Part shown: one piece after another, positions 1 to 64,000 of the stretch | How the letters are laid out: the number at the start of each line of letters is the position of its first letter | How positions within the stretch are numbered: the first letter of the stretch is position 1 | Source of the DNA: Parabacteroides distasonis ATCC 8503 | Lineage (GTDB): Bacteria > Bacteroidota > Bacteroidia > Bacteroidales > Tannerellaceae | Reading direction: 5' to 3' | Length of the DNA stretch: 64,000 bases | Assembly: GCF_000012845.1 (NCBI RefSeq) | Contig: NC_009615.1 | Location: 4,094,501 to 4,158,500 of the forward strand | Translations under genes and position numbers: made by a program | Notes under the pieces: generated by a model | What the model saw: only the letters and a program-made list of their open reading frames with translations | Databases searched by the model: none | Told to the model about the DNA's origin: nothing

Positions 1-1
1 T

Positions 2-91
2 TTACGTGAGGCACATGAGAAAGCGGTAAAAGTAGCCGCTTATGTTTGTACGCAGAGTGGCGCATGGCCTGCTTACCCTAAAGATTTATAA
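2..91 (+). CDS. C-terminal tail of a PfkB-type carbohydrate kinase (partial)
   Basis: An open frame enters from the left edge and stops at 89-91, leaving 29 residues that end in a segment reading VAAYVCTQSGAWPAYP. A small-residue helix followed by VCTQSGA and a proline-rich end is the usual C-terminus of fructokinase-like PfkB sugar kinases. The stop lies three bases before the start of the MFS permease, so the two are almost certainly co-transcribed. A kinase-permease pair of this kind handles fructose in some Bacteroides levan loci, which is why a fructose role is plausible. Only the tail is visible, so the substrate is inference. Confidence 0.6.
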   Translation, partial: LREAHEKAVKVAAYVCTQSGAWPAYPKDL

Positions 92-94
92 GCC

Positions 95-1261
95 ATGAGC
101 GAGAAGACTTCATCCTTGAAATTGATTCCCGTGATGTTGGCGTTCTTCGCCATGGGATTCGTGGACTTAGTGGGAATCGCCTCTAATTACCTGAAAGCGG
201 ATTTAGGCTTGAGTGATTCGGAGGCGAATATCTTCCCGTCGCTCGTGTTCTTCTGGTTCTTGATCTTCTCCGTCCCGACGGGGATGTTGATGAACCGTAT
301 CGGGCGGAAGAAGACCGTGTTATTGAGCTTGATCGTAACGTTTCTTTCGCTAATGATCCCGATCTTCGACGACGCATATATGGTCATGTTGATATCCTTC
401 TCCCTGTTGGGTATCGGCAACGCTTTGATGCAGACTTCCTTGAACCCGTTATTATCGAATATCGTAAGCGGGGATAAACTAGCTAGTTCTTTGACATTCG
501 GTCAGTTCGTGAAGGCGATCGCCTCCTTCTTGGCGCCTTATATCGCTATGTGGGGAGCTACCCAAGCGATACCGTCGATGGGACTCGGTTGGCGTGTCTT
601 GTTTCCGGTCTATATGGTGATCGCCGTGATCGCTATCCTGCTATTGGGAGCTACCACTATCCATGAGACCAAAGAGGAGGGGCGGCCCTCCACCTTTGGC
701 GAATGTCTGGCTTTGCTGGGCAAGCCTTTTATCCTGCTTTGCTTTATCGGTATCATGTGCCATGTGGGGATCGATGTAGGGACGAATACGACCGCCCCGA
801 AGATCTTGATGGAACGTCTAGGCATGACATTGGCCGACGCAGGCTTCGCCACGAGCCTGTATTTCATCTTCCGTACGGCGGGATGCTTCTCCGGGGCTTT
901 TATCTTGCGAAAAGTCTCTCCGAAAGGATTCTTTGCCTTTAGTGTTTTCTTGATGTTATTGGCGATGATCGGTTTGCTGCTATTTCATTCGAAAGAGATC
1001 ATCTATGCTTGTATCGCCTTGATCGGCTTTGGAAACTCGAACGTCTTCTCCATTATTTTTGCCCAAGCCCTGCTTTCTATGCCGAATAAGCAGAATGAGG
1101 TGTCCGGTTTGATGATTATGGGACTGTTTGGCGGCACGATCTTCCCGATCTTTATGGGCGTGGCATCCGATATGTTGGCTTCTCAAGTAGGAGCGGTGCT
1201 GGTGTTGTGCGTGGGTGTAGCCTACTTACTATTCTTTACGTCTAAGTTAAGTAAACAGTGA
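95..1261 (+). CDS. MFS sugar permease
   Basis: A 388-residue integral membrane protein with about twelve hydrophobic segments. The loop between segments 2 and 3 reads [15 protein letters not shown], the classic major facilitator signature (G-x3-D/N-R-x-G-R-R/K). The N-terminal half resembles the FucP/GluP branch of sugar:proton symporters common in Bacteroidetes. It probably sits in the inner membrane and imports a monosaccharide that the upstream kinase then phosphorylates. The start ATG is three bases after the kinase stop. Family assignment is good; the sugar (fructose suggested by the neighbour) is not shown by the sequence. Confidence 0.85.
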
Positions 1262-1319
1262 AGGTGATAAGCTTTTATACGGTACTATAAATCTTTTGTT
1301 AGGGAGTATTTTAATTATA

Positions 1320-1374
1320 TGTTTGCGAAGTTGGAAATCTTTATTACTTTTGTTAATTAAAAGATTCGCAAACA
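1320..1374. repeat. 10-bp inverted repeat flanking the frr promoter
   Basis: TGTTTGCGAA at 1320-1329 and its exact reverse complement TTCGCAAACA at 1365-1374 bracket the -7 element of the frr promoter, with 35 bases between the arms. It could be an operator for a looping or dimeric repressor, or an RNA stem if transcription starts further upstream. No regulator is identified. Confidence 0.6.
1322..1352 (+). promoter_or_regulatory. Promoter of frr
   Basis: TTTG at 1322-1325, a 19-base spacer, then TACTTTTG at 1345-1352 match the Bacteroidetes -33/-7 promoter pattern. Transcription would begin near 1359, which supports the frr start at 1389 rather than the upstream in-frame ATG at 1296. Confidence 0.65.
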
Positions 1375-1388
1375 AAAAACGTATATTT

Positions 1389-1952
1389 ATGATAGATACG
1401 AAACAATTGATCAAAGCAGGGGAAGAGAAGATGACGTTCGCCATTGAGTATCTGGACGAGCAATTGTCTCACATTCGGGCTGGTAAGGCTAATCCGAAAA
1501 TCCTCGATTGTGTGAAGGTAATGTATTATGGGGCGCCTGTTCCTCTTACTAACGTGGCTACGGTGACGGTTCCAGACGCACGGACTATCATGATCACTCC
1601 GTGGGAGAAGAAGATCATCCGCGATATTGAGAAAGGTATTCTGGATTCTGAGTTAGGTATCACGCCGGAGAATAACGGTGAGGTGATCCGCTTAGGTATT
1701 CCTCCGTTGACTGAGGAGCGTCGCCGTCAATTGGTGAAACAATGTAAGCAGGAGGCGGAGAATGCGAAGATCAGCGTTCGTAACGCTCGTCGTGACGCTA
1801 TTGAGGCTTTGAAGAAAAGCATCAAGTCTGATGGGGTTCCCGAGGACGTAGAGAAAGACGCCGAGGCAGAGGTTCAGAAAATCCATGATAAGTTTATCAA
1901 AAAGATCGATGAGCTTTACGCCGCTAAAGAAAAAGAAGTAATGACCGTTTAA
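1389..1952 (+). CDS. frr: Ribosome recycling factor
   Basis: RRF splits post-termination ribosomes together with EF-G in the cytoplasm. The 187 residues from ATG 1389 match the family length (about 185). The N-terminus ([15 protein letters not shown]) and the central segment with [14 protein letters not shown] are strongly typical, as is [12 protein letters not shown] later. The open frame extends upstream to an ATG at 1296, but the added 31 residues are hydrophobic and unlike RRF, and that stretch spans the promoter, so the later ATG was chosen. It is followed by rsgA, another ribosome-related gene, after a repeat-rich 95-base gap. Confidence 0.97.
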
Positions 1953-1962
1953 ATAATTGAAA

Positions 1963-2047
1963 GTTGAAACTTGAGAATTGAGAATTAAGGAACCCCATTG
2001 AGTCCTTATTCCAATTCTCAATTTTCAATTCTCAATTTTCAATTCTC
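1963..2047. repeat. AATTGAGAATTG-type intergenic repeat (copy 1)
   Basis: AATTGAGAATT-like words fill the gap between frr and rsgA, first in one orientation (TTGAGAATTGAGAATTAAGGA) and then, after 11 bases, in the other (TCCTTATTCC followed by CAATTCTCAATTTTC repeats). The whole can fold into a long AT-rich hairpin. Related words recur at 50174-50206 and 56077-56145. The rsgA ATG follows directly, so the repeat forms its leader. Confidence 0.75.
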
Positions 2048-2980
2048 ATGAGGGGACTGGTAATAAAAAACACAGGTAGTTGGTATACGGTCCGTACGGA
2101 AGACGGGCGAGATATAGAGAGTAAGATCAAGGGTAACTTTCGTCTGAAAGACATAAAGAGTACCAATCCGGTCGCGGTAGGAGACCGTGTCGTAATCGAT
2201 ATTAATAAAGAAGGAACCGCTTTTATTACAGAGATCGAGGAGCGTAAGAATTATATCATCCGTCGTGCCTCTAACTTATCGAAGCAATCGCATATTATCG
2301 CCGCGAATTTGGATCAGGCGATGCTGATCGTTACAGTGAATTATCCTATAACAACAACGATATTTATCGATCGCTTCTTGGCGACAGCCGAGGCTTATCG
2401 TGTCCCCGTTAAATTAGTTTTCAATAAGATTGATCGTTATAATAATGAGGATCAAAGGGCGTTGGAGTGTTTAATCGAGTTGTATACCTCGATTGGCTAT
2501 CCCTGTTCGACGCTATGTGCCCGGACCGAGGAAGGTTTGGATGCCTTGAAAGCGGATCTAAAAGATAAGATTACGCTTTTGTCCGGCCATTCGGGTGTCG
2601 GAAAATCCACGATTATCAATAAACTGGTGCCGGGGGTGAATCTCCGTACCGGTGATATCTCCGAATATCATAACAAAGGTATGCATACGACCACCTTTTC
2701 CGAGATGATTCCTCTTCCCGGGGGAGGCTATTTGATCGATACTCCGGGTATCAAAGGATTTGGAACGATCGAGATGGCGGACGCTGAGATCTCCCATTAT
2801 TTCCGGGAGTTGTTTAAATACTCGGAAGAATGCCGTTTCAATAACTGCACGCACCGTCATGAACCGGGCTGCGCCGTCATTCAGGCCGTTAACGATGGGC
2901 TAATCAGCGAGTCCCGCTATAAAAGCTATCTAAGTATCTTGGATGATCGCATGGAAAGCAAGTACCGGGAAGAATTCTAA
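2048..2980 (+). CDS. rsgA: Small-ribosomal-subunit-dependent GTPase RsgA
   Basis: RsgA is a circularly permuted GTPase that checks maturation of the 30S subunit. The 310 residues show the expected order: an N-terminal OB-fold, then the permuted G domain with NKID (G4) ahead of the P-loop GHSGVGKST (about residues 180-188) and DTPGIKGFG (G3). The C-terminal zinc knuckle reads [14 protein letters not shown]. The start at 2048 gives the typical N-terminus ([14 protein letters not shown]). It follows frr and ends 15 bases from the 3' end of the convergent dgt gene. Confidence 0.97.
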
Positions 2981-2995
2981 CACATTATTATAACA

Positions 2996-4321
2996 TCAAA
3001 CGGCCGGCAGGCTCATACCGGTGATTTTACGGTATAGATCGAGCGCATATACATCGGTCATGCCGGAGATATAATCGAGTACGCATTGTATCTTGCCATA
3101 TGTAGTAGGAGCGTTTGTGTCGTATTGCTCCGGTATCCGTTGTAAGAGCAGTTTGCTGTAAGCATGCTCTTGGTTCATCACGGCCTCGGTCAAGCTGTCG
3201 ATCAGATGGCTGAAAATATGATAACCGGCTAATTCAATGTCGAGCACTTCTTTTGCCTTATATATTTTCTTGTATGCTGTAGCCGAGCAATTAGCGTAAG
3301 CCTGTTTGGCTTGATCGCATATGTTACTGATTAACGGAGTGCTGTAGGTACCATTGAGGATGCTTTCCTCGTTCTCTAAAAAGACACGGGAACATTCATC
3401 CACTAATAGCCCGATAATACAAGAACGCAGATAGGCGATTTGCTCATTGGTATCGTCTACCATATGCATGACCTTGCGGATATGCTCCAACCGCTCTCCT
3501 TCGAAAAATCCCAATAATAGCTGTATGGCCTCTTCGGTGGTCAGGATATGCAGTTTGCAAGCATCTTCTATATCCATTATTTGATAGCAGATATCGTCTG
3601 CCGCCTCTACTAAATAAACTAACGGGTAACGAAGAAATTTGTCTGGGGCTTCCGGGCTATGTCCGATCCCTAGCTCTTGGGCGATTTGCAGATAACTTCC
3701 CTCCTCCGATTGGAAAAAGCCGAATTTCCCTTTCTTTCCTGAATAGATGGATGCGTAAGGATATTTGATGATAGAGGCTAATGTGCTATATGTTAAGGCA
3801 AATCCCCCTTTTCTGCGTCCAATGAACTGATGGGTCAACAACCGCATGGCGTTTGCGTTACCTTCAAAATGGACGAAGTCTTCCCAGCGTCCCCGTTCCT
3901 TCCGTACTTTCTCTTCTAGTTTTCGCCCATTCCCTTCGGAGAAGTAAGCGGAGATCGCTCTCTCTCCGGAATGCCCGAATGGAGGGTTTCCCATATCATG
4001 GGCAAGGCAAGCGGCTGATACGATGGAACCTATCTCTGGGAAGTTGATACTGCCGTCCGGATATTTTTGGATAAGCCCTTTCGCTACGTTATTACCCAAT
4101 GAACGTCCTACGCAGGATACTTCCAGACTATGTGTAAGTCGGTTATGCACAAAGATACTTCCCGGCAGGGGGAATACCTGTGTCTTGTTTTGTAGTCTTC
4201 GGAAAGGGGATGAGAAAATTAAACGGTCATAATCTCGTTGGAAATCAGTTCTCTCATGTTTCCGCTCGTGATACTCTTCCATCCCAAAACGCTTGCCGGA
4301 TAATAGCTGGGTCCAGTTCAT
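2996..4321 (-). CDS. dgt: dGTPase / deoxynucleoside triphosphate triphosphohydrolase
   Basis: HD-superfamily enzyme that hydrolyses dNTPs to deoxynucleoside and triphosphate. The N-terminal RRLQNKTQVFPLP and RLTHSLEV segments and LAHDMGNPPFGHSGE, which carries the metal-binding HD pair, are diagnostic. The 441 residues from ATG at 4321 fit the family. A longer frame begins at 4372, but that stretch contains the -7 element at 4349-4356 and adds 17 residues with no similarity to the family, so 4321 is preferred. Monocistronic and convergent with rsgA. Confidence 0.93.
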   Translation of the reverse strand: MNWTQLLSGKRFGMEEYHERKHERTDFQRDYDRLIFSSPFRRLQNKTQVFPLPGSIFVHNRLTHSLEVSCVGRSLGNNVAKGLIQKYPDGSINFPEIGSIVSAACLAHDMGNPPFGHSGERAISAYFSEGNGRKLEEKVRKERGRWEDFVHFEGNANAMRLLTHQFIGRRKGGFALTYSTLASIIKYPYASIYSGKKGKFGFFQSEEGSYLQIAQELGIGHSPEAPDKFLRYPLVYLVEAADDICYQIMDIEDACKLHILTTEEAIQLLLGFFEGERLEHIRKVMHMVDDTNEQIAYLRSCIIGLLVDECSRVFLENEESILNGTYSTPLISNICDQAKQAYANCSATAYKKIYKAKEVLDIELAGYHIFSHLIDSLTEAVMNQEHAYSKLLLQRIPEQYDTNAPTTYGKIQCVLDYISGMTDVYALDLYRKITGMSLPAV

Positions 4322-4348
4322 AGTCAATACATTAATATATATATATCG

Positions 4349-4356
4349 CAAATGTA
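4349..4356 (-). promoter_or_regulatory. -7 element of dgt promoter
   Basis: Read on the minus strand, the site is TACATTTG, matching TAnnTTTG and ending 28 bases upstream of the dgt ATG. It decides the start codon of dgt. Confidence 0.55.
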
Positions 4357-4944
4357 GAGATAATCTGTGCAAATCATTGAATATTTGTGGAAGAAATTAG
4401 AGTTAATGGTTAATTTCCTGATTGAGTTGTTTTCGAAGCTTGTAAATAGAGCTGTAATTTTATTCCAAGATGATAGTCAGATAGTGATTGGATGTTATAG
4501 GAGGAAGAAGATAATGAAGGAAAATTATGTTAATTGAAATTTGTTGTTAGTTTCATTAGAACTAAATCAAATTAACATATTTAATTTATTGAGGCATGAT
4601 GAAAATTTGACTATGTGTTATCGCAAACACCTGAAAAAGTGAGGAACATACTGATTTTTGTTACGTTTTAACTTGTATGTATAGTTATTATATATATATT
4701 TGTCTGTCAAAACATGAAAACGACTTAGTTCTAATGATACTACGTTGTTATTATTATTTAAAATATAACCGTTTGATTTTAAATAGAAAGAGATTTTTGT
4801 ATGAATATAATAATAACTTTAAACAAAAAAGAGTAAATGCCTATGCACTAAAAAAGAAAGAAAAGAGAGCCCGATCTCTCTAAAAAGAGTATGAAAATTA
4901 AAAAAGCACAAATGTAGAATCACTTAAATCAAAAACGATTTTTC
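4357..4944. other. AT-rich 590-base gap: leader and promoter region of PUL 1
   Basis: No convincing gene is present. An open frame of 68 codons at 4677-4883 is Lys/Asn/Tyr-rich low-complexity sequence and looks like chance in AT-rich DNA. The gap holds a promoter at 4673-4702 and then a leader of about 235 bases before susC. The leader contains a small hairpin (AGAGAG at 4864-4869, CTCTCT at 4876-4881). No regulator gene adjoins this PUL within the window. Confidence 0.6.
4673..4702 (+). promoter_or_regulatory. Promoter of the PUL 1 susC-susD pair
   Basis: TTG at 4673-4675, a 19-base spacer and TATATTTG at 4695-4702 match the Bacteroidetes promoter. The predicted transcript has an unusually long leader, about 235 bases, before the susC ATG at 4945. 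Confidence 0.5.
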
Positions 4945-7900
4945 ATGAGAAAGTCATTTATCTTATTATTGGCGTTTTTTCTGTGTGTTACAGGATATGC
5001 ACAGAAACTAACGATTAGTGGTGTCGTCATTGACAAGGATCTAAATGAACCACTAACAGGAGTGAACGTGTTAGTAAAAGGTACTACAACCGGTACCATT
5101 ACTGATTTTGATGGAAAATATACCTTAGAGGCTGACGCAAACTCTATTTTGGTATTCTCTTATTTGAGTATGAAAACGATTGAGGAGCCAGTGAATGGCC
5201 GTACGAAAATCGATGTTACGATGGTTTCAGACGCAGAGGCTTTGGATGAGGTTGTCGTAACAGCGATGGGTATCAAACGTGAATCAAAGACTTTGACTTA
5301 TTCCGCACAAACGGTAGGCGGTAAGGACTTGAACGAGATTAAGAATGTGAATATGATCAACTCTTTACAAGGAAAGAGCGCTGGTTTGCAGATTACCCCG
5401 AACTCTACGGGTGCGGGTGGTTCTTCTAAGATCTTATTCCGTGGTAATAAGTCTATTAGCGGTAGTAACCAACCGTTGATTGTTGTGGATGGTGTCCCTA
5501 TGATGATGAGCGTATCTGATTCGCAGGTGAAGATGGCCTATGGCGGCGAACGTGATGGTGGTGACGCTATGTCTACTATCAATCCGGATGATATCGCGCA
5601 GATTACATTGTTGAAAGGTGCTTCCGCCGCTGCTTTGTATGGTGCGGTAGCGGCCAATGGTGCTATCATGATTACGACAAAATCCGCACAAGCCGGTAAG
5701 GTCGCTATTAATGTATCTAGTAATACGACGGTCGAATCAGCCATGTCTTTGCCGAAATTCCAAAATAATTATGGTATGAGTGACGAGGGCACATTTAGCT
5801 GGGGAAGTAAATTAGGAGCTACATCTCCGAATTACGCACGTAAATTCTATCAACCGGGTTATACAACGAATAACTCTATCTCTTTATCTGGTGGAACGGA
5901 GAATATTTCTTCTTATTTCTCTTACGCGAATGTCTCATCGAATGGTATTATGCCGGAGAATGATTATTTAAGTCATAATTTAATGGCTAAGGTTGGCTTT
6001 AACTTGTGGAAGAAAGTACATGTGGATGTAAGTGCCCGCTACAACAAGCAGCATATCGAGAATCAGCCTTCTGCCGGTTATTTGAATAACCCGATTACAG
6101 GTGCCTACCTGTTCCCGAGAGGTGAGGATTGGGATTACTACAAGAGTAACTATGAAGTATATGACGGGGTTCGTAACGTGAATGTTCATAACTGGACGAA
6201 TACGAAACAAGAGCAATTCTCCAATCCTTACTGGATGTTGAATCGTCAGACTCCTATCACGGACCGTAACCGTTATGAATTTGGTGGTAGTGTTAAATAT
6301 GATATCATGGAAGGTCTTTCTGTTACGGGGCGTTTGCGTTATGAACGTGGTGATGAAAAATGGATCTTGAACGAATATGCGTCTAGTACCGCGGGACGAA
6401 ATTTATTGGGTACCATGAAAGATACCCGGACTTTCAGTGAGCAAACATATGCCGATGCGTTAGCAAGTTATAATAAAACTTGGGATGAGACTTATTCATT
6501 GTCCGTTACTGCTGGTGGTAGCTTTACGAAGACAAGCGCATCTAGCATCGAATTGATCGGTTGGGGTGATAAGGAGTTTAAAGTAAATAACGGTGTGATA
6601 ACCCCGGGTGCTTATTATCCGAACATCTTCTCCCCGAAGAACTATTATACGATGCAAACCACAGAGACTCTGAAAGAAAAACGCTTGAACTCTGTGTTCG
6701 CTACTGCTCAGTTTGGATATAAGGAAGGTTTGTTCTTGGATGTCAGCGCTCGTAACGACTGGTCTTCTTCATTGGCGTTTACGGATGGTGTATCCTTTTT
6801 CTACCCGTCTGTTGGTGTAAGTGCTCTATTGGATAAATTCTTGGACTTTGGAAAGAATGTAGACCTATTTAAATTGCGTGCTTCTTATTCTATCGTGGGT
6901 AACGATGTGCCTATCTATGCTTCCAATAAACGTTATACGATTGGTGACCAAGGATCTATCGACCCGCCAGAAGAAGCTGCTTTTAGAACGTTGAAGCCAG
7001 AGAAGACGAACTCTTTAGAGGTTGGTTTTGATGGAACTTTCTTCCAGAATCGTTTCAATGTAAACTTGACGTATTATAAGACCAATACGAAGAATCAATA
7101 TTTTAATATTACCGCTCCTTGGGAAACTGGTTTGAAGAACCGTTATATCAATGCCGGTAACGTAGAAAACCAAGGTTTTGAGGTTAGCTTAGGTTGGTAT
7201 AATCAGTTTACGGACAATTTCAGCTGGAGTACGAATTTCAATTTCTCTTACAATAATAATAAAATCATTGAATTATCGAATGAGTTGAAAGATTGGACAT
7301 TAGCTAGCTATTGTACAGGTGCGAAAGTGATTTTGACTGAAGGTGGTCATTTTGGTGACTTATATGTTCGTGATTTCAAGAGAGACGATAATGGTAAGCC
7401 GGTGAAAACTGAATCTGGCGCTCCTGAGTTGGGAGGTACGGATAATAAGGATTTGGTATATGTCGGTGATATGAACGCAAAAGTAAACATGGGTTGGACT
7501 AACACGTTCCATTACAAAGATTTTACATTGTCATTCTTGATTGATGCTAAGGTCGGTGGTAAGGTCTTGTCAATGACGGAAGCTACCTTGGATGGTTGGG
7601 GCGTATCAGAGCGTTCGGGTGCCGCTCGTGATGCAGGTGAAGTTGTGATTGATGGTGTTTCATTTGATCCTAAAGCATATTACACGACGACTGGAGGTAC
7701 AAGTTATAACTCTAATATCTTGACTTCTCAGTATGTTTACAATGCGACTAATGTTCGTTTGCGTGAGTTGTCATTTGGTTATACGTTCCGTAACTTATTT
7801 GGAGCGAATAAGAATTTGACGGCTTCTATCATTGGACGTAATTTGTTCTTCTTCTATAAAGATGCTCCTATGGATCCGGATGTAGCGGCTGGTACAGGCA

Positions 7901-7977
7901 ATGGCTGGCAAGGTGTGGATATGTTTGCGTTGCCAACATCTCGTAGCTTTGGTTTGAATTTAAAACTTAATTTCTAA
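4945..7977 (+). CDS. SusC/RagA-family TonB-linked outer-membrane transporter (PUL 1)
   Basis: A 1010-residue outer-membrane importer. Order of parts: signal peptide (first about 19 residues, ending GYAQ), a carboxypeptidase-regulatory-like domain (GVVIDKDLNEPLTGVNVLVKGT, about 25-100), a TonB-box-like stretch LDEVVVTAMG, the plug domain (SLQGKSAGLQI through LLKGASAAALYG), and a 22-strand barrel ending in the aromatic residue of LKLNF. SusC proteins import oligosaccharides captured by their SusD lipoprotein lid, using TonB energy. The susD gene follows after 16 bases and a GH2 enzyme comes next, which suggests a mannose-containing glycan, but the ligand is inference. Confidence 0.95.
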   Translation: MRKSFILLLAFFLCVTGYAQKLTISGVVIDKDLNEPLTGVNVLVKGTTTGTITDFDGKYTLEADANSILVFSYLSMKTIEEPVNGRTKIDVTMVSDAEALDEVVVTAMGIKRESKTLTYSAQTVGGKDLNEIKNVNMINSLQGKSAGLQITPNSTGAGGSSKILFRGNKSISGSNQPLIVVDGVPMMMSVSDSQVKMAYGGERDGGDAMSTINPDDIAQITLLKGASAAALYGAVAANGAIMITTKSAQAGKVAINVSSNTTVESAMSLPKFQNNYGMSDEGTFSWGSKLGATSPNYARKFYQPGYTTNNSISLSGGTENISSYFSYANVSSNGIMPENDYLSHNLMAKVGFNLWKKVHVDVSARYNKQHIENQPSAGYLNNPITGAYLFPRGEDWDYYKSNYEVYDGVRNVNVHNWTNTKQEQFSNPYWMLNRQTPITDRNRYEFGGSVKYDIMEGLSVTGRLRYERGDEKWILNEYASSTAGRNLLGTMKDTRTFSEQTYADALASYNKTWDETYSLSVTAGGSFTKTSASSIELIGWGDKEFKVNNGVITPGAYYPNIFSPKNYYTMQTTETLKEKRLNSVFATAQFGYKEGLFLDVSARNDWSSSLAFTDGVSFFYPSVGVSALLDKFLDFGKNVDLFKLRASYSIVGNDVPIYASNKRYTIGDQGSIDPPEEAAFRTLKPEKTNSLEVGFDGTFFQNRFNVNLTYYKTNTKNQYFNITAPWETGLKNRYINAGNVENQGFEVSLGWYNQFTDNFSWSTNFNFSYNNNKIIELSNELKDWTLASYCTGAKVILTEGGHFGDLYVRDFKRDDNGKPVKTESGAPELGGTDNKDLVYVGDMNAKVNMGWTNTFHYKDFTLSFLIDAKVGGKVLSMTEATLDGWGVSERSGAARDAGEVVIDGVSFDPKAYYTTTGGTSYNSNILTSQYVYNATNVRLRELSFGYTFRNLFGANKNLTASIIGRNLFFFYKDAPMDPDVAAGTGNGWQGVDMFALPTSRSFGLNLKLNF

Positions 7978-7993
7978 ATCTTGAGTATATCTT

Positions 7994-9649
7994 ATGAAAC
8001 TAAATAGAATTTTAAAATATGCCGCTGTATCGGCTTTGGTAGTATCTACCGGTGTTATGACCATGGGCTGTACAGATAATTTTGAAAATTTAAATACTGA
8101 TCCCTATGAGGTTGATCCAGATGAACTTCCGTTCTCTGCCCAATTTAAGGAGCCATTCTCTTATGTCTATGCTCCGCAGCAGAACTTGTTCCAATATTGC
8201 TTCAACCTAAATATTGATTTGTTTAGCGGCTACTTCATGACTCCACATAACTTTAATGGTTCCGGTAATGTTGATTATGCGTTGAACCGTGGTTTCTGTG
8301 GTGGTATGTATGAGAATGTATATCTTCATATTTTCAACAATACCCGTCGTCTGATTGCTTCTTGTGATGAGCAAGGCTTAAGTGATTATGGAGCGATGAT
8401 GCGTGTCGTACAAGCTTATGCGATCCAGATGTTGACGGATGCCTATGGCCCAGTGGCCTATAGTTCTGTTATCGAAGATCCTACGGGTGGAGCTTCTTTC
8501 TCTTATGATACTCAGGAAAGTGTCTACAATGCTTTGTTTACTTTGGTGGATGAAGCGATCGCTGGATTTAAGGGAACTGCATCTGTTGCGGATATGCAAG
8601 CATTTGACTATTGGTGTAATGGTGATATCGCTTTGTGGAAGAAGGTCGCTAATCAATTGAAACTACGTTTGGCTATGCGTATCGTAAAGGTGAACCCTAC
8701 ATTGGCGAAGCAAAAAGCGGAGGAAGCCGTTCAAGGAGGCGTATTGACTTCCGCTGATCGTGATATCTTGATCAACCAAGGTTTGAGCAATGAGTTGACT
8801 CGTATGTTTGAGTGGGGTGATTGTGGAATGAATGCTAGCTTAATCACGATGTTGGAAGGTTTCAAAGATCCTCGTTTACCTTTGTATGTGACCAAGAATC
8901 AAGCGGCTGTTACTTGTGAAGATGGCTCGACAATTGAGGAGGGGACAAAGTATCTTGGTGTTCGCGGCGGATGTAACTTACCTTCTAAGCCAAATCAATG
9001 GGGTAATTTCTCTAAAGTGATTTGCACTTATACGACCGCTTTCCCTGTCATGAAAGTTGCTGAGGGTTATTTTTTACGTGCTGAAGGTGCTTTACGTGGC
9101 TGGAGCATGGGAGGTAGCGCTAAAGATCTATATGAGGAGGGCATTCGTATTTCTATCAAGAACGAATTGGCTTATAAGGGCAGTATTGCAGGTGTAACTT
9201 CTATCTCAGATGCGGAAATAGACGCTTATCTCAATGGAACCAGTGGACAGATTGACTTTGTTGACCCGGTTAAGGCGGAAAATAGTATAAAGGCGATGAA
9301 TACACTAGGTGTTAAATGGGACGAAGGTGCTAGTAAGGAGGAGAAGTTGCAACGTATCATTACTCAGAAATGGATCGCTAACTTCCCATTGTCTTGTGAG
9401 GCTTGGGCTGAATACCGTCGTACAGGCTATCCTAAATTATTCCCGAATCGTGTAAACTTGAGTAACGGTGATATCAATACTAACGAACAAGTTCGTCGCT
9501 TGATCTACTCAGATACGGAAATTAACACCAATAATGCGGAATTACAGAAAGGCATCGAGCTGCTGAATCAAGAGAATACGGGTTCGATCTCTGGTGATAA
9601 AGGTGGTACTCATGTATGGTGGGACAAAGCTGGTGTAGGTAATTTCTAA
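7994..9649 (+). CDS. SusD/RagB-family surface glycan-binding lipoprotein (PUL 1)
   Basis: A 551-residue lipoprotein that caps the SusC barrel and binds the oligosaccharide on the cell surface. The N-terminus has a hydrophobic signal followed by a lipobox ending MGC (Cys about residue 26) and then an acidic/Asn-rich start, as is common for surface-exposed lipoproteins. Helical TPR-like segments with LTDAYGPVAYS and the late motif VAEGYFLRAEGALRGW fit the SusD/SusD-like (SusD_RagB) family. It is co-transcribed with susC (16-base gap). A hairpin terminator lies 40 bases downstream, which would separate or attenuate expression of the GH2 gene. Confidence 0.93.
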   Translation: MKLNRILKYAAVSALVVSTGVMTMGCTDNFENLNTDPYEVDPDELPFSAQFKEPFSYVYAPQQNLFQYCFNLNIDLFSGYFMTPHNFNGSGNVDYALNRGFCGGMYENVYLHIFNNTRRLIASCDEQGLSDYGAMMRVVQAYAIQMLTDAYGPVAYSSVIEDPTGGASFSYDTQESVYNALFTLVDEAIAGFKGTASVADMQAFDYWCNGDIALWKKVANQLKLRLAMRIVKVNPTLAKQKAEEAVQGGVLTSADRDILINQGLSNELTRMFEWGDCGMNASLITMLEGFKDPRLPLYVTKNQAAVTCEDGSTIEEGTKYLGVRGGCNLPSKPNQWGNFSKVICTYTTAFPVMKVAEGYFLRAEGALRGWSMGGSAKDLYEEGIRISIKNELAYKGSIAGVTSISDAEIDAYLNGTSGQIDFVDPVKAENSIKAMNTLGVKWDEGASKEEKLQRIITQKWIANFPLSCEAWAEYRRTGYPKLFPNRVNLSNGDINTNEQVRRLIYSDTEINTNNAELQKGIELLNQENTGSISGDKGGTHVWWDKAGVGNF

Positions 9650-9689
9650 TCGGCATTAATAGGTCTTATTGTTAAATAATATGTAATGA

Positions 9690-9723
9690 AAGGGCTTCTT
9701 CGAGTTTGCGAAGAGGCCCTTCT
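9690..9723 (+). terminator. Intrinsic terminator after susD (PUL 1)
   Basis: AGGGCTTCTTCG at 9691-9702 pairs with CGAAGAGGCCCT at 9709-9720 (one mismatch), with a short loop and a T-rich tail (TCTGAATTTTG). It lies between susD and the GH2 gene, so it probably makes GH2 expression lower than, or independent of, susCD. Confidence 0.75.
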
Positions 9724-9762
9724 GAATTTTGTACTACTTTAGAAGGATAAATCTAAGATTAT

Positions 9763-12396
9763 ATGATGAACAGATGTATTTATTTATTTTGTTGGCTTTG
9801 CCTGGCTTGCTGGTCAAAGCCCGTATCCGCGGAGGGGCAAGCCTTGTTGGTGATCCCGGAACCGGGAGAGAAAACCTTGATTCACTCAGATTGGTATGCC
9901 CGGAAAGCGAATGAGGTGAAAATGGATGGGAACCGGTTGAGCGCGGTGCCTTTGGATAAAACAGGATGGTTACCGGCTCGTGTACCGGGTACGGTGTTGA
10001 CAACGCTTTTGGAGAATGGTTTGTATCCGGCCCCTGAGTTTGGGTTGAATAACAATTTGATTCCCGATATACATGAAGTCGGCAATGATTTCTATACGTA
10101 TTGGTTTACCCGTCAGTTTACTATCGATGCTTTACCAGAGGGGTGTAATGTCTGGTTGAATTTCCGGGGAATCAATTATAAGGCGGAAATCTTTTTAAAT
10201 GGTAAGCGGATCAACCGGAATACCCATGAGGGTATGTTCTTGAGGAAGACGTTTAATATAACTCCTTATCTTCGTACGGATGCCCCGAATGTATTAGCGG
10301 TATTGGTTTATCCACCTACACATGTCGGAAATCCAAATGGCGGACAAGGGGGTGATGGGCAGATCGCCCGGAATAATACGATGCAATATACGCCGGGTTG
10401 GGACTGGATACAACCTGTACGAGACCGGAATACGGGTATTTGGGATGAGGTATCTATTACGACAACCGGGCCGGTATGCCTCTCCTCTCCTTATGTCGTG
10501 ACCAAGGTACCCGGCGTACGTGATCCGGAAACGAAAACTCAAAAGGAGGCTTTTGTGAATACCTCTGTCGAGCTAGAGAATACCGGGAGCACTTCCTTAA
10601 AGGGGCTATTGGTTTGTGAGACGAACGGAACCCGCTTAACCCAGCCGGTTACTTTATCGCCATTCGAGAAGAAAACGGTATCCTTGAATCCTTTAGCGGT
10701 AAAGAATCCTCGTTTATGGTGGCCTAACGGTATCGGCGAGCAGCCTTTATATGATATGAACCTCTCTTTTGAGATCGGGAATCAAGTGAGTGACCGGGAA
10801 CGGTTGCGTTATGGTATCCGGGAGATTACTTCCGATAAATGCCCGGATAACGGGGGACGCCGTTTCTTCGTGAACGGACAGAAAATATATGTCACGGGTG
10901 GTAACTATATTAATTCCGATTGGTTGCTTCGTCTCTCTCCGGAACGTTATCGGGATGAGGTACGTTTCCATGCGGAAATGAATCTGCGTATGATCCGTGT
11001 ATGGGGAGGTGCGTTGGTGGAACGGCCGGAATTCTATAACGCCTGTGATGAGTTCGGTATCTTAGTCTTTCAAGATCTGTGGGGCAGTGGTGATTGCAAT
11101 GGCGCTTGGGAGGACCCGACCAAGATGGATTCCCGAGAGCGTCGTTGGGAATATCCCGATAATCATGATTTATTTATCGCCTCCGTGGAAGATCAAGTGA
11201 AAATGATCCGTAACCATCCGAGTCTTTGTTTCTGGTGTGGGGCGAATGAATGGCCTTTAGCTAAAGATATCGATCAATGTTTGAGAAAGGAGGTTTTCCC
11301 CCGGTTAGATCCGGAGCGTCTTTTCGTGAGTTTCTCGACAGATACGTTGTTTACCCGGAATTTTTTGGGGGATAATGGGGATGGTCCTTACGGTATACAA
11401 GAGCCGGAATGGTTCTTTAGCTTCCGTTCGCATCCGTTTAATCCGGAAGCCGGATCGGTTGGTTCCCCGGAGGTCGAGAGTATGCGGGAGATGATGACGG
11501 AACAGGATTTGGCCGGTTTCCCAAGGAAAGGTTTGACCCGTAATTATACGTGGCGGTATCATAAGGATCTGGGCTATGGCGATCATCTGGAGCGTTATGG
11601 GGAGGTGAAGGATATCGAGACTTATTGTAAGTATGCCCAAGTCGTGAACTATGACCAATATCGTAGTTTTATGGAAGGCTGGGCCTCTCATATGTGGGAT
11701 TGGTATACGGGTATCTTGATCTGGAAAACCCAGAATCCATGGACATCCTTGCGGGGGCAAATGTATGATTGGTCTCTCGATGTAAATGCTTCCTTGTACG
11801 GAACCCGGAAAGGCTGTGAGCCCTTACATGCCTATTATAACCCGGTAACCCGTAAGGCGGGATTGTTGAATACGACCCTGAAAGATTATACGGATTTATC
11901 GATTGTAGCCCGTATCTATAATCTGGAAGGCAAACTGCTTTGGGAGAAAGAGACGAGAGCGAGCGCCAAGGCGAATACGGTACAGGAATTATTGGATATC
12001 CCCGTTCCGGAAGGGATCAAAGGCGCTTATTTCTTACGGCTGGCCTTGAATGCGGATGTCCCCAATATTTATTGGCTGACAACCGAGCCGAAAGACTACA
12101 CCAGCTTATCTCAACTTCCGAAGTCAAGACCGGGAATCAAGACCGAGATCAAGAAGGAAGGATCGAATTTCGTAGGTACAGTCCGTCTGAGCGCTGATTC
12201 GCAGATCTCGTTCTTCAACCGTATCAAGGTCTTTGATAAGGAGACAGGCAAACGAATCTTACCGGTACATTATTCGGATAACTATATTACGCTAATGCCG
12301 GGTGACCAACAAGAAATAAGCTTGGAGTTTCCCGCTAATCTGCCGGAAGAGCGAATACAAATCGTGGTGGATAGCTACAATTCTCCTTTGCCTTGA
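9763..12396 (+). CDS. GH2 beta-mannosidase / mannosylglycoprotein endo-beta-mannosidase-like enzyme
   Basis: A secreted 877-residue glycoside hydrolase with a signal peptide (about 1-23, ending SVSAE). The layout is GH2: an N-terminal sugar-binding jelly roll (about 40-225), an Ig-like domain (about 240-340), a TIM barrel containing LRMIRVWGGALVERPEFY and WCGANEW, and C-terminal beta domains. E496 in ANEW is the expected acid/base. E562 in FNPEAGSVG is the likely nucleophile by analogy with plant endo-beta-mannosidase and CsxA-type exo-glucosaminidase. Those relatives cut Man-beta-1,4-GlcNAc or beta-GlcN linkages, so an N-glycan core activity is plausible, but the exact bond is not decided by sequence. 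The last 22 bases overlap the convergent tsaC-like gene. Confidence 0.85.
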   Translation: MMNRCIYLFCWLCLACWSKPVSAEGQALLVIPEPGEKTLIHSDWYARKANEVKMDGNRLSAVPLDKTGWLPARVPGTVLTTLLENGLYPAPEFGLNNNLIPDIHEVGNDFYTYWFTRQFTIDALPEGCNVWLNFRGINYKAEIFLNGKRINRNTHEGMFLRKTFNITPYLRTDAPNVLAVLVYPPTHVGNPNGGQGGDGQIARNNTMQYTPGWDWIQPVRDRNTGIWDEVSITTTGPVCLSSPYVVTKVPGVRDPETKTQKEAFVNTSVELENTGSTSLKGLLVCETNGTRLTQPVTLSPFEKKTVSLNPLAVKNPRLWWPNGIGEQPLYDMNLSFEIGNQVSDRERLRYGIREITSDKCPDNGGRRFFVNGQKIYVTGGNYINSDWLLRLSPERYRDEVRFHAEMNLRMIRVWGGALVERPEFYNACDEFGILVFQDLWGSGDCNGAWEDPTKMDSRERRWEYPDNHDLFIASVEDQVKMIRNHPSLCFWCGANEWPLAKDIDQCLRKEVFPRLDPERLFVSFSTDTLFTRNFLGDNGDGPYGIQEPEWFFSFRSHPFNPEAGSVGSPEVESMREMMTEQDLAGFPRKGLTRNYTWRYHKDLGYGDHLERYGEVKDIETYCKYAQVVNYDQYRSFMEGWASHMWDWYTGILIWKTQNPWTSLRGQMYDWSLDVNASLYGTRKGCEPLHAYYNPVTRKAGLLNTTLKDYTDLSIVARIYNLEGKLLWEKETRASAKANTVQELLDIPVPEGIKGAYFLRLALNADVPNIYWLTTEPKDYTSLSQLPKSRPGIKTEIKKEGSNFVGTVRLSADSQISFFNRIKVFDKETGKRILPVHYSDNYITLMPGDQQEISLEFPANLPEERIQIVVDSYNSPLP

Positions 12397-12977
12397 CGTA
12401 CGATCTCGAAATTATCCGTCGTGCAATCTATAACCGTAGAGGCTTCCAATCCTCCGAAACCGCCGTCGATTACGATATCCACTTGATGCTCGTATTTCTC
12501 GTGTATCAATTCCGGATCTGTCGTATATTCGATCACCTCATCCTTGTCACGGATGGACATGGTTAGGATTGGATTTCCCAAGGATTGTACCAATGTACGG
12601 GTGATGTTATTGTCCGGTACACGGATTCCGACTTCTTTCCGGTTCTTGTAAATCTTTGGAAGCTCGCTGCTGGTGGGTAAGATAAAGGTGAAAGGACCGG
12701 GCAGATGTTTCTTCATCAGCTTGAAAGCGGCGTTGCTTACCTTGGCGTATTCACTAAGATTAGACAGGTCGTAGCAGATGATAGACAGGTTGCTTTTCTG
12801 TGGATTAACCCCTTTCATCTGACATATTTTCTCTACCGCACGTACGTTCAGCGCATCGCAACCGATGGCGTATACCGTGTCGGTAGGATAAACGACAAGG
12901 CCGCCGTCCTGCAGGACTTTGACGACCTTGTCTATTTCTTTTTGATTCGGATTCTCCGGATAGATTCTCACTAACAT
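12375..12977 (-). CDS. Sua5/YciO/YrdC-family L-threonylcarbamoyladenylate synthase-like protein
   Basis: A 200-residue protein of the YrdC fold, which makes threonylcarbamoyl-AMP for the t6A37 modification of tRNA. VVYPTDTVYAIGCDA near residue 30 and KSNLSIICYDLSNLSEYAKVS are family hallmarks, followed by GPFTFILPTS and a VGIRVPDN segment. The wording is closer to the YciO branch, whose biochemical role is less certain than TsaC/Sua5, so I give no gene symbol. It starts one base after the fabI stop (same operon), and its 3' end overlaps the GH2 gene tail-to-tail by 22 bp. Confidence 0.85.
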   Translation of the reverse strand: MLVRIYPENPNQKEIDKVVKVLQDGGLVVYPTDTVYAIGCDALNVRAVEKICQMKGVNPQKSNLSIICYDLSNLSEYAKVSNAAFKLMKKHLPGPFTFILPTSSELPKIYKNRKEVGIRVPDNNITRTLVQSLGNPILTMSIRDKDEVIEYTTDPELIHEKYEHQVDIVIDGGFGGLEASTVIDCTTDNFEIVRQGKGEL

Positions 12978-12978
12978 A

Positions 12979-13836
12979 TTAGCCGTAGATAATGTGTCCG
13001 TTCTCGTCTGTATATTCCTCTAATCCTTTACTATATTGGTTCATGGCCCGGAGGCTCATACCCATGCTTGAGAAACCACCGTCGTGGTATAGGTTCTGCA
13101 TCGTTACCTTGCGGGTAAAGTCGGAGAACATCATTACGCAATAGTCCGCGCACTCGTCGGCGTTGGCGTTACCCAGTGGACTCATCTTGTTAGAAAAGTC
13201 CATCAAGTGTTCCATTCCCTTCACGCCGCTACCCGCGGTTGTCATTGTCGGGGATTGGGAGATCGTGTTCACACGTACGCCTTTCTCACGGCCATAGATG
13301 TAACCGAAACTACGGGCGATAGATTCCAACAGGCTCTTAGCGTCCGCCATATCGTTGTATCCGAAGAACGTGCGCTGGGCGGCCACGTAACTTAATGCCA
13401 CCACGGAACCATTCTCGGCGATAGCGTCTTGTTTCTTTGCTACCTGTAGCATCTTGTGGAAAGAAATAGCGGAGATATCCAACGTCTTTTCCAGCATTCC
13501 ATAGTCCAGATCATCGTACGTACGTTTCTTGCGTACGTTCGGGCTCATACCGATAGAATGTAAAACGAAATCTATTTTACCACCTAATATTTCCACTGAC
13601 TTCGCGAATACGGTCTCCAGATCCTCTACGCTGGTTGCGTCCGCCGGGATTACCTGCGCATTCAACTTCTCCGCCAAAGCATCTACCTGACCCATACGAA
13701 CAGCGATAGGCGTATTGCTTAACGTGATAGTCGCACCTTCCTCTACGGCTCTTTCTGCCACTTTCCAGGCGATAGACATATCGTTCAGCGCACCGAAGAT
13801 AATGCCTCTCTTGCCTTTCAATAAATTATGACTCAT
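12979..13836 (-). CDS. fabI: Enoyl-[acyl-carrier-protein] reductase (NADH)
   Basis: FabI carries out the last reduction of the type II fatty acid cycle. The 285 residues form a short-chain dehydrogenase fold with an N-terminal cofactor-binding segment (GKRGIIFGALNDMSIAWKVA), typical of FabI. The catalytic Tyr-x6-Lys is visible as YNDMADAK, just after the ALSYVAAQRTFFG stretch. It heads a two-gene operon with the tsaC-like gene; a promoter -7 element is at 13861-13868. Confidence 0.96.
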   Translation of the reverse strand: MSHNLLKGKRGIIFGALNDMSIAWKVAERAVEEGATITLSNTPIAVRMGQVDALAEKLNAQVIPADATSVEDLETVFAKSVEILGGKIDFVLHSIGMSPNVRKKRTYDDLDYGMLEKTLDISAISFHKMLQVAKKQDAIAENGSVVALSYVAAQRTFFGYNDMADAKSLLESIARSFGYIYGREKGVRVNTISQSPTMTTAGSGVKGMEHLMDFSNKMSPLGNANADECADYCVMMFSDFTRKVTMQNLYHDGGFSSMGMSLRAMNQYSKGLEEYTDENGHIIYG

Positions 13837-13860
13837 ACCTCTTGTTTATTAATTACGGCA

Positions 13861-13868
13861 CAAACATA
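13861..13868 (-). promoter_or_regulatory. -7 element of fabI promoter
   Basis: TATGTTTG on the minus strand matches TAnnTTTG and lies 24 bases upstream of the fabI ATG. Confidence 0.5.
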
Positions 13869-13935
13869 CACAAAATGTGCAACATACGCAAATGAATATC
13901 ATAGCCTGACATTTGAATATGTGCCTTGATATTAA

Positions 13936-13959
13936 AACAAGGTAGAGCCATTCTTTGTT
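13936..13959 (-). terminator. Possible weak terminator after murF-alr
   Basis: On the minus strand AACAAAG pairs imperfectly with CTTGTT across an 11-base loop and is followed by a T-rich run (TTTTAAT). It lies just downstream of the murF-alr stop. The stem is short and carries a bulge. Confidence 0.35.
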
Positions 13960-13971
13960 GGCGGTTACTTC

Positions 13972-16437
13972 TTATTCCCGGAAATAAACCCTCTTTACCC
14001 GAGGCGAGATAGAGGTTAATATCTCATAAGGGATTGTTTTCAGTTTATCCGAAAGTTCGCTCACCGGTAGTTCGTCGCCGAAAATAATTACGGCGTCGCC
14101 TTCTTGCGCATGGATGTCGGTGACATCGATCATGCAAGCGTCCATGCAGATGTTGCCGATAATCGGACAGCGTTGTCCATTGATCAAGACCTCCCCACCT
14201 CCGTTGCTGAAGTGGCGATCCAGTCCGTCGGCGTATCCGATCGGGATGATAGCGATCCGGGAATCACGTTTCACATAACTCATACGGCTATAACCGATCG
14301 AATCCCCTGCGGGTACGTTTTGTATTTGTAAGATCGTTGTCTTCAAGGTGCTGACATTCCGTAAGCCTTTTTGTCCGGATGCGCTTACTCCATATAAACC
14401 GATACCTAAACGTACCATATCCATTTGATAAGCGGCGAAACGCTCGATTCCCGCGGAGTTTAGGATATGTTTGATTACCTTATACTCTAACCCGCTTTCT
14501 AGTTCCCCTGCGGCTTTGGTGAATTTATCCAATTGTTGATGGGTAAAATCATCGAAGACGTACGAGTCGCTTCCGGCTAAATGAGAGAAGACCGAACGGG
14601 CGATAACCCCGGATTGCGCTCTCAAGCGTTCACAGATCGCCGGGACATCCTCCGGTTGAAACCCTAGGCGATGCATGCCGGTATCGATCTTGATATGGAT
14701 AGGGTAAGAGGTGATCCCTCTGCGCTCGGTCTCCCGGATCATGGCATCCAATAGGCGGAAGCTATAGACTTCCGGTTCCAGATGGTTCTCGAACAAGACA
14801 TTGAAACTGCTGAATTCCGGATTCATGACGATAATGGGGATCGAGATGCCTTCTTTACGCAATTCGGCTCCCTCGTCGGCTACCGCCACGGCCAGATAGT
14901 CGCAACGATGTTCTTGAAGGGTCTTCGCCAACTCGTAAGAGCCGGCTCCATAACCAAAAGCTTTTACCATACAAACCATCTTAGTCTCCGGCTTTAGCTT
15001 GGAACGATACTGATTGAAGTTGTGTACGATCGCGTCCAGATTTACCTCTAGGATCGTCTCATGCACTTTCTTCTCCAACAACTCGGAGATCTGCTCGAAA
15101 TGGAAATGGCGGGAACCTTTAATCAAGATCAACTCATCCTTGAATTTCTTGAAGGAAGGAGACTTGATAAATTCCTCGGTGGTCGTGTAAAACTCCTTCT
15201 CGATCTCGAAGACGGAAGCATATTCCTTTAAGTCGCGGCCGATACCGATGATACGATCTATCTTCTTACGGCGAACCAAATCGGCGACCTTCTTATATAG
15301 AGATTTCGGCAAGGTGCCCGATTGAAGGATATCGGAGAGGATTAAAGTGCTCTTTAATTGCTTGCCTACCCGGCGGCTTTGTTGGAAATCGAGCGCGATA
15401 TCCAAGGAGTTGATATCCGAGTTATAGGTATCATTTATCAACAGGCAATTGTTGATACCTTGCTTTACGTCCAATCGCATAGCCACCGGCTCAAGATGCA
15501 AGAATTTTGTTACGTCGTTTACGCTGGTGGGTTTTAGGTAAAGCATAACCGCCATACAATGGATCACGTTCTCGATAGAAGCGTCGTCCGTGAACGGAAT
15601 GGTAACGACCCGGTTGAAGCCCAGTAAAGTACAGTGAATGATCGTCTCAAACTCTTTCTTATCGATAGACTCGATAAACAAAGGAGCCTCGGAGTCCGTA
15701 CGGCTCCATGCGATCGCTTTATGGGAAAGGCAAGCCGATTCGATACAATTGGCGATAAATAAATCATCCCCATCATAAATAATGGCTTCGCAATCATTGA
15801 AAAGCGTCAGCTTCTCCATACATTTCTGATTGGAGGAGAGGAAATTCTCTTGATGAGCCTCCCCGATATTCGTGATGATACCGATCGTGGGGGCGATAAT
15901 GGGTTGCAGGCGTTCCATCTCGTCCGGTTGTGAGATACCGGCCTCGAAGATGCCCAGTGTATTTTTCTCGCTCATCTGCCATACCGAGAGAGGAACCCCC
16001 AACTGGGAGTTGTAGCTCCGGGGCGAACGTACGATGTTGAACTCGTTATGCAACAGTTGATAGAGGAATTCCTTTACGATCGTCTTTCCGTTGCTACCGG
16101 TGATGCCGATCACGGGGATATTGAATTGCTTCCTGTGGTGGGTGGCCAGCTTTTGTAAAGCCCGTAACGTATCTTTTACGATCAGGAAGTTCGCATCCTT
16201 CATGCTCTCGAACTCCGGTAGCATATCGCTTACCACGAAGTTGCGAACACGAAGTTTATAGAGTTCCTGTATATATCTATGTCCGTCGTTCGTCTTGGTT
16301 TTCAAGGCGAAGAAGAGGCTTTTTTCCGGGAAGGAGAGACGACGGCTGTCAGTCAACAATAAACTGACCGTATCGTCAAGCAATTGGTTTGTTTTAGCAC
16401 CGATAACTCTTGCTATTTCTTTAATTGCGTATTCCAT
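13972..16437 (-). CDS. Bifunctional MurF (UDP-MurNAc-tripeptide:D-Ala-D-Ala ligase) / alanine racemase
   Basis: An 821-residue fusion for the D-alanine branch of peptidoglycan synthesis. The N-terminal half is MurF, with the ATP-binding loop GITGSNGKTIVKE (about residues 111-123) and the Mur-ligase central domain. The C-terminal half (from about 465) is a PLP-dependent alanine racemase; K492 in MVKAFGYGAG is the Schiff-base lysine, and the C-terminal beta domain contains GNICMDACMIDVT. One protein can thus make D-Ala and join D-Ala-D-Ala to the muramyl tripeptide. This fusion is normal for Bacteroidetes. It starts four bases after the GSCFA gene, so the two are co-transcribed. Confidence 0.95.
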   Translation of the reverse strand: MEYAIKEIARVIGAKTNQLLDDTVSLLLTDSRRLSFPEKSLFFALKTKTNDGHRYIQELYKLRVRNFVVSDMLPEFESMKDANFLIVKDTLRALQKLATHHRKQFNIPVIGITGSNGKTIVKEFLYQLLHNEFNIVRSPRSYNSQLGVPLSVWQMSEKNTLGIFEAGISQPDEMERLQPIIAPTIGIITNIGEAHQENFLSSNQKCMEKLTLFNDCEAIIYDGDDLFIANCIESACLSHKAIAWSRTDSEAPLFIESIDKKEFETIIHCTLLGFNRVVTIPFTDDASIENVIHCMAVMLYLKPTSVNDVTKFLHLEPVAMRLDVKQGINNCLLINDTYNSDINSLDIALDFQQSRRVGKQLKSTLILSDILQSGTLPKSLYKKVADLVRRKKIDRIIGIGRDLKEYASVFEIEKEFYTTTEEFIKSPSFKKFKDELILIKGSRHFHFEQISELLEKKVHETILEVNLDAIVHNFNQYRSKLKPETKMVCMVKAFGYGAGSYELAKTLQEHRCDYLAVAVADEGAELRKEGISIPIIVMNPEFSSFNVLFENHLEPEVYSFRLLDAMIRETERRGITSYPIHIKIDTGMHRLGFQPEDVPAICERLRAQSGVIARSVFSHLAGSDSYVFDDFTHQQLDKFTKAAGELESGLEYKVIKHILNSAGIERFAAYQMDMVRLGIGLYGVSASGQKGLRNVSTLKTTILQIQNVPAGDSIGYSRMSYVKRDSRIAIIPIGYADGLDRHFSNGGGEVLINGQRCPIIGNICMDACMIDVTDIHAQEGDAVIIFGDELPVSELSDKLKTIPYEILTSISPRVKRVYFRE

Positions 16438-16441
16438 TCTT

Positions 16442-17428
16442 TTATTTTAGTTTAGACTTTACTATTTCGATCTCTTTTCTGATATCAAAGGAAGGAATTT
16501 TCTCGCTAATTCGTTCCATCTTTAACAAAGTTTGAAGGATAAACCGCTTATAGGCCTCGCTATCCGGTTGAAAGGGCTTATGGTTAATAGCTTTTTGAAT
16601 ATCACCCCATTCTTTAAGGATTGCCGAAGTGTCTGTGGATAAGAAATTTTCGATAAAACGTTGCCAAATATAATCAATGGCCAATGGGGAGGGATGGAGC
16701 ATATCGTCCGCATAGAAACGATAATCCCGGAGCTCGTCCATAAGGATCTCATAAGCGGGGAAGTAGGCGATTCGGCCGGGATAATCTTTCTGTAAGGCGT
16801 CCGTGGCTAGCAATAGGGTGGCTTTGCTGAGTTGGTTCTCGTGCGCCCCGTCTTTCCAGTGGCGGATTGGACTTACGGTAAATAAGATTTTCAAGGCGGG
16901 GTTTTGTTCCCAAAGGGCTAGTAACAGAGGTTTCCAGTCCTCGACGATCTCTTGCGTGGATAATCGTTGCCGATCGAACATCTTTTCCGGTAGCTTATGG
17001 CAATTCGACACGATTCGCCCGTCGCTCTTGAGGCGGTACACGAAAGCGGTTCCCAACGTGATTACCAACCGGGTCGCTTTTCGCAGGAAATCGGAAGATT
17101 GGGATAAGCGGCTGTTTATATGGTCTAGGCATTCTTCTTCCGAGGAAGCGGAGAAACGGCTATGATGGGTAAAACTATGGTATACGCCCTCATGCCGGAA
17201 TAAATCCCCGGAGGTAAAACGCTCCGGGCGTAGCAGCATCCGCAATCCTTCCGCTACGGAAGCTGGGTTATACAGAGTACCGAATGGGTTTATATCTACG
17301 GAGAATTTATTCTCTTCCAGCTTCCGCCCGATATTCTCGGCGAAGCAGGAGCCCATCATCACGACCCGGTCCTCATACGAGAAAGAGAATCGTGCTTTCG
17401 GCAATAGGATTCGGGTATAAAGTTCCAT
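16442..17428 (-). CDS. GSCFA-domain protein (SGNH-hydrolase-like)
   Basis: A 328-residue protein named for the motif near its N-terminus, here VVMMGSCFAENIGRKLEE (about residues 23-40), followed by DINPFGTLYNPASV, LVITLGTAFVY, and a late FYADDMLHPSPLAIDYIW. These correspond to the G-x-C/S nucleophile-like block, the central GT block and the DxxH catalytic block of SGNH/GDSL hydrolases. Members are usually uncharacterised; an acyl- or acetyl-esterase activity on cell-wall or envelope sugars is possible. Its place directly upstream of murF-alr favours an envelope role, which is inference from context. Confidence 0.85.
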   Translation of the reverse strand: MELYTRILLPKARFSFSYEDRVVMMGSCFAENIGRKLEENKFSVDINPFGTLYNPASVAEGLRMLLRPERFTSGDLFRHEGVYHSFTHHSRFSASSEEECLDHINSRLSQSSDFLRKATRLVITLGTAFVYRLKSDGRIVSNCHKLPEKMFDRQRLSTQEIVEDWKPLLLALWEQNPALKILFTVSPIRHWKDGAHENQLSKATLLLATDALQKDYPGRIAYFPAYEILMDELRDYRFYADDMLHPSPLAIDYIWQRFIENFLSTDTSAILKEWGDIQKAINHKPFQPDSEAYKRFILQTLLKMERISEKIPSFDIRKEIEIVKSKLK

Positions 17429-17441
17429 ATTTACTTTTTCG

Positions 17442-17449
17442 CAAAAGTA
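17442..17449 (-). promoter_or_regulatory. -7 element for GSCFA-murF-alr operon
   Basis: TACTTTTG on the minus strand, 13 bases upstream of the GSCFA start codon, matches TAnnTTTG. Array C (17506-17588) lies about 60 bases further upstream. Confidence 0.5.
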
Positions 17450-17505
17450 GATATATGTTTACGGAAATGCAAATAAGGAAGGTGTTTTAGGGGAATAATG
17501 TAACA

Positions 17506-17588
17506 ATGCCCATTGTAAGGTTGTTAGGATGGGCAGTATAAGGAGCTTACGATGGGCATTGTTGCGACCTTATAATGCCTATTGGCGG
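17506..17588. repeat. Intergenic array C: four words at an exact 23-bp period
   Basis: Words ATGCCCATT, ATGGGCAGT, ATGGGCATT and ATGCCTATT start at 17506, 17529, 17552 and 17575, exactly 23 bases apart. The core ATG-SSS-AT is a quasi-palindrome, so units 2 and 3 read as the reverse complement of unit 1. A second word (AAGG or its complement CCTT) recurs between the copies. The array lies between the promoter of the GSCFA operon and the terminator of the peptidase gene. Four other intergenic arrays share the geometry but not the word. Confidence 0.8.
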
Positions 17589-17613
17589 AAGGTCGGGAGT
17601 GATACTATAAAAG

Positions 17614-17646
17614 AACGGCGGTAACTTGTTGAGTGTTACCGCCGTT
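17614..17646 (-). terminator. Terminator of the PUL 2 operon
   Basis: AACGGCGGTAAC at 17614-17625 and GTTACCGCCGTT at 17635-17646 form a perfect 12-bp stem with a 9-base loop. On the minus strand it is followed by CTTTTATA, and it lies just past the peptidase stop codon. Confidence 0.88.
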
Positions 17647-17666
17647 GGTCGTAGCCTTTGCCGGGG

Positions 17667-18464
17667 CTACGCTTCATCTCCCATCGTTGCCATATATTCT
17701 TTCCATAAGGAGTCTATGTCGTAATCATTGCCGAGCGCATATTTCACGCCACCATCGAACGACCAAGGAATAACCTCTAATGTGCTTCGGTTGAACTTCC
17801 GCAGGAAATCCGGGCTCTTGGTTTGCGTAAGCCATGCGAGGAAGAAGCCTGTCGTGCGGTAACCATCCATATAATGGCCGCCTTTGGGACGATCTTCCAA
17901 GGTAAAACCGCCGTTCAGGTATCTTACGGCATCCGCCACACCTTCTATCATAGCCCAGAAAGTCTTATTAGTCCCATAGCTACCTATGCCTTGAGGCTCC
18001 AATTGGAAACCATGCGTCAGCTCATGGTATAATACGCCACGGGTCTCGTAATCCACTTTCGCGGTGTCATTATTGGCAAAACTTTTCTCGATCCATTTCG
18101 TGCTGTATACGATACTGATGGAAGGGGGCGCTCCGTCTTTTGCGGATACCCCGTCGTATTCCTTTAATGTATAGTGGATCTCCTCGATGCCCGGGATACT
18201 ATCTTCCGGAGTGAAATAAAGCGTCTCTACGACCTTGCGGGCGTGCTTGGTAATATAAGCTTCCGGATCAGGGATAACGGCGGCATAGATCGCCGAGCCC
18301 TTAGCCTCGGGGGAAAGATTCTTGAAATCGATCTTTCCGATGTAATAATTATCCCAAGGATTTGAGGTGGCTTCCGCTACTGTAGCCGCCTGTTCCTTTT
18401 TGCCGGAGCAAGCGATGCAAGTCCACAGCAGGAAAGCACCGCTGATTAATTGTTTATACTTCAT
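17667..18464 (-). CDS. Secreted/lipoprotein metallopeptidase, basic-secretory-protein (BSP) family
   Basis: A 265-residue exported protein with a signal peptide and a Cys (CIACSGKK, about residue 19) that fits a lipoprotein. The zinc-binding HExxH is H147-E148-x-x-H151 in YHELTHGFQ, followed by GVADAVRY, which can supply a third ligand region; this layout matches the plant and bacterial BSP peptidase family (PF04450). It is the last gene of the PUL 2 minus-strand run, 31 bases after GH92. A peptidase beside a mannosidase suggests processing of mannosylated glycoproteins, with the protease removing peptide around the glycan; that role is inference. Confidence 0.82.
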   Translation of the reverse strand: MKYKQLISGAFLLWTCIACSGKKEQAATVAEATSNPWDNYYIGKIDFKNLSPEAKGSAIYAAVIPDPEAYITKHARKVVETLYFTPEDSIPGIEEIHYTLKEYDGVSAKDGAPPSISIVYSTKWIEKSFANNDTAKVDYETRGVLYHELTHGFQLEPQGIGSYGTNKTFWAMIEGVADAVRYLNGGFTLEDRPKGGHYMDGYRTTGFFLAWLTQTKSPDFLRKFNRSTLEVIPWSFDGGVKYALGNDYDIDSLWKEYMATMGDEA

Positions 18465-18495
18465 GAGTCTTGTCTGTTTTTTCTGATAAAATGGG

Positions 18496-20832
18496 TTAAT
18501 CCGTCAGTGAATAAGGGCGATCCTCTCCGTTGAACAATCGCTTTTTGTTCGGGCTGGAAGTCATCTCGAAAGTGAGCGTTCCACCGTTCATGATGTCATC
18601 CTGCGTGATGTATCCTTTGGTATAGGGTTTCCCGTTTAGCTTTACCGCTTTTACATAACGGTTCTTGTCGCTGACTTTATTGGCTTTTACCTCGAAAGTC
18701 TTACCATTCTCCAAGCGGACCTTCATATAGGGAAGGTAAGGAGCGCCTAATACGTATTGATCCGTACCCGGGCAAACCGGATAGAATCCCATGGCGGAAA
18801 GGATATACCAAGCGGACATCTGGCCGCAGTCGTCGTTACCGCAAAGGCCGTCGATATTGTTGCGATACATCTTATTCATGATCTCGCGTTGCCAGAATTG
18901 GGTTTTCCAAGGCTGGCTGGTCCATGCGTATAAGAATGGGATGTGATGGCTGGGTTCGTTGCCGTGTACATAACCTCCTAGTAATCCTTCTTTGGTTACG
19001 TCTTCGGTCTCGGCAAAGAACTCATCGGGAAGATGCATCGTGAATAAGGAATCCATTTTAGTGATGAATGCTTGCTCGCCTCCCATCAACTGAATCATAC
19101 CATTGACATCTTGAGGGACATAGAAGGAATAATTCAAGGCATTTCCCTCGATAAACCCTTCACCGTGCGTGCTTAACAAACTGAAGTCCTCTTTGAATTT
19201 ACCATTCGTATAACGGGGACGGGCATATCCGATCGAGGTATCGAATACATTCGCGTAATTGGACGCACGCTTTTTATAGGTATCGGCCACGGATCGGTTT
19301 CCCACTAATAAAGCTGTATTATAGATTGTCCAATCATCATAAGCATACTCCAAAGTCAAGGAGCCTGCGCTACCGTTGCGATCTAAAGGAACATAACCTA
19401 ATTCCATAAACTCTTTGGTTCCCTCATAATACGGAATCGTAGAGCTGTTGATCATCGCTTTTAACGCGGCGTCTTTATCGATCGGTAATCCTTTGGCGAT
19501 AGCATCTGCCAAGACAGAGACGGAATGATAACCGATCATGCACCAGTTCTCGTTTGCCATATGGCTCCAGATCGGCAAGGCATGATGAACGCTTTGCTCG
19601 CAATGTTTCAACATAGATTTGGCGATATCCGTGTTAACTTGTCGGTTGATGATATTGAACAGGGGATGTAGGGCACGATAGGTATCCCATACGGAAAAAA
19701 CCGTATAGTTCGTGAATCCGTCCGCTTGATGGATATTATGGTCGAGTCCGCGGTATTGACCGTCAACGTCCGTATATACGCAAGGATTGATCATCGTGTG
19801 ATACAAGGAGGTGTAAAGCATAGCCAATTGATCATCGCTTCCTTTCGCGTCGATGACGGAGAGCGCTTTATTCCAAGTATCGGAGGCTTTGGCGGCTAAT
19901 TGGTCGAAGTCCGCACCGGAAGCCTCGGCACGTAGATTTTTCAAGGCTCCCTCGGTGCTGACTCCGGAAAGGGCGACTTTCACTTCCAACTCATCAGACG
20001 TTTTCGGATCGAAATCAAAATAAGCGACGATCTTACGTCCTCCGATATCCGGGAAGTTCTCTTTCATATTGAACTTGGCATAACCGCCCCGATAATTAAC
20101 TTTCGCTTTCTCTTCGCATCCGTAATGCGTGATCGGTTTGGAGAAAGACATGGCGAAATAAGTATAGTTGGTACGTGCCCAACCGTTTGTGATACGATAG
20201 CCGGTTACCAGCGTATCGTTCTCTACGCGAATATTGGTCCAAAGAACTTTGCCGTCATAGTTATAGATCCCGTGAATCATATCAAGGATAATGCGTTGGT
20301 TCTCACTGTTCGTAGGGTATGTGTATTTGTGGATGCCGACCCGTTGGGTGGTGGTCAGTTGTGCCTTTACGCCATAATCGGTGAGCATCACCTCGTAGTA
20401 TCCGGGACGGGATATCTCGGTGCCATGCGAGAAACGGGAACGGTAACCGCCATCGGGATTCGTGGCCGTTCCGGGGTTTAGCTTCAACGTTCCGGTGGTA
20501 GGCATAATCAAGATATCCCCGAGGTCGGAGTGGCCGGTACCGCTGAAGTGGGTGTGGCTGAATCCTACGATGCTACTGTCTTTATGTTGATAACCCGCAC
20601 AATACTCGTAGGAGCGAGGTTGGTATTTACCATCTACGTTGTGTGGTATGGTATCCGTATCCGGACTGAGTTGTACGAGTCCGAAGGGTACGCAAGCACC
20701 CGGGAACGTATGTCCCATTCCATTCGTCCCGATGATCGGGTTTACAAGATCAACTACACTGGTCTGTGCGATCGCTACTGTTGAGCTGGCTGCCAGAAAG
20801 AGGCAACACATCGATTTCTTGAGATTTATCAT
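18496..20832 (-). CDS. GH92 alpha-mannosidase
   Basis: An exported 778-residue enzyme of GH92, the calcium-dependent inverting exo-alpha-mannosidases, mostly alpha-1,2. The N-terminal signal peptide ends near residue 22 and is followed by the family opening VVDLVNPIIGTNGMGHTFPGACVPFGLVQLSPDT. Candidate catalytic residues by analogy with characterised GH92 enzymes are E562 in IEGNALNY and D667/D668 in GNDDCGQMSAWY; GNEPSHHIPFLY is also intact. It would trim mannose from high-mannose N-glycans or mannan. It stands 181 bases downstream of susD with its own -7 element, and precedes the BSP peptidase. Confidence 0.96.
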   Translation of the reverse strand: MINLKKSMCCLFLAASSTVAIAQTSVVDLVNPIIGTNGMGHTFPGACVPFGLVQLSPDTDTIPHNVDGKYQPRSYEYCAGYQHKDSSIVGFSHTHFSGTGHSDLGDILIMPTTGTLKLNPGTATNPDGGYRSRFSHGTEISRPGYYEVMLTDYGVKAQLTTTQRVGIHKYTYPTNSENQRIILDMIHGIYNYDGKVLWTNIRVENDTLVTGYRITNGWARTNYTYFAMSFSKPITHYGCEEKAKVNYRGGYAKFNMKENFPDIGGRKIVAYFDFDPKTSDELEVKVALSGVSTEGALKNLRAEASGADFDQLAAKASDTWNKALSVIDAKGSDDQLAMLYTSLYHTMINPCVYTDVDGQYRGLDHNIHQADGFTNYTVFSVWDTYRALHPLFNIINRQVNTDIAKSMLKHCEQSVHHALPIWSHMANENWCMIGYHSVSVLADAIAKGLPIDKDAALKAMINSSTIPYYEGTKEFMELGYVPLDRNGSAGSLTLEYAYDDWTIYNTALLVGNRSVADTYKKRASNYANVFDTSIGYARPRYTNGKFKEDFSLLSTHGEGFIEGNALNYSFYVPQDVNGMIQLMGGEQAFITKMDSLFTMHLPDEFFAETEDVTKEGLLGGYVHGNEPSHHIPFLYAWTSQPWKTQFWQREIMNKMYRNNIDGLCGNDDCGQMSAWYILSAMGFYPVCPGTDQYVLGAPYLPYMKVRLENGKTFEVKANKVSDKNRYVKAVKLNGKPYTKGYITQDDIMNGGTLTFEMTSSPNKKRLFNGEDRPYSLTD

Positions 20833-20866
20833 GTCGTATCAATTAGTTAGAAAAGGATGAAACATA

Positions 20867-20927
20867 AAAGGTCACCTTTGATAGTTCCAAGGATAACCTT
20901 TGATAGTGACAAAGGTAACCTTTTATA
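20867..20927. repeat. Intergenic array D: three AAGGTNACCTT palindromes at about 22 bp
   Basis: Three quasi-palindromic words (AAAGGTCACCTTTGATAG, AAGGATAACCTTTGATAG, AAAGGTAACCTTTTATA) follow each other; the ACCTTT halves start at 20874, 20896 and 20918, exactly 22 bases apart. The array covers the only TAnnTTTG element upstream of the GH92 gene (20910-20917 on the minus strand). This could be an operator, but it has no sequence in common with array E upstream of susC of the same PUL. Confidence 0.78.
20910..20917 (-). promoter_or_regulatory. -7 element upstream of GH92, inside array D
   Basis: TACCTTTG on the minus strand, 78 bases before the GH92 ATG. It is part of the palindromic third unit of array D, so the match may come from the repeat word itself. 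Confidence 0.35.
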
Positions 20928-21013
20928 TTTTCAGATCAATAAGTATAGTAGTCCTCTATCATTGTCAAGTGCTAATTTGTTAATAATGGATTTCTACTAT
21001 ACTTAGTTGATAT

Positions 21014-22609
21014 TTAGAACAATGAGTTAGCCTCGTTCGGAGATAAGTTTGCGTTAGCATCCAATTGTCTTTGCGGAATAGGGAAGATATTACGCTTTGG
21101 TTCGTTGGATGCAGTCTTGTCCCACCAAGAAGTGGTTACGAACTTGTTAAAACGAACCAAGTCTGTACGGCGGATTCCTTCGAAAGCAAACTCTCTACCT
21201 TTTTCGGCTAAGAACTCATCCATTGTCAATGTAGCGGTCGTATATTTCGCTTTCTCCCAATCCTCTGCCTTGAAAGAACGTTGACGAACGCTGTTGATCA
21301 TATCTACCACTTCTTGCGTTGCTTTGCCTCCGTTCTTACGCATCAAGGCCTCCGCTTTGTTATAGATAACCTCGGAATAACGGAACATCACCCAGTCGTT
21401 GTTCATATCGCCGGTAGTACCCGGTTGGATTTCATACTTGATAGAGCGAGCGCCGCTGTTTTCTTCGCCCTCGGTCATGGACTTAATGTAGTTTACGAAT
21501 ACCAAATCCTGCCCATTGTACTCCTCTGAACCTTTCAAAGGCTCTGCGGTCGTGTCGTAGTAGTAATTACCGTTTTCATCTACTTTGCGAGGATATTGCT
21601 TACCGATCAAGAAACCCTCAATTTTTCTCAAGTCGTTGTCAGCGAATGAGTCATAAAAGGTCGGTTGTGTCACCAAGCCGTTCCAAGGACCGGATTGCAA
21701 ATCCCAGCCAGTTTGGTGTGCGTAATGCAACCAACGTTGATACCAACCCATTCCTTTGGCATATACTTCATCATACACGATTGACCAGATAATCTCGGTA
21801 GATCGCTTGTCGTTATCCGCACGGAAAGTGTCGTTCCACTTCTTATCCAATGCGAAACCTCCCTTAGCTAATTCATCGCAAGCTGCGATACAATCATCCC
21901 AGCGTGCTTGTCCAGTATAAATTTCCGCATTCAAATAGAGACGAGCCAATAATGCGTAAGCCCCCCATTTGGATACACGTCCGTAGGTCTCTGTTTTACT
22001 CTCTGACAAAGAAGGAATACTCTCGTTTAACTCTTTTTCGATCCAAGCGAATAACTCTGCGCGAGATTTGGAGGAAGGATTGATTTCACCGATTTTCTCG
22101 CAAATTGGAGCCGTACCGAACATATCCATCACATACCAATAACAGTAAGCGCGATATACACGCATCTCCGCTTGTGCTTGTGCTTTAGACATTGGAACTT
22201 GGAGTGCTTCAAAATCTATATTCTCTGTATCTGTAAGGAAGTTGTTAGCATATCCGATACCTTCAAATAATTTTTTCCAAGCATCCACTACTTGACCATC
22301 CGTAGGAATCCATTGATGGCGGTGTAAGCGAATCCAGTCTCCATTGTCATAGCCGTGGCGACCTTTTTGAGGCCATGCGGCACAGTCGGAAGATAACTCG
22401 TTACATGACCAAGGCGATTGGGCTACTTGCATAGTTCCACAGAAGTGTCCCCATGGACGCATCATGGCGGCCATTACCTCGCCTGCATTGTTGTAATAAT
22501 TCTCAGCGATTACCGAGCTATGTATTTCCTCTGTCAGGTCCGTACAAGAGGTAAATGCGGTAGCTCCCAGCAATAATGAAATTGCGCATATATTTTTTAA
22601 AGCTTTCAT
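21014..22609 (-). CDS. SusD/RagB-family surface glycan-binding lipoprotein (PUL 2)
   Basis: A 531-residue lipoprotein with lipobox TSC (Cys about residue 22) and the SusD layout: an N-terminal AENYYNNAGEVMAAM block, helical TPR-like units with RVYRAYCYWYVMDMFGTAPI, and a C-terminal RRTDLVRFNKF followed by NIFPIPQRQLDANANLSPN. That C-terminal block is nearly universal in this family. It pairs with the frameshifted SusC just upstream (29-base gap) and precedes GH92. It is intact even though its partner gene is broken. Confidence 0.95.
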   Translation of the reverse strand: MKALKNICAISLLLGATAFTSCTDLTEEIHSSVIAENYYNNAGEVMAAMMRPWGHFCGTMQVAQSPWSCNELSSDCAAWPQKGRHGYDNGDWIRLHRHQWIPTDGQVVDAWKKLFEGIGYANNFLTDTENIDFEALQVPMSKAQAQAEMRVYRAYCYWYVMDMFGTAPICEKIGEINPSSKSRAELFAWIEKELNESIPSLSESKTETYGRVSKWGAYALLARLYLNAEIYTGQARWDDCIAACDELAKGGFALDKKWNDTFRADNDKRSTEIIWSIVYDEVYAKGMGWYQRWLHYAHQTGWDLQSGPWNGLVTQPTFYDSFADNDLRKIEGFLIGKQYPRKVDENGNYYYDTTAEPLKGSEEYNGQDLVFVNYIKSMTEGEENSGARSIKYEIQPGTTGDMNNDWVMFRYSEVIYNKAEALMRKNGGKATQEVVDMINSVRQRSFKAEDWEKAKYTTATLTMDEFLAEKGREFAFEGIRRTDLVRFNKFVTTSWWDKTASNEPKRNIFPIPQRQLDANANLSPNEANSLF

Positions 22610-22638
22610 TGTATTGTCTTAAATCTATTGTTACTTAA

Positions 22639-22926
22639 TTAGAATCCAAAATTAACGCCAAACGTGAAGGTACGGGTGGTGGGATAAGATCCGCGCTTCT
22701 CTATACCTGCTTGTAGTCCTGTTACGTTTACGTCAGGGGTTAAACCAGAGTATCCTGTAATAGTCGCAAGATTGGTGACATTACCATAAATACGTAAGTT
22801 GCGCACATATTTATTATTTTTGAAGTTGAATGTATAACCTAGTGTCACGTTATCGATCTTCAAGAAGTTCCCTTTCTCTAGATAATAAGAAGAGAACAAT
22901 GGTTGCTCTGTTACCTTGTTCTTCAA
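22639..22926 (-). pseudogene. 3' end of the PUL 2 susC, out of frame with the rest
   Basis: This frame encodes the last barrel strands of the SusC above it (EQPLFSSYYLEKGNFLKIDNVTLGYTF, then the closing TFTFGVNFGF). Reading upstream on the coding strand, the frame carries on through KDALKNKV and would join DQSGTNDT of the main frame if a single base were added near 22930-22940. The end sequence is the typical SusC terminus and is followed by susD, so this is the real 3' end of the gene. No start signal supports independent translation. Confidence 0.88.
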
Positions 22927-25700
22927 GGCATCCTTGTATCGTTTGTGCCAGACTGATCAATATTAACAGTCGTTCCGAAATAAATAGCACCCTCGTTCAA
23001 TACGTCATAATCAAACATACCGCGCAGGAAGAAGCTGAAGTCAAAGTTCTTATAGGTAAATGTGTTCTGTAAGCCAGCCTTGAATTTCGGCAAACCATTA
23101 CCGATAAAGGTACGGTCAGCGTCAGACAGACCTTCCTTTCCGTCTATGTCGCGAAGATTCCAAGTTCCGTCCGGATTGATACCATCGCATACATAACCGA
23201 AGAATGACGCGATCGGCTGTCCTTCTTGTAGGCGGTAAGCCTTGCCCGGGTTACCCGGAGAGGGCAGGTCATATTGATCCTCGTAAGAAGATTTGTACAC
23301 GTCGTTAGACAAAGATGTCAATTTATTATTCTCGTATGAGAACGTGAAATTAGCCGTGTAAGAGAAATCCTTAGTCTTTACGACCTCTGCGTTTAATGCT
23401 AATTCTATACCTCTATTTCTCATCGTGCCTACGTTGGTGGTGATCGTGTTGTAGATCAAGGATGGCTGTTGGGCATTGTAGCTACTGATCAAGTCGCGAG
23501 TCGTACGACTATACCAATCGATCGTACCATTTAGGCGTCCACCTAGCAAGCCGAAGTCGAAACCGATGTTCAAGGACTCATTCTTCTCCCATTTCAAATC
23601 CGGATTCGGGTTGATATTCGGACCGTAAGTGGCGGTTAGCCATGAACCGGTGTAAGCGTTCCAAGCTCCAGCACCTGTGCCGTAGGTAGCGAGAGACATA
23701 TATGGATCGGTAGGTAGACTACCCGTGATACCGAAACCGGCACGGAATTTCAATACGTCGAATACTTCTTGGCTCTCCATGAAGTCCTCACGAGAGATCA
23801 TCCAGCCTGCGCTGACAGAGGGGAACCAAGCCCATTTGTTGTTCGCTCCGAACTTTGTGGAACCTTCACGGCGGATAGAGGCGCTGGCCATGTATTTACC
23901 GTCGTAATTATAGTTGGCACGGGCGAAGAAGGCGATCAGTTTGCTGGTCTCTTTTTTACTCTTCATCTCGGCCTTACCATCTTTTAGGTAACCGCCGGCT
24001 TCTAGGTTATTGGTACCGAATACGTCCGTCAAGAAGTTCTTGTTCTCGGCGCTGAATTGCTCGTATTCAAAATCTTGGTAACTGTATCCCAGCAAACCGG
24101 TAATATTGTGTACGCCGTTGATGGAAGTATTGTAGTTTGCTGTCCATTCAGTAGTACGATTGGTATTCTGATAATATTCTTTTTTGGCGCGTCCGTTTGT
24201 ACCGTCTTTATATTGGCTATATTCCTCACGCATACTATAATCGTTAGTTAATGCGTCGTTCTTCTCCATAGCGAAGAAAGCGGCGGCTGTCAGACCGGGG
24301 ATAATCTCATATTGAGCCTTGAAGTTCGCCAATAAATTCTTGAATTCCTTTTTCTTGGTACGCTGGTATATGCGGGCTACCGGGTTGAAATCTTCGTAAC
24401 CGCTGTAAGTTTCCCAGAAGGAGCCGTCTTCCTTATAAATAGGCATCGTCGGGTTGATACGGATCGCCTGGTATAATATGCCGTAATTAGGGATATCTCC
24501 TACCTTATCCACATCATCGGAAACCGCGTCCACTTTCACGAAAGAGTTTGCTAGATTGAAAGAAAGCTGTAGTTTATCATCAAACGCACGGTGGTTCACG
24601 GCGATAGAGCCATTGATCGTTTCACGGCTGGTGTTACGGATCATACCATCATTCTTTTTGTAATTTAAAGAAGCGCGATAGTTTGTCTTACCATTACCAC
24701 CGGTAGCGGTCAAGTTGTGTACATGGGTGAAATTACTCTTATTCAATAAAGCGTCGTAATGGTTATCCCGTCCACCAAAGTCGCGGATATTGGCGTTGTT
24801 GGTTTCCTTGCCATAAGCGACGAACTCGTCTCCATTTAAGATTTCCGGCCGTTTATAAACCGCCTCGTGCATGATATATCCTGAGTAATCCACTTGAGTA
24901 GTTCCGGCTTGCGGACGTCTCGTGGAGACGATGATCACACCGTTATTACCCCGGGTTCCGTAGATAGCGGCTGCGGAACCGTCTTTCAATACGTCGATCG
25001 CCTCGATATCCTCGGGTGCGATAGCGTTCAAAGAAGTCATATTACCCGGCATACCGTCGATAATAACGAGAGGCTCATTGCTACCTTTCAGAGATGAGGC
25101 ACCACGCATCTGTACTTTTACCTCGCCATTCGGGTCGGTGCTACCACGTGATACAGTCAGACCAGCTACACGTCCTTCCACCAATTGCATCGGGTTCACT
25201 ACCGGTGCCTTGTTAAAGTCGGATGCTTTCACGCTGGTAACGGATGAGGTGATCTCACCTTTCTTTTGGGAACCGTAACCTACGACTACTACCTCGTCTA
25301 GTGTCTCAGAGTCTTCAGCTAAGACTATGTTCAATGTTTTTTGCCCGGTATAACGAACTTCTTGGGATTTGAAGCCGATGAAGGAAAATACCAATGTGCT
25401 GTTATCCGGCACATCCAAGGTGAAATTTCCGTCAAAGTCCGAAGCTGTTCCGTTCGTGGTTCCTTTCACAACAATACTAACGCCAATCAGAGGTTCACCC
25501 TTTTGGTCTTTTACTACACCTTTAATGGTTGAACTTTGCTGTGCGATCTGATGAATCTCCATGTTTCCCATTTCAGGAACAGTAGAATCTTCGGCCGCAT
25601 AAGAGGACTGAAACATTAAAGATAAACAAAGTAACAAAGAGGTTCGTCCACCTAATAAAGTCAGGCATTTCCTCGTCTTACCTTCACTCTTTTTTTTCAT
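22923..25700 (-). CDS. SusC/RagA TonB-linked transporter, truncated by a frameshift (PUL 2)
   Basis: A 925-residue frame containing almost all of a SusC: signal sequence (about 1-35), carboxypeptidase-like domain (STIKGVVKDQKGEPLIGVSIVVKGT), TonB-box region LDEVVVVGYGSQKKG, plug (PMQLVEGRVAGL through VLKDGSAAAIYGTRG) and most of the barrel. It stops after DQSGTNDTRMP, where related proteins continue; the missing roughly 95 residues are encoded just downstream in another frame. One deleted base between GAT-AC and AAGGATGCC explains the break. If real, the barrel lacks its last strands and the C-terminal aromatic signal for outer-membrane assembly. A sequencing error is equally possible. Confidence 0.9.
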   Translation of the reverse strand: MKKKSEGKTRKCLTLLGGRTSLLLCLSLMFQSSYAAEDSTVPEMGNMEIHQIAQQSSTIKGVVKDQKGEPLIGVSIVVKGTTNGTASDFDGNFTLDVPDNSTLVFSFIGFKSQEVRYTGQKTLNIVLAEDSETLDEVVVVGYGSQKKGEITSSVTSVKASDFNKAPVVNPMQLVEGRVAGLTVSRGSTDPNGEVKVQMRGASSLKGSNEPLVIIDGMPGNMTSLNAIAPEDIEAIDVLKDGSAAAIYGTRGNNGVIIVSTRRPQAGTTQVDYSGYIMHEAVYKRPEILNGDEFVAYGKETNNANIRDFGGRDNHYDALLNKSNFTHVHNLTATGGNGKTNYRASLNYKKNDGMIRNTSRETINGSIAVNHRAFDDKLQLSFNLANSFVKVDAVSDDVDKVGDIPNYGILYQAIRINPTMPIYKEDGSFWETYSGYEDFNPVARIYQRTKKKEFKNLLANFKAQYEIIPGLTAAAFFAMEKNDALTNDYSMREEYSQYKDGTNGRAKKEYYQNTNRTTEWTANYNTSINGVHNITGLLGYSYQDFEYEQFSAENKNFLTDVFGTNNLEAGGYLKDGKAEMKSKKETSKLIAFFARANYNYDGKYMASASIRREGSTKFGANNKWAWFPSVSAGWMISREDFMESQEVFDVLKFRAGFGITGSLPTDPYMSLATYGTGAGAWNAYTGSWLTATYGPNINPNPDLKWEKNESLNIGFDFGLLGGRLNGTIDWYSRTTRDLISSYNAQQPSLIYNTITTNVGTMRNRGIELALNAEVVKTKDFSYTANFTFSYENNKLTSLSNDVYKSSYEDQYDLPSPGNPGKAYRLQEGQPIASFFGYVCDGINPDGTWNLRDIDGKEGLSDADRTFIGNGLPKFKAGLQNTFTYKNFDFSFFLRGMFDYDVLNEGAIYFGTTVNIDQSGTNDTRMP

Positions 25701-25830
25701 AAAAACATTAAATTAAAAGTTAATAATGTGCTTCCCGAAGGAAGAATACACACAAGCGGTTTGCTTTGTTATTCGACAGCAATATTAATAGGTCTTAACG
25801 AATTGAAGAGTGCTTTGAAATACCGAAGAA

Positions 25831-25888
25831 GTGTCATGAAATGCATATGGCAGATTATGATACTCTTTTGGTAGATTATGACACTATT
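25831..25888. repeat. Intergenic array E: three words at exact 21-bp period upstream of susC
   Basis: ATGA words start at 25836, 25857 and 25878, 21 bases apart. On the minus (transcribed) strand the first two units read GTGTCATAATCTACCA and GTATCATAATCTGCCA, nearly identical; the third is degenerate but ends in GACAC, so the array is bounded by GTGTCAT and ATGACAC. It lies 131-184 bases upstream of susC. AraC-type DNA-binding domains often bind direct repeats two helical turns apart, and the hybrid regulator encoded next door ends in such a domain, so this is a good operator candidate. Confidence 0.75.
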
Positions 25889-25902
25889 TAGGAATCAATG
25901 AT

Positions 25903-28900
25903 TTATGCCTCTTTTGTGCGGTATTCTTTAGGAGTCATGTTATATTTACGGGCAAACTCCCTATAGAAGTATGATTTGTTAGAAATCCCTACATTATAAA
26001 TAATTTCCTGAACGCTCATGTTGGTATTTACGAGTAATTGCGCTGCATAGTTTAACCTATAATCCTTTATAAAATCACTCGGCGTCATGGTAGATATTTT
26101 CTTGAAACGGCGATATAAGATGCGGGTGTTTATATTCAGTGCGTCCGCTACCAGCTCGGGACCGAGTCCTTCCTTGCTGACATTTTCTTTGATGATAGCG
26201 GTTACGGCGTCAAGGAATTCCTTGTCTTCTTGATGTAATAATTGCCCTTCCGTATATTGATAAGCACTTTCCGGAGAATAGAAATACTCTTTTAATTCTC
26301 TTTGATTTGTCATCAATCGGTTCACGACGGATAGGAGAACTGTTGGCGAGAAAGGCTTGGTTAGATAGGCATCCGCTCCTATATTAAGTCCTGCCGCTTG
26401 CTCTTGGTCTGATATTTTGGCAGATACGATAATAAGCGGGATATGACGGGTATATCTATTTTCCTTGATAAGAGAGATCAATTCCAATCCGTCGATATTA
26501 GGCATCATGATATCGGTGATGATAAGGGAGGGAGTGTATTGCTTGAGGAATTCCAGAGCCTCCTCCGCATTATAAGCTTCCTGAACCTGATATTCGGAAG
26601 AGAGGGTTTCCGTGATTAGCCAGACGATGTCTTTATGATCGTCGATAACGAGTATCATCGGTTTATCTTCCGTCTCTTTTTGTGCCGTATGTGAGATTTG
26701 CGGCTTTTGTATATCCGTGTTTGGGGAAGGAAGCGATACGGGAATATCTTCGTCTATCGTGTCGTCTGAGCTCTCCTCTACGATGCCAAAAGGTAAGGTA
26801 ACTGTAAATTCAGCATATTGGCCGACCTCACTCTCTATGTCGATTTTACCACCTAAGGATTGTACGAGGCTGTGGCAGATAAATAAGCCGAGGCCATTCC
26901 GTGCCGTATTTTGCCTGTTATCGTCGTTATCCATCGTGCCAAGGATACGATATCGGTCGAAAATATTTTGCATGTCTGCCTCCTCGATTCCTTTGCCGGT
27001 GTTGTAAACTTTAAGGACGAGGAAGTTCTCCTCCTCATGTAAGGAGATACGAACCGTGCCCCCGTCTTCCGTATACTTAAATGCGTTGGAAATCAGATTT
27101 GCTAGGATCTTCTTGAAATAGACGGAATCCGTATTCCAATAAAGCTCTTTGGGAGCATCGATCTTGAATTGGATTTGGTGTTGCTCGGATAGTGGGTAAA
27201 ACCATTCGAATTGAGTTCGCAAAAGAGAGGATACGGATACTCTTCGGATGTGCGTATGACTGAATCCAGCGTCTTCCGCTTTCCGGAAATCAAGGATTTC
27301 TTGGATAAGCCCGTTCAGTTCCTCTACATTTTCCCGGAGGACTGAAGTGTATTTTTCTAATGTCTTGTCTTTTGAGGTGGCGGCATAGGCTTGGATATAA
27401 TTCTCCACGCCATTGATCAAGGTAAGCGGGGTACATAACTCATGCGTGATATGGGTAAAGAAATTCAGCTTAGACTCGTATAGCTTCTCTTTTTGCTCCT
27501 CCTTGATCTTGTCTGCTATTTGTTTCTGTTTCTTTAGTATTTGGTAATGGATGCGATAGATGGCAATGATGATTAAAACCGTACCGATAAAAAGATACGT
27601 GAAAATAGCTAATGAGCTTAGATAAATAGGAGGTAATACCTTGATAGGTAGGGTGTATTCTTTTGCCGACGAATCAATGACATCGTTACGATAACGGACT
27701 TTCAGCAAGTATTCCCCGTACGGGAGGTTCATGAAAGTTACCTTGTTTGTCTTTTGCAATTTTTCCCAAGAGGAATTATAGTTGACCAACTGATACGAAT
27801 ACTCGTAATTCTCCCCGTTGATGTAATCCGGAGCGACGAACGCAATCGTTAACGATTGCACATCAGCCGGAACCGTTACACCGTTCCGGCTGATGTCCTT
27901 ATATAATGGAAGGATTTGTTTATCCATTTGCAACTCGAAGAAACTTAATTCGGGTTGATAGGTATGCTCCGGCTCCGTTTGTTTATTTACCCAGACTAAT
28001 CCGTTGATGCCTCCAAAGAATAAACGCTCGGAGTATGGGCATTTCCAATAAGCGTCATCAGAGAATTCCGTGACGCTAAAATAAGGTTGATGATAATTAT
28101 GGAAAAAATTATTCCGGGGATTATATTTGGTGAGACCTTTATTGGTGCTTAACCAGATACAGCTATCATTCCCCTCATGAATGCCATGGATCATGTCGTT
28201 TGCGATCCCGTTGCTTTTATCGAATTGGCGTAAATGTATCTTTCCTCTTTTAAATTTAATCCGGGTAAGTCCGGAGCTGGCGCCTGCATAGAAAGTAGAA
28301 TCCTCGGTCTGGCATACAGATAACACGTCTCCAATGGCCGGATTCCTTAAATTGTTGGTTTGCAGGAACTCATATTTCTGGTTGAATATGTTAAAACTAA
28401 TAACCCCATAACCGCCACGACTCCCGAGAAATAAGGTCGAGTCGTTATCATATATCATGGATTGAATCTCTTTGCAGGTATTCTCCCCGTTTTTTAGCGG
28501 GAAGGTTTGTATCTTACTGATTGTAGGCGTGACTTTATCCATACGTAAAGTAACCTTCAGTAATCCGTTGCCGGTTGTCGCCAACCATAATGTCGAGTCG
28601 TTTACCTCACAAATAGAATGGATATAGCGGATAGGGGGAGTGTCCTCTTGCTGCGGGATCGTCTTTATTCGATTTTCTTTATAAGAATAATAACAGAGCC
28701 CCGGGCCTTCCGTACCGATCCAGATACAAGGATGGAATTCGCTTCTCTGGAAGCTATATACCCGGTTGCTGGATAATCCGTCGGCGGTGGTGAAATGCGT
28801 GATAGCGCTTTGTGGAATCGCCTTTTTGTTTGGGTAAGTGTCATAGGCTTGTATCCGGACAATTCCGTCTCCTTTTGTCCCGAACCAAAGGGATCGATCA

Positions 28901-29943
28901 TTGTCTGTATATAAAGAACGTATGGGGTTCTGTATATTAATCGGTAAATCCTTGAGTAAGATAGAGCCGAAAAGATCGGGTTTATCGTAAAACATCCGTA
29001 TGCCTTGTCCATCGGTCCCTACCCAAAGAATCTCCTGTCTTTTATCGTTCATCAGGCAAAAGATACCGATGCCCGTGTCTATCGTGTTTTCCGGTTGGCT
29101 TAGGTCTAGAATATTGCCGTTACGGAAAACGATATATACATTGGATTGGAAGGTACATATCTTAATGATGTTTCCATATTTATTTGTCATTCCAGACAGA
29201 TCAAACAGGAATTCTTTCCCGCTTCCGTCTACCTGTTGGCGATATAACTTATTGTCGGTATCGACAATGAAGATATGGTTATTCTCATGAAATGCGGATA
29301 AGATCGGTTTATTATGGAATTGGCGTTCTTCCGATAGTAAATTAAAAGTTGTATTGGAGAAATCCGGTGTTAACTTTTTCAGTATTCCCGAGGTCAATAG
29401 TAAATAAAAATATCCGTCTGTTCCGGCGAATAAAGTCCGTACGGTTTGAGGGCCTATCCCTTCTCTCGGCAGATCCCGGAATCCATCGCTAAATGGGGTG
29501 TAACAAGATATCCGGTTTTCTTTACAAATGGCTAATGTGATACCGGATGAATCGGTCGCTACCAGATCACTCTCCATGTATCCCGGGTAAGACTCGGTGA
29601 CTTTCCGTTTCTTTAGCGAGAATTTATTGATACCTAAAGAGGTTGATATCCATAAAAAGCCGGGTTCTGCGTCGGATATTTTGTGAATGATATTACTACA
29701 AAGAGAGTTTTTGTTATTTAATTCGAAACGATATACATACGTATCTTTTCCGTTGTATAAGTTAAGTCCGTCGTAAGTCCCGATCCACAAATAGCCATCC
29801 GGATCTTGATGCATGCAAATAATGGCATTGTTCGACAAATTAATCATATTTGCCTTATGCAAAGATTTAGACGCGAGTGAGATAGGAGATGCGATTAAAG
29901 ATAGTATTCCTATAAATAAAACGGTAAACAGGATATTTCTCAT
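25903..29943 (-). CDS. Hybrid two-component system sensor/regulator (HTCS) of PUL 2
   Basis: A 1346-residue inner-membrane regulator that joins sensor kinase and response regulator. Order: signal/TM anchor (1-25), periplasmic two-bladed-propeller sensor with many Reg_prop repeats (DGYLWIGTYDGLNLY and similar, about 40-680), Y_Y_Y domain (about 700-780), TM segment (about 785-805), HisKA with H834 in THELCTPLTL, HATPase (NLISNAFKYTEDGG, GLGLFICHSLV), receiver with D1144 in ITDIMMPNIDG, and a C-terminal AraC-type HTH. HTCS proteins sense an oligosaccharide in the periplasm and switch on the adjacent PUL. It is oriented with, and just upstream of, susC-susD-GH92-peptidase, so it most likely controls that set. 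Confidence 0.96.
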   Translation of the reverse strand: MRNILFTVLFIGILSLIASPISLASKSLHKANMINLSNNAIICMHQDPDGYLWIGTYDGLNLYNGKDTYVYRFELNNKNSLCSNIIHKISDAEPGFLWISTSLGINKFSLKKRKVTESYPGYMESDLVATDSSGITLAICKENRISCYTPFSDGFRDLPREGIGPQTVRTLFAGTDGYFYLLLTSGILKKLTPDFSNTTFNLLSEERQFHNKPILSAFHENNHIFIVDTDNKLYRQQVDGSGKEFLFDLSGMTNKYGNIIKICTFQSNVYIVFRNGNILDLSQPENTIDTGIGIFCLMNDKRQEILWVGTDGQGIRMFYDKPDLFGSILLKDLPINIQNPIRSLYTDNDRSLWFGTKGDGIVRIQAYDTYPNKKAIPQSAITHFTTADGLSSNRVYSFQRSEFHPCIWIGTEGPGLCYYSYKENRIKTIPQQEDTPPIRYIHSICEVNDSTLWLATTGNGLLKVTLRMDKVTPTISKIQTFPLKNGENTCKEIQSMIYDNDSTLFLGSRGGYGVISFNIFNQKYEFLQTNNLRNPAIGDVLSVCQTEDSTFYAGASSGLTRIKFKRGKIHLRQFDKSNGIANDMIHGIHEGNDSCIWLSTNKGLTKYNPRNNFFHNYHQPYFSVTEFSDDAYWKCPYSERLFFGGINGLVWVNKQTEPEHTYQPELSFFELQMDKQILPLYKDISRNGVTVPADVQSLTIAFVAPDYINGENYEYSYQLVNYNSSWEKLQKTNKVTFMNLPYGEYLLKVRYRNDVIDSSAKEYTLPIKVLPPIYLSSLAIFTYLFIGTVLIIIAIYRIHYQILKKQKQIADKIKEEQKEKLYESKLNFFTHITHELCTPLTLINGVENYIQAYAATSKDKTLEKYTSVLRENVEELNGLIQEILDFRKAEDAGFSHTHIRRVSVSSLLRTQFEWFYPLSEQHQIQFKIDAPKELYWNTDSVYFKKILANLISNAFKYTEDGGTVRISLHEEENFLVLKVYNTGKGIEEADMQNIFDRYRILGTMDNDDNRQNTARNGLGLFICHSLVQSLGGKIDIESEVGQYAEFTVTLPFGIVEESSDDTIDEDIPVSLPSPNTDIQKPQISHTAQKETEDKPMILVIDDHKDIVWLITETLSSEYQVQEAYNAEEALEFLKQYTPSLIITDIMMPNIDGLELISLIKENRYTRHIPLIIVSAKISDQEQAAGLNIGADAYLTKPFSPTVLLSVVNRLMTNQRELKEYFYSPESAYQYTEGQLLHQEDKEFLDAVTAIIKENVSKEGLGPELVADALNINTRILYRRFKKISTMTPSDFIKDYRLNYAAQLLVNTNMSVQEIIYNVGISNKSYFYREFARKYNMTPKEYRTKEA

Positions 29944-29978
29944 GTGTTTGATCCAGATTAACTTTTACGTTCTGTAGG

Positions 29979-29986
29979 CAAAGATA
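29979..29986 (-). promoter_or_regulatory. -7 element of the HTCS gene
   Basis: TATCTTTG on the minus strand, 35 bases upstream of the HTCS ATG, matches TAnnTTTG. Confidence 0.5.
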
Positions 29987-30117
29987 GTGAATAAAATGGA
30001 GACTTCGTGCAAAGCATCGCATTACTATCCCGTTTCTTCTTGTATATTTTTAATACCTATTTATAGGGATTTTAGAGGGGTGTCGCAAATGTTACAGGAA
30101 CATGAGGATAAAAGTTT

Positions 30118-30125
30118 TACCTTTG
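30118..30125 (+). promoter_or_regulatory. -7 element of pflB-pflA
   Basis: TACCTTTG at 30118-30125, 35 bases before the pflB ATG, matches TAnnTTTG. No clear Fnr- or Crp-like palindrome was seen in the 130 bases before it. Confidence 0.5.
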
Positions 30126-30160
30126 TGCCGGTAAAAATGTGGTATTAGATAAGATTGTTT

Positions 30161-32401
30161 ATGAAATTTGAGAATGAGTACTGGGATCACTTTAAGGGTG
30201 AGACCTGGAAGAGAGAGATCAATGTAAGAGATTTTATCCAGAGTAACTATACGCCTTATGAAGGGGATGATTCCTTTTTAGTCGCTTCTTCCGAGAAGAC
30301 CCGTAAGGTCTGGAACAAGCTGACCGAGATGTTTAAGGTCGAGAGAGAAAAGGGAGTTTATGACGCCGAGACAAAATTACCTCAAGGGATCGATGTATAT
30401 GGTCCGGGCTATATTGATAAGGAGAATGAGGTTATCGTTGGGTTACAAACCGATGCTCCGCTGAAACGTGGTATCTTCCCGAAGGGTGGTATCCGTATGG
30501 TCGAGAATAGCTTGGAAGCCTACGGTTATCATTTAGACCCGATGACGAAAGAGATCTTCACGAAGTACCGTAAGACGCATAACGAGGGCGTTTTCTCCGC
30601 ATATACGGAAGAGATGGTTGCCGCACGTCGTTCGGCTATCATCACCGGCTTGCCCGATGCGTATGGTAGAGGACGTATTATCGGTGACTATCGTCGTGTC
30701 GCTTTATATGGTACGGCAATCTTGATCGAGGAGAAAAAGCGTTTCTTGAATCGTTTGGATATCCAAGAGATCACGGAAGAGATTATCCAGAGCCGTGAGG
30801 AGATTTCTGAGCAAATCAAGGCGTTGAAAGCGTTCGAGAGAATGTGCGCTAGTTATGGCTTCGACGTGACCCGCCCGGCGCAAAATGCTCGTGAGGCGGT
30901 TCAGTTTGTGTATTTGGCTTATCTGGCAGCGGTAAAAGATCAGGATGGTGCGGCAATGTCTATCGGACGTACCTCTACATTCTTGGATATTTACATCGAG
31001 AAAGACATCCGTGAGGGTAAGATGACGGAAGAGGAGGCGCAAGAGTTAGTAGACCAGCTGATCATCAAGTTGCGTATCGTTCGTTTCTTACGTACACCGG
31101 AATACAATGATTTGTTCTCCGGTGATCCGGTTTGGGTAACAGAGTCGTTGGGCGGTCAAGGAGTGGACGGACGTTCTTTGGTAACGAGAACTTCCTATCG
31201 TTATCTCCATACATTGTATAATTTAGGTCCGGCACCGGAACCCAACTTGACGGTGCTGTGGTTCAAGAACGCTCCCGAGAACTGGAAACGTTTCTGTGCC
31301 AAGGTCTCTATCGATACGTCGGCTATCCAATATGAGAATGACGATTTGATGCGTCCGGATTATGGGGATGATTATGGTATCGCTTGTTGCGTTTCCCCCA
31401 TGAAGATCGGAAAGCAGATGCAGTTCTTCGGCGCTCGTGCGAATTTAGCGAAGTGTTTATTGTATGCGATCAATGGAGGACGGGATGAGCGTAGCGGCGT
31501 ACAGGTAGCCCCGATGTTCGAACCGGTTCGCAGTGAGTATCTGGAGTATGATGAGGTGATGGCTAAGTATGAACAAATGATGCGCTGGTTGGCGAAGGTA
31601 TATGTGAACGCCTTGAAGATAATCCATTATATGCATGATAAATATGCGTATGAGGCATTCGAGATGTCGCTTCACGATGGGGATGTAGAGCGTATCCGTG
31701 CGACAGGTATCGCCGGTCTTTCTATCGTTGCCGATTCGTTGGCTGCTATCCGTGATACGAAAGTACGTGTGATCCGTGACGAGCGTGGCTTGGCGGTTGA
31801 TTTCGAACGTGAGGGCGAATATGTTCCTTTCGGTAATAACGATGATCGTACGGATAGTATCGCTGTAGAGATCACCGAGAAGTTCATGGAATATTTGCGT
31901 CAGCACGAGACCTATCGCCATGCGAAACCTACGCAGTCCATCCTTACGATCACCTCTAATGTGGTATATGGTAAGAAGACTGGTACGACACCGGATGGCC
32001 GTATCGGTGGAACTCCTTTCGCTCCGGGTGCGAACCCTATGAACGGTCGTGATACGAAAGGTGCTATCGCTGCGCTAGCTTCGGTAGCGAAGCTTCCATT
32101 CCAGCATGCGCACGACGGCATCTCTTATACTTTCGCTGTTTCTCCGGCTACGTTGGGAAAGGAGCGTGAAATGCAGATCAATAATCTGGTTAGCTTATTG
32201 GATGGCTATTTTACTCCGGATGGAGGTCAGCATCTGAATGTTAACGTATTTGATAAGGATTTGTTGATCGACGCTATGGAACATCCCGAGAAATATCCGC
32301 AACTTACGATCCGTGTATCCGGATATGCGGTAAACTTCGTGAAACTGACTCGTGAACAACAGTTGGATGTTATTTCAAGAACCATTAACCATTCACTGTA
32401 A
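30161..32401 (+). CDS. pflB: Formate C-acetyltransferase (pyruvate formate-lyase)
   Basis: A cytoplasmic glycyl-radical enzyme converting pyruvate and CoA to formate and acetyl-CoA under anaerobiosis. The 746 residues match PflB length. The adjacent active-site cysteines are C409-C410 in IACCVSP, and the radical glycine is G721 in RVSGYAVNF near the C-terminus. The ATG at 30161 is preferred over an in-frame TTG at 30155. pflA begins at the base after the stop codon, so enzyme and activase are one operon. Confidence 0.98.
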
Positions 32402-33136
32402 GTGATAAAAGGTAAGATACATTCATTAGAGAGTTTCGGGACCGTAGATGGTCCCGGAATTCGCTTTGTCGTTTTTATGCAGGGCTGCCCGTTGCGTTGC
32501 CTGTATTGCCATAACCCGGATACTTGGAACCCGAAAGGGAAGGTGAAATATCAGATGACTCCCGGCGAGCTATTGACGGAAGTTTTACGGTATAAGAGTT
32601 TTATCGCCCGTGGGGGGGTGACTGTTACCGGTGGGGAACCTTTATTGCAACCTGAGTTTCTGAAAGAGTTTTTCCGTTTGTGCCAAGAGCAAGGTCTTCA
32701 CACAGCTTTGGACACATCTGGTTTCGTATGTACCTCAAAAGCTTGGGAAGTCTTGGATTATGCGGACTTAGTGTTATTGGACATCAAAACCTTAAACCCG
32801 GATTTGCATCCGTTACTGGCGGGTGTCAAGCAGGATAATACGCTTCTGTTTTTGGATGAATTGGAGAGACGTGGCATAGATACTTGGATTCGCCATGTTA
32901 TTGTCCCCGGATATACGGATAATGACGAGTGGCTGGAGGCGTTAGCTCGGTATGTCAGTTCATATAAAGTGGTTCGCAAAGTGGAATTGTTGCCTTATCA
33001 TACGATGGGAACCTATAAATATGAGCAATTAGGCCTCGATTATCCGTTAAAGGGGGTGGAGCCCTTATCAAAAGAACGTTTAGATAATGCGAAAGCGATA
33101 TTCTCTCGCTACAAACCAGAAAATAACAAGGCCTGA
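32402..33136 (+). CDS. pflA: Pyruvate formate-lyase activating enzyme (radical SAM)
   Basis: A 244-residue radical SAM enzyme that makes the glycyl radical on PflB. The cluster motif CxxxCxxC is GCPLRCLYCHNPDTW (about residues 28-42), followed by VTGGEPLLQ and the family end with LPYHTMGTYKYEQLG. It starts at a GTG directly abutting the pflB stop, a tight arrangement that points to translational coupling. A hairpin covers the stop codon (33128-33153). Confidence 0.97.
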   Translation: MIKGKIHSLESFGTVDGPGIRFVVFMQGCPLRCLYCHNPDTWNPKGKVKYQMTPGELLTEVLRYKSFIARGGVTVTGGEPLLQPEFLKEFFRLCQEQGLHTALDTSGFVCTSKAWEVLDYADLVLLDIKTLNPDLHPLLAGVKQDNTLLFLDELERRGIDTWIRHVIVPGYTDNDEWLEALARYVSSYKVVRKVELLPYHTMGTYKYEQLGLDYPLKGVEPLSKERLDNAKAIFSRYKPENNKA

Positions 33137-33166
33137 TCTCTCGATCAAGCCTTGCGATTATGCAAC

Positions 33167-33204
33167 AGCTAATCAGGGAAAACAATCTAATCCGATTAGC
33201 TTTT
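33167..33204 (+). terminator. Probable terminator after pflA
   Basis: AGCTAATC at 33167-33174 and GATTAGCT at 33194-33201 form an 8-bp stem with a 19-base loop and are followed by TTTAAA. An additional 11-bp hairpin (33128-33138 with 33143-33153) overlaps the pflA stop codon. Together they probably end the pfl transcript. Confidence 0.5.
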
Positions 33205-33261
33205 AAACGATAGTAATAATTTTTTGCCTAGACTAACCTTGACTATTTAATATGTGTTTGT

Positions 33262-33291
33262 TTTGTTATGTGCAACAAATATCTATTTTTG
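33262..33291 (+). promoter_or_regulatory. Promoter of the Crp/Fnr-family gene
   Basis: TTTG at 33262-33265 and TATTTTTG at 33284-33291 with an 18-base spacer match the Bacteroidetes promoter. The start point near 33298 supports a start codon at 33323 rather than 33254. Confidence 0.5.
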
Positions 33292-33322
33292 TAAGGAGAT
33301 AAAAAATGATATAGATCAGAAA

Positions 33323-33913
33323 ATGATGAATAGTATGAAGACACCACAAGAAATAGCCGAAATGATATCCAAACGTTTTTATCCATTACCCGATGCGGAT
33401 TTGGATTCTCTGGCCTCGATCATAGAATCAAGTAAGGCTGCGAAAGGAGAATTATTGTTGGATAACGGACAAATATCTAAATATTTATATTATGTGGAAT
33501 CGGGATTATTACGCCAGTTTTACTATAAGAATAAACGTGATATTACCGAGCATTTCTCCTGTGAGGGAAATATCGTTATTTGTATAGCCAGCACATTCCA
33601 AAGAGAACCGACGCGTTTATTAATCGAGGCATTGGAACCGACGGTTTATCACCGGATCTCTTTTTCGGAATTTAGCGATTTATTGAAAACATCTTTAGCT
33701 ATTAATAGATTGTACCAGAAAATACTGGAGTGGGCTTTGATGCTTTCGCAAGAGAAAGCGGACTCTTGGCGTTTTGAGTCGGCAAGAAAACGTTATCTGC
33801 GTTTTCAACAGGAATATCCGGAAGTAGCGAAGCGTGCTTCTGTCAATCATATCGCCTCGTATTTATTGATGACACCCGAATCTTTGAGCCGGGTACGGGC
33901 GGGAGTGCTGTAG
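33323..33913 (+). CDS. Crp/Fnr-family transcriptional regulator
   Basis: A 196-residue regulator with an N-terminal cyclic-nucleotide-binding-like jelly roll (GELLLDNGQISKYLYYVESGLLRQFYYKNKRDITEHF, about 40-75) and a C-terminal winged helix whose recognition region reads NHIASYLLMTPESLSRVR. This is the common short Bacteroidetes type; there is no cysteine set for an Fe-S cluster as in Fnr, and the ligand is unknown. The frame extends upstream to an ATG at 33254, but the promoter lies inside that extension. It stands alone between pflA and eno; control of neighbouring anaerobic metabolism is possible but not shown. Confidence 0.88.
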   Translation: MMNSMKTPQEIAEMISKRFYPLPDADLDSLASIIESSKAAKGELLLDNGQISKYLYYVESGLLRQFYYKNKRDITEHFSCEGNIVICIASTFQREPTRLLIEALEPTVYHRISFSEFSDLLKTSLAINRLYQKILEWALMLSQEKADSWRFESARKRYLRFQQEYPEVAKRASVNHIASYLLMTPESLSRVRAGVL

Positions 33914-33981
33914 CCTCTACCTATATTCAGGTATTATTGAGGCGAAAATAGCAATTTGTGGTGATTTCACGGTTCAAGTAA

Positions 33982-35301
<1,320 letters not shown>

Positions 35302-35358
35302 GTATATAAAGTAAATTATAATCGCTAATTATGTAGTAATCCAAAACCCAAGATATTG

Positions 35359-35389
35359 AAGGGCTTATCCGTGAGGATAGGCCCTTTTT
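35359..35389 (+). terminator. Intrinsic terminator of eno
   Basis: AAGGGCTTATCC at 35359-35370 pairs with GGATAGGCCCTT at 35375-35386 (one wobble) across a 4-base loop and is followed by a T run. Confidence 0.88.
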
Positions 35390-35442
35390 ATTGATTGATA
35401 AAGTGTTATCTATAACCTCATAAAATATATCGATTAGAAAAA

Positions 35443-35474
35443 TTGTTTTAATGAAGAAATATGTTATATTTTTG
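35443..35474 (+). promoter_or_regulatory. Promoter of ahpC-ahpF
   Basis: TTG at 35443-35445 and TATTTTTG at 35467-35474 with a 21-base spacer match the Bacteroidetes promoter. Peroxide control by OxyR is expected for this operon, but I could not make out a clear OxyR site. Confidence 0.5.
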
Positions 35475-35521
35475 TATCGGAAATAAAAACAAATAGTATT
35501 CATTTAAAAATAGGAACAAGT

Positions 35522-36088
35522 ATGGAACCGATTATTAATTCTCAACTTCCGGAGTTTAAAGTACAAGCTTTTCAAAATGGTAATTTCAAGACTGTAACCA
35601 ACGAGGACGTTTTGGGTAAGTGGGCTATCTTTTTCTTCTACCCGGCCGATTTTACATTTGTTTGTCCAACAGAGTTGGTCGATATGGCTGAGAAGTATGA
35701 GCAGTTTAAATCAATGGGAGTAGAAATTTACTCTGTAAGTACAGACTCTCATTTTGTACATAAAGCTTGGCATGACGCTTCCGAGACTATCCGTAAGATC
35801 CAATATCCGATGTTGGCGGATCCCACTGGAGCACTGAGTCGTGCGTTTGGTGTGATGATTGAGGAAGAGGGTATGGCATACCGTGGCACTTTCTTGGTAA
35901 ATCCGGAAGGAAAGATCAAAGTGGCCGAGATTCATGATAACAATATCGGTCGTGACGCTTCCGAGTTACTTCGTAAAGTTGAAGCCGCTCAGTTTGTCGC
36001 TTCACATGATGGTGAGGTTTGTCCCGCTAAATGGAAGAAAGGGGAGGCTACCTTGAAACCTAGCATTGACTTGGTAGGGAAAATCTAA
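35522..36088 (+). CDS. ahpC: Alkyl hydroperoxide reductase C (2-Cys peroxiredoxin)
   Basis: A 188-residue peroxidase reducing hydrogen peroxide and organic peroxides. The peroxidatic cysteine is C48 in DFTFVCPTEL, and the resolving cysteine sits in the C-terminal GEVCPAKWKKG, both typical of AhpC. It pairs with ahpF, 19 bases downstream, which recharges it. This is the main peroxide scavenger in many anaerobic Bacteroidales. Confidence 0.98.
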   Translation: MEPIINSQLPEFKVQAFQNGNFKTVTNEDVLGKWAIFFFYPADFTFVCPTELVDMAEKYEQFKSMGVEIYSVSTDSHFVHKAWHDASETIRKIQYPMLADPTGALSRAFGVMIEEEGMAYRGTFLVNPEGKIKVAEIHDNNIGRDASELLRKVEAAQFVASHDGEVCPAKWKKGEATLKPSIDLVGKI

Positions 36089-36107
36089 ATAATTAAGAGT
36101 ATAGATC

Positions 36108-37661
36108 GTGTTAGAATCAACATTAAAAGAACAATTAAAAGGTATATTCGCAGGGTTAAATGCGAATTATACCTTTGATATATCGATCTCTCCTGCGCAT
36201 GAAAGTAGACAAGAGTTGTTGGATTTATTAGGTGATGTTGCCTCTTGTTCGGATAAAATATCTATGCGAGTATCTGATGGGGATGGATTGGAATTCATTT
36301 TATTAAAGGATGGAGCGAAAACGGGGATTAAGTTTCGTGGAGTACCTAATGGACACGAGTTTACTTCCTTGCTGTTGGCGATCTTGAATTCAGATGGGAA
36401 AGGCAAGAATTTTCCGGACGAGAGCATTTGTAATCGTGTTAAAGCCTTGAATGGCCCGATACATCTGACGACCTATGTCTCTTTGACTTGTACGAATTGC
36501 CCGGATGTGGTACAGGCATTAAACGCTATGACGACTTTAAATCCTCAGATCCATCATGAGATGGTAGATGGGGCTATCAATCAGGCGGAAGTTGATGCCT
36601 TGAAGATACAAGGCGTCCCCTCTGTCTTTGCGGATGGAAAACTGATCCATGTAGGACGTGGGGAATTCGGTGAATTGTTATCGAAGCTGGAAGCTCAGTA
36701 TGGAATCAATGAGAGCCTGACAGAGAAGACGGTAAAACGATATGACGTGGTTGTGGTCGGTGGAGGGCCGGCTGGTGCTTCTTCCGCTATTTATTCCGCA
36801 CGAAAGGGGCTGAGTGTCGCTGTCGTGGCGGAGCGTATCGGCGGGCAGGTGAAGGAGACGGTAGGAATTGAGAATCTGATTTCAGTTCCGGAGACAACAG
36901 GTACCCAGTTGGCTGACAATCTGCGCTTGCATATGCGGCAATATCCGATTGACCTGCTGGAGCATCGTCGTATAGAGAAGGTAACGATAGAAGGAAACGA
37001 GAAGGTTTTGTCTACGGCTGGAGGTGAGATATTCAAGGCTCCGGCGGTTATTATCGCTACGGGCGCTAGCTGGCGTAAATTGAATGTACCGGGTGAGGCA
37101 GAGTATATAGGGCGTGGAGTGGCTTTTTGTCCTCATTGCGACGGTCCGTTTTATAAGGGAAAACATGTCGCCGTGGTTGGCGGTGGAAATTCCGGTATCG
37201 AGGCGGCTATTGATTTGGCGGGGATCTGTTCGAAAGTAACCGTTTTGGAGTTTATGGATGAGTTAAAAGCGGATCAAGTCTTGCAAGAGAAAGCGAAGAG
37301 TTTGCCGAATGTCGAGATCTTTGTTAGTTCACAAACAACCGAGGTGGTTGGAAATGGCGACAAGGTAACCGGTATCCGTACAAAGGATCGTAAGACAGGG
37401 GAAGAGCGTGTTATTCATTTAGACGGTATTTTTGTTCAAATCGGCTTAGCCGCTAATAGTGGTGTCTTTAAGGAGATTGTCGAAACAAATCGTCCCGGTG
37501 AGATCGTGATTGACGCACATTGCCGGACGAATGTCCCGGGTATTTATGCTGCGGGCGACGTTTCCACCGTACCCTTTAAGCAAATCATTATTTCTATGGG
37601 AGAAGGCGCCAAAGCGGCCCTTTCGGCCTTTGAAGATCGGGTACGTGGCGTACTTGATTGA
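36108..37661 (+). CDS. ahpF: Alkyl hydroperoxide reductase subunit F
   Basis: A 517-residue flavoprotein disulfide reductase that passes electrons from NADH to AhpC. The N-terminal double thioredoxin-like domain contains the redox pair C128-x-x-C131 (TCTNCPDV). The thioredoxin-reductase-like body has the FAD motif [13 protein letters not shown], the redox pair C341-x-x-C344 (FCPHCDG), the NAD motif [14 protein letters not shown], and the closing [15 protein letters not shown]. Translation begins at a GTG (36108); no ATG fits better at the family N-terminus. Confidence 0.98.
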
Positions 37662-37667
37662 GGAAAG

Positions 37668-37689
37668 TACCTACAAATAGGTAATTTTT
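37668..37689 (+). terminator. Small intrinsic terminator after ahpF
   Basis: TACCTA at 37668-37673 and TAGGTA at 37678-37683 form a 6-bp stem with a 4-base loop, followed by ATTTTTG. It is short but well placed, starting 6 bases after the ahpF stop. Confidence 0.55.
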
Positions 37690-37721
37690 GAACAGCGTAT
37701 CTCTTTTATCGGTTATATTAC

Positions 37722-37729
37722 TATATTTG
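37722..37729 (+). promoter_or_regulatory. -7 element upstream of the His-rich gene and TonB receptor
   Basis: TATATTTG, 17 bases before the ATG at 37747, matches TAnnTTTG. No -33 TTG at normal spacing is obvious. Confidence 0.4.
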
Positions 37730-37746
37730 CGATCGAGAGAAAAGAG

Positions 37747-38097
37747 ATGGATAGATTAAGAAAATATCTGAGGATATTACTCCCTGCGCTGTTCATAGCC
37801 TATTTGGGATGTATTATTGCGTTTACCCACGTTCATATTGTCAACGGGGTAACAATCGTCCATTCTCACCCGTATCATAAAACGGACGATGGTCGTCCGG
37901 ACCATGAACATGGCTACGCCGAGTTTCAGTTGCTTCATCAGTTATCTGTCTTGCAGATAACAGGTGCGGCTTTCGTCGCTATTCTGCTGGCGGCTTTTTA
38001 TTCCTTTATCCGTAACTTATCTTTCGCTCCGGTCTATCCGGACTATATCGTTCCCTTCCGGGGAAGACGTACGCTTCGGGCTCCTCCCATATTCTGA
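37747..38097 (+). CDS. Small His-rich membrane protein, possible metal-uptake accessory
   Basis: A 116-residue protein of unknown function with an N-terminal hydrophobic segment (about 10-27), a His-rich loop (FTHVHIVNGVTIVHSHPYHK, about 27-46, then PDHEHGY), a second hydrophobic segment (about 68-88) and a basic tail. The repeated H-x-H pattern between two membrane spans suggests a periplasmic metal-binding loop. It is 46 bases upstream of a TonB receptor and shares its promoter, so the pair may import a transition metal such as zinc or copper. No enzyme motif is present; the metal is a guess. Confidence 0.7.
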   Translation: MDRLRKYLRILLPALFIAYLGCIIAFTHVHIVNGVTIVHSHPYHKTDDGRPDHEHGYAEFQLLHQLSVLQITGAAFVAILLAAFYSFIRNLSFAPVYPDYIVPFRGRRTLRAPPIF

Positions 38098-38143
38098 TAT
38101 TGTGAGATTAATAACATTGTATTACTTATCAGAATAAATTAAA

Positions 38144-40453
38144 ATGAATAAATTTTTCATCTTTATACTATGCCTGTGCTGTGCCCTAACGGTAGCTCAG
38201 GCCACGGGAGAGGACCGTCTAAACGACTCAGACGCAAATGTTTTCGGACATGTATTGGATAAGAAAACAGGGGAGCATCTTCCCTTTATCAACGTATTGT
38301 TAAAAGGTACCACGATCGGTACGACCACCGATAACTCGGGACATTATTTCCTGAAGAATCTGCCGGAAGGTAAATTTACGCTAGAATATAAAGCGCTCGG
38401 GTATAAGACTATCTCTAAAGAAGTGACCCTAAAGAAAGGAAAAACCTTAGAGATTAATGTAGAACTGGAAGAAGACCAGATCGCCTTGGATGGCGTGGTG
38501 GTATCTGCGAATCGTGCGGAAACTTCCCGCCGGTTGGCTCCCACATTAGTGAATGTATTGGATGCGAAGGTTTTTACTACGACCAATGCGGTGAATTTGG
38601 CACAGGGACTAAATTTCCAACCGGGTGTACGGGTAGAGACGAATTGCCAGAATTGCGGTTTCCAGCAAGTCCGGATCAATGGATTAGACGGACCTTATAC
38701 CCAAATACTGATTGATTCACGTCCCATATTCAGCGCTTTATCCGGCGTATATGGGCTTGAGCAAATACCGGCGAATATGATCGAGCGGGTAGAGGTGATG
38801 CGAGGAGGGGGATCGGCACTGTTCGGCTCGTCCGCTATCGCCGGGACAATTAATATCATCACGAAGGAGCCCTTGAGAAATTCCGGGGAATTGTCGCATA
38901 CGTTAACCTCGATTGGCGGGACATCTGCTTTCGATAATAATACGACCCTAAATGCCTCTTTGGTATCGGAAAATGGGAAAGCGGGCTTATATCTTTTTGG
39001 CCAGAACCGTCATCGTTCCGGTTTTGATCAGGATGGAGATGGTTTTACGGAGTTGCCTAAATTGAAGAATCAAACGGTCGGTTTCCGTTCGTACCTGAAA
39101 ACGAGTACTTATAGTAAATTGACATTCGAGTATCATCATATGAATGAATACCGCAGGGGAGGAAATCTGTTGGATCGTCCGCCTCATGAAGCGGATATCG
39201 CCGAACAGTTGGAGCATTCGATTGATGGAGGAGGTCTGAAATTCGATCTTTTCTCCAAGGATTACAAACATAAATGGAGTGTTTTCACTTCTGCCCAGAA
39301 TACAGACCGGGATAGTTATTACGGGACGAACCAAGATCCGAACGCTTACGGCAAGACTACGGACCTGACGGTTATGGCCGGTACGCAATATGCTTATAGT
39401 TTTGATAAATTCTTGTTTATGCCATCGGATTTGACTGCCGGTTTGGAGTATAGTTTCGATCATTTGAAAGACGAGATGATCGGGTATAATCGCTTTACGA
39501 ATCAGAAGGTGCATATCGAGAGCGCATTTTTGCAGAATGAGTGGAAAAATAAGCGATGGAGCTTCTTGATTGGCGGTCGTTTGGATAAACATAATATGAT
39601 GGATCATGTAATATTCAGCCCTCGTGCGAATATCCGTTTTAACCCGACGGAAGATATCAATATCCGGGCTAGTTATTCCAGTGGTTTCCGTGCCCCGCAA
39701 GCGTTCGATGAGGATATGCATATCTCGGCGGTCGGCGGAGAGGTCGCTATGATCCAGCGTGCGAAAGATTTATCCGAGGAGAAATCGCAGAGCTTGAGTG
39801 CTTCGGTCGATTTTTACCATCGTTTTAAGAATGGTATCCAGTTGAACTTCTTGGTGGAAGGTTTTTACACCAGCTTAAGTGATGTGTTTGTCTTGGAAGA
39901 TATCGGGAAAGATGAGCAAGGCAATCTGATTAAGGAACGTCGTAACGGTTCCGGGGCGAAAGTGATGGGATTAACCTTGGAAGGAAAGTCGGTGTTAACT
40001 TCATGGCTATCTTTGCAAGCGGGCGCTACTTTCCAGCGAAGCCGTTATAAAGAGGCCGAGAAATGGAGCGATGACGAGAATGTGCCAGCCGAGACAAAGA
40101 TGTTCCGTACGCCGGATATCTATGGTTATTTTACGGCTACTCTCACGCCTTTCAAACGTTTCACGGCTTCCCTGTCGGGAACCTATACGGGAAGTATGTT
40201 GGTGCAGCATTTGGCGGGATATATACCTTTGGATAAGGCGGTGGAGACTCCGGATTTCTTTGATATGAATATCAAGCTTGCGTATGAGTTCCCGCTTTAC
40301 AAAGAGCTGAAACTAGAAGTAAATGGGGGCGTGCAGAATCTGTTCAACGCTTACCAATCCGACTTTGACCAAGGTAAGAACCGGGATTCCTCCTATATCT
40401 ATGGCCCGGCTAGCCCGAGAAGTTATTTTGCCGGTGTAAAGATGAGCTTTTAA
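38144..40453 (+). CDS. TonB-dependent receptor, candidate metal or metallophore importer
   Basis: A 769-residue outer-membrane receptor with a signal peptide (1-20), a carboxypeptidase-regulatory-like domain (FGHVLDKKTGEHLPFINVLLKGT, about 34-115), the plug (ALDGVVVSANRAETSRR through VMRGGGSALFGSSAIAGTINIIT) and a barrel ending in VKMSF. The plug holds a CxxC pair (NCQNCGFQQVRINGLDGPYTQ), unusual in sugar receptors and suitable for metal contact. It is shorter than SusC proteins and has no SusD partner. The upstream gene is His-rich, which supports metal uptake by inference. Confidence 0.9.
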   Translation: MNKFFIFILCLCCALTVAQATGEDRLNDSDANVFGHVLDKKTGEHLPFINVLLKGTTIGTTTDNSGHYFLKNLPEGKFTLEYKALGYKTISKEVTLKKGKTLEINVELEEDQIALDGVVVSANRAETSRRLAPTLVNVLDAKVFTTTNAVNLAQGLNFQPGVRVETNCQNCGFQQVRINGLDGPYTQILIDSRPIFSALSGVYGLEQIPANMIERVEVMRGGGSALFGSSAIAGTINIITKEPLRNSGELSHTLTSIGGTSAFDNNTTLNASLVSENGKAGLYLFGQNRHRSGFDQDGDGFTELPKLKNQTVGFRSYLKTSTYSKLTFEYHHMNEYRRGGNLLDRPPHEADIAEQLEHSIDGGGLKFDLFSKDYKHKWSVFTSAQNTDRDSYYGTNQDPNAYGKTTDLTVMAGTQYAYSFDKFLFMPSDLTAGLEYSFDHLKDEMIGYNRFTNQKVHIESAFLQNEWKNKRWSFLIGGRLDKHNMMDHVIFSPRANIRFNPTEDINIRASYSSGFRAPQAFDEDMHISAVGGEVAMIQRAKDLSEEKSQSLSASVDFYHRFKNGIQLNFLVEGFYTSLSDVFVLEDIGKDEQGNLIKERRNGSGAKVMGLTLEGKSVLTSWLSLQAGATFQRSRYKEAEKWSDDENVPAETKMFRTPDIYGYFTATLTPFKRFTASLSGTYTGSMLVQHLAGYIPLDKAVETPDFFDMNIKLAYEFPLYKELKLEVNGGVQNLFNAYQSDFDQGKNRDSSYIYGPASPRSYFAGVKMSF

Positions 40454-40475
40454 TCATGTAATGCCCTTTGAAAAA

Positions 40476-40537
40476 ACATGTACGTGTTTCGTGAAAAACA
40501 CGTACGTGTTTCCGAAAAAAGACGTACGTGTTTTTTT
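40476..40537. repeat. Intergenic array B: three TACGTG words at exact 22-bp period
   Basis: TACGTGTTT starts at 40481, 40503 and 40525. The 22-base units have the form CGTGTTT, six bases, AAACACG, TA; at the junction of units the 16-base AAACACGTACGTGTTT (40496-40511) is a perfect palindrome. The array lies between the 3' ends of two convergent genes, just before their shared terminator, so a promoter operator role is unlikely here. Confidence 0.82.
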
Positions 40538-40552
40538 GAAGGCAAAATAAAT

Positions 40553-40606
40553 AAAAAGACAGTGTTCCCAAGCGTATGATCGCCCTACGGAAACACTGTC
40601 TTTTTT
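40553..40606. terminator. Bidirectional terminator between convergent genes
   Basis: AAAAAGACAGTGTT at 40553-40566 pairs with AACACTGTCTTTTT at 40592-40605, giving a 14-bp stem with an A run on one side and a T run on the other. It serves both the TonB receptor and the isomerase-like gene. Confidence 0.85.
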
Positions 40607-40626
40607 ATGGGATAAATCGGGATGTT

Positions 40627-41619
40627 TTATTTAACGAACGGAGCGGCTTGCAAATAGGCGGCGCTCTTCTCTACGCCCTCGAACTGGGTACGGCCTTTTT
40701 TGTCACCTTCCAGTTCCACGTAGTAGCCGAGGATACCGATCTCGTACGCTTTTTTGAATATATTCGGGAAATTCATCATACCGGAATCACCGATGATCCA
40801 ACGATCCTTGATGTGCAATAACTTAAAACGATTCGGATAATTCTCCATCCATTCCACGGGATCTTGCTGCCCCATAACGGCCCAATATACATCCAACTCG
40901 AACATAACCTTATCCGGATCGGTATTTTTTAGGAATAACTCCTCGATATAAGTACCTTTAGGAGGTGCCCACGGATTCGGGTTCTGTTCCGGTTTCTCGC
41001 CGGCTTTCAATACCCGTTTGAACTCATTGCTATGATTATGGTAACCCCATAGGATTCCGGCTTTCTTCGTGATCTCTCCGGCACGGTTGAAGATCTCTGA
41101 TACTACTTTGGCGTCATCCTCGTTTTCGATACGGGGTAAACTCGGTTGTACCATACAACTAACACCTAGCTCGGCATGGATATCGGTTGCCTTTTTCCAG
41201 AACTCGTCGAATTTGGGCATATTCTCTTTCGTGTACTCACGAAGAGAAGGGGTCAAGTGTGAGCTGCTGATTCTCAAACCGGCATCATCCACCATTTTCT
41301 TATAATCCTTGGAGGCGATGAATGTCGTATTTTTAGGATTATAATCACCGAATTTACCAGTGTCTTCCCTATATCCGAAAATCTCCAGATCGGTATATCC
41401 TGCTTTTGCCAATCGGTTCAACCCGTTAGGCATATCTTGCAGTAACTCCTGTCCGAGCGAATAGGTTTGCAATCCCATCTTTTTCCCGGCGGTTGCCGAG
41501 GATACCGCATCCGTGGCGGGTATGGATCTGGTGGGATTTGAAGCCATTACTTTTTGGCTGGCTATGCCCCCTAAAGTAAGTAATGAAATGTTTCTCAAAA
41601 ATGTTCTTCTGTCTGTCAT
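40627..41619 (-). CDS. Tat-exported sugar phosphate isomerase/epimerase-like TIM-barrel protein
   Basis: A 330-residue protein with a twin-arginine signal (TDRRTFLRNISLLTLGG) and an AP-endonuclease-2/xylose-isomerase-like barrel: LGQELLQDMPNGLNRLAKAGYTDLEIFGY at its start, then GYHNHSNEF, ELDVYWAVMGQQDP and LLHIKDRW, which carry the acidic and His residues that bind the catalytic metal in this fold. It should be folded in the cytoplasm and sent to the periplasm. Substrate unknown; relatives act on keto-sugars or hydroxypyruvate. It is monocistronic, with its promoter at 41656-41663. Confidence 0.88.
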   Translation of the reverse strand: MTDRRTFLRNISLLTLGGIASQKVMASNPTRSIPATDAVSSATAGKKMGLQTYSLGQELLQDMPNGLNRLAKAGYTDLEIFGYREDTGKFGDYNPKNTTFIASKDYKKMVDDAGLRISSSHLTPSLREYTKENMPKFDEFWKKATDIHAELGVSCMVQPSLPRIENEDDAKVVSEIFNRAGEITKKAGILWGYHNHSNEFKRVLKAGEKPEQNPNPWAPPKGTYIEELFLKNTDPDKVMFELDVYWAVMGQQDPVEWMENYPNRFKLLHIKDRWIIGDSGMMNFPNIFKKAYEIGILGYYVELEGDKKGRTQFEGVEKSAAYLQAAPFVK

Positions 41620-41655
41620 GGTGATAAAGAATTAAAATTAAACATCTGTTTCTCG

Positions 41656-41663
41656 CAAATATA
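41656..41663 (-). promoter_or_regulatory. -7 element of the isomerase-like gene
   Basis: TATATTTG on the minus strand, 36 bases upstream of the ATG at 41619. Confidence 0.5.
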
Positions 41664-41846
41664 GTTAACCTTTTTGAAGTTTATTAAGAAAAAGTACCTC
41701 AAAAACCTACGATTGGGTTTAAATAGATTTAAAATTTGACATAACTCAATTTTACGAACTTACTCCATACATCCAATTACCTGAATAAGGGGATTGTTTG
41801 GTATACCTCCGTAGATTTTTAATGTGATTTTACCCATTCTTAGGTA

Positions 41847-41878
41847 TTGTGGGGCGGTAGTCTCTGATCGTAACTTTG
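41847..41878 (+). promoter_or_regulatory. Promoter of the Xus-like iron operon
   Basis: TTG at 41847-41849 and TAACTTTG at 41871-41878 with a 21-base spacer match the Bacteroidetes promoter. Iron control is expected, but no convincing Fur box (GATAAT-type palindrome) was found in the 280-base gap. Confidence 0.5.
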
Positions 41879-41906
41879 CAACGTTTTAAATAACATAATT
41901 GATTAA

Positions 41907-44288
41907 ATGATGATGAAGAAAATCAGAGGGCTTTTCCTCTCCTTTTTACTGTTGCTTATTTCCATCTCGGCTTTTTCTCAACATAAAACAATGATATCGG
42001 GCAAAGTCCTGTCCACGGAAAAAACAACCGTGGATTTCGCTACCGTTTATCTAAAAGGTACGAATTACGGCGGGACTACGAATGAGGAAGGTATCTATCA
42101 TCTTCAAGCTCCCGCGGGAGAATATACATTAGTAGTATCGGCTATCGGATATAAGACGGTAGAGAAACCCGTGAAACTGATGCGTGGGGAACGGACGAAG
42201 ATGAATGTGGTAATCAGCCCTCAAGCTACGGAGTTGGATGAGGTGGTTGTCGTTTCTAATGGCGTGACCCGGCTCAAGCGTTCTGCGTTCAATGCCGTGG
42301 CCCTCGATACGAAAGCCTTGCAAAATTCAACCCAGAACTTGAGTGAAGCCTTGGCTCAAGCGCCCGGAATGAAGATCCGGGAGTCCGGCGGTGTCGGCTC
42401 GGATATGCAACTGATGATGGATGGATTTACCGGCAAGCATATCAAGATCTTTATCGATGGGGTTCCGCAAGAAGGTGTCGGCAGTTCTTTCGGACTGAAT
42501 AACATTCCGGTGAATTATGCCGAGCGTATAGAGGTCTATAAGGGTGTGGTACCGGTGGGTTTCGGAACAGACGCTATCGGAGGTGTTATCAATATCATCA
42601 CCAAGAAGAACCGGAACAAATGGTTTTTGGATGCTTCTTATTCATACGGGTCTTTCAATACGCATAAATCTTATGTGAACTTCGGACAAACTTTCCGGAG
42701 CGGACTCACGTATGAGATCAACGTTTTCCAGAATTATTCGGATAATAATTACTATGTGGATACTCCGGTGAAGGACTTTACGACCGGAGCGATCAATAAG
42801 AAAAAGATCGAGCATGTGAAGCGTTTTCATGATACGTATCATAACGAGGCCGTTATCGGGAAAATAGGTTTCGTGGATAAGAAATGGGCGGATCGTTTGA
42901 TGTTTGGGTTTACCTATTCACATATGTATAAAGATATACAGACGGGCGTACGCCAAGAAGTGGTGTTTGGCGGCAAATATCGGAAGGGATACTCGATCAT
43001 GCCGTCGTTGGACTATCGCAAGCGTGATTTCTTCGTTAGGGGCTTGGATGTGGTATTGACGGCGAATTATAATAAGAACATGACGAACAATGTAGATACC
43101 TCTTCCTATGAATATAATTGGCGTGGCGAGATGCGTCCGCTCCGGATGCCCGGTGAGCAATCTTATCAGAACACCCGGTCGGATAATAATAACTGGAACG
43201 GAACCTTAACAGCTAACTACCGTATCGGTAAGGCGCATACGTTCACGTTCAATCACGTGATCAACGCGTTCCGGCGTTCGAATCAGTCTCTTTTGAACGA
43301 GGACTCGGAAGCGAACGCTATCCCGAAGGAAACCCGTAAAAATATCAGCGGTCTTTCGTATCGCTTGATGCCGACGGAACATTGGAACTTGTCTGTGTTC
43401 GGTAAATATTACAACCAGTTTATCGCGGGGCCTGTCGCTACTTCCTCGGCTCAAGATGACTATATACGTACGACCAATTCGGTAAGTGCGATGGGATATG
43501 GGGCCGCGGGAACTTACTTTATCTTGAAAAGCTTGCAAGCGAAATTGTCCTATGAGAAAGCCTATCGCCTGCCGACCAATGAGGAGATGTTTGGCGATGA
43601 GGACCTTGAGACCGGCGATATTTCCTTGAGACCGGAGAACAGCGATAACGTGAATCTGAATTTAAGCTACAACGAGACATTCGGTAAGCATTCCGTATAT
43701 GTGGAAGGCGGATTGATCTACCGAAATACGAAAGATTATATCCAACGGAATATATCGGATTTGAGCGGCGGTAAATATGGCGCTACCTATGTGAATCATG
43801 GTCGTGTAGAGACCAAGGGTTACAATATCTCGGTTCGCTACGGTTTCGCTAACTGGGTAAGCGTAGGAGGAAACTTTACGCAGATGAATGTAAGGGATAA
43901 CGTGAAGACGGTTACCAGCGGGACGAACCAAGAGAGCTTGACATATGGCGCACGTATGCCGAATCTTCCTTATCAGTTTGCCAACTCGGATGTGACCTTC
44001 TACTGGCGTAATTTGTGGAAGAAAGGCAATACGCTAAGTGTCACTTACGATAATTTATATATGCATAGTTTCCCGCTGTATTCGGAGGCAGTAGGCAGTG
44101 AATCCGAATTTGTGGTACCAACTCAATTCTCGCATAACCTGACACTCTCTTATGGTATACAGAACGGGCGTTACAATATCTCTTTCGAGTGCAGGAATCT
44201 CACGAACGAGAAATTATACGATAACTTCAGCTTGCAGAAGGCTGGCAGGGCTTTCTATGGTAAGGTGAGGGTTTATTTCGGTAATTAA
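41907..44288 (+). CDS. TonB-dependent siderophore receptor, XusA-like
   Basis: A 793-residue outer-membrane receptor: signal peptide (about 1-24), carboxypeptidase-regulatory-like domain (ISGKVLSTEKTTVDFATVYLKGTNYGG), TonB-box/plug region (LDEVVVVSNGVTRLKRS, then RIEVYKGVVPVGFGTDAIGGVINIITKKN) and a barrel ending in YGKVRVYFGN. The order TonB receptor, DUF4374 lipoprotein, PepSY membrane protein is that of the Bacteroides XusA-XusB-XusC xenosiderophore system, which takes up enterobactin and related ferric siderophores. The present operon adds an esterase. The assignment rests on this synteny. Confidence 0.88.
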   Translation: MMMKKIRGLFLSFLLLLISISAFSQHKTMISGKVLSTEKTTVDFATVYLKGTNYGGTTNEEGIYHLQAPAGEYTLVVSAIGYKTVEKPVKLMRGERTKMNVVISPQATELDEVVVVSNGVTRLKRSAFNAVALDTKALQNSTQNLSEALAQAPGMKIRESGGVGSDMQLMMDGFTGKHIKIFIDGVPQEGVGSSFGLNNIPVNYAERIEVYKGVVPVGFGTDAIGGVINIITKKNRNKWFLDASYSYGSFNTHKSYVNFGQTFRSGLTYEINVFQNYSDNNYYVDTPVKDFTTGAINKKKIEHVKRFHDTYHNEAVIGKIGFVDKKWADRLMFGFTYSHMYKDIQTGVRQEVVFGGKYRKGYSIMPSLDYRKRDFFVRGLDVVLTANYNKNMTNNVDTSSYEYNWRGEMRPLRMPGEQSYQNTRSDNNNWNGTLTANYRIGKAHTFTFNHVINAFRRSNQSLLNEDSEANAIPKETRKNISGLSYRLMPTEHWNLSVFGKYYNQFIAGPVATSSAQDDYIRTTNSVSAMGYGAAGTYFILKSLQAKLSYEKAYRLPTNEEMFGDEDLETGDISLRPENSDNVNLNLSYNETFGKHSVYVEGGLIYRNTKDYIQRNISDLSGGKYGATYVNHGRVETKGYNISVRYGFANWVSVGGNFTQMNVRDNVKTVTSGTNQESLTYGARMPNLPYQFANSDVTFYWRNLWKKGNTLSVTYDNLYMHSFPLYSEAVGSESEFVVPTQFSHNLTLSYGIQNGRYNISFECRNLTNEKLYDNFSLQKAGRAFYGKVRVYFGN

Positions 44289-44345
44289 TTTAAAGTGTGA
44301 CTATCTTTTATTTATCAATAATTAATTCAAAACATAATAGATTAA

Positions 44346-45767
<1,422 letters not shown>

Positions 45768-45776
45768 TAAGCAAGT

Positions 45777-46607
45777 ATGAGTCGGACTCACATTCTTTTA
45801 ATATTCCTCCTGCTCCCGCTAACCTTGCGGAGCCAGGAGGATATTTGTATAGGAAAGGAACTGGTTTTGTACTCTACCGTATTGCAAGAAGAACGGAGTT
45901 ATTGGATACACCTGCCGGAGCATTATAATATGGATACGAAACAACGCTACCCGGTTGTTTACCTGCTAGATGGAGATTCTTTCTTTCATTCGCTGGTAGG
46001 CATAAGGAAAACGTTGGCATCCGGTAGAGGTAAATATCTACCTCCCTGTATTATTGTCGGGGTATTAAATTCGGATCGGACACGTGATTTTACGCCTACC
46101 GCTTCAGCCGCCGGACGGGATGGTAAAATCTCCATAGATGCGATTCCGCAAGGAGGGGGAAGTGAGGCTTTCAGTAAGTTTCTTACGGAAGAACTTCGTC
46201 CTGCTATCGATAGTGCCTATCGCACGAACGGCTGGAATATGCTTATCGGTCATTCGTATGCGGGGCTTTTCACCTTGAATACGTTTCTTCGTCATACGGA
46301 ATTATTTGATACCTATCTAGCGGTCGACCCTAGTTTGTGGTGGGATCAGGGGCGGTTGGTCCGGGAGGCGGAGGCTTTGGTTGCAGGCCGGGATTTTAAA
46401 GGGAAAAGCCTGTATATCGGTGTCGCGTCTAAAAAAAGGACGGACCGGGTGGACATTCATCTTGACAAAGTGAGTTATCTTCTTTCGGAGCTTTTACCGC
46501 AAGCGGAGAACCTGCGTTTCTTTAGTAAATCATTTCCCGACGAGAACCATGGAACGGTAGCGGTTCCGGGTATATATGACGGGATTAAACAATTATTCGG
46601 AAAATGA
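45777..46607 (+). CDS. Secreted alpha/beta-hydrolase, putative siderophore esterase
   Basis: A 276-residue hydrolase with a signal peptide (about 1-19, ending LRSQE) and a PF00756 esterase fold: YWIHLPEHYN and YPVVYLLDGDSFFHSLVG near the N-terminus, nucleophile S160 in LIGHSYAGLF, and the likely catalytic His in DENHGTVAVPG. This is the family of IroE and Fes, which cut the trilactone of enterobactin or salmochelin. It lies between xusB-like and xusC-like genes and overlaps the latter by four bases. Opening the siderophore in the periplasm to release iron is a reasonable inference. Confidence 0.85.
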   Translation: MSRTHILLIFLLLPLTLRSQEDICIGKELVLYSTVLQEERSYWIHLPEHYNMDTKQRYPVVYLLDGDSFFHSLVGIRKTLASGRGKYLPPCIIVGVLNSDRTRDFTPTASAAGRDGKISIDAIPQGGGSEAFSKFLTEELRPAIDSAYRTNGWNMLIGHSYAGLFTLNTFLRHTELFDTYLAVDPSLWWDQGRLVREAEALVAGRDFKGKSLYIGVASKKRTDRVDIHLDKVSYLLSELLPQAENLRFFSKSFPDENHGTVAVPGIYDGIKQLFGK

Positions 46608-47707
46608 GAAAATTCTTTGCGAAAGTACATTTATGGCTATCGATACCTTTTGGCATTATTATTGCGATTGTCTGCCTGACCGGGGCGATTCTCGTCTTTG
46701 AGACAGAGATATTAGAATTAGGCTACCCTTCCCGTTATTTTGTAAAGGAAGTAAAAGGGGAACCTCTCTCGCCTGCCACCTTGATAGAATCGGCGCGCCA
46801 ACAATTACCCGATTCGGTTCGAATAAACGGTATTCGGGTATCGTCTGACCCGAGACGAACTTATCAACTGATATTACCGGGGAAAAAGGCCGCGGGTTTT
46901 ATTGATCCCTACACCGGGGAGGTGACCGGGATGGATGACGGACAAGGTTTTTTCCTGAAAATGATGCGTCTTCATCGTTGGTTACTTGATGAGTATAAAC
47001 GGGATGGAAGTTTTTCTTGGGGAAAATCAATAGTTGGCTATGCGACTTTGGTCTTGGCGATTATTATTATAAGTGGAATCGTAATTTGGTATCCCCGTAA
47101 TAAAAAAGTATTGAGAAACCGGTTGAAAGTAAAGACCAAGGCTGGTTGGTTCCGTTTCTTCTATGATTTACATGTCTCCGGGGGATTCTATGCGGCATTG
47201 CTCCTGCTTATCTTAGCGTTAACCGGATTAACATGGTCGTTTGGTTGGTATCGAAATGCCTTTTATAGTGTCTTCGGTATTAGTGCAAACCCGCCTCAAG
47301 CGCATCATGCTCCAGCTTCTTCCGGCGCGAAGAAACCCGCGAAGAAAAAGACGGATTACACACAATGGGCTGAGGTGTTATCGGCATTGAAAAGCCATTA
47401 TCCGGACTTTAACTCAATCACGATCCAAGATGGCTCCGCTACGGTTTCTACGGCCCGTTATGGGAATACAAGAGGAAGCGACCGTTACTCCTTTGATCCT
47501 GCTACGGGTGAGATTACGGAAGTCCAATTATATAAAGATCTCCCAAAATCGGGGAAGATAAGAGGATGGATTTATTCCGTACACGTCGGCTCGTGGGGGG
47601 GAATGACTACCCGTATATTGACTTGCTTAGTTTCCTTGTTGGGGACGATCTTCGCGATAACCGGCTATTATTTTTGGATAAAGAAACAATTCAGGAAACT
47701 GAGATGA
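46604..47707 (+). CDS. PepSY-associated membrane protein, XusC-like iron reductase
   Basis: A 367-residue inner-membrane protein with about four TM segments and PepSY domains between them (INGIRVSSDPRRTYQLILPG, then YTGEVTGMDD). Conserved histidines lie in or near the membrane: KVHLWLSIP, RLHRWLLD, DLHVSGGFY and YSVHVGSWGG. In related FoxB-like proteins such histidines hold two b hemes that reduce siderophore-bound iron. It is the last gene of the operon, its ATG overlapping the esterase stop by four bases. Function as an iron reductase or permease for released ferric siderophore is inferred from XusC/FoxB relatives. Confidence 0.85.
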   Translation: MRKFFAKVHLWLSIPFGIIIAIVCLTGAILVFETEILELGYPSRYFVKEVKGEPLSPATLIESARQQLPDSVRINGIRVSSDPRRTYQLILPGKKAAGFIDPYTGEVTGMDDGQGFFLKMMRLHRWLLDEYKRDGSFSWGKSIVGYATLVLAIIIISGIVIWYPRNKKVLRNRLKVKTKAGWFRFFYDLHVSGGFYAALLLLILALTGLTWSFGWYRNAFYSVFGISANPPQAHHAPASSGAKKPAKKKTDYTQWAEVLSALKSHYPDFNSITIQDGSATVSTARYGNTRGSDRYSFDPATGEITEVQLYKDLPKSGKIRGWIYSVHVGSWGGMTTRILTCLVSLLGTIFAITGYYFWIKKQFRKLR

Positions 47708-47712
47708 AAAGA

Positions 47713-47741
47713 AAGAGGTATGTTTGACCCACATACCTCTT
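47713..47741 (-). terminator. Hairpin between convergent Xus-like operon and ThrE-like gene
   Basis: AAGAGGTATGT at 47713-47723 pairs perfectly with ACATACCTCTT at 47731-47741 across a 7-base loop. The T-rich tail (TCTTTTC) is on the minus strand, so it serves the ThrE-like gene best, though the stem may stop both transcripts. Confidence 0.65.
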
Positions 47742-47821
47742 CATAAATCTAAACCAATCAAGTTGAATACGCAAATGTTACAATAGTAAGGGTGCGAATA
47801 CCCATGAATGATCAGCTAAAG

Positions 47822-49159
47822 TCACCACTCAATAAACTTACCTCTTTGCCTGCGTTTCTCCAACTCCTCTTGCAGATAGCGTTGGCGATCCTTGGCGATG
47901 TAACGACGGGCGAAGATATTGGGGACGGCTACGCCTAAAGAGATACAAAGGATGATGAGGGCGGAGTTAATACCATTGGAGAAGGCGTTCGTAACCTCGC
48001 CGATCACCCCGTGAAGGTTGATAAAACCTAATAACGAGCGATACATCAATACTCCCGGGATCATTGGGATAACAGAAGGGATCGTCAATACATGGTTCGG
48101 TACATGGAACCAATGAACCGCTTTCACTGCGATCAGGCTGACAACGAAACTTCCCATAAACGAGCCGATCACGGGACCATAGCCCAGCTCGAAGTTCACG
48201 AAGTTCCGGATGCATACGGCGATAATACCGCCTAAAGCAACCACCCATAATAAACGGCGTTGGATATTGAATATCATAGAGAAACCAACGGCGGATATGG
48301 CAGCCGCTATCGCATATACGTAATACGGATCATGCGGGACCATGCTTAGTTCGCTGAATTTATGGTCGATCGATACGTCGTTCATCACGAGCAGGCGCAA
48401 GGCGAAAGCGATACCGAAAGTCATTGCCGCTACCATCATCACCGTGTTTGCGGCACGGGTAATACCGACCAGCAAGTGATTATCGATCATATCGTCTACA
48501 AAATTAATCAAAGGTACGCCCGGTACGATGAATAGGGCACAAGCCAGTAACGGGAGATACGGAGTACCGGATATTCCCAGAAAAGATGAGGCATATGCTA
48601 GACAAGTACAAATAAAGGCGGCAAGAGCGATCCCCATGTAGGCGTTAAGGCCAGCCTCTACACAACGGGCACGCACCCTGAAACCGATAAAAGTACAGAT
48701 CGAGGTTAACAAGAACGCGATCCAGTCTCCTCCAAATAACTTACAGAAACCTCCACAAGCGAATCCTGCTCCGATCGCTACGATATAAGGGGTATAATTC
48801 CGAGGTTGGCGAACTATCTTTTCCAATTCTTCCTCATATTTATCCAAGGAATAATCTTGCTCGATCGCCCGCCATGAGAGCTTACTGACCTGTGATATCG
48901 TTGTCATGTTAATACCATGTTTCTCGCATTTCTGGAATTTGGAGAATGAGTTTCGCTCATCGCTTACGTTCACCATAATCATGGTCCATCGGATATCGAT
49001 ATGCAATTTCTCCTCGGGAATCCCCATAAAGGCGGCCACCCGCTTCATGTTGCGCTCGATACGGTTCGTATCGGCGGCACTTTCCATCAACAATTTTCCC
49101 GTACGGAGCAAAAGATCCAATTTGCGCCGTAATAACAATACTTCCTTGTCTGTCATCAT
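47822..49159 (-). CDS. ThrE-family threonine/serine exporter-like protein under a cobalamin riboswitch
   Basis: A 445-residue fusion of the two ThrE halves. The N-terminal soluble part (LLLRTGKLLMESAADTNRIERNMKRVA, about 10-105) and five TM helices form the DUF1212 module; the C-terminal half (from about 280) forms the ThrE_2 module with VPSVIPMIPGVLMYRSLL. ThrE proteins export threonine and serine. The unusual point is the leader: a cobalamin riboswitch lies 65 bases upstream on the same strand, so expression should fall when B12 is plentiful. Threonine is the precursor of the aminopropanol arm of cobalamin, but an exporter for that is odd; a corrinoid-related substrate cannot be excluded. 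An ATG three bases later is an alternative start. Confidence 0.88.
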   Translation of the reverse strand: MMTDKEVLLLRRKLDLLLRTGKLLMESAADTNRIERNMKRVAAFMGIPEEKLHIDIRWTMIMVNVSDERNSFSKFQKCEKHGINMTTISQVSKLSWRAIEQDYSLDKYEEELEKIVRQPRNYTPYIVAIGAGFACGGFCKLFGGDWIAFLLTSICTFIGFRVRARCVEAGLNAYMGIALAAFICTCLAYASSFLGISGTPYLPLLACALFIVPGVPLINFVDDMIDNHLLVGITRAANTVMMVAAMTFGIAFALRLLVMNDVSIDHKFSELSMVPHDPYYVYAIAAAISAVGFSMIFNIQRRLLWVVALGGIIAVCIRNFVNFELGYGPVIGSFMGSFVVSLIAVKAVHWFHVPNHVLTIPSVIPMIPGVLMYRSLLGFINLHGVIGEVTNAFSNGINSALIILCISLGVAVPNIFARRYIAKDRQRYLQEELEKRRQRGKFIEW

Positions 49160-49223
49160 CTTCTTTTTGTTCTTATATATGTGTTCTCTATACCCTAACC
49201 CACGAGGATATGAATCTTAAATG

Positions 49224-49392
49224 AATGGCAGGTCTTCTGACTGACTCCCATTCTAATGCCTTCCCGGCTTACTAGGCCAGTGGCGAAAGTAGTATTAGAA
49301 TGTTAAAGGAGTTTCACAGCAGCGGGACTGTACCGGATTCTCACCGGATTCCCTTTTAATCCGTATGCCCGAACGAGCGTACGGAACCAATT
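49224..49392 (-). ncRNA. Cobalamin (AdoCbl) riboswitch upstream of the ThrE-like gene
   Basis: On the minus strand the order is GGGAATCCGGTGAGAATCCG, then ACAGTCCCGCTGCTGTGA, then GCCACTGG, GGGAAGGC and a closing AGAAGACCTGCC (B12 box). These are the conserved blocks of the cobalamin riboswitch core. A promoter -7 element lies just upstream (49399-49406), and the ThrE-like gene starts 65 bases downstream. Confidence 0.93.
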
Positions 49393-49398
49393 CGGATG

Positions 49399-49406
49399 CA
49401 AAGGTA
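49399..49406 (-). promoter_or_regulatory. -7 element of the riboswitch-ThrE transcript
   Basis: TACCTTTG on the minus strand immediately upstream of the riboswitch matches TAnnTTTG, showing that the riboswitch belongs to the ThrE-like transcript. Confidence 0.6.
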
Positions 49407-49500
49407 TGAAATCATGCTAATATCCGTCTCGCTTCAGTAAGAATAATTATCCGGATACTTATATATTCTTTGTTGAATGCGCTTCTATTCTATAAATCAA

Positions 49501-49566
49501 GACGTGGTCTGTATAAATCACGCCGTGGATTTTATAAACCACGCCGTGGTTTGTACAGACCACGTT
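49501..49566. repeat. Intergenic array A: three CGTGG-N10-CCACG palindromes at exact 21-bp period
   Basis: CGTGG starts at 49503, 49524 and 49545, and the matching right arms CACG start at 49519, 49540 and 49561, all 21 bases apart. Each unit is a 20-base inverted repeat plus one spacer base, with a TGTATA/TTATA/TGTACA-like centre. The array is the cleanest of the five in the window. It lies about 95 bases upstream of the ThrE promoter and about 105 bases downstream of the nrdG stop. Confidence 0.85.
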
Positions 49567-49672
49567 GAAAATTGAGGAATAGATGCTGATGCAATTCTCT
49601 TTATATATAAGAGAACGGATGTTTATTTCTTATTCCGTACAAGATTTTATGCATGTGTGTGCCTTAAAAGCC

Positions 49673-50173
49673 TTAAATAAAAGGATCGTACTTGTATTTT
49701 ACGATTTCCTTTTTATTTAAAGAAGCTTGTACGTCAATTAACCGTTGGTTGCTGCTTCCCCGGAATAAAAGGCTCTCATCCCGAAGGGTTTGTTTGTAGC
49801 GCCCATCTACCAATACGTCGATATAGGATAATAAGGCGGCTTGTGCCGGGTTCTTTATCAGGTCCTCGAATTTATATCCCGTGTAGCACCAGATCGTCTT
49901 TTGGCTTTTTTCCTTGATCGCCTTGGCTACCTCGGTGAAGCCTTCCGGCTGGAACATGGGATCTCCACCACTGAAGGTGACGTTGGCGAACTCGTCAGCC
50001 AGCACTTTCTCCACGATCTCTTCCGTTCTTACTTTCTTTCCTTTATGGATGTCCCATGATTCGGGGTTGTGGCAACCCGGGCATTTGTTCGGGCAACCCG
50101 CCGCATAGATGGCGGTCCGGAATCCCGGACCGTCTACGGTGGTATCTTCGATGATATCTATGATGGACAACAT
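49673..50173 (-). CDS. nrdG: Anaerobic ribonucleotide reductase activating protein
   Basis: A 166-residue radical SAM protein that installs the glycyl radical on NrdD. The cluster motif is in AAGCPNKCPGCHNPESWD (about 29-46), preceded by EDTTVDGPGFRTAIY and followed by VTFSGGDPMFQPEGF, the NrdG signature set. It is 33 bases downstream of nrdD, separated by a short AATTGAAAATTG repeat. Confidence 0.96.
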   Translation of the reverse strand: MLSIIDIIEDTTVDGPGFRTAIYAAGCPNKCPGCHNPESWDIHKGKKVRTEEIVEKVLADEFANVTFSGGDPMFQPEGFTEVAKAIKEKSQKTIWCYTGYKFEDLIKNPAQAALLSYIDVLVDGRYKQTLRDESLLFRGSSNQRLIDVQASLNKKEIVKYKYDPFI

Positions 50174-50206
50174 GGTAATTGAAAATTGAAAATTGACAAT
50201 TGAAAA
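50174..50206. repeat. AATTGAAAATTG-type intergenic repeat (copy 2)
   Basis: Three tandem AATTGAAAATTG-like words occupy the whole 33-base gap between nrdD and nrdG. They are the same word family as the repeats at 1963-2047 and 56077-56145, here in one orientation only. Confidence 0.7.
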
Positions 50207-52414
50207 TTAGTTGTGGGTGATGCGGTCGTTCAGCTCGGATAGCTTGGCGTTGTTCCAACGGTCGGTGGTTCCTACCAAGTAACCGGTGATGCGTTGAAGT
50301 TTGTCCAAGTGTTTGCTGCCGCATTTCGGGCAGGCTTCCAGATTCGGGGTGGAGTTCTCGTAGCCACAATCCAGACAACGGTTACGATTATGGTTTACGG
50401 AACCGTATCCGATATTGTATTTATCCATCATATCCACGACACGCATGATCGCTTCGGGGTTATGGGTAGCGTCGCCATCCATCTCTACGTAAAAGATATG
50501 GCCACCACGAGTCAAATCATGATAAGGAGCTTCCACTTCGGCTTTATGACGGGCACTGCACTTATAATATACCGGGACGTGATTAGAGTTCGTATAATAA
50601 TCCCGATCCGTGATACCGGGGAGCGATCCGAACTTCTTACGATCTTTTCCCGTGAACTTGCCGGACAAGCCTTCTGCCGGAGTTGCCAGTACGCTATAAT
50701 TGTGTTGATATTGCTCAGAGAATTGGTTGGCACGATCCCGGATATACGTAACGATCCTTATGCCTAAGGCTTGCGAATCCTCATCTTCGCCATGATGCTT
50801 CCCGGTAAGGGCTACCAAGCATTCGGCCAGTCCGATAAAGCCGATACCCAAGGTGCCTTGGTTGATAACGGAGGCAATCGAATCGTTGGGCTTCAACTTC
50901 TCCGAGCCTAACCACAAGGAAGACATCAACAACGGGAATTGCTTTGCGTAAGCGGTTTTCTGGAACTCCATACGCTCATGCAACTGACGAGCCGTAAGTT
51001 CCAGCATATGATCCAGTTTCGCGAAAAACAGGGCGATACGCTCTTCCTTGTTCTCCACTTGCATGCACTCGATAGCCAATCGTACGATATTGATCGTCGA
51101 GAAAGAGAGATTACCTCGTCCGATAGAAGTCTTCGGTCCGAAACGATTCTCGAACACACGGGTACGGCATCCCATGGTCGCTACCTCGTGGATATAGCGC
51201 TGAGGATCGTCCGCTTTCCAATCCTCGCTTTGGTTGAAGGTCGCGTCGAGATTCAAGAAGTTCGGGAAGAAACGACGGGCGGTGACCTTGCAGGCCAATT
51301 GGTAAAGATCGTAGTTGCGGTCTTCCGGCAGATAACTTACGCCTCGTTTCTTTTTCCATATCTGGATCGGGAAGATAGCGGTTTCGCCGTTACCTACGCC
51401 TCTGTAAGTACTTTTTAATAACTCCCGGATGATGCAACGACCTTCCGCCGAGGTGTCGGTCCCGTAATTGATGGAGCTGAATACCACTTGGTTGCCTCCA
51501 CGGGAATGGATCGTGTTCATATTATGGATAAAAGCCTCCATCGATTGGTGTACACGGCTTACCGTGCGGTTGATGGCATGTTGTATGACGCGTCTATCAC
51601 CGCTTAATCCATCCAAGGTCTGTGTCTGGTAATCGTCGATAGGCTTATTATATAAGTGGGAGAAATCCTGTCCGTATAAATCCTCTAAGGTCTTTACTTC
51701 CTCGATAAAGCTATTACGTACGTAAGGAGCTAGGTAGAAGTCGAACGCCGGTATCGCCTGTCCGCCATGCATCTCGTTTTGGGCGGTCTCTAGAGAGATA
51801 CAGCCAAGGATGCTTGCGGTTTCGATTCGTTTAGCCGGACGTGATTCGCCATGACCGGCGGAGAACCCGTATTTCAGGATGCGATCCAACGGGTGTTGTA
51901 CGCAGGTCAAGCTTTTAGTCGGATAATAATCTTTATCATGAATATGGAGATAGTTGTTTGATACGGCTTCCTTGACCTCTTCGCTCAATAAATAGTCATC
52001 GACAAACGGCTTGGTGGTCTCGCTGGAGAATTTCATCATCATGCCGGCGGGTGTATCGGCGTTCATATTCGCGTTCTCACGGGTGATGTCATTGGATTTG
52101 ATATTGATAATCTCCAAGAACATATCCCGTGTTTTCGCCTTGCGGGCTACGCTTCGCTGATTTCGGTAAGCGATATATTTCTGCGCTACGTCCTTCCGGC
52201 TACTGGCCATCAATTCCAGTTCCACGGCATCTTGAATCGCCTCTACGGTCATTTGAGGTTCTCCCTTGAATGAGATATGATCTGTGATCTGGCGAATCAG
52301 TTGCATATCTTCTCCCTTGTCTGTATGCAACATGGCTTTACGGATAGCGGTTACTATTTTCTCCTCGTTGAAGCCAACGATACGCCCGTCCCGTTTAACA
52401 ACTGTCTGTATCAT
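50207..52414 (-). CDS. nrdD: Anaerobic ribonucleoside-triphosphate reductase
   Basis: Class III glycyl-radical reductase making dNTPs from NTPs without oxygen. The 735 residues include an N-terminal ATP-cone (VVKRDGRIVGFNEEKIVTAIRKAM, about 5-95), the catalytic barrel, the C-terminal zinc ribbon (CLDCGYENSTPNLEACPKCG) and the radical glycine G711 in RITGYLVG. nrdG follows in the same operon. Two patches upstream look like halves of NrdR boxes. Confidence 0.97.
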   Translation of the reverse strand: MIQTVVKRDGRIVGFNEEKIVTAIRKAMLHTDKGEDMQLIRQITDHISFKGEPQMTVEAIQDAVELELMASSRKDVAQKYIAYRNQRSVARKAKTRDMFLEIINIKSNDITRENANMNADTPAGMMMKFSSETTKPFVDDYLLSEEVKEAVSNNYLHIHDKDYYPTKSLTCVQHPLDRILKYGFSAGHGESRPAKRIETASILGCISLETAQNEMHGGQAIPAFDFYLAPYVRNSFIEEVKTLEDLYGQDFSHLYNKPIDDYQTQTLDGLSGDRRVIQHAINRTVSRVHQSMEAFIHNMNTIHSRGGNQVVFSSINYGTDTSAEGRCIIRELLKSTYRGVGNGETAIFPIQIWKKKRGVSYLPEDRNYDLYQLACKVTARRFFPNFLNLDATFNQSEDWKADDPQRYIHEVATMGCRTRVFENRFGPKTSIGRGNLSFSTINIVRLAIECMQVENKEERIALFFAKLDHMLELTARQLHERMEFQKTAYAKQFPLLMSSLWLGSEKLKPNDSIASVINQGTLGIGFIGLAECLVALTGKHHGEDEDSQALGIRIVTYIRDRANQFSEQYQHNYSVLATPAEGLSGKFTGKDRKKFGSLPGITDRDYYTNSNHVPVYYKCSARHKAEVEAPYHDLTRGGHIFYVEMDGDATHNPEAIMRVVDMMDKYNIGYGSVNHNRNRCLDCGYENSTPNLEACPKCGSKHLDKLQRITGYLVGTTDRWNNAKLSELNDRITHN

Positions 52415-52446
52415 GATGTCGATTAATTTGTGATTGATTATGCGTG

Positions 52447-52475
52447 CAAAGGTATCTTATTACACTATATGATTT
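52447..52475 (-). promoter_or_regulatory. nrdD promoter with possible NrdR box
   Basis: TACCTTTG on the minus strand at 52447-52454 is the -7 element, 33 bases before the ATG. Next to it, ACACTATAT at 52462-52470 matches one half of an NrdR box (ACACWATAT); TTTGTAGTGT at 52522-52531 resembles the other half, but the spacing (about 60 bases) is not the usual one. Confidence 0.4.
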
Positions 52476-52676
52476 TCTTTTTGGAAAACTTTTTGCTGAT
52501 TAAATTATGTTAAGGTGTTAATTTGTAGTGTGTTGTAAAAAGTTTTGGAAAACTTTGTGTCTTGTATGATTGCTTTTGTTTTCCTTTTTGGCGATGTGAT
52601 GTGTTATAAGCTTCTCTTTGTAAAGCTTTTAAAGAACATAAGCCGGGATATATTTTTGTTTATATAAAATAATTCA

Positions 52677-52684
52677 TACTTTTG
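52677..52684 (+). promoter_or_regulatory. -7 element of the riboswitch-btuB-like transcript (R2)
   Basis: TACTTTTG just before the riboswitch at 52691 matches TAnnTTTG. The remaining part of the 510-base gap upstream is AT-rich, with a repeated TTTGGAAAACTTT word about 55 bases apart and no gene. Confidence 0.55.
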
Positions 52685-52690
52685 CCCCCG

Positions 52691-52870
52691 TTTTGGTGAT
52701 GACGTAAAACCATCCGGTTTCGTCATAAAGAGGGAATCCGGTGTGAATCCGGAGCAGTGCCCGCTACTGTAAGCTTTTGTAAAGTAGAAAACATTTCTCA
52801 TACCACTGTCTGTAAAAGACGGGAAGGTCGTTTTCTACGAGGTAAGTCAGGAAACCTGCCAAGCGTTTTT
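52691..52870 (+). ncRNA. Cobalamin riboswitch upstream of the first BtuB-like receptor
   Basis: Conserved blocks in order: GGGAATCCGGTGTGAATCCG, GCAGTGCCCGCTACTGTAAG, ACCACTG, GGGAAGGT and GTCAGGAAACCTGCC. A P1-like helix and a T-rich stretch before the RBS complete the element, which lies 57 bases before the receptor ATG. Confidence 0.95.
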
Positions 52871-52926
52871 ATTGCTGTTTTTCTCGGGGTCAGGAAAGCG
52901 GAAATATACATAATAACAAATCGTTT

Positions 52927-55110
52927 ATGAAAAGAAAGTGTTTGTGCGCGGCTTTAGCTGTAAGTTGTGCGATAAACGTATCATTTGCGCAGGTACGTTT
53001 ACAGGGTAAGGTCGTGGATGAAAGTAATGAACCAATCCCGGGCGCGAATATCCGCGTGTCGGAATCCTTGAATGGTACAACCACGGATGCCGGCGGAAAA
53101 TTTGAGCTGAACCTTCCCGATGGTAGACATCGTATTCGTGTGACTTACCTTGGCTATGAACAGGGCGTGTATCAAACGGATCACTCGGAAAAAGATGTCG
53201 TTATTAAGCTGAAAGAAAAGTATGTGAATATCGATCAAGTGGTGGTAACCGGTACCGGTTCGCATCGCCGCATGAGTAATTCTCCTATTCCCGTGAAAGT
53301 GCTTACGGGAAAAGACTTGAAAGAGGCGAGCGTAACCAATTTCCAAGATGCGATGACCAAGCTGAATCCGAGTATCGTATTTATGGAAAACGGACAGGGG
53401 GCTACGATGAATATGAACGGATTGACAGAGAAATACGTGGTTATCTTGGAAAACGGTAAGCGTTTGGCCGGCGATGATACCTATTCCCGTATCGATATGT
53501 CTAACGTAAAGCGGGTAGAGATCTTGAACGGGGCCGCTTCCGCTTTGTATGGTAGCGATGCGATCGCCGGCGTTATCAATATCATCACGGATGATTCCCG
53601 TAATAAGGTGAACGTGACGAGCAATAGCCGTTATGGTAGCAAGAACCAATTCTTGCAGTCGGTCAATGCGGACGTGAATGTAGGGAAGTTCGGTTCATAT
53701 ACTTCTTATCAATATCAACGGGCCGATGGTTGGCAATTAAATCCCTATACGGAGAGTAAAGGCGAGTTGGTTCCTACCAATAAGCAAGCTTCCGAGGGAT
53801 TTCACCGGAACGTGATCAACCAACGTTTCACGTACGACGCTACGGATCGTTTGTCTTTTTATGTGCGTGGTACTTTCTTCGGACGTTCCAGCGATCGTCC
53901 GATGCCGATGGATAAAGTGAATACGACCAACTATGATATGCGGAAAGAGACGTTCACTTATGGGGCGGGCGCTCAGTACATGATTAATAAGAACTCTTAT
54001 TTGAACGCTGATTATCTGTCGGACAATCATAGTACGTATAAGGATTTCTTTGATGGAAAGAAAAGCGGAGAGAGTGATATGACGAAACGGATTCATTACC
54101 ATAACTTGAATGTCAAGGGAATCTTTCGTTTGGGCAAGTATAATAAGCTTTCGGCTGGTACAGAGTTCATTAAAGAGTTACTGAGTAGCGAGACGGATAA
54201 CATAGCGGGTAAAAGTATGTACACGACCGCGCTTTATGCGCAAGACGAGATCAATATCAATGAGCATTTCCAAGCGTACGCGGGTTTGCGCTATATTTAC
54301 CATGAGAATTTTAAGAGTTATGCGACTCCTAACGTGGCTTTGCTGTATAAGGTAGGCGGTTTTAATTTCCGCGGATCGTATGCGGCTGGTTTCCGTACAC
54401 CTGAATTGAAAGAGCTGTATACGGAATCGGAGAAGAAAGCGTCCGGAGCGACTCGCCTTACGATCGGTAATCCGGATCTGGACCCGGAGAAGAGCGACAA
54501 TTTTACGTTGAGCGCAGAATATACGATGCGGTATTTCTCTTTGTCCGTGTCCGCTTTTATGAATAACGTACGTAGCATGATTAACTATAAGATGTTGGAT
54601 ACGGCGGAACGGGATGCTTATAACACCGCCCATGGTACGGACTATGATGAGATACAGATGCGTGCGAATATCGATAAAGCGAAGATCAAAGGTATTAACG
54701 TGGCCTTCAATAGTTATCTGGGAGCGGGCTTTACCTTGAATGGTGGCTATAGTTTCATGGATGGAAAAAACGTATATGAGGATGAGCCTTTGGATAAGAC
54801 CGTTAAGCATAGTGGTACGGTAGCGGCTATGTGGTCTCATACTTGGAATAAGTATAAGCTGAACGTGAATTTTAACGGACGTATCCAAGGGGAACGTTAT
54901 TCTACTTCTTATGGATATGCGCCGAAATATTCCTTGTGGAATCTCAATACGAGCCATACGTTTAGAGCCGGCGATTTCTTGTTGGAACCGGGAGTAGGTA
55001 TCGAGAACCTTTTTGATTATGTAGATGATCGTCCCTTTAATTACAATTACGCTACATTGACCCCGGGCCGTACCTATTACGTCAGCCTTCTGGTCCGTTT
55101 CAAGCAGTAA
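52927..55110 (+). CDS. BtuB-like TonB-dependent corrinoid receptor 1
   Basis: A 727-residue outer-membrane receptor with a signal peptide (1-20), a carboxypeptidase-like domain (VRLQGKVVDESNEPIPGANIRVSE), plug (IDQVVVTGTGSHRR through RVEILNGAASALYGSDAIAGVINIITDD) and a barrel ending in YYVSLLVRFKQ. The cobalamin riboswitch directly upstream identifies it as a corrinoid uptake gene. It is followed by a CbiK-like gene in the same orientation after 33 bases. Bacteroidales carry several such receptors with different corrinoid preferences; which one this takes is unknown. Confidence 0.92.
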   Translation: MKRKCLCAALAVSCAINVSFAQVRLQGKVVDESNEPIPGANIRVSESLNGTTTDAGGKFELNLPDGRHRIRVTYLGYEQGVYQTDHSEKDVVIKLKEKYVNIDQVVVTGTGSHRRMSNSPIPVKVLTGKDLKEASVTNFQDAMTKLNPSIVFMENGQGATMNMNGLTEKYVVILENGKRLAGDDTYSRIDMSNVKRVEILNGAASALYGSDAIAGVINIITDDSRNKVNVTSNSRYGSKNQFLQSVNADVNVGKFGSYTSYQYQRADGWQLNPYTESKGELVPTNKQASEGFHRNVINQRFTYDATDRLSFYVRGTFFGRSSDRPMPMDKVNTTNYDMRKETFTYGAGAQYMINKNSYLNADYLSDNHSTYKDFFDGKKSGESDMTKRIHYHNLNVKGIFRLGKYNKLSAGTEFIKELLSSETDNIAGKSMYTTALYAQDEININEHFQAYAGLRYIYHENFKSYATPNVALLYKVGGFNFRGSYAAGFRTPELKELYTESEKKASGATRLTIGNPDLDPEKSDNFTLSAEYTMRYFSLSVSAFMNNVRSMINYKMLDTAERDAYNTAHGTDYDEIQMRANIDKAKIKGINVAFNSYLGAGFTLNGGYSFMDGKNVYEDEPLDKTVKHSGTVAAMWSHTWNKYKLNVNFNGRIQGERYSTSYGYAPKYSLWNLNTSHTFRAGDFLLEPGVGIENLFDYVDDRPFNYNYATLTPGRTYYVSLLVRFKQ

Positions 55111-55143
55111 ACTGTCACATGTCAACTATCAACTAATATAATA

Positions 55144-56073
55144 ATGTATAGGGGATTTTTACGATCCATGTTTGTTTGTTCACTCCTGCTTGGGTTCGCC
55201 TGTTCATTATGGGCGAAACCCGGGCGGGAGTTTTACGCTTCCGATATCCGGGAGAGCATGGAAAAGGGAGATAAGTTAGCGATCTTGATGGTACATTTCG
55301 GGAGTGCTTACCCGGAAGCTCGTACCCAAGTACTCGATGTGATGAACAAGCGTGTCAAGGAGGCTTTCCCAGACGTGGAAGTCCGGCAGGCTTATAGCGC
55401 CCGTAGCGTAGTGAGTCGGTTGAGGGCGCAAGGTGTTTGGGTTCAGTTGCCGGCGGACGCCTTGGTGGAGTTGCGTGATCAAGGGTTTACCCATGTAATT
55501 ATCCAACCGACTATCATTATAGAGGGTGTGGAGATGGAAGCGATCCGTAAAGAGGCGGAACAGCGAAAAGGTTTGTTTAAGGATTTGCGTGTAGGTAATC
55601 CCTTGTTATATGATGATGCCGATTATGAGGCGGTGATGAAAGCGGTTTCCTCACCTTCTGGAGTGACTAAAAATGGGGCTAAGTTATTGGTGGCGCACGG
55701 AACTTATCATGCCAGTAACTCGGCTTATGCGAAATTGGGGTATATGTTCCAGACCAAAGGAATGAAAGATTATTATACCGGAACCCGTGAGGGTTTCCCT
55801 ACGATCGAGAATGTAGGTGAGCAAATGCGCCAAGCCGGTCATAAGCGTGTGCAGTTGATTCCTTTTATGTTCGTACTGATTCGAGGTACGGAAAATACGG
55901 TTACGGATTTCTGGCAGAAAGGGCTACGTCAACAGGGTTTCGATGTGGATATTTATTTAAAGCCTCTAGGTGAGAATCCGGCGATCCGGTCTTTATTTAT
56001 CGATCACATCCGTTTCGCCATGAAATATAAACGGGCGACGATTTTTGATCGAAAGAAATTATATACACACTGA
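55144..56073 (+). CDS. Exported CbiK-like protein lacking a metal-binding His
   Basis: A 309-residue protein with a signal peptide (about 1-24, ending SLWAK) and the CbiK/sirohydrochlorin cobaltochelatase fold (PF06180). H185 in LLVAHGTYH and E216 in GTREGFPTIE match two of the three active-site residues of Salmonella CbiK (His145, Glu175). The third, a His in the usual AGDHAxND motif, is absent; the same place reads PFMFVLIRGTENTVTDF (about 240-256), with G248 aligned to the His. A true cobalt chelatase would be impaired; corrinoid or haem binding, or a different metal, are alternatives. It is in the riboswitch-controlled transcript of the receptor. Confidence 0.85.
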   Translation: MYRGFLRSMFVCSLLLGFACSLWAKPGREFYASDIRESMEKGDKLAILMVHFGSAYPEARTQVLDVMNKRVKEAFPDVEVRQAYSARSVVSRLRAQGVWVQLPADALVELRDQGFTHVIIQPTIIIEGVEMEAIRKEAEQRKGLFKDLRVGNPLLYDDADYEAVMKAVSSPSGVTKNGAKLLVAHGTYHASNSAYAKLGYMFQTKGMKDYYTGTREGFPTIENVGEQMRQAGHKRVQLIPFMFVLIRGTENTVTDFWQKGLRQQGFDVDIYLKPLGENPAIRSLFIDHIRFAMKYKRATIFDRKKLYTH

Positions 56074-56076
56074 ACA

Positions 56077-56145
56077 ATTGAAAATTGAGAATTGAAAATT
56101 AGTGAGTACTTACTGAACCAATTTTCAATTCTCAATTCTCAATTA
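56077..56145. repeat. AATTGAGAATTG-type inverted repeat between convergent genes (copy 3)
   Basis: Words of the form AATTGAAAATTGAGAATTG run in one orientation, then after GTGAGTACTTACTGAACC the reverse complement words follow (AATTTTCAATTCTCAATTCTC). The pair makes a long AT-rich hairpin between the 3' ends of the two CbiK-like genes and may act as a bidirectional terminator. Confidence 0.75.
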
Positions 56146-56146
56146 T

Positions 56147-57244
56147 TTACTGGTAGTCTTCTCCGGTTTCCCAAGCCTCCGCATCATTATATAATGCTTT
56201 TAGATGGTTCACCCAGATCTGACGAACAGCGTCGTAATCGCCTAAGCCTATGATCTTACAGTTCTCTAAACTTCCGTTATGGCTTTCTTTCGTGTCAATC
56301 TTGAAGCCCATCTTCAAAAGTTTTAGTCTCCAGCAAGCGTCGGCGTTAGGAGCGGCAGCGCTGAAATCATCACCCTCCTCGATACCCCAAAGGTCATTAT
56401 GCGCATGGTCTCCGGCGATAGACATGAACGGAGCTAAGGAGATCGTGATCTCTTCCGGTTTTAAGTTATGATCCTCGCAGTATTTGGTAAGTTTGGAGTA
56501 GACACATTCCTCATTTGGTTCGCCTTCTTCCGGCCAGAACAACATATCTCCGTAATCAACGGTACCTACGAATACATTCTTGTTAGCGGCCAAGGCTTGC
56601 ATAGCCTCTTCTGTTTCCGTGTATTTCGTATTTGCGTTATAGTTTTTATCCGGGTTACCATGTCCCATTAATAAAAGGATGTTCTTGTTATCAGCCAATT
56701 TATCACTGTAGTGGCTGTATAGGACTTTCGCTACGGCTTCCACATCCTCTTCGTTGTACACCAAACAAGGGCTTTTTACGACTTGAACACTCGGGAAAGA
56801 CTCGATCATGAATTTCTTCTTCACGTCCGTATTCATCAAGCTTAGGTATTCCTCACCCGGGATGATGTGTAAGGACTGTACCGCAACCTTCTTGTAACCG
56901 GCATTTCCTAGGGCTTGTAACCAAAGGTCCGGTTGGTAACGTGCGATACCTGTCTCTGCTTCTACACGATTCACACAAGTACGGGAGGTAAATGACAAAT
57001 AGATGTCCGCATCGGGAAATGCGTTTTGGAAATCGGCTAGTGTAGCGTCGTATGTCTTGATAGACTCCTTGAATGTGCTACCGAATGTACACAACAAGAT
57101 CGCCGTGTCATGTTTCTTACTTGCCTTTACGACTTCTTCCGCCGGGTTTGCGGTATTGTCGTCGTCTCCATCATCACAGGAGGTAAAAACTGCGCTTGAG
57201 GCAAATAGACTCGCCGCAAGCAAAAGGTACTTAAATTTGTTCAT
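56147..57244 (-). CDS. CbiK-like lipoprotein (periplasmic/surface cobaltochelatase-like)
   Basis: A 365-residue lipoprotein with lipobox TSC (Cys about 23) and the acidic run DDGDDDN that follows in exported lipoproteins. The CbiK fold keeps H195 in LLMGHGNPD and H280 in SIAGDHAHNDLWG, the site that the first paralogue has lost. At the middle position it reads GTVDYGD in place of the GTVEG-type segment. It lies 22 bases downstream of the second BtuB-like receptor and shares its riboswitch. A role in inserting or removing metal from tetrapyrroles outside the cytoplasm is suggested by the family; it is not proven. Confidence 0.87.
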   Translation of the reverse strand: MNKFKYLLLAASLFASSAVFTSCDDGDDDNTANPAEEVVKASKKHDTAILLCTFGSTFKESIKTYDATLADFQNAFPDADIYLSFTSRTCVNRVEAETGIARYQPDLWLQALGNAGYKKVAVQSLHIIPGEEYLSLMNTDVKKKFMIESFPSVQVVKSPCLVYNEEDVEAVAKVLYSHYSDKLADNKNILLLMGHGNPDKNYNANTKYTETEEAMQALAANKNVFVGTVDYGDMLFWPEEGEPNEECVYSKLTKYCEDHNLKPEEITISLAPFMSIAGDHAHNDLWGIEEGDDFSAAAPNADACWRLKLLKMGFKIDTKESHNGSLENCKIIGLGDYDAVRQIWVNHLKALYNDAEAWETGEDYQ

Positions 57245-57266
57245 CGCATTTAACTTTTAAGATTGT

Positions 57267-59330
57267 TTATAGTTTATGTTTATTCTGAAATTTCACGATA
57301 AAAGAGGCGTACCAAGTCCGTCCGGGAGACGTAGTTCCACGATGGCGTCCGAACGGGGTACGATCCACATAATCGAAGATATTATCGATACCGACATTGA
57401 TATCTAGGTTCCATTTTTTCTTTTTCAATACGTTATGACGGGTATTCAATCGCCATAGCTGATAACTTTTTCCATCACCGTCCGTGATATAAAAGCGGGT
57501 GGATTGGTATCGGCCGAACAAGGTGACATCCAATTTATACTTTTTCCACGCATGGTTCCATGCTAGTTTCCAATTGGCATTATGGAATGAGGTTCCGTTG
57601 ATCGGGGTGTAGAGCATATAATTCGAGTCGGCCGGATCATCCGTATATTGCGCTTTGGCATCCGTATAGCTATAGCCTCCACCAATAGCCAAGGAAGATA
57701 GGATTTGATAGGTGAGCGATATATCTCCCCCGAAAGAGCGGGCTTTGGATAAGTTCTTGTGTTGCATGCTGGCCTCGATCTCATCCAATCGGTCTTCGGC
57801 GCTTGTCGGGATCTCGGTCAAGGCGATCATGTTCTTGATACGGTTGTAGAATCCTGTTACCGTGATCTGCAGGTTCGACGCATGATATTCTACGCTCGCC
57901 GAATAATAATTGGACTTTTGCGGTTTTAAATCCTTATTACCATAATAATGTTTCCACGGGCCGCCGCCGATCTGCGTGATATAATCATCGTGCAACTCCT
58001 TTAAGGTAGGAGCCTTAAATCCATTTGAGTATGTGGCTCGGATATTGAAGTCGCCTAGTTTGTACATGGCGGAGACTTTAGGGGTAAACGTAGCCCCGAA
58101 CTCTTGGTGCACGACGAAGCGCCCACCTACCGTCACATTCAACCGATCCGTCGGATTCCATTCGTCTTGTACATAAGCGGAAGCCGTAAATACGGAGGCT
58201 TTCCCGTTCTCGATACGCCGGGGAGATTTCAAATGATCGTATTGATATTCGAGTCCGGCGCTTAGGATATTGTTTTCCCCGAGGTGGAATACGCTTTTGG
58301 CTTGTCCTAGGAAACGTTGTTGAGAGGTTTCCAGAATATGTTCTCCGGGATAACGAGTGATACGTAAATCCGTTTCCGGATCGAAGAAGTTCGTAACATC
58401 TTTATGATGGTAATTATAGAAATAACTATAGTTACCATAAGTTAGGTCTACCGAAAGAAAATTCAGTCCTCCCAATGCGTATTTAGCTCCTCCGGCCACA
58501 TCGAAGTTCCGGTAGAATTGATCATAGGTATAATACTTGAATGCGCCGTGCGGACGATAATTCCATTTCTGGTAAAAAGAGCCATCGGCCGAAAGGCTCA
58601 GCCGGTCGTTCACTTTGTAGGTTAAGTTCTCCCTTAACGTAAAGTTCGTGGATCGGTTTACGGTTCGTGTCACGGTTCCATTCATTACCTCGTGATGGTC
58701 CCATTCTTGGGTCGTATTTCGCCAGCCGTCCGTATGGGTCGTACTAAGTGAGGTGGTGGAATTCACTCTCTTATGCCCAATGCCGATTTGTACGCTTTCC
58801 AATATATCTCCATACGATCCGACACGAGTCGTATTCGATAGGCTCACTTTATCCCGGTTCTTTTTCGTGATAATATTGATAACACCGGCGATAGCGTCCG
58901 AGCCATACAGGGAAGAGGCGGCACCTTTTACGATCTCGATACGCTCGATATTGGCGGGGTTGATAATACTCAAGTCGTTTTGTCCGCCGGTATCTCCGTT
59001 GATCCGTTTGCCATTGATAAGGATCAAGATGTAATCGTTGCCTAATCCGTTCATCTGGATGCCACTACCCATGTCGCTCGGATTAAAGGTGATGGAAGCG
59101 TTCAGCCCTTCCAGAATATCTTGCATACTGCGTCCTTGGTAACTGTCAAGGGCTTTGCCAGTGATTACCTCTGTTTGCACAGGGGCGTCTTTCAGATAGT
59201 GTTCGGTACCCGTACCGGTGACCACGACCTCGTTCAATAGCACGGAAAGTTCCTTCGGATCTTTCAATATGCTTTGGGCGCATACGGATTGTACGCATGC
59301 CACCAGAATAGCGAATGCTAAAAGCCTCAT
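57267..59330 (-). CDS. BtuB-like TonB-dependent corrinoid receptor 2
   Basis: A 687-residue receptor with signal peptide (1-18) and no carboxypeptidase-like domain: the plug begins at once with LNEVVVTGTGTEHYLKDAPVQTEVITG and runs through RIEIVKGAASSLYGSDAIAGVINIITKKN. The barrel ends in WYASFIVKFQNKHKL, so the terminal aromatic is followed by five extra residues. The cobalamin riboswitch upstream marks it as a corrinoid gene. It forms a mirror image of receptor 1 plus CbiK-like gene, converging on them. Confidence 0.92.
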   Translation of the reverse strand: MRLLAFAILVACVQSVCAQSILKDPKELSVLLNEVVVTGTGTEHYLKDAPVQTEVITGKALDSYQGRSMQDILEGLNASITFNPSDMGSGIQMNGLGNDYILILINGKRINGDTGGQNDLSIINPANIERIEIVKGAASSLYGSDAIAGVINIITKKNRDKVSLSNTTRVGSYGDILESVQIGIGHKRVNSTTSLSTTHTDGWRNTTQEWDHHEVMNGTVTRTVNRSTNFTLRENLTYKVNDRLSLSADGSFYQKWNYRPHGAFKYYTYDQFYRNFDVAGGAKYALGGLNFLSVDLTYGNYSYFYNYHHKDVTNFFDPETDLRITRYPGEHILETSQQRFLGQAKSVFHLGENNILSAGLEYQYDHLKSPRRIENGKASVFTASAYVQDEWNPTDRLNVTVGGRFVVHQEFGATFTPKVSAMYKLGDFNIRATYSNGFKAPTLKELHDDYITQIGGGPWKHYYGNKDLKPQKSNYYSASVEYHASNLQITVTGFYNRIKNMIALTEIPTSAEDRLDEIEASMQHKNLSKARSFGGDISLTYQILSSLAIGGGYSYTDAKAQYTDDPADSNYMLYTPINGTSFHNANWKLAWNHAWKKYKLDVTLFGRYQSTRFYITDGDGKSYQLWRLNTRHNVLKKKKWNLDINVGIDNIFDYVDRTPFGRHRGTTSPGRTWYASFIVKFQNKHKL

Positions 59331-59458
59331 ATAGTGTTTTATTTGTACACGAAATAAAACAACAAGCCTCTATCTGGTTATGTCTCAAAAAATAAATTGA
59401 ATCGTTTTTTGTATGACACATACTTCTATCCTGGAAGCTTGATGTTATTGTAAGACTT

Positions 59459-59620
59459 TAGCAGGTATTCTGGCTCTCCTCTGGTTAGAAACCTTCCCAT
59501 TCCGACTTAGGAACAGTGGCTTTTGAACTTCTAACCAACTTCATGAGGATTACAGCTGCAGGAACAGCTCCGGATTCACACCGGATTCCCTCTCACCAAA
59601 CTATGTGATAGCTTGATTAC
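59459..59620 (-). ncRNA. Cobalamin riboswitch upstream of BtuB-like receptor 2
   Basis: On the minus strand: GAGGGAATCCGGTGTGAATC, GAGCTGTTCCTGCAGCTGTAA, GCCACTG, GGGAAGG and a final GAGCCAGAATACCTGC (B12 box). This is the standard core order. Confidence 0.95.
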
Positions 59621-59632
59621 TAAAATCGGAGG

Positions 59633-59640
59633 CAAAGATA
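59633..59640 (-). promoter_or_regulatory. -7 element of the riboswitch-btuB-like transcript (R3)
   Basis: TATCTTTG on the minus strand, right upstream of the riboswitch. The rest of the gap to 59824 is AT-rich and shows nothing else. Confidence 0.55.
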
Positions 59641-59824
59641 TGAATGTTTTCTAATATTTAGAAAATATATATGAAAAAGTTTTTCTATAAACAGCCGATT
59701 GCGTTTTTGTAAGGTATGATATGTCTGTCCACTTCTATTTAGGAGAAAGAATATTTACATCATAAAGAAGATATCGGTAAATGTAATTGGCTGACAATTC
59801 GTAAGTAATACTGTTTGTCGAATC

Positions 59825-60622
59825 TTACTTCAAGCCTCTCGATTGATAGATCCTTTCCTTGGCCTCATTTATTTTCTGAAACTTCTCGTTGGCGGCCTTG
59901 CGGATGTCTTCTCCCAAACTGGCTACTTTGTCCGGATGATGCTTGACGGCCATCCGGCGATAGGCGGCACGGACTTCCTCGTCCGTGGCGGTCGGTTCTA
60001 TCTCTAGCACCTTGTAGGCATCGTCCAAGGAACTTCCTTTTAGGTTCAACATGGATTCAACTTCTCTATCAGACATTCCCATCGCCATCGCTACCTCTTT
60101 CAAGGCATTGATCTCGGCTGCGCACACATTCCCGTCACTCTTAGCGATCTCGGCGAGGAACGCGAGCAATTGCAGCCGCTCCTCATAACTTAGGTTGTAT
60201 GCGATCTGGGTTCCGCATTCCCGGATGGTATTCTTGAATCCCATGTTGTTCTCCTGATCCATGCGTTTAGCTTGGTCGAAAAGCTTTAGCAATATCTCCT
60301 CACCTTGGCTTACGGCGATCTCGCCGAAGTTTCTCCGAAGGAATTGACGGACGTATTCCATCTCGCTATGCATGATCTTCCCGTCGGCACGGATGATATA
60401 GGATGCCATAACCAACATGGAGAAAAGGAAACTGTTACGTTCCCCGGCGTATGGGTCTCTTCGTATATATTCATCATCGTAATTGGTGCCGCCACCGAAA
60501 GACTGCCCCGTCATATTTGCCCCTTCCTCGAAGAAAGAGCCTAATATAATGCCGGCTAGAGCGCCTAGCGGTCCGAACGCCATAAATCCCAAGACGCCAC
60601 CTATCCATTTCCCGATACCCAT
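59825..60622 (-). CDS. DjlA-like TerB plus DnaJ-domain co-chaperone
   Basis: A 265-residue protein. The N-terminus has a glycine-rich hydrophobic segment (WIGGVLGFMAFGPLGALAGIILG, about 6-28), then a TerB-like helical domain (MLVMASYIIRADGKIMHSEMEYVRQFL and AEIAKSDGNVCAAEINALKEVA, about 68-190), and a C-terminal J-domain (DAYKVLEIEPTATDEEVRAAYRRMAVKHHPDKV) with intact HPD. This order is that of DjlA, which presents substrates to DnaK at the membrane. The role in this organism is untested. Confidence 0.9.
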   Translation of the reverse strand: MGIGKWIGGVLGFMAFGPLGALAGIILGSFFEEGANMTGQSFGGGTNYDDEYIRRDPYAGERNSFLFSMLVMASYIIRADGKIMHSEMEYVRQFLRRNFGEIAVSQGEEILLKLFDQAKRMDQENNMGFKNTIRECGTQIAYNLSYEERLQLLAFLAEIAKSDGNVCAAEINALKEVAMAMGMSDREVESMLNLKGSSLDDAYKVLEIEPTATDEEVRAAYRRMAVKHHPDKVASLGEDIRKAANEKFQKINEAKERIYQSRGLK

Positions 60623-60694
60623 ATTCCTGTTTATCTTATTTGTTGATTACCGATATGCAATATTCGTAAAAAAACGGGAGATATGCAAATGTGA

Positions 60695-60723
60695 AAGGCG
60701 GGTGCGTGAAGCATACCCGCCTT
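60695..60723 (-). terminator. Intrinsic terminator downstream of the gene remnant
   Basis: AAGGCGGGT at 60695-60703 pairs perfectly with ACCCGCCTT at 60715-60723 across an 11-base loop. On the minus strand it is followed by TCACATTTGC; it ends transcripts from the HAD/acetyltransferase side. Confidence 0.72.
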
Positions 60724-60727
60724 GCGG

Positions 60728-60871
60728 TTATTTGGAGAGTTGGATCTTGAATGTTTTCTCATTTATCCGGATGACATACGTACCGAAGGGTAATCCCTTG
60801 TAGCCCTGTAAGCCTATTTGCTTTTGGTAGCGTACAATCTTTCCATTGAGTGCGATCACTATCACTGGCTG
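60728..60871 (-). pseudogene. 3' remnant of a gene (47 codons, possibly a C-terminal sorting-type domain)
   Basis: On the minus strand an open frame between two stop codons encodes VIVIALNGKIVRYQKQIGLQ followed by GYKGLPFGTYVIRINEKTFK and a short end. The G-x-I-x(n)-GLPFGTYVIRI pattern is like the last strands of beta-sandwich C-terminal domains of secreted Bacteroidetes proteins, such as type IX sorting domains. No start codon or upstream body is present; a stop precedes it and the HAD gene begins seven bases beyond. It looks like the end of a gene whose front was deleted. A terminator follows it. Confidence 0.55.
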
Positions 60872-60877
60872 TAGCTA

Positions 60878-61495
60878 TTATTGTTCAATTTTGATCCCGA
60901 AAATTCGCTCTATTTCAAAAATATATTCTTTGGGTGTTGTGAACAATACGGCTTCCATTCCAATCGCCTTTGCACCCAATACATTCACCATTCTGTCATC
61001 CGTAAACAAACATTCCGACGGTTTAAGGCCATATTTGTCACAAAGGCGAAGATAAATTTCCTTTTCAGGCTTGATGAAGTGTTCCTCACACGATATTACC
61101 ACACCGTCAAGCAACTGGAATATGTCGAATTTCTCCATGACCCGGTAGATTGTGTCGCTCCAGTTCGTCAACCCATATAGTTTGAATCCAGATTGCTTTA
61201 ACTTTTTTAGAAGTACACGCATACCTTCAATCTCTCCTGTTATCTCTTCAAGATAATTATCCTTGAAAAACGTGAAGGCATCGCTATATTCAGGATACCT
61301 TTTTATTGCTCCGTCAATCATTTTCTCAAACGGGATTATTCCACGGTCGCACATGTTTATAAATTCCGGATCTGATAGAATCTTGTGAAAACCGATTAGC
61401 GACACTTCATCATCCCCGAAATGTCGTTCAAGCAAGGGTTGCAAATCGTGATTTACAAGGACCTTGCCAAAATCAAAAATGAGGTTTTTAATCAT
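60878..61495 (-). CDS. HAD-superfamily phosphatase (YihX-like)
   Basis: A 205-residue haloacid-dehalogenase hydrolase. Motif I is LIFDFGKVLVNHD (about 5-17), motif II the T in YGLTNWSD, motif III the K in HFIKPEKEIY, and motif IV LFTDDRMVNVLGA; the cap between I and II is the small helical C1 type. Such enzymes dephosphorylate sugar phosphates or nucleotides. Its first 8 bases overlap the end of the acetyltransferase gene upstream on the minus strand, so the two are co-translated. Substrate unknown. Confidence 0.9.
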   Translation of the reverse strand: MIKNLIFDFGKVLVNHDLQPLLERHFGDDEVSLIGFHKILSDPEFINMCDRGIIPFEKMIDGAIKRYPEYSDAFTFFKDNYLEEITGEIEGMRVLLKKLKQSGFKLYGLTNWSDTIYRVMEKFDIFQLLDGVVISCEEHFIKPEKEIYLRLCDKYGLKPSECLFTDDRMVNVLGAKAIGMEAVLFTTPKEYIFEIERIFGIKIEQ

Positions 61496-62081
61496 TATCT
61501 TCGATATTTTTAATTACACGGCAAGGATTGCCGACAGCTATGGAATTGGCAGGAATATGTTTCACGACAACACTGCCTGCTCCGATGACAGAGTTTTTAC
61601 CGATGGTCACACCCGGAAGGATTGTAGAGCCGCCTCCTATCCATACACCATCTTCTATAAGGACGGGGCGGGCAATTGTGTCGCAGATGGACGCTCCGGG
61701 ACATGTCCTTTCCGGCATCCTTTCCGCGAGGTGAACGGAATGAGTAGCGGTATATATTTTTACATCGGGGGCTATCATCACGTTGTTACCGATAATGATA
61801 TTGTTATTATCGAGGAACGTGCAGTTCATGTTCACGATCACCTTGTTCCCGAAATAGATGTTTTTCCCATACTCGCATCGGAAGTCTATGTCGATGTAAA
61901 CATCCTTGCCGATACTTCCGAACATCTGCCGATAGATGCGCTGCTTTGCCTCATTGTCGGCATAATCCGTTTCTCTGAGTTGGTGTAGTAGCCTTTTGTT
62001 ACGGACAGTCATTTCCGTTATTTCGGGCGATGAGCCGTCGAAAGGCTCCTCATCCATACATTTTTGATATTCAGTTTTCAT
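61488..62081 (-). CDS. Maltose/galactoside-type sugar O-acetyltransferase
   Basis: A 197-residue left-handed beta-helix acetyltransferase of the Maa/LacA group. The N-terminal helical Mac domain (DEEPFDGSSPEITEMTVRNKRLLHQL) is followed by hexapeptide repeats, NMNCTFLDNNNIIIGNNVMIAPDV, the catalytic His in TATHSVHLAERM, and VWIGGGSTILPGVTIGKNSVIGAGSVVVKHIPANSIAVGNP. It acetylates a sugar hydroxyl using acetyl-CoA. It is the first gene of an operon with the HAD phosphatase. The patch from 60.8 to 63.1 kb looks accessory. Confidence 0.94.
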   Translation of the reverse strand: MKTEYQKCMDEEPFDGSSPEITEMTVRNKRLLHQLRETDYADNEAKQRIYRQMFGSIGKDVYIDIDFRCEYGKNIYFGNKVIVNMNCTFLDNNNIIIGNNVMIAPDVKIYTATHSVHLAERMPERTCPGASICDTIARPVLIEDGVWIGGGSTILPGVTIGKNSVIGAGSVVVKHIPANSIAVGNPCRVIKNIEDND

Positions 62082-62146
62082 GCTTTCAATTCATGTCATT
62101 GCAGAGCCATATTCTTGTTTGAGCCAATTTTTACAGCTTGAAGGTA

Positions 62147-62154
62147 CAAAGTTA
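62147..62154 (-). promoter_or_regulatory. -7 element of the acetyltransferase-HAD operon
   Basis: TAACTTTG on the minus strand, 65 bases upstream of the acetyltransferase ATG. A divergent promoter lies at 62217-62224. Confidence 0.45.
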
Positions 62155-62216
62155 TTAAAAATCGAGAAGAAGACGAACGGATGGAGATCTGTTTTTCTCA
62201 ATCTCACTTTTTATAT

Positions 62217-62224
62217 TAACTTTG
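62217..62224 (+). promoter_or_regulatory. -7 element of the two-gene unknown operon
   Basis: TAACTTTG on the plus strand, 18 bases before the ATG at 62243. Confidence 0.45.
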
Positions 62225-62242
62225 TTCCAGATAGACTTCTGA

Positions 62243-62524
62243 ATGCGGAAAAAGATGAATCTACATATTGAATTAGATACGAGCCATCCGGCATACGAAT
62301 GGCTTGAAAGGCAGGCCGACAAGATCGGTGCGAAAGGACATTTCGGCACTCACGGGCAGCATCACATTGAGCGGGATAAGATGTGTGAGGCCGCCGGCTG
62401 TTATGTGATAGAGAACATCCGCATCGCTCCCGGAGAAATCGATGAGATACAAACGATACGTGTTAATTTTGACTTGGCCTACCCTTCGACAGGTAAGCCT
62501 TGTACGGTTATTCCTTGGAGTTGA
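62243..62524 (+). CDS. Small protein of unknown function, His-rich centre
   Basis: A 93-residue protein that I do not recognise. It starts with a short basic N-terminus; the ATG at 62255 (MNLHIEL) is an equally good start. The middle reads IGAKGHFGTHGQHHIERDKM, with five histidines in about twenty residues, followed by a beta-strand-rich end. No signal peptide or TM segment. Its stop overlaps the start of the next gene (TGATG), so the two are translationally coupled. The His cluster could bind a metal, but no known motif fits. Confidence 0.65.
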   Translation: MRKKMNLHIELDTSHPAYEWLERQADKIGAKGHFGTHGQHHIERDKMCEAAGCYVIENIRIAPGEIDEIQTIRVNFDLAYPSTGKPCTVIPWS

Positions 62525-63063
62525 TGGACGACAAGTTCCGATACAGGCTATCCGGGAATCAGAAGATTGAGATAGCTCAAAACCTGATTGATATCATGGA
62601 AAAAGGCTCGGGGATAACCGAGCAGACCATTACGTTTATTGATAACTGGATTCGTACCGGTCCCGCCGAAAAGGGAAAAGCTTTTTTCGATGTGTGGGAC
62701 ATCGTCTTGAGAAACTATCTGCCGACAACCAGACCTGTTCTATTCCGCACGTGCGCAGAAATCGGTAAGGACGGCAAAATAGCAAGTTTTACCGCACGAT
62801 TGGAATGCGCAAGAAGATTCGCCAAAGATAATAGTGAATTCCTAATTATATGTGATACAAAAGAAACGCTTATGTGTGAGGAGGAAGTTTATCGGCCGGG
62901 GGAGTACGAGCATACGTTCTATCCGCTTGTAGAAGTTTTGAAGAAAGCGGAGTCTTGCGGTGGATGCGGCTTCTCGCAAAGATTGCTGGATGACTATATT
63001 GGCGAGGATGAGTATATCATGAGAATCAACTTAACGGATATACATTGTTTCAAGTGGAAATAA
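62524..63063 (+). CDS. Protein of unknown function coupled to the upstream small gene
   Basis: A 179-residue cytoplasmic-looking protein with no match I can name. It begins with a helical stretch (KIEIAQNLIDIMEKGSGITEQ), has an Arg/Phe-rich middle (RPVLFRTCAEIGKDGK, SFTARLECARRFAKDN, LIICDTKETLM) and a Cys cluster (ESCGGCGFSQRL). The start at 62524 is chosen because the ATG shares its A with the previous stop; a TTG at 62500 would add eight residues. It occurs in an accessory patch next to the divergent acetyltransferase. Function open. Confidence 0.6.
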   Translation: MDDKFRYRLSGNQKIEIAQNLIDIMEKGSGITEQTITFIDNWIRTGPAEKGKAFFDVWDIVLRNYLPTTRPVLFRTCAEIGKDGKIASFTARLECARRFAKDNSEFLIICDTKETLMCEEEVYRPGEYEHTFYPLVEVLKKAESCGGCGFSQRLLDDYIGEDEYIMRINLTDIHCFKWK

Positions 63064-63148
63064 GAAAGGGACAATGATATTCCACATTTTAATCGGATTT
63101 TTTAAAAGTTGAAAGAGGTAACGCCACAAGAATACAGAAAACATTTCC

Positions 63149-63156
63149 TATCTTTG
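63149..63156 (+). promoter_or_regulatory. -7 element of the riboswitch-receptor transcript (R4)
   Basis: TATCTTTG just before the riboswitch at 63160 matches TAnnTTTG. Confidence 0.55.
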
Positions 63157-63159
63157 CCA

Positions 63160-63345
63160 CCGATCAAGGTGTAACCGCTATCCGTTCCGGTAGTGGCTAG
63201 TAAAAGGGAATCCGGTGTGAATCCGGAGCTGTACCCGTAGCTGTAAGTCCTTGTAGCCCCGGCAAATCTTGTTGCCACTGCCTATCGGATAGGTGGGAAG
63301 GTAGCCGACAGAGGGTGGACGAGCCAGAAAACCTGCCATGATCTT
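63160..63345 (+). ncRNA. Cobalamin riboswitch upstream of the third receptor
   Basis: Blocks in order: GGGAATCCGGTGTGAATCCG, GAGCTGTACCCGTAGCTGTAA, GCCACTGCC, GTGGGAAGGTAG and GAGCCAGAAAACCTGCC. This is the fourth copy of the element in 14 kb; it lies 48 bases before the receptor ATG. Confidence 0.95.
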
Positions 63346-63392
63346 GTTATGCGACGTTTCGGGTGAAGACGTTGGTAAACCTAAGAATTATT

Positions 63393-64000
63393 ATGCGAGA
63401 TTTATATCTTATAAGATGTCTGTGCGTTTTTAGCGTATGGTTATTTTCTTTGGGTGTCGCTTTCGGTCAACAGATCGATACGACGGCCTATCACGAGCTT
63501 TCCGGGGTGGAAGTAGTGGAGAAGGTACGTCCGTCGGTTACCCGTGAAGGTACGCCTTTGCAAATTATGGACCGGGCGGGAATCGATCGCTTGGGAGTAC
63601 AAGACCTATCCGAGGCCGTGAAACGCTTCTCGGGAGTTACAGTACAGGATTATGGGGGGATCGGAGGATTGAAAACGGTCTCGGTACGTAGCTTGGGAGC
63701 GAAGCATACCGCCGTCAGTTACGATGGGGTGACGATTACGGATGCGCAAAGCGGGCAAGTCGATATCAGCCGTTTCTCGTTGGATAACGTGGAGATGGTT
63801 TCCTTATCGATCGGACAATCGGATGACATCTTCCAAACGGCAAGGGTGTATGCCTCGGCAGGAGCCTTGAATATACAAACCGGAAAGCCCACGTTTAAAG
63901 ACAAATCGTTTCATACTTATCTTAAGGTTAAGGGAGGTTCCTTCGGACTTTTTAATCCCGTGCTGCATTATGATCAAAAATTAGGAAAGCGTTGGAGCGC
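63393..64000 (+). CDS. BtuB-like TonB-dependent corrinoid receptor 3 (partial, runs off the end)
   Basis: The first 202 codons of an outer-membrane receptor: signal peptide ending VAFGQ (about residue 26), TonB-box-like LSGVEVVEKVRPS, and a plug with EAVKRFSGVTVQDYGGIGGLKTVSVRSLGAKHTAVSYDG and LDNVEMVSLSIGQSDD. It has no carboxypeptidase-like domain. The plug lacks the usual GxxSxLYG-type turn seen in receptors 1 and 2 and reads FQTARVYASAGALNIQTGK instead. The riboswitch upstream makes it a corrinoid-uptake gene. The rest lies outside the window. Confidence 0.88.
   Translation, partial: MRDLYLIRCLCVFSVWLFSLGVAFGQQIDTTAYHELSGVEVVEKVRPSVTREGTPLQIMDRAGIDRLGVQDLSEAVKRFSGVTVQDYGGIGGLKTVSVRSLGAKHTAVSYDGVTITDAQSGQVDISRFSLDNVEMVSLSIGQSDDIFQTARVYASAGALNIQTGKPTFKDKSFHTYLKVKGGSFGLFNPVLHYDQKLGKRWS

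Follow-up and report, generated by a model that had tools for sequence, protein, structure and literature searches.

Intergenic repeat arrays with a 21- to 23-bp period and many unrelated words in Parabacteroides distasonis and other Bacteroidales

Array A, a run of three near-palindromes downstream of nrdG in Parabacteroides distasonis ATCC 8503, belongs to a real class of intergenic arrays whose period is sharply limited and whose frequency is far above chance. This class combines a narrow period with many unrelated words, dispersed families and hairpin folding, and its members differ between close relatives by whole-unit steps and, at some orthologous sites, by unrelated arrays. We place moderate confidence in the reading of array A as a member of a class of short interspersed hairpin repeats that are reshaped by slippage and template switching and seeded by copying or insertion. 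Coordinates refer to the window, i.e., the whole 64,000-nt stretch of this genome (G000; 4,811,379 bases in one contig) that was analysed, and the genes in all counts are open reading frames found by a script, independent of annotation.

The coordinates of array A (49501-49566) were confirmed, with 20-base units at 49503, 49524 and 49545 and a step of exactly 21. The initial annotation had described three inverted repeats of CGTGG, ten bases and CCACG at this spacing; the spacing stands, but unit 1 reads CGTGG...TCACG with one mismatch in the outer pentamer, and dyad pairing reaches 7, 8 and 9 of 10 positions in the respective units. The array lies between nrdG and a cobalamin riboswitch, both on the minus strand, in the following setting:

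47822..49159, minus strand: gene behind the riboswitch, ThrE-like (threonine/serine exporter; NF047720 at 98.2 bits, under the curated cut-off of 550)
49210..49406, minus strand: cobalamin riboswitch (Rfam RF00174, 104 bits), downstream of array A in gene sense
49425..49634, no strand assigned: dispersed element of family A, comprising the array and common flanks with ends like CTATTC / GAATAG; its limits are drawn from the broadest BLAST matches and are not sharp
49503..49564, no strand assigned: array A, with three near-palindromes of 20 bp that start every 21 bp, folding into a single hairpin
49673..50173, minus strand: nrdG (TIGR02491, 162.7 bits), with its stop codon at 49673, 108 bp from array A
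50207..52414, minus strand: nrdD (NF005497 at 1017.5 bits; TIGR02487 at 599.9 bits)

Four cobalamin riboswitches (RF00174) cluster around nrdDG within ca. 14 kb (49210-49406 and 59443-59639 on the minus strand, 52676-52877 and 63150-63354 on the plus strand), and intergenic heptad tandem repeats of the CAATTCT / AATTGAA type are found at 1955-2048, 50177-50208 (between nrdG and nrdD) and 56071-56144 of the window. Short-period repeats like these heptads are frequent in Prevotella-type loci, too.

Four further arrays of like geometry had been noted in the window, and all four positions hold an array:

17499..17584, no strand assigned: array C, 23-bp units (ATGCCCAT or its complement ATGGGCAT) of a dispersed family, 82 bp from a stop codon
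20867..20927, no strand assigned: array D, three 22-bp units (AAAGGTNACCTTT), matched in G000 at its own place only
25809..25892, no strand assigned: array E, a weak 21-bp array whose unit is not significantly palindromic
40472..40533, no strand assigned: array B, three 22-bp units (ACACGTACGTGT) of a dispersed family, missing from the orthologous site in the relative G004

Array E (noted at 25831) is weak, with a score of 19 and a dyad p of 0.50 for its consensus unit. Within the window, the words are indeed unrelated between arrays, as had been claimed.

The evidence for one class comes from a scan for ungapped tandem repeats with periods of 10-60 in the window and in 20 stretches of 20 kb spaced evenly along G000 (together 464 kb, of which 46.9 kb are intergenic). 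Of 23 intergenic arrays, 21 had a period of 21, 22 or 23 (4, 14 and 3, respectively), with a mode of 22, compared to none of five coding arrays; with the window left out, the intergenic count was 16 of 17. Adding five more stretches gave 25 of 26, with one extra array set aside as built from shorter periods, though stretches L168-L170 had been picked around a known copy of family B so that the window and the 20 stretches form the unbiased set. At score thresholds from 14 to 24, these 26 stretches held no intergenic array at a period of 20, 24 or 31-33. Coding arrays had a period of 21-23 in 2/7 cases in G000 (one of the two being a family B copy under a called frame), 2/11 in other Parabacteroides, 4/16 in Bacteroidaceae and 6/21 in Prevotella-type genomes. 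A first-order Markov control of the scan yielded no array at any period, and neither did a base-shuffled control in the threshold scan. Since the controls are empty and the period is narrow, the claim of a class holds, and the proposal of one type of element with a common geometry and many unrelated words is borne out by the scans of G000 and other genomes. Chance or low-complexity sequence might be invoked for a case like array E, which is weak and lacks a significantly palindromic unit, but the comparison with shuffled DNA that the initial annotation had called for gave no arrays at all and rules out chance as the origin of the class, leaving this account extremely improbable.

A second mark of the 21-23 class, though not of every member, is the palindromic unit. 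We compared the circular dyad score of each consensus unit with that of shuffled units. Among 48 Parabacteroides arrays at 21-23 bp, some of which are mutually orthologous, 25 reached p < 0.05, as did 9 of 33 arrays from Bacteroidaceae and Prevotella-type loci. Among arrays of other periods, all groups taken together, 5 of 48 reached p < 0.05 and none p < 0.01. Neighbouring perfect palindromes whose words differ showed no clear peak at a 22-bp spacing.

Palindromic units might suggest operator arrays, i.e., that every palindrome binds a dimeric protein and that neighbours at about two helical turns cooperate, and the initial annotation had offered dimers stacked on one face of the helix as an example. 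Such putative binding would fit the share of palindromic units in Parabacteroides as well as the placement of family B, for which 7 of 13 placed copies lie between divergent genes (null 33%). The spacing weakens this idea: with 10.5 bp to a turn, each 22-bp step rotates by 34 degrees and each 23-bp step by 69 degrees, so that successive dimers would drift around the helix, and whole-turn spacing does not describe a class with a mode of 22 instead of 21, with period 23 also present and nothing at 31-33. Strict helical phasing is rejected on these grounds. Words and positions point the same way, given that a dozen or more unrelated words (judged by eye) occur among 25 arrays of one genome, that the word has been replaced by an unrelated array at 4 of 14 sites in the relative G023, and that family C sits at stop codons. 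Taken together, we regard operator arrays as quite unlikely.

Array A forms a single hairpin across all three units with -44.1 kcal/mol for the plus-strand RNA and -38.3 for the minus strand, or about -26 for either strand when DNA parameters were requested. Across the set, 53 of 54 folded arrays had a z below -2, with a mean of -7 (better strand versus shuffles of its own bases; L170:10226 and L280 are the same array counted twice). The hairpin also withstands divergence: 14 of 80 bases of array A differ between G000 and G023, yet the two versions fold at -41.1 and -43.8, compared to a mean of -24.6 for random mutants, none of 300 of which folded as well as the real relative. Among ten orthologous pairs, the relative beat 95% of random mutants of the G000 array in eight and the reverse held in five (p < 0.05), a test that responds alike to constraint on the whole hairpin and to conservation of the word.

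Most of the pairing stems from the shared palindromic word and not from copy-specific correction, because an exchange of whole arms between copies carried no cost for A and B and a small one for C, where the real arms were better in 16 of 24. Among 27 copies of family C, some of them orthologues, units of the same copy do pair better than swapped ones (mean -38.6 versus -34.1; 0/200), while reordering units inside copies was equally good in 21 of 200 trials.

Hairpins of such low folding energy could be RNA elements, i.e., transcribed hairpins at gene ends that act as terminators or protect mRNAs like REP/BIME sequences at 3' ends. Genomic position partly agrees with this: a stop codon is found no more than 45 bp away for 11 of the 25 arrays in the G000 stretches (null 19.5%) and for 14 of the 16 placed G000 copies of family C (2 of 18 were unplaced and left out), and 7 of the 25 arrays fall in convergent intervals (null 10%). 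But 4 of the 25 arrays and the majority of placed family B copies are found between divergent genes, a stop codon is that close in only 3 of the 13 placed copies of family B (8 of 21 were unplaced and left out), and array A itself is more than 100 bp away from the end of nrdG. No single rule of position fits the class. In addition, 26 arrays between co-directional genes showed no bias for the sense strand, which had the lower folding energy in 14 cases and the higher one in 12 (mean difference 0.1). This favours DNA over RNA as the relevant state and rejects selection on the sense-strand RNA as the main force, and we consider RNA elements a rather doubtful explanation of the class.

The word had been thought to be private to each locus, which is wrong for A, B and C: family A occupies 11 places in G000 including its own, with further places in G004, G023 and G017, array B has at least 79 and array C at least 34 matches in G000 (matches not collapsed by the script into places). 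For D and E, five genomes gave only the own orthologous places, plus a 35-bp match of E in G013. Outside families A, B and C, the G000 stretches contain 14 arrays, of which 6 match another place (partly through short matches) and 8 have no further match in the portion of G000 that was compared; overall, 17 of 25 have another place, in a set that is enriched in copies of A, B and C. These dispersed families, together with changes in unit number, support the earlier suggestion of a repeat type copied from a seed.

Dispersal of this kind would also be expected of classical MITEs, i.e., non-autonomous transposons with inverted ends that are moved by a resident transposase and would carry the repeat as cargo, as published for BrickBuilt. 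Copies of family A have common flanks outside the array, and among the matches listed for 38 genomes of the genus the region of array A was found outside G000 only in G004 and G023, and later in G017, too. The G004 site that corresponds to array B is empty. However, that single clean empty site shows no target duplication (one case, by eye), family B occurs in G017 in copies with only one or two units (L085, L089, L093), and no sharp element ends were found. Terminal inverted repeats are visible in family A (by eye) but elsewhere not separable from the palindromes of the array. The only transposase family searched for, Y1/IS200-RAYT, had no match in G000 (PF01797, Y1, TnpA-REP: 0 matches, compared to matches in 5 of 14 control genomes), which rejects a RAYT/Y1 transposase as the mover. 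Classical MITEs thus appear to us an unlikely account of the class.

Comparison with sister species reveals how these arrays change. We sought 28 orthologous sites and read 27 comparisons at 19 distinct sites (13 in G004, 14 in G023), of which 20 retain the family, frequently at a changed unit number, 4 have an unrelated array and 3 have none. Conservation, which the initial annotation had made a test of the class across strains, thus gave a mixed picture. In G004, 11 of 13 sites keep their family, while the array B site is empty and the array C site holds other sequence. In G023, 9 of 14 sites keep their family (one as a mosaic), one is without an array and four hold an unrelated one (sites D, L126:17527, L276 and C, with periods of 22, 24, 41 and 22, respectively), that at site C being inside a replaced segment of 2.1 kb. 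Two further G023 sites outside the 27 comparisons keep their family (L309 at site L118 and L295 at site L271). Sites may be re-used, since four of the five without the old family carry an array compared to 6 of 32 intervals on one G023 contig (p = 0.005), a figure of small numbers in which the case in the 2.1-kb segment is doubtful.

Where families are kept, arrays change by whole units: between G000 and G023, L262 goes from three units to one and L254 has three versus two, and in G004, L132:11589 has one fewer and L273 one more. At L276, G004 lacks two units and carries 32 bases of G000 units 3-4 in exactly inverted orientation between flanks that are 99-100% identical, and array D has two spacers that complement each other perfectly in G004 (GATAAGATC/GATCTTATC), unlike those in G000. 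For RNA stems, template switching has been described as changing both arms together and as causing inversions (PMC8794818), and by analogy the L276 inversion and the complementarity of the D spacers look like template switching.

Several arrays stand out by their architecture. L307, the G023 array at site L276, repeats a palindromic 41-bp unit (TAAGCGCTGTC...GACAGCGCTTA) about six times in tandem; this unit is roughly twice as long as usual, and G000 has family C at the site. On G023:C163 (joined minus strand, L163-L167), one 22-bp array occurs twice in inverted orientation at 8017-8077 and 26796-26856, ca. 19 kb apart, and this pair might bound a mobile or inverting segment. Finally, three long arrays switch their word part-way while keeping a constant step of 22-23 bp (L181:13125-13234, L184:21170-21464 and L237:5364-5594; by eye).

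The unit steps, the L276 inversion and the D spacers favour slippage and template switching. The element would be an array of head-to-tail units of 21-23 bp, often near-palindromic, that is able to fold into one long hairpin. In the single-stranded state during lagging-strand replication, this hairpin may cause the polymerase to slip by whole units or to switch template between the hairpin arms, so that units would be gained or lost, segments inverted and self-complementarity renewed. New places would be seeded via copying or insertion, and copies would persist where they are harmless, i.e., between genes and often beside stop codons. If the host benefits at all, for example because transcripts are ended or neighbouring genes insulated, this would be a secondary effect.

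Several results sit less easily with slippage and template switching, among them the reverse direction of the mutant test, the arm swaps, the reordering of family C units and the missing 22-bp peak of neighbouring palindromes. The unit of 21-23 bp, composed of two half-units of ca. 11 with a mode of 22, is predicted neither by these processes nor by the stacking of proteins. Furthermore, neither process is special to Bacteroidales, yet our E. coli sample is free of such arrays. A tentative possibility is a word-blind process of Bacteroidales that keeps remaking intergenic hairpin arrays: it would turn any short palindrome into a lattice of 21-23 bp made of two ca. 11-nt half-units, expand it into a species-specific family and later build another word at the same site, with a length set by a lineage-specific enzyme or footprint and not by the DNA. 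Speculatively, half-units of ca. 11 nt resemble the length of bacterial primers and one turn of an A-form helix. Tolerance of palindromes through loss of SbcCD was also considered and rejected, given that of the six Parabacteroides genomes tested, five including G000 have SbcD (TIGR00619) above the cut-off, the exception being G017.

Arrays of the class are frequent in Parabacteroides, Bacteroidaceae and Prevotella-type genomes and occur patchily in other Bacteroidales families; our samples from outside the order held none. Shares of period 21-23 among intergenic arrays and the corresponding densities, with arrays built of shorter periods set aside, are as follows:

P. distasonis: 25 of 26 arrays at period 21-23; 46 per 100 kb of intergenic DNA
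Other Parabacteroides: 23 of 28; 30 per 100 kb of intergenic DNA
Bacteroidaceae: 16 of 20; 30 per 100 kb of intergenic DNA
Prevotella-type and other named Bacteroidales: 15 of 26; 19.5 per 100 kb of intergenic DNA, with 24 arrays set aside

For P. distasonis this amounts to an array for roughly every 2 kb of intergenic DNA (25 in the 54 kb sampled). Among 40 further Bacteroidales families with one stretch each, one of which may be Bacteroidaceae, the first 20 held no array at 21-23 and the second 20 five clear ones with periods of 21-22 in two stretches (four in L372 and one in L374), besides one weak, AT-rich case in L365. The four arrays of L372 (G136, another Bacteroidales family) have a 22-bp period and fall within 20 kb, an isolated dense case. 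None were found in the intergenic DNA of four genomes from other orders of the class, of four from other classes of the phylum, or in 200 kb of E. coli.

Descriptions of short interspersed repeats usually cover one family each; here one geometric rule, a unit of 21-23 bp, spans many unrelated sequences and several genera of common gut bacteria. If the period rule is enzymatic, the responsible enzyme makes hairpin DNA of a set length; if it is selective, the arrays represent an overlooked level of function in intergenic DNA. Because arrays differ between close relatives, collections of strains can test the rule now.

MITEs are small, dispersed elements with an inverted-repeat structure that are present or absent at orthologous sites, and the arrays resemble them in all of these features. 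Unlike MITEs, they have an internal tandem lattice and also occur as one-unit copies, and neither a target duplication (at the one clean empty site) nor a partner was found. The motif PM2 of B. thetaiotaomicron has been described as a promoter motif, with no link to the arrays shown.

REP, BIME and REPIN elements, which are mobilised by RAYT (PMC3733652), are likewise short, dispersed extragenic palindromes, and family C, though not the class as a whole, shares a location at gene ends with them, but the arrays form a head-to-tail lattice at 21-23 bp in a genome without a Y1 match. That report lists CGTC-tagged REPs also in Bacteroidetes, without a dedicated transposase, and GTAG repeats in other phyla (PMC3733652). 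Hairpins maintained by template switching, as portrayed in PMC8794818, are similar with regard to arms changing together and inversions, but they are RNA stems and not tandem arrays of a fixed unit.

The initial annotation knew of no named family of this description, which is nearly right: in the open-access literature, to which our search was largely confined, BrickBuilt of Porphyromonas gingivalis was the only family to come close to the 21-23 class, with the same plan but one word (PMC4596501). This MITE with a minisatellite is intergenic and built of 1 to 22.8 spacer-free head-to-tail units of 23 nt, has leader and tail flanks and predicted long stem-loops, and occupies 19 places in one genome, with no BLASTn match outside the species according to its authors (PMC4596501). 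The two share the order, the intergenic location, a spacer-free tandem unit (ca. 23 nt there, 21-23 bp here), a variable unit number and the long predicted stem-loops, which agree with the low folding z of nearly all our arrays; the leader and tail of BrickBuilt with their small inverted ends may have a counterpart in the flanks and inverted ends of family A, though hardly in family B (by eye). The difference is that BrickBuilt, as described there, has a single word, whereas here many unrelated words in one genome have the period in common, and this holds across genera and families. As far as the open literature shows, what is new here is a period rule that holds across many words and genera.
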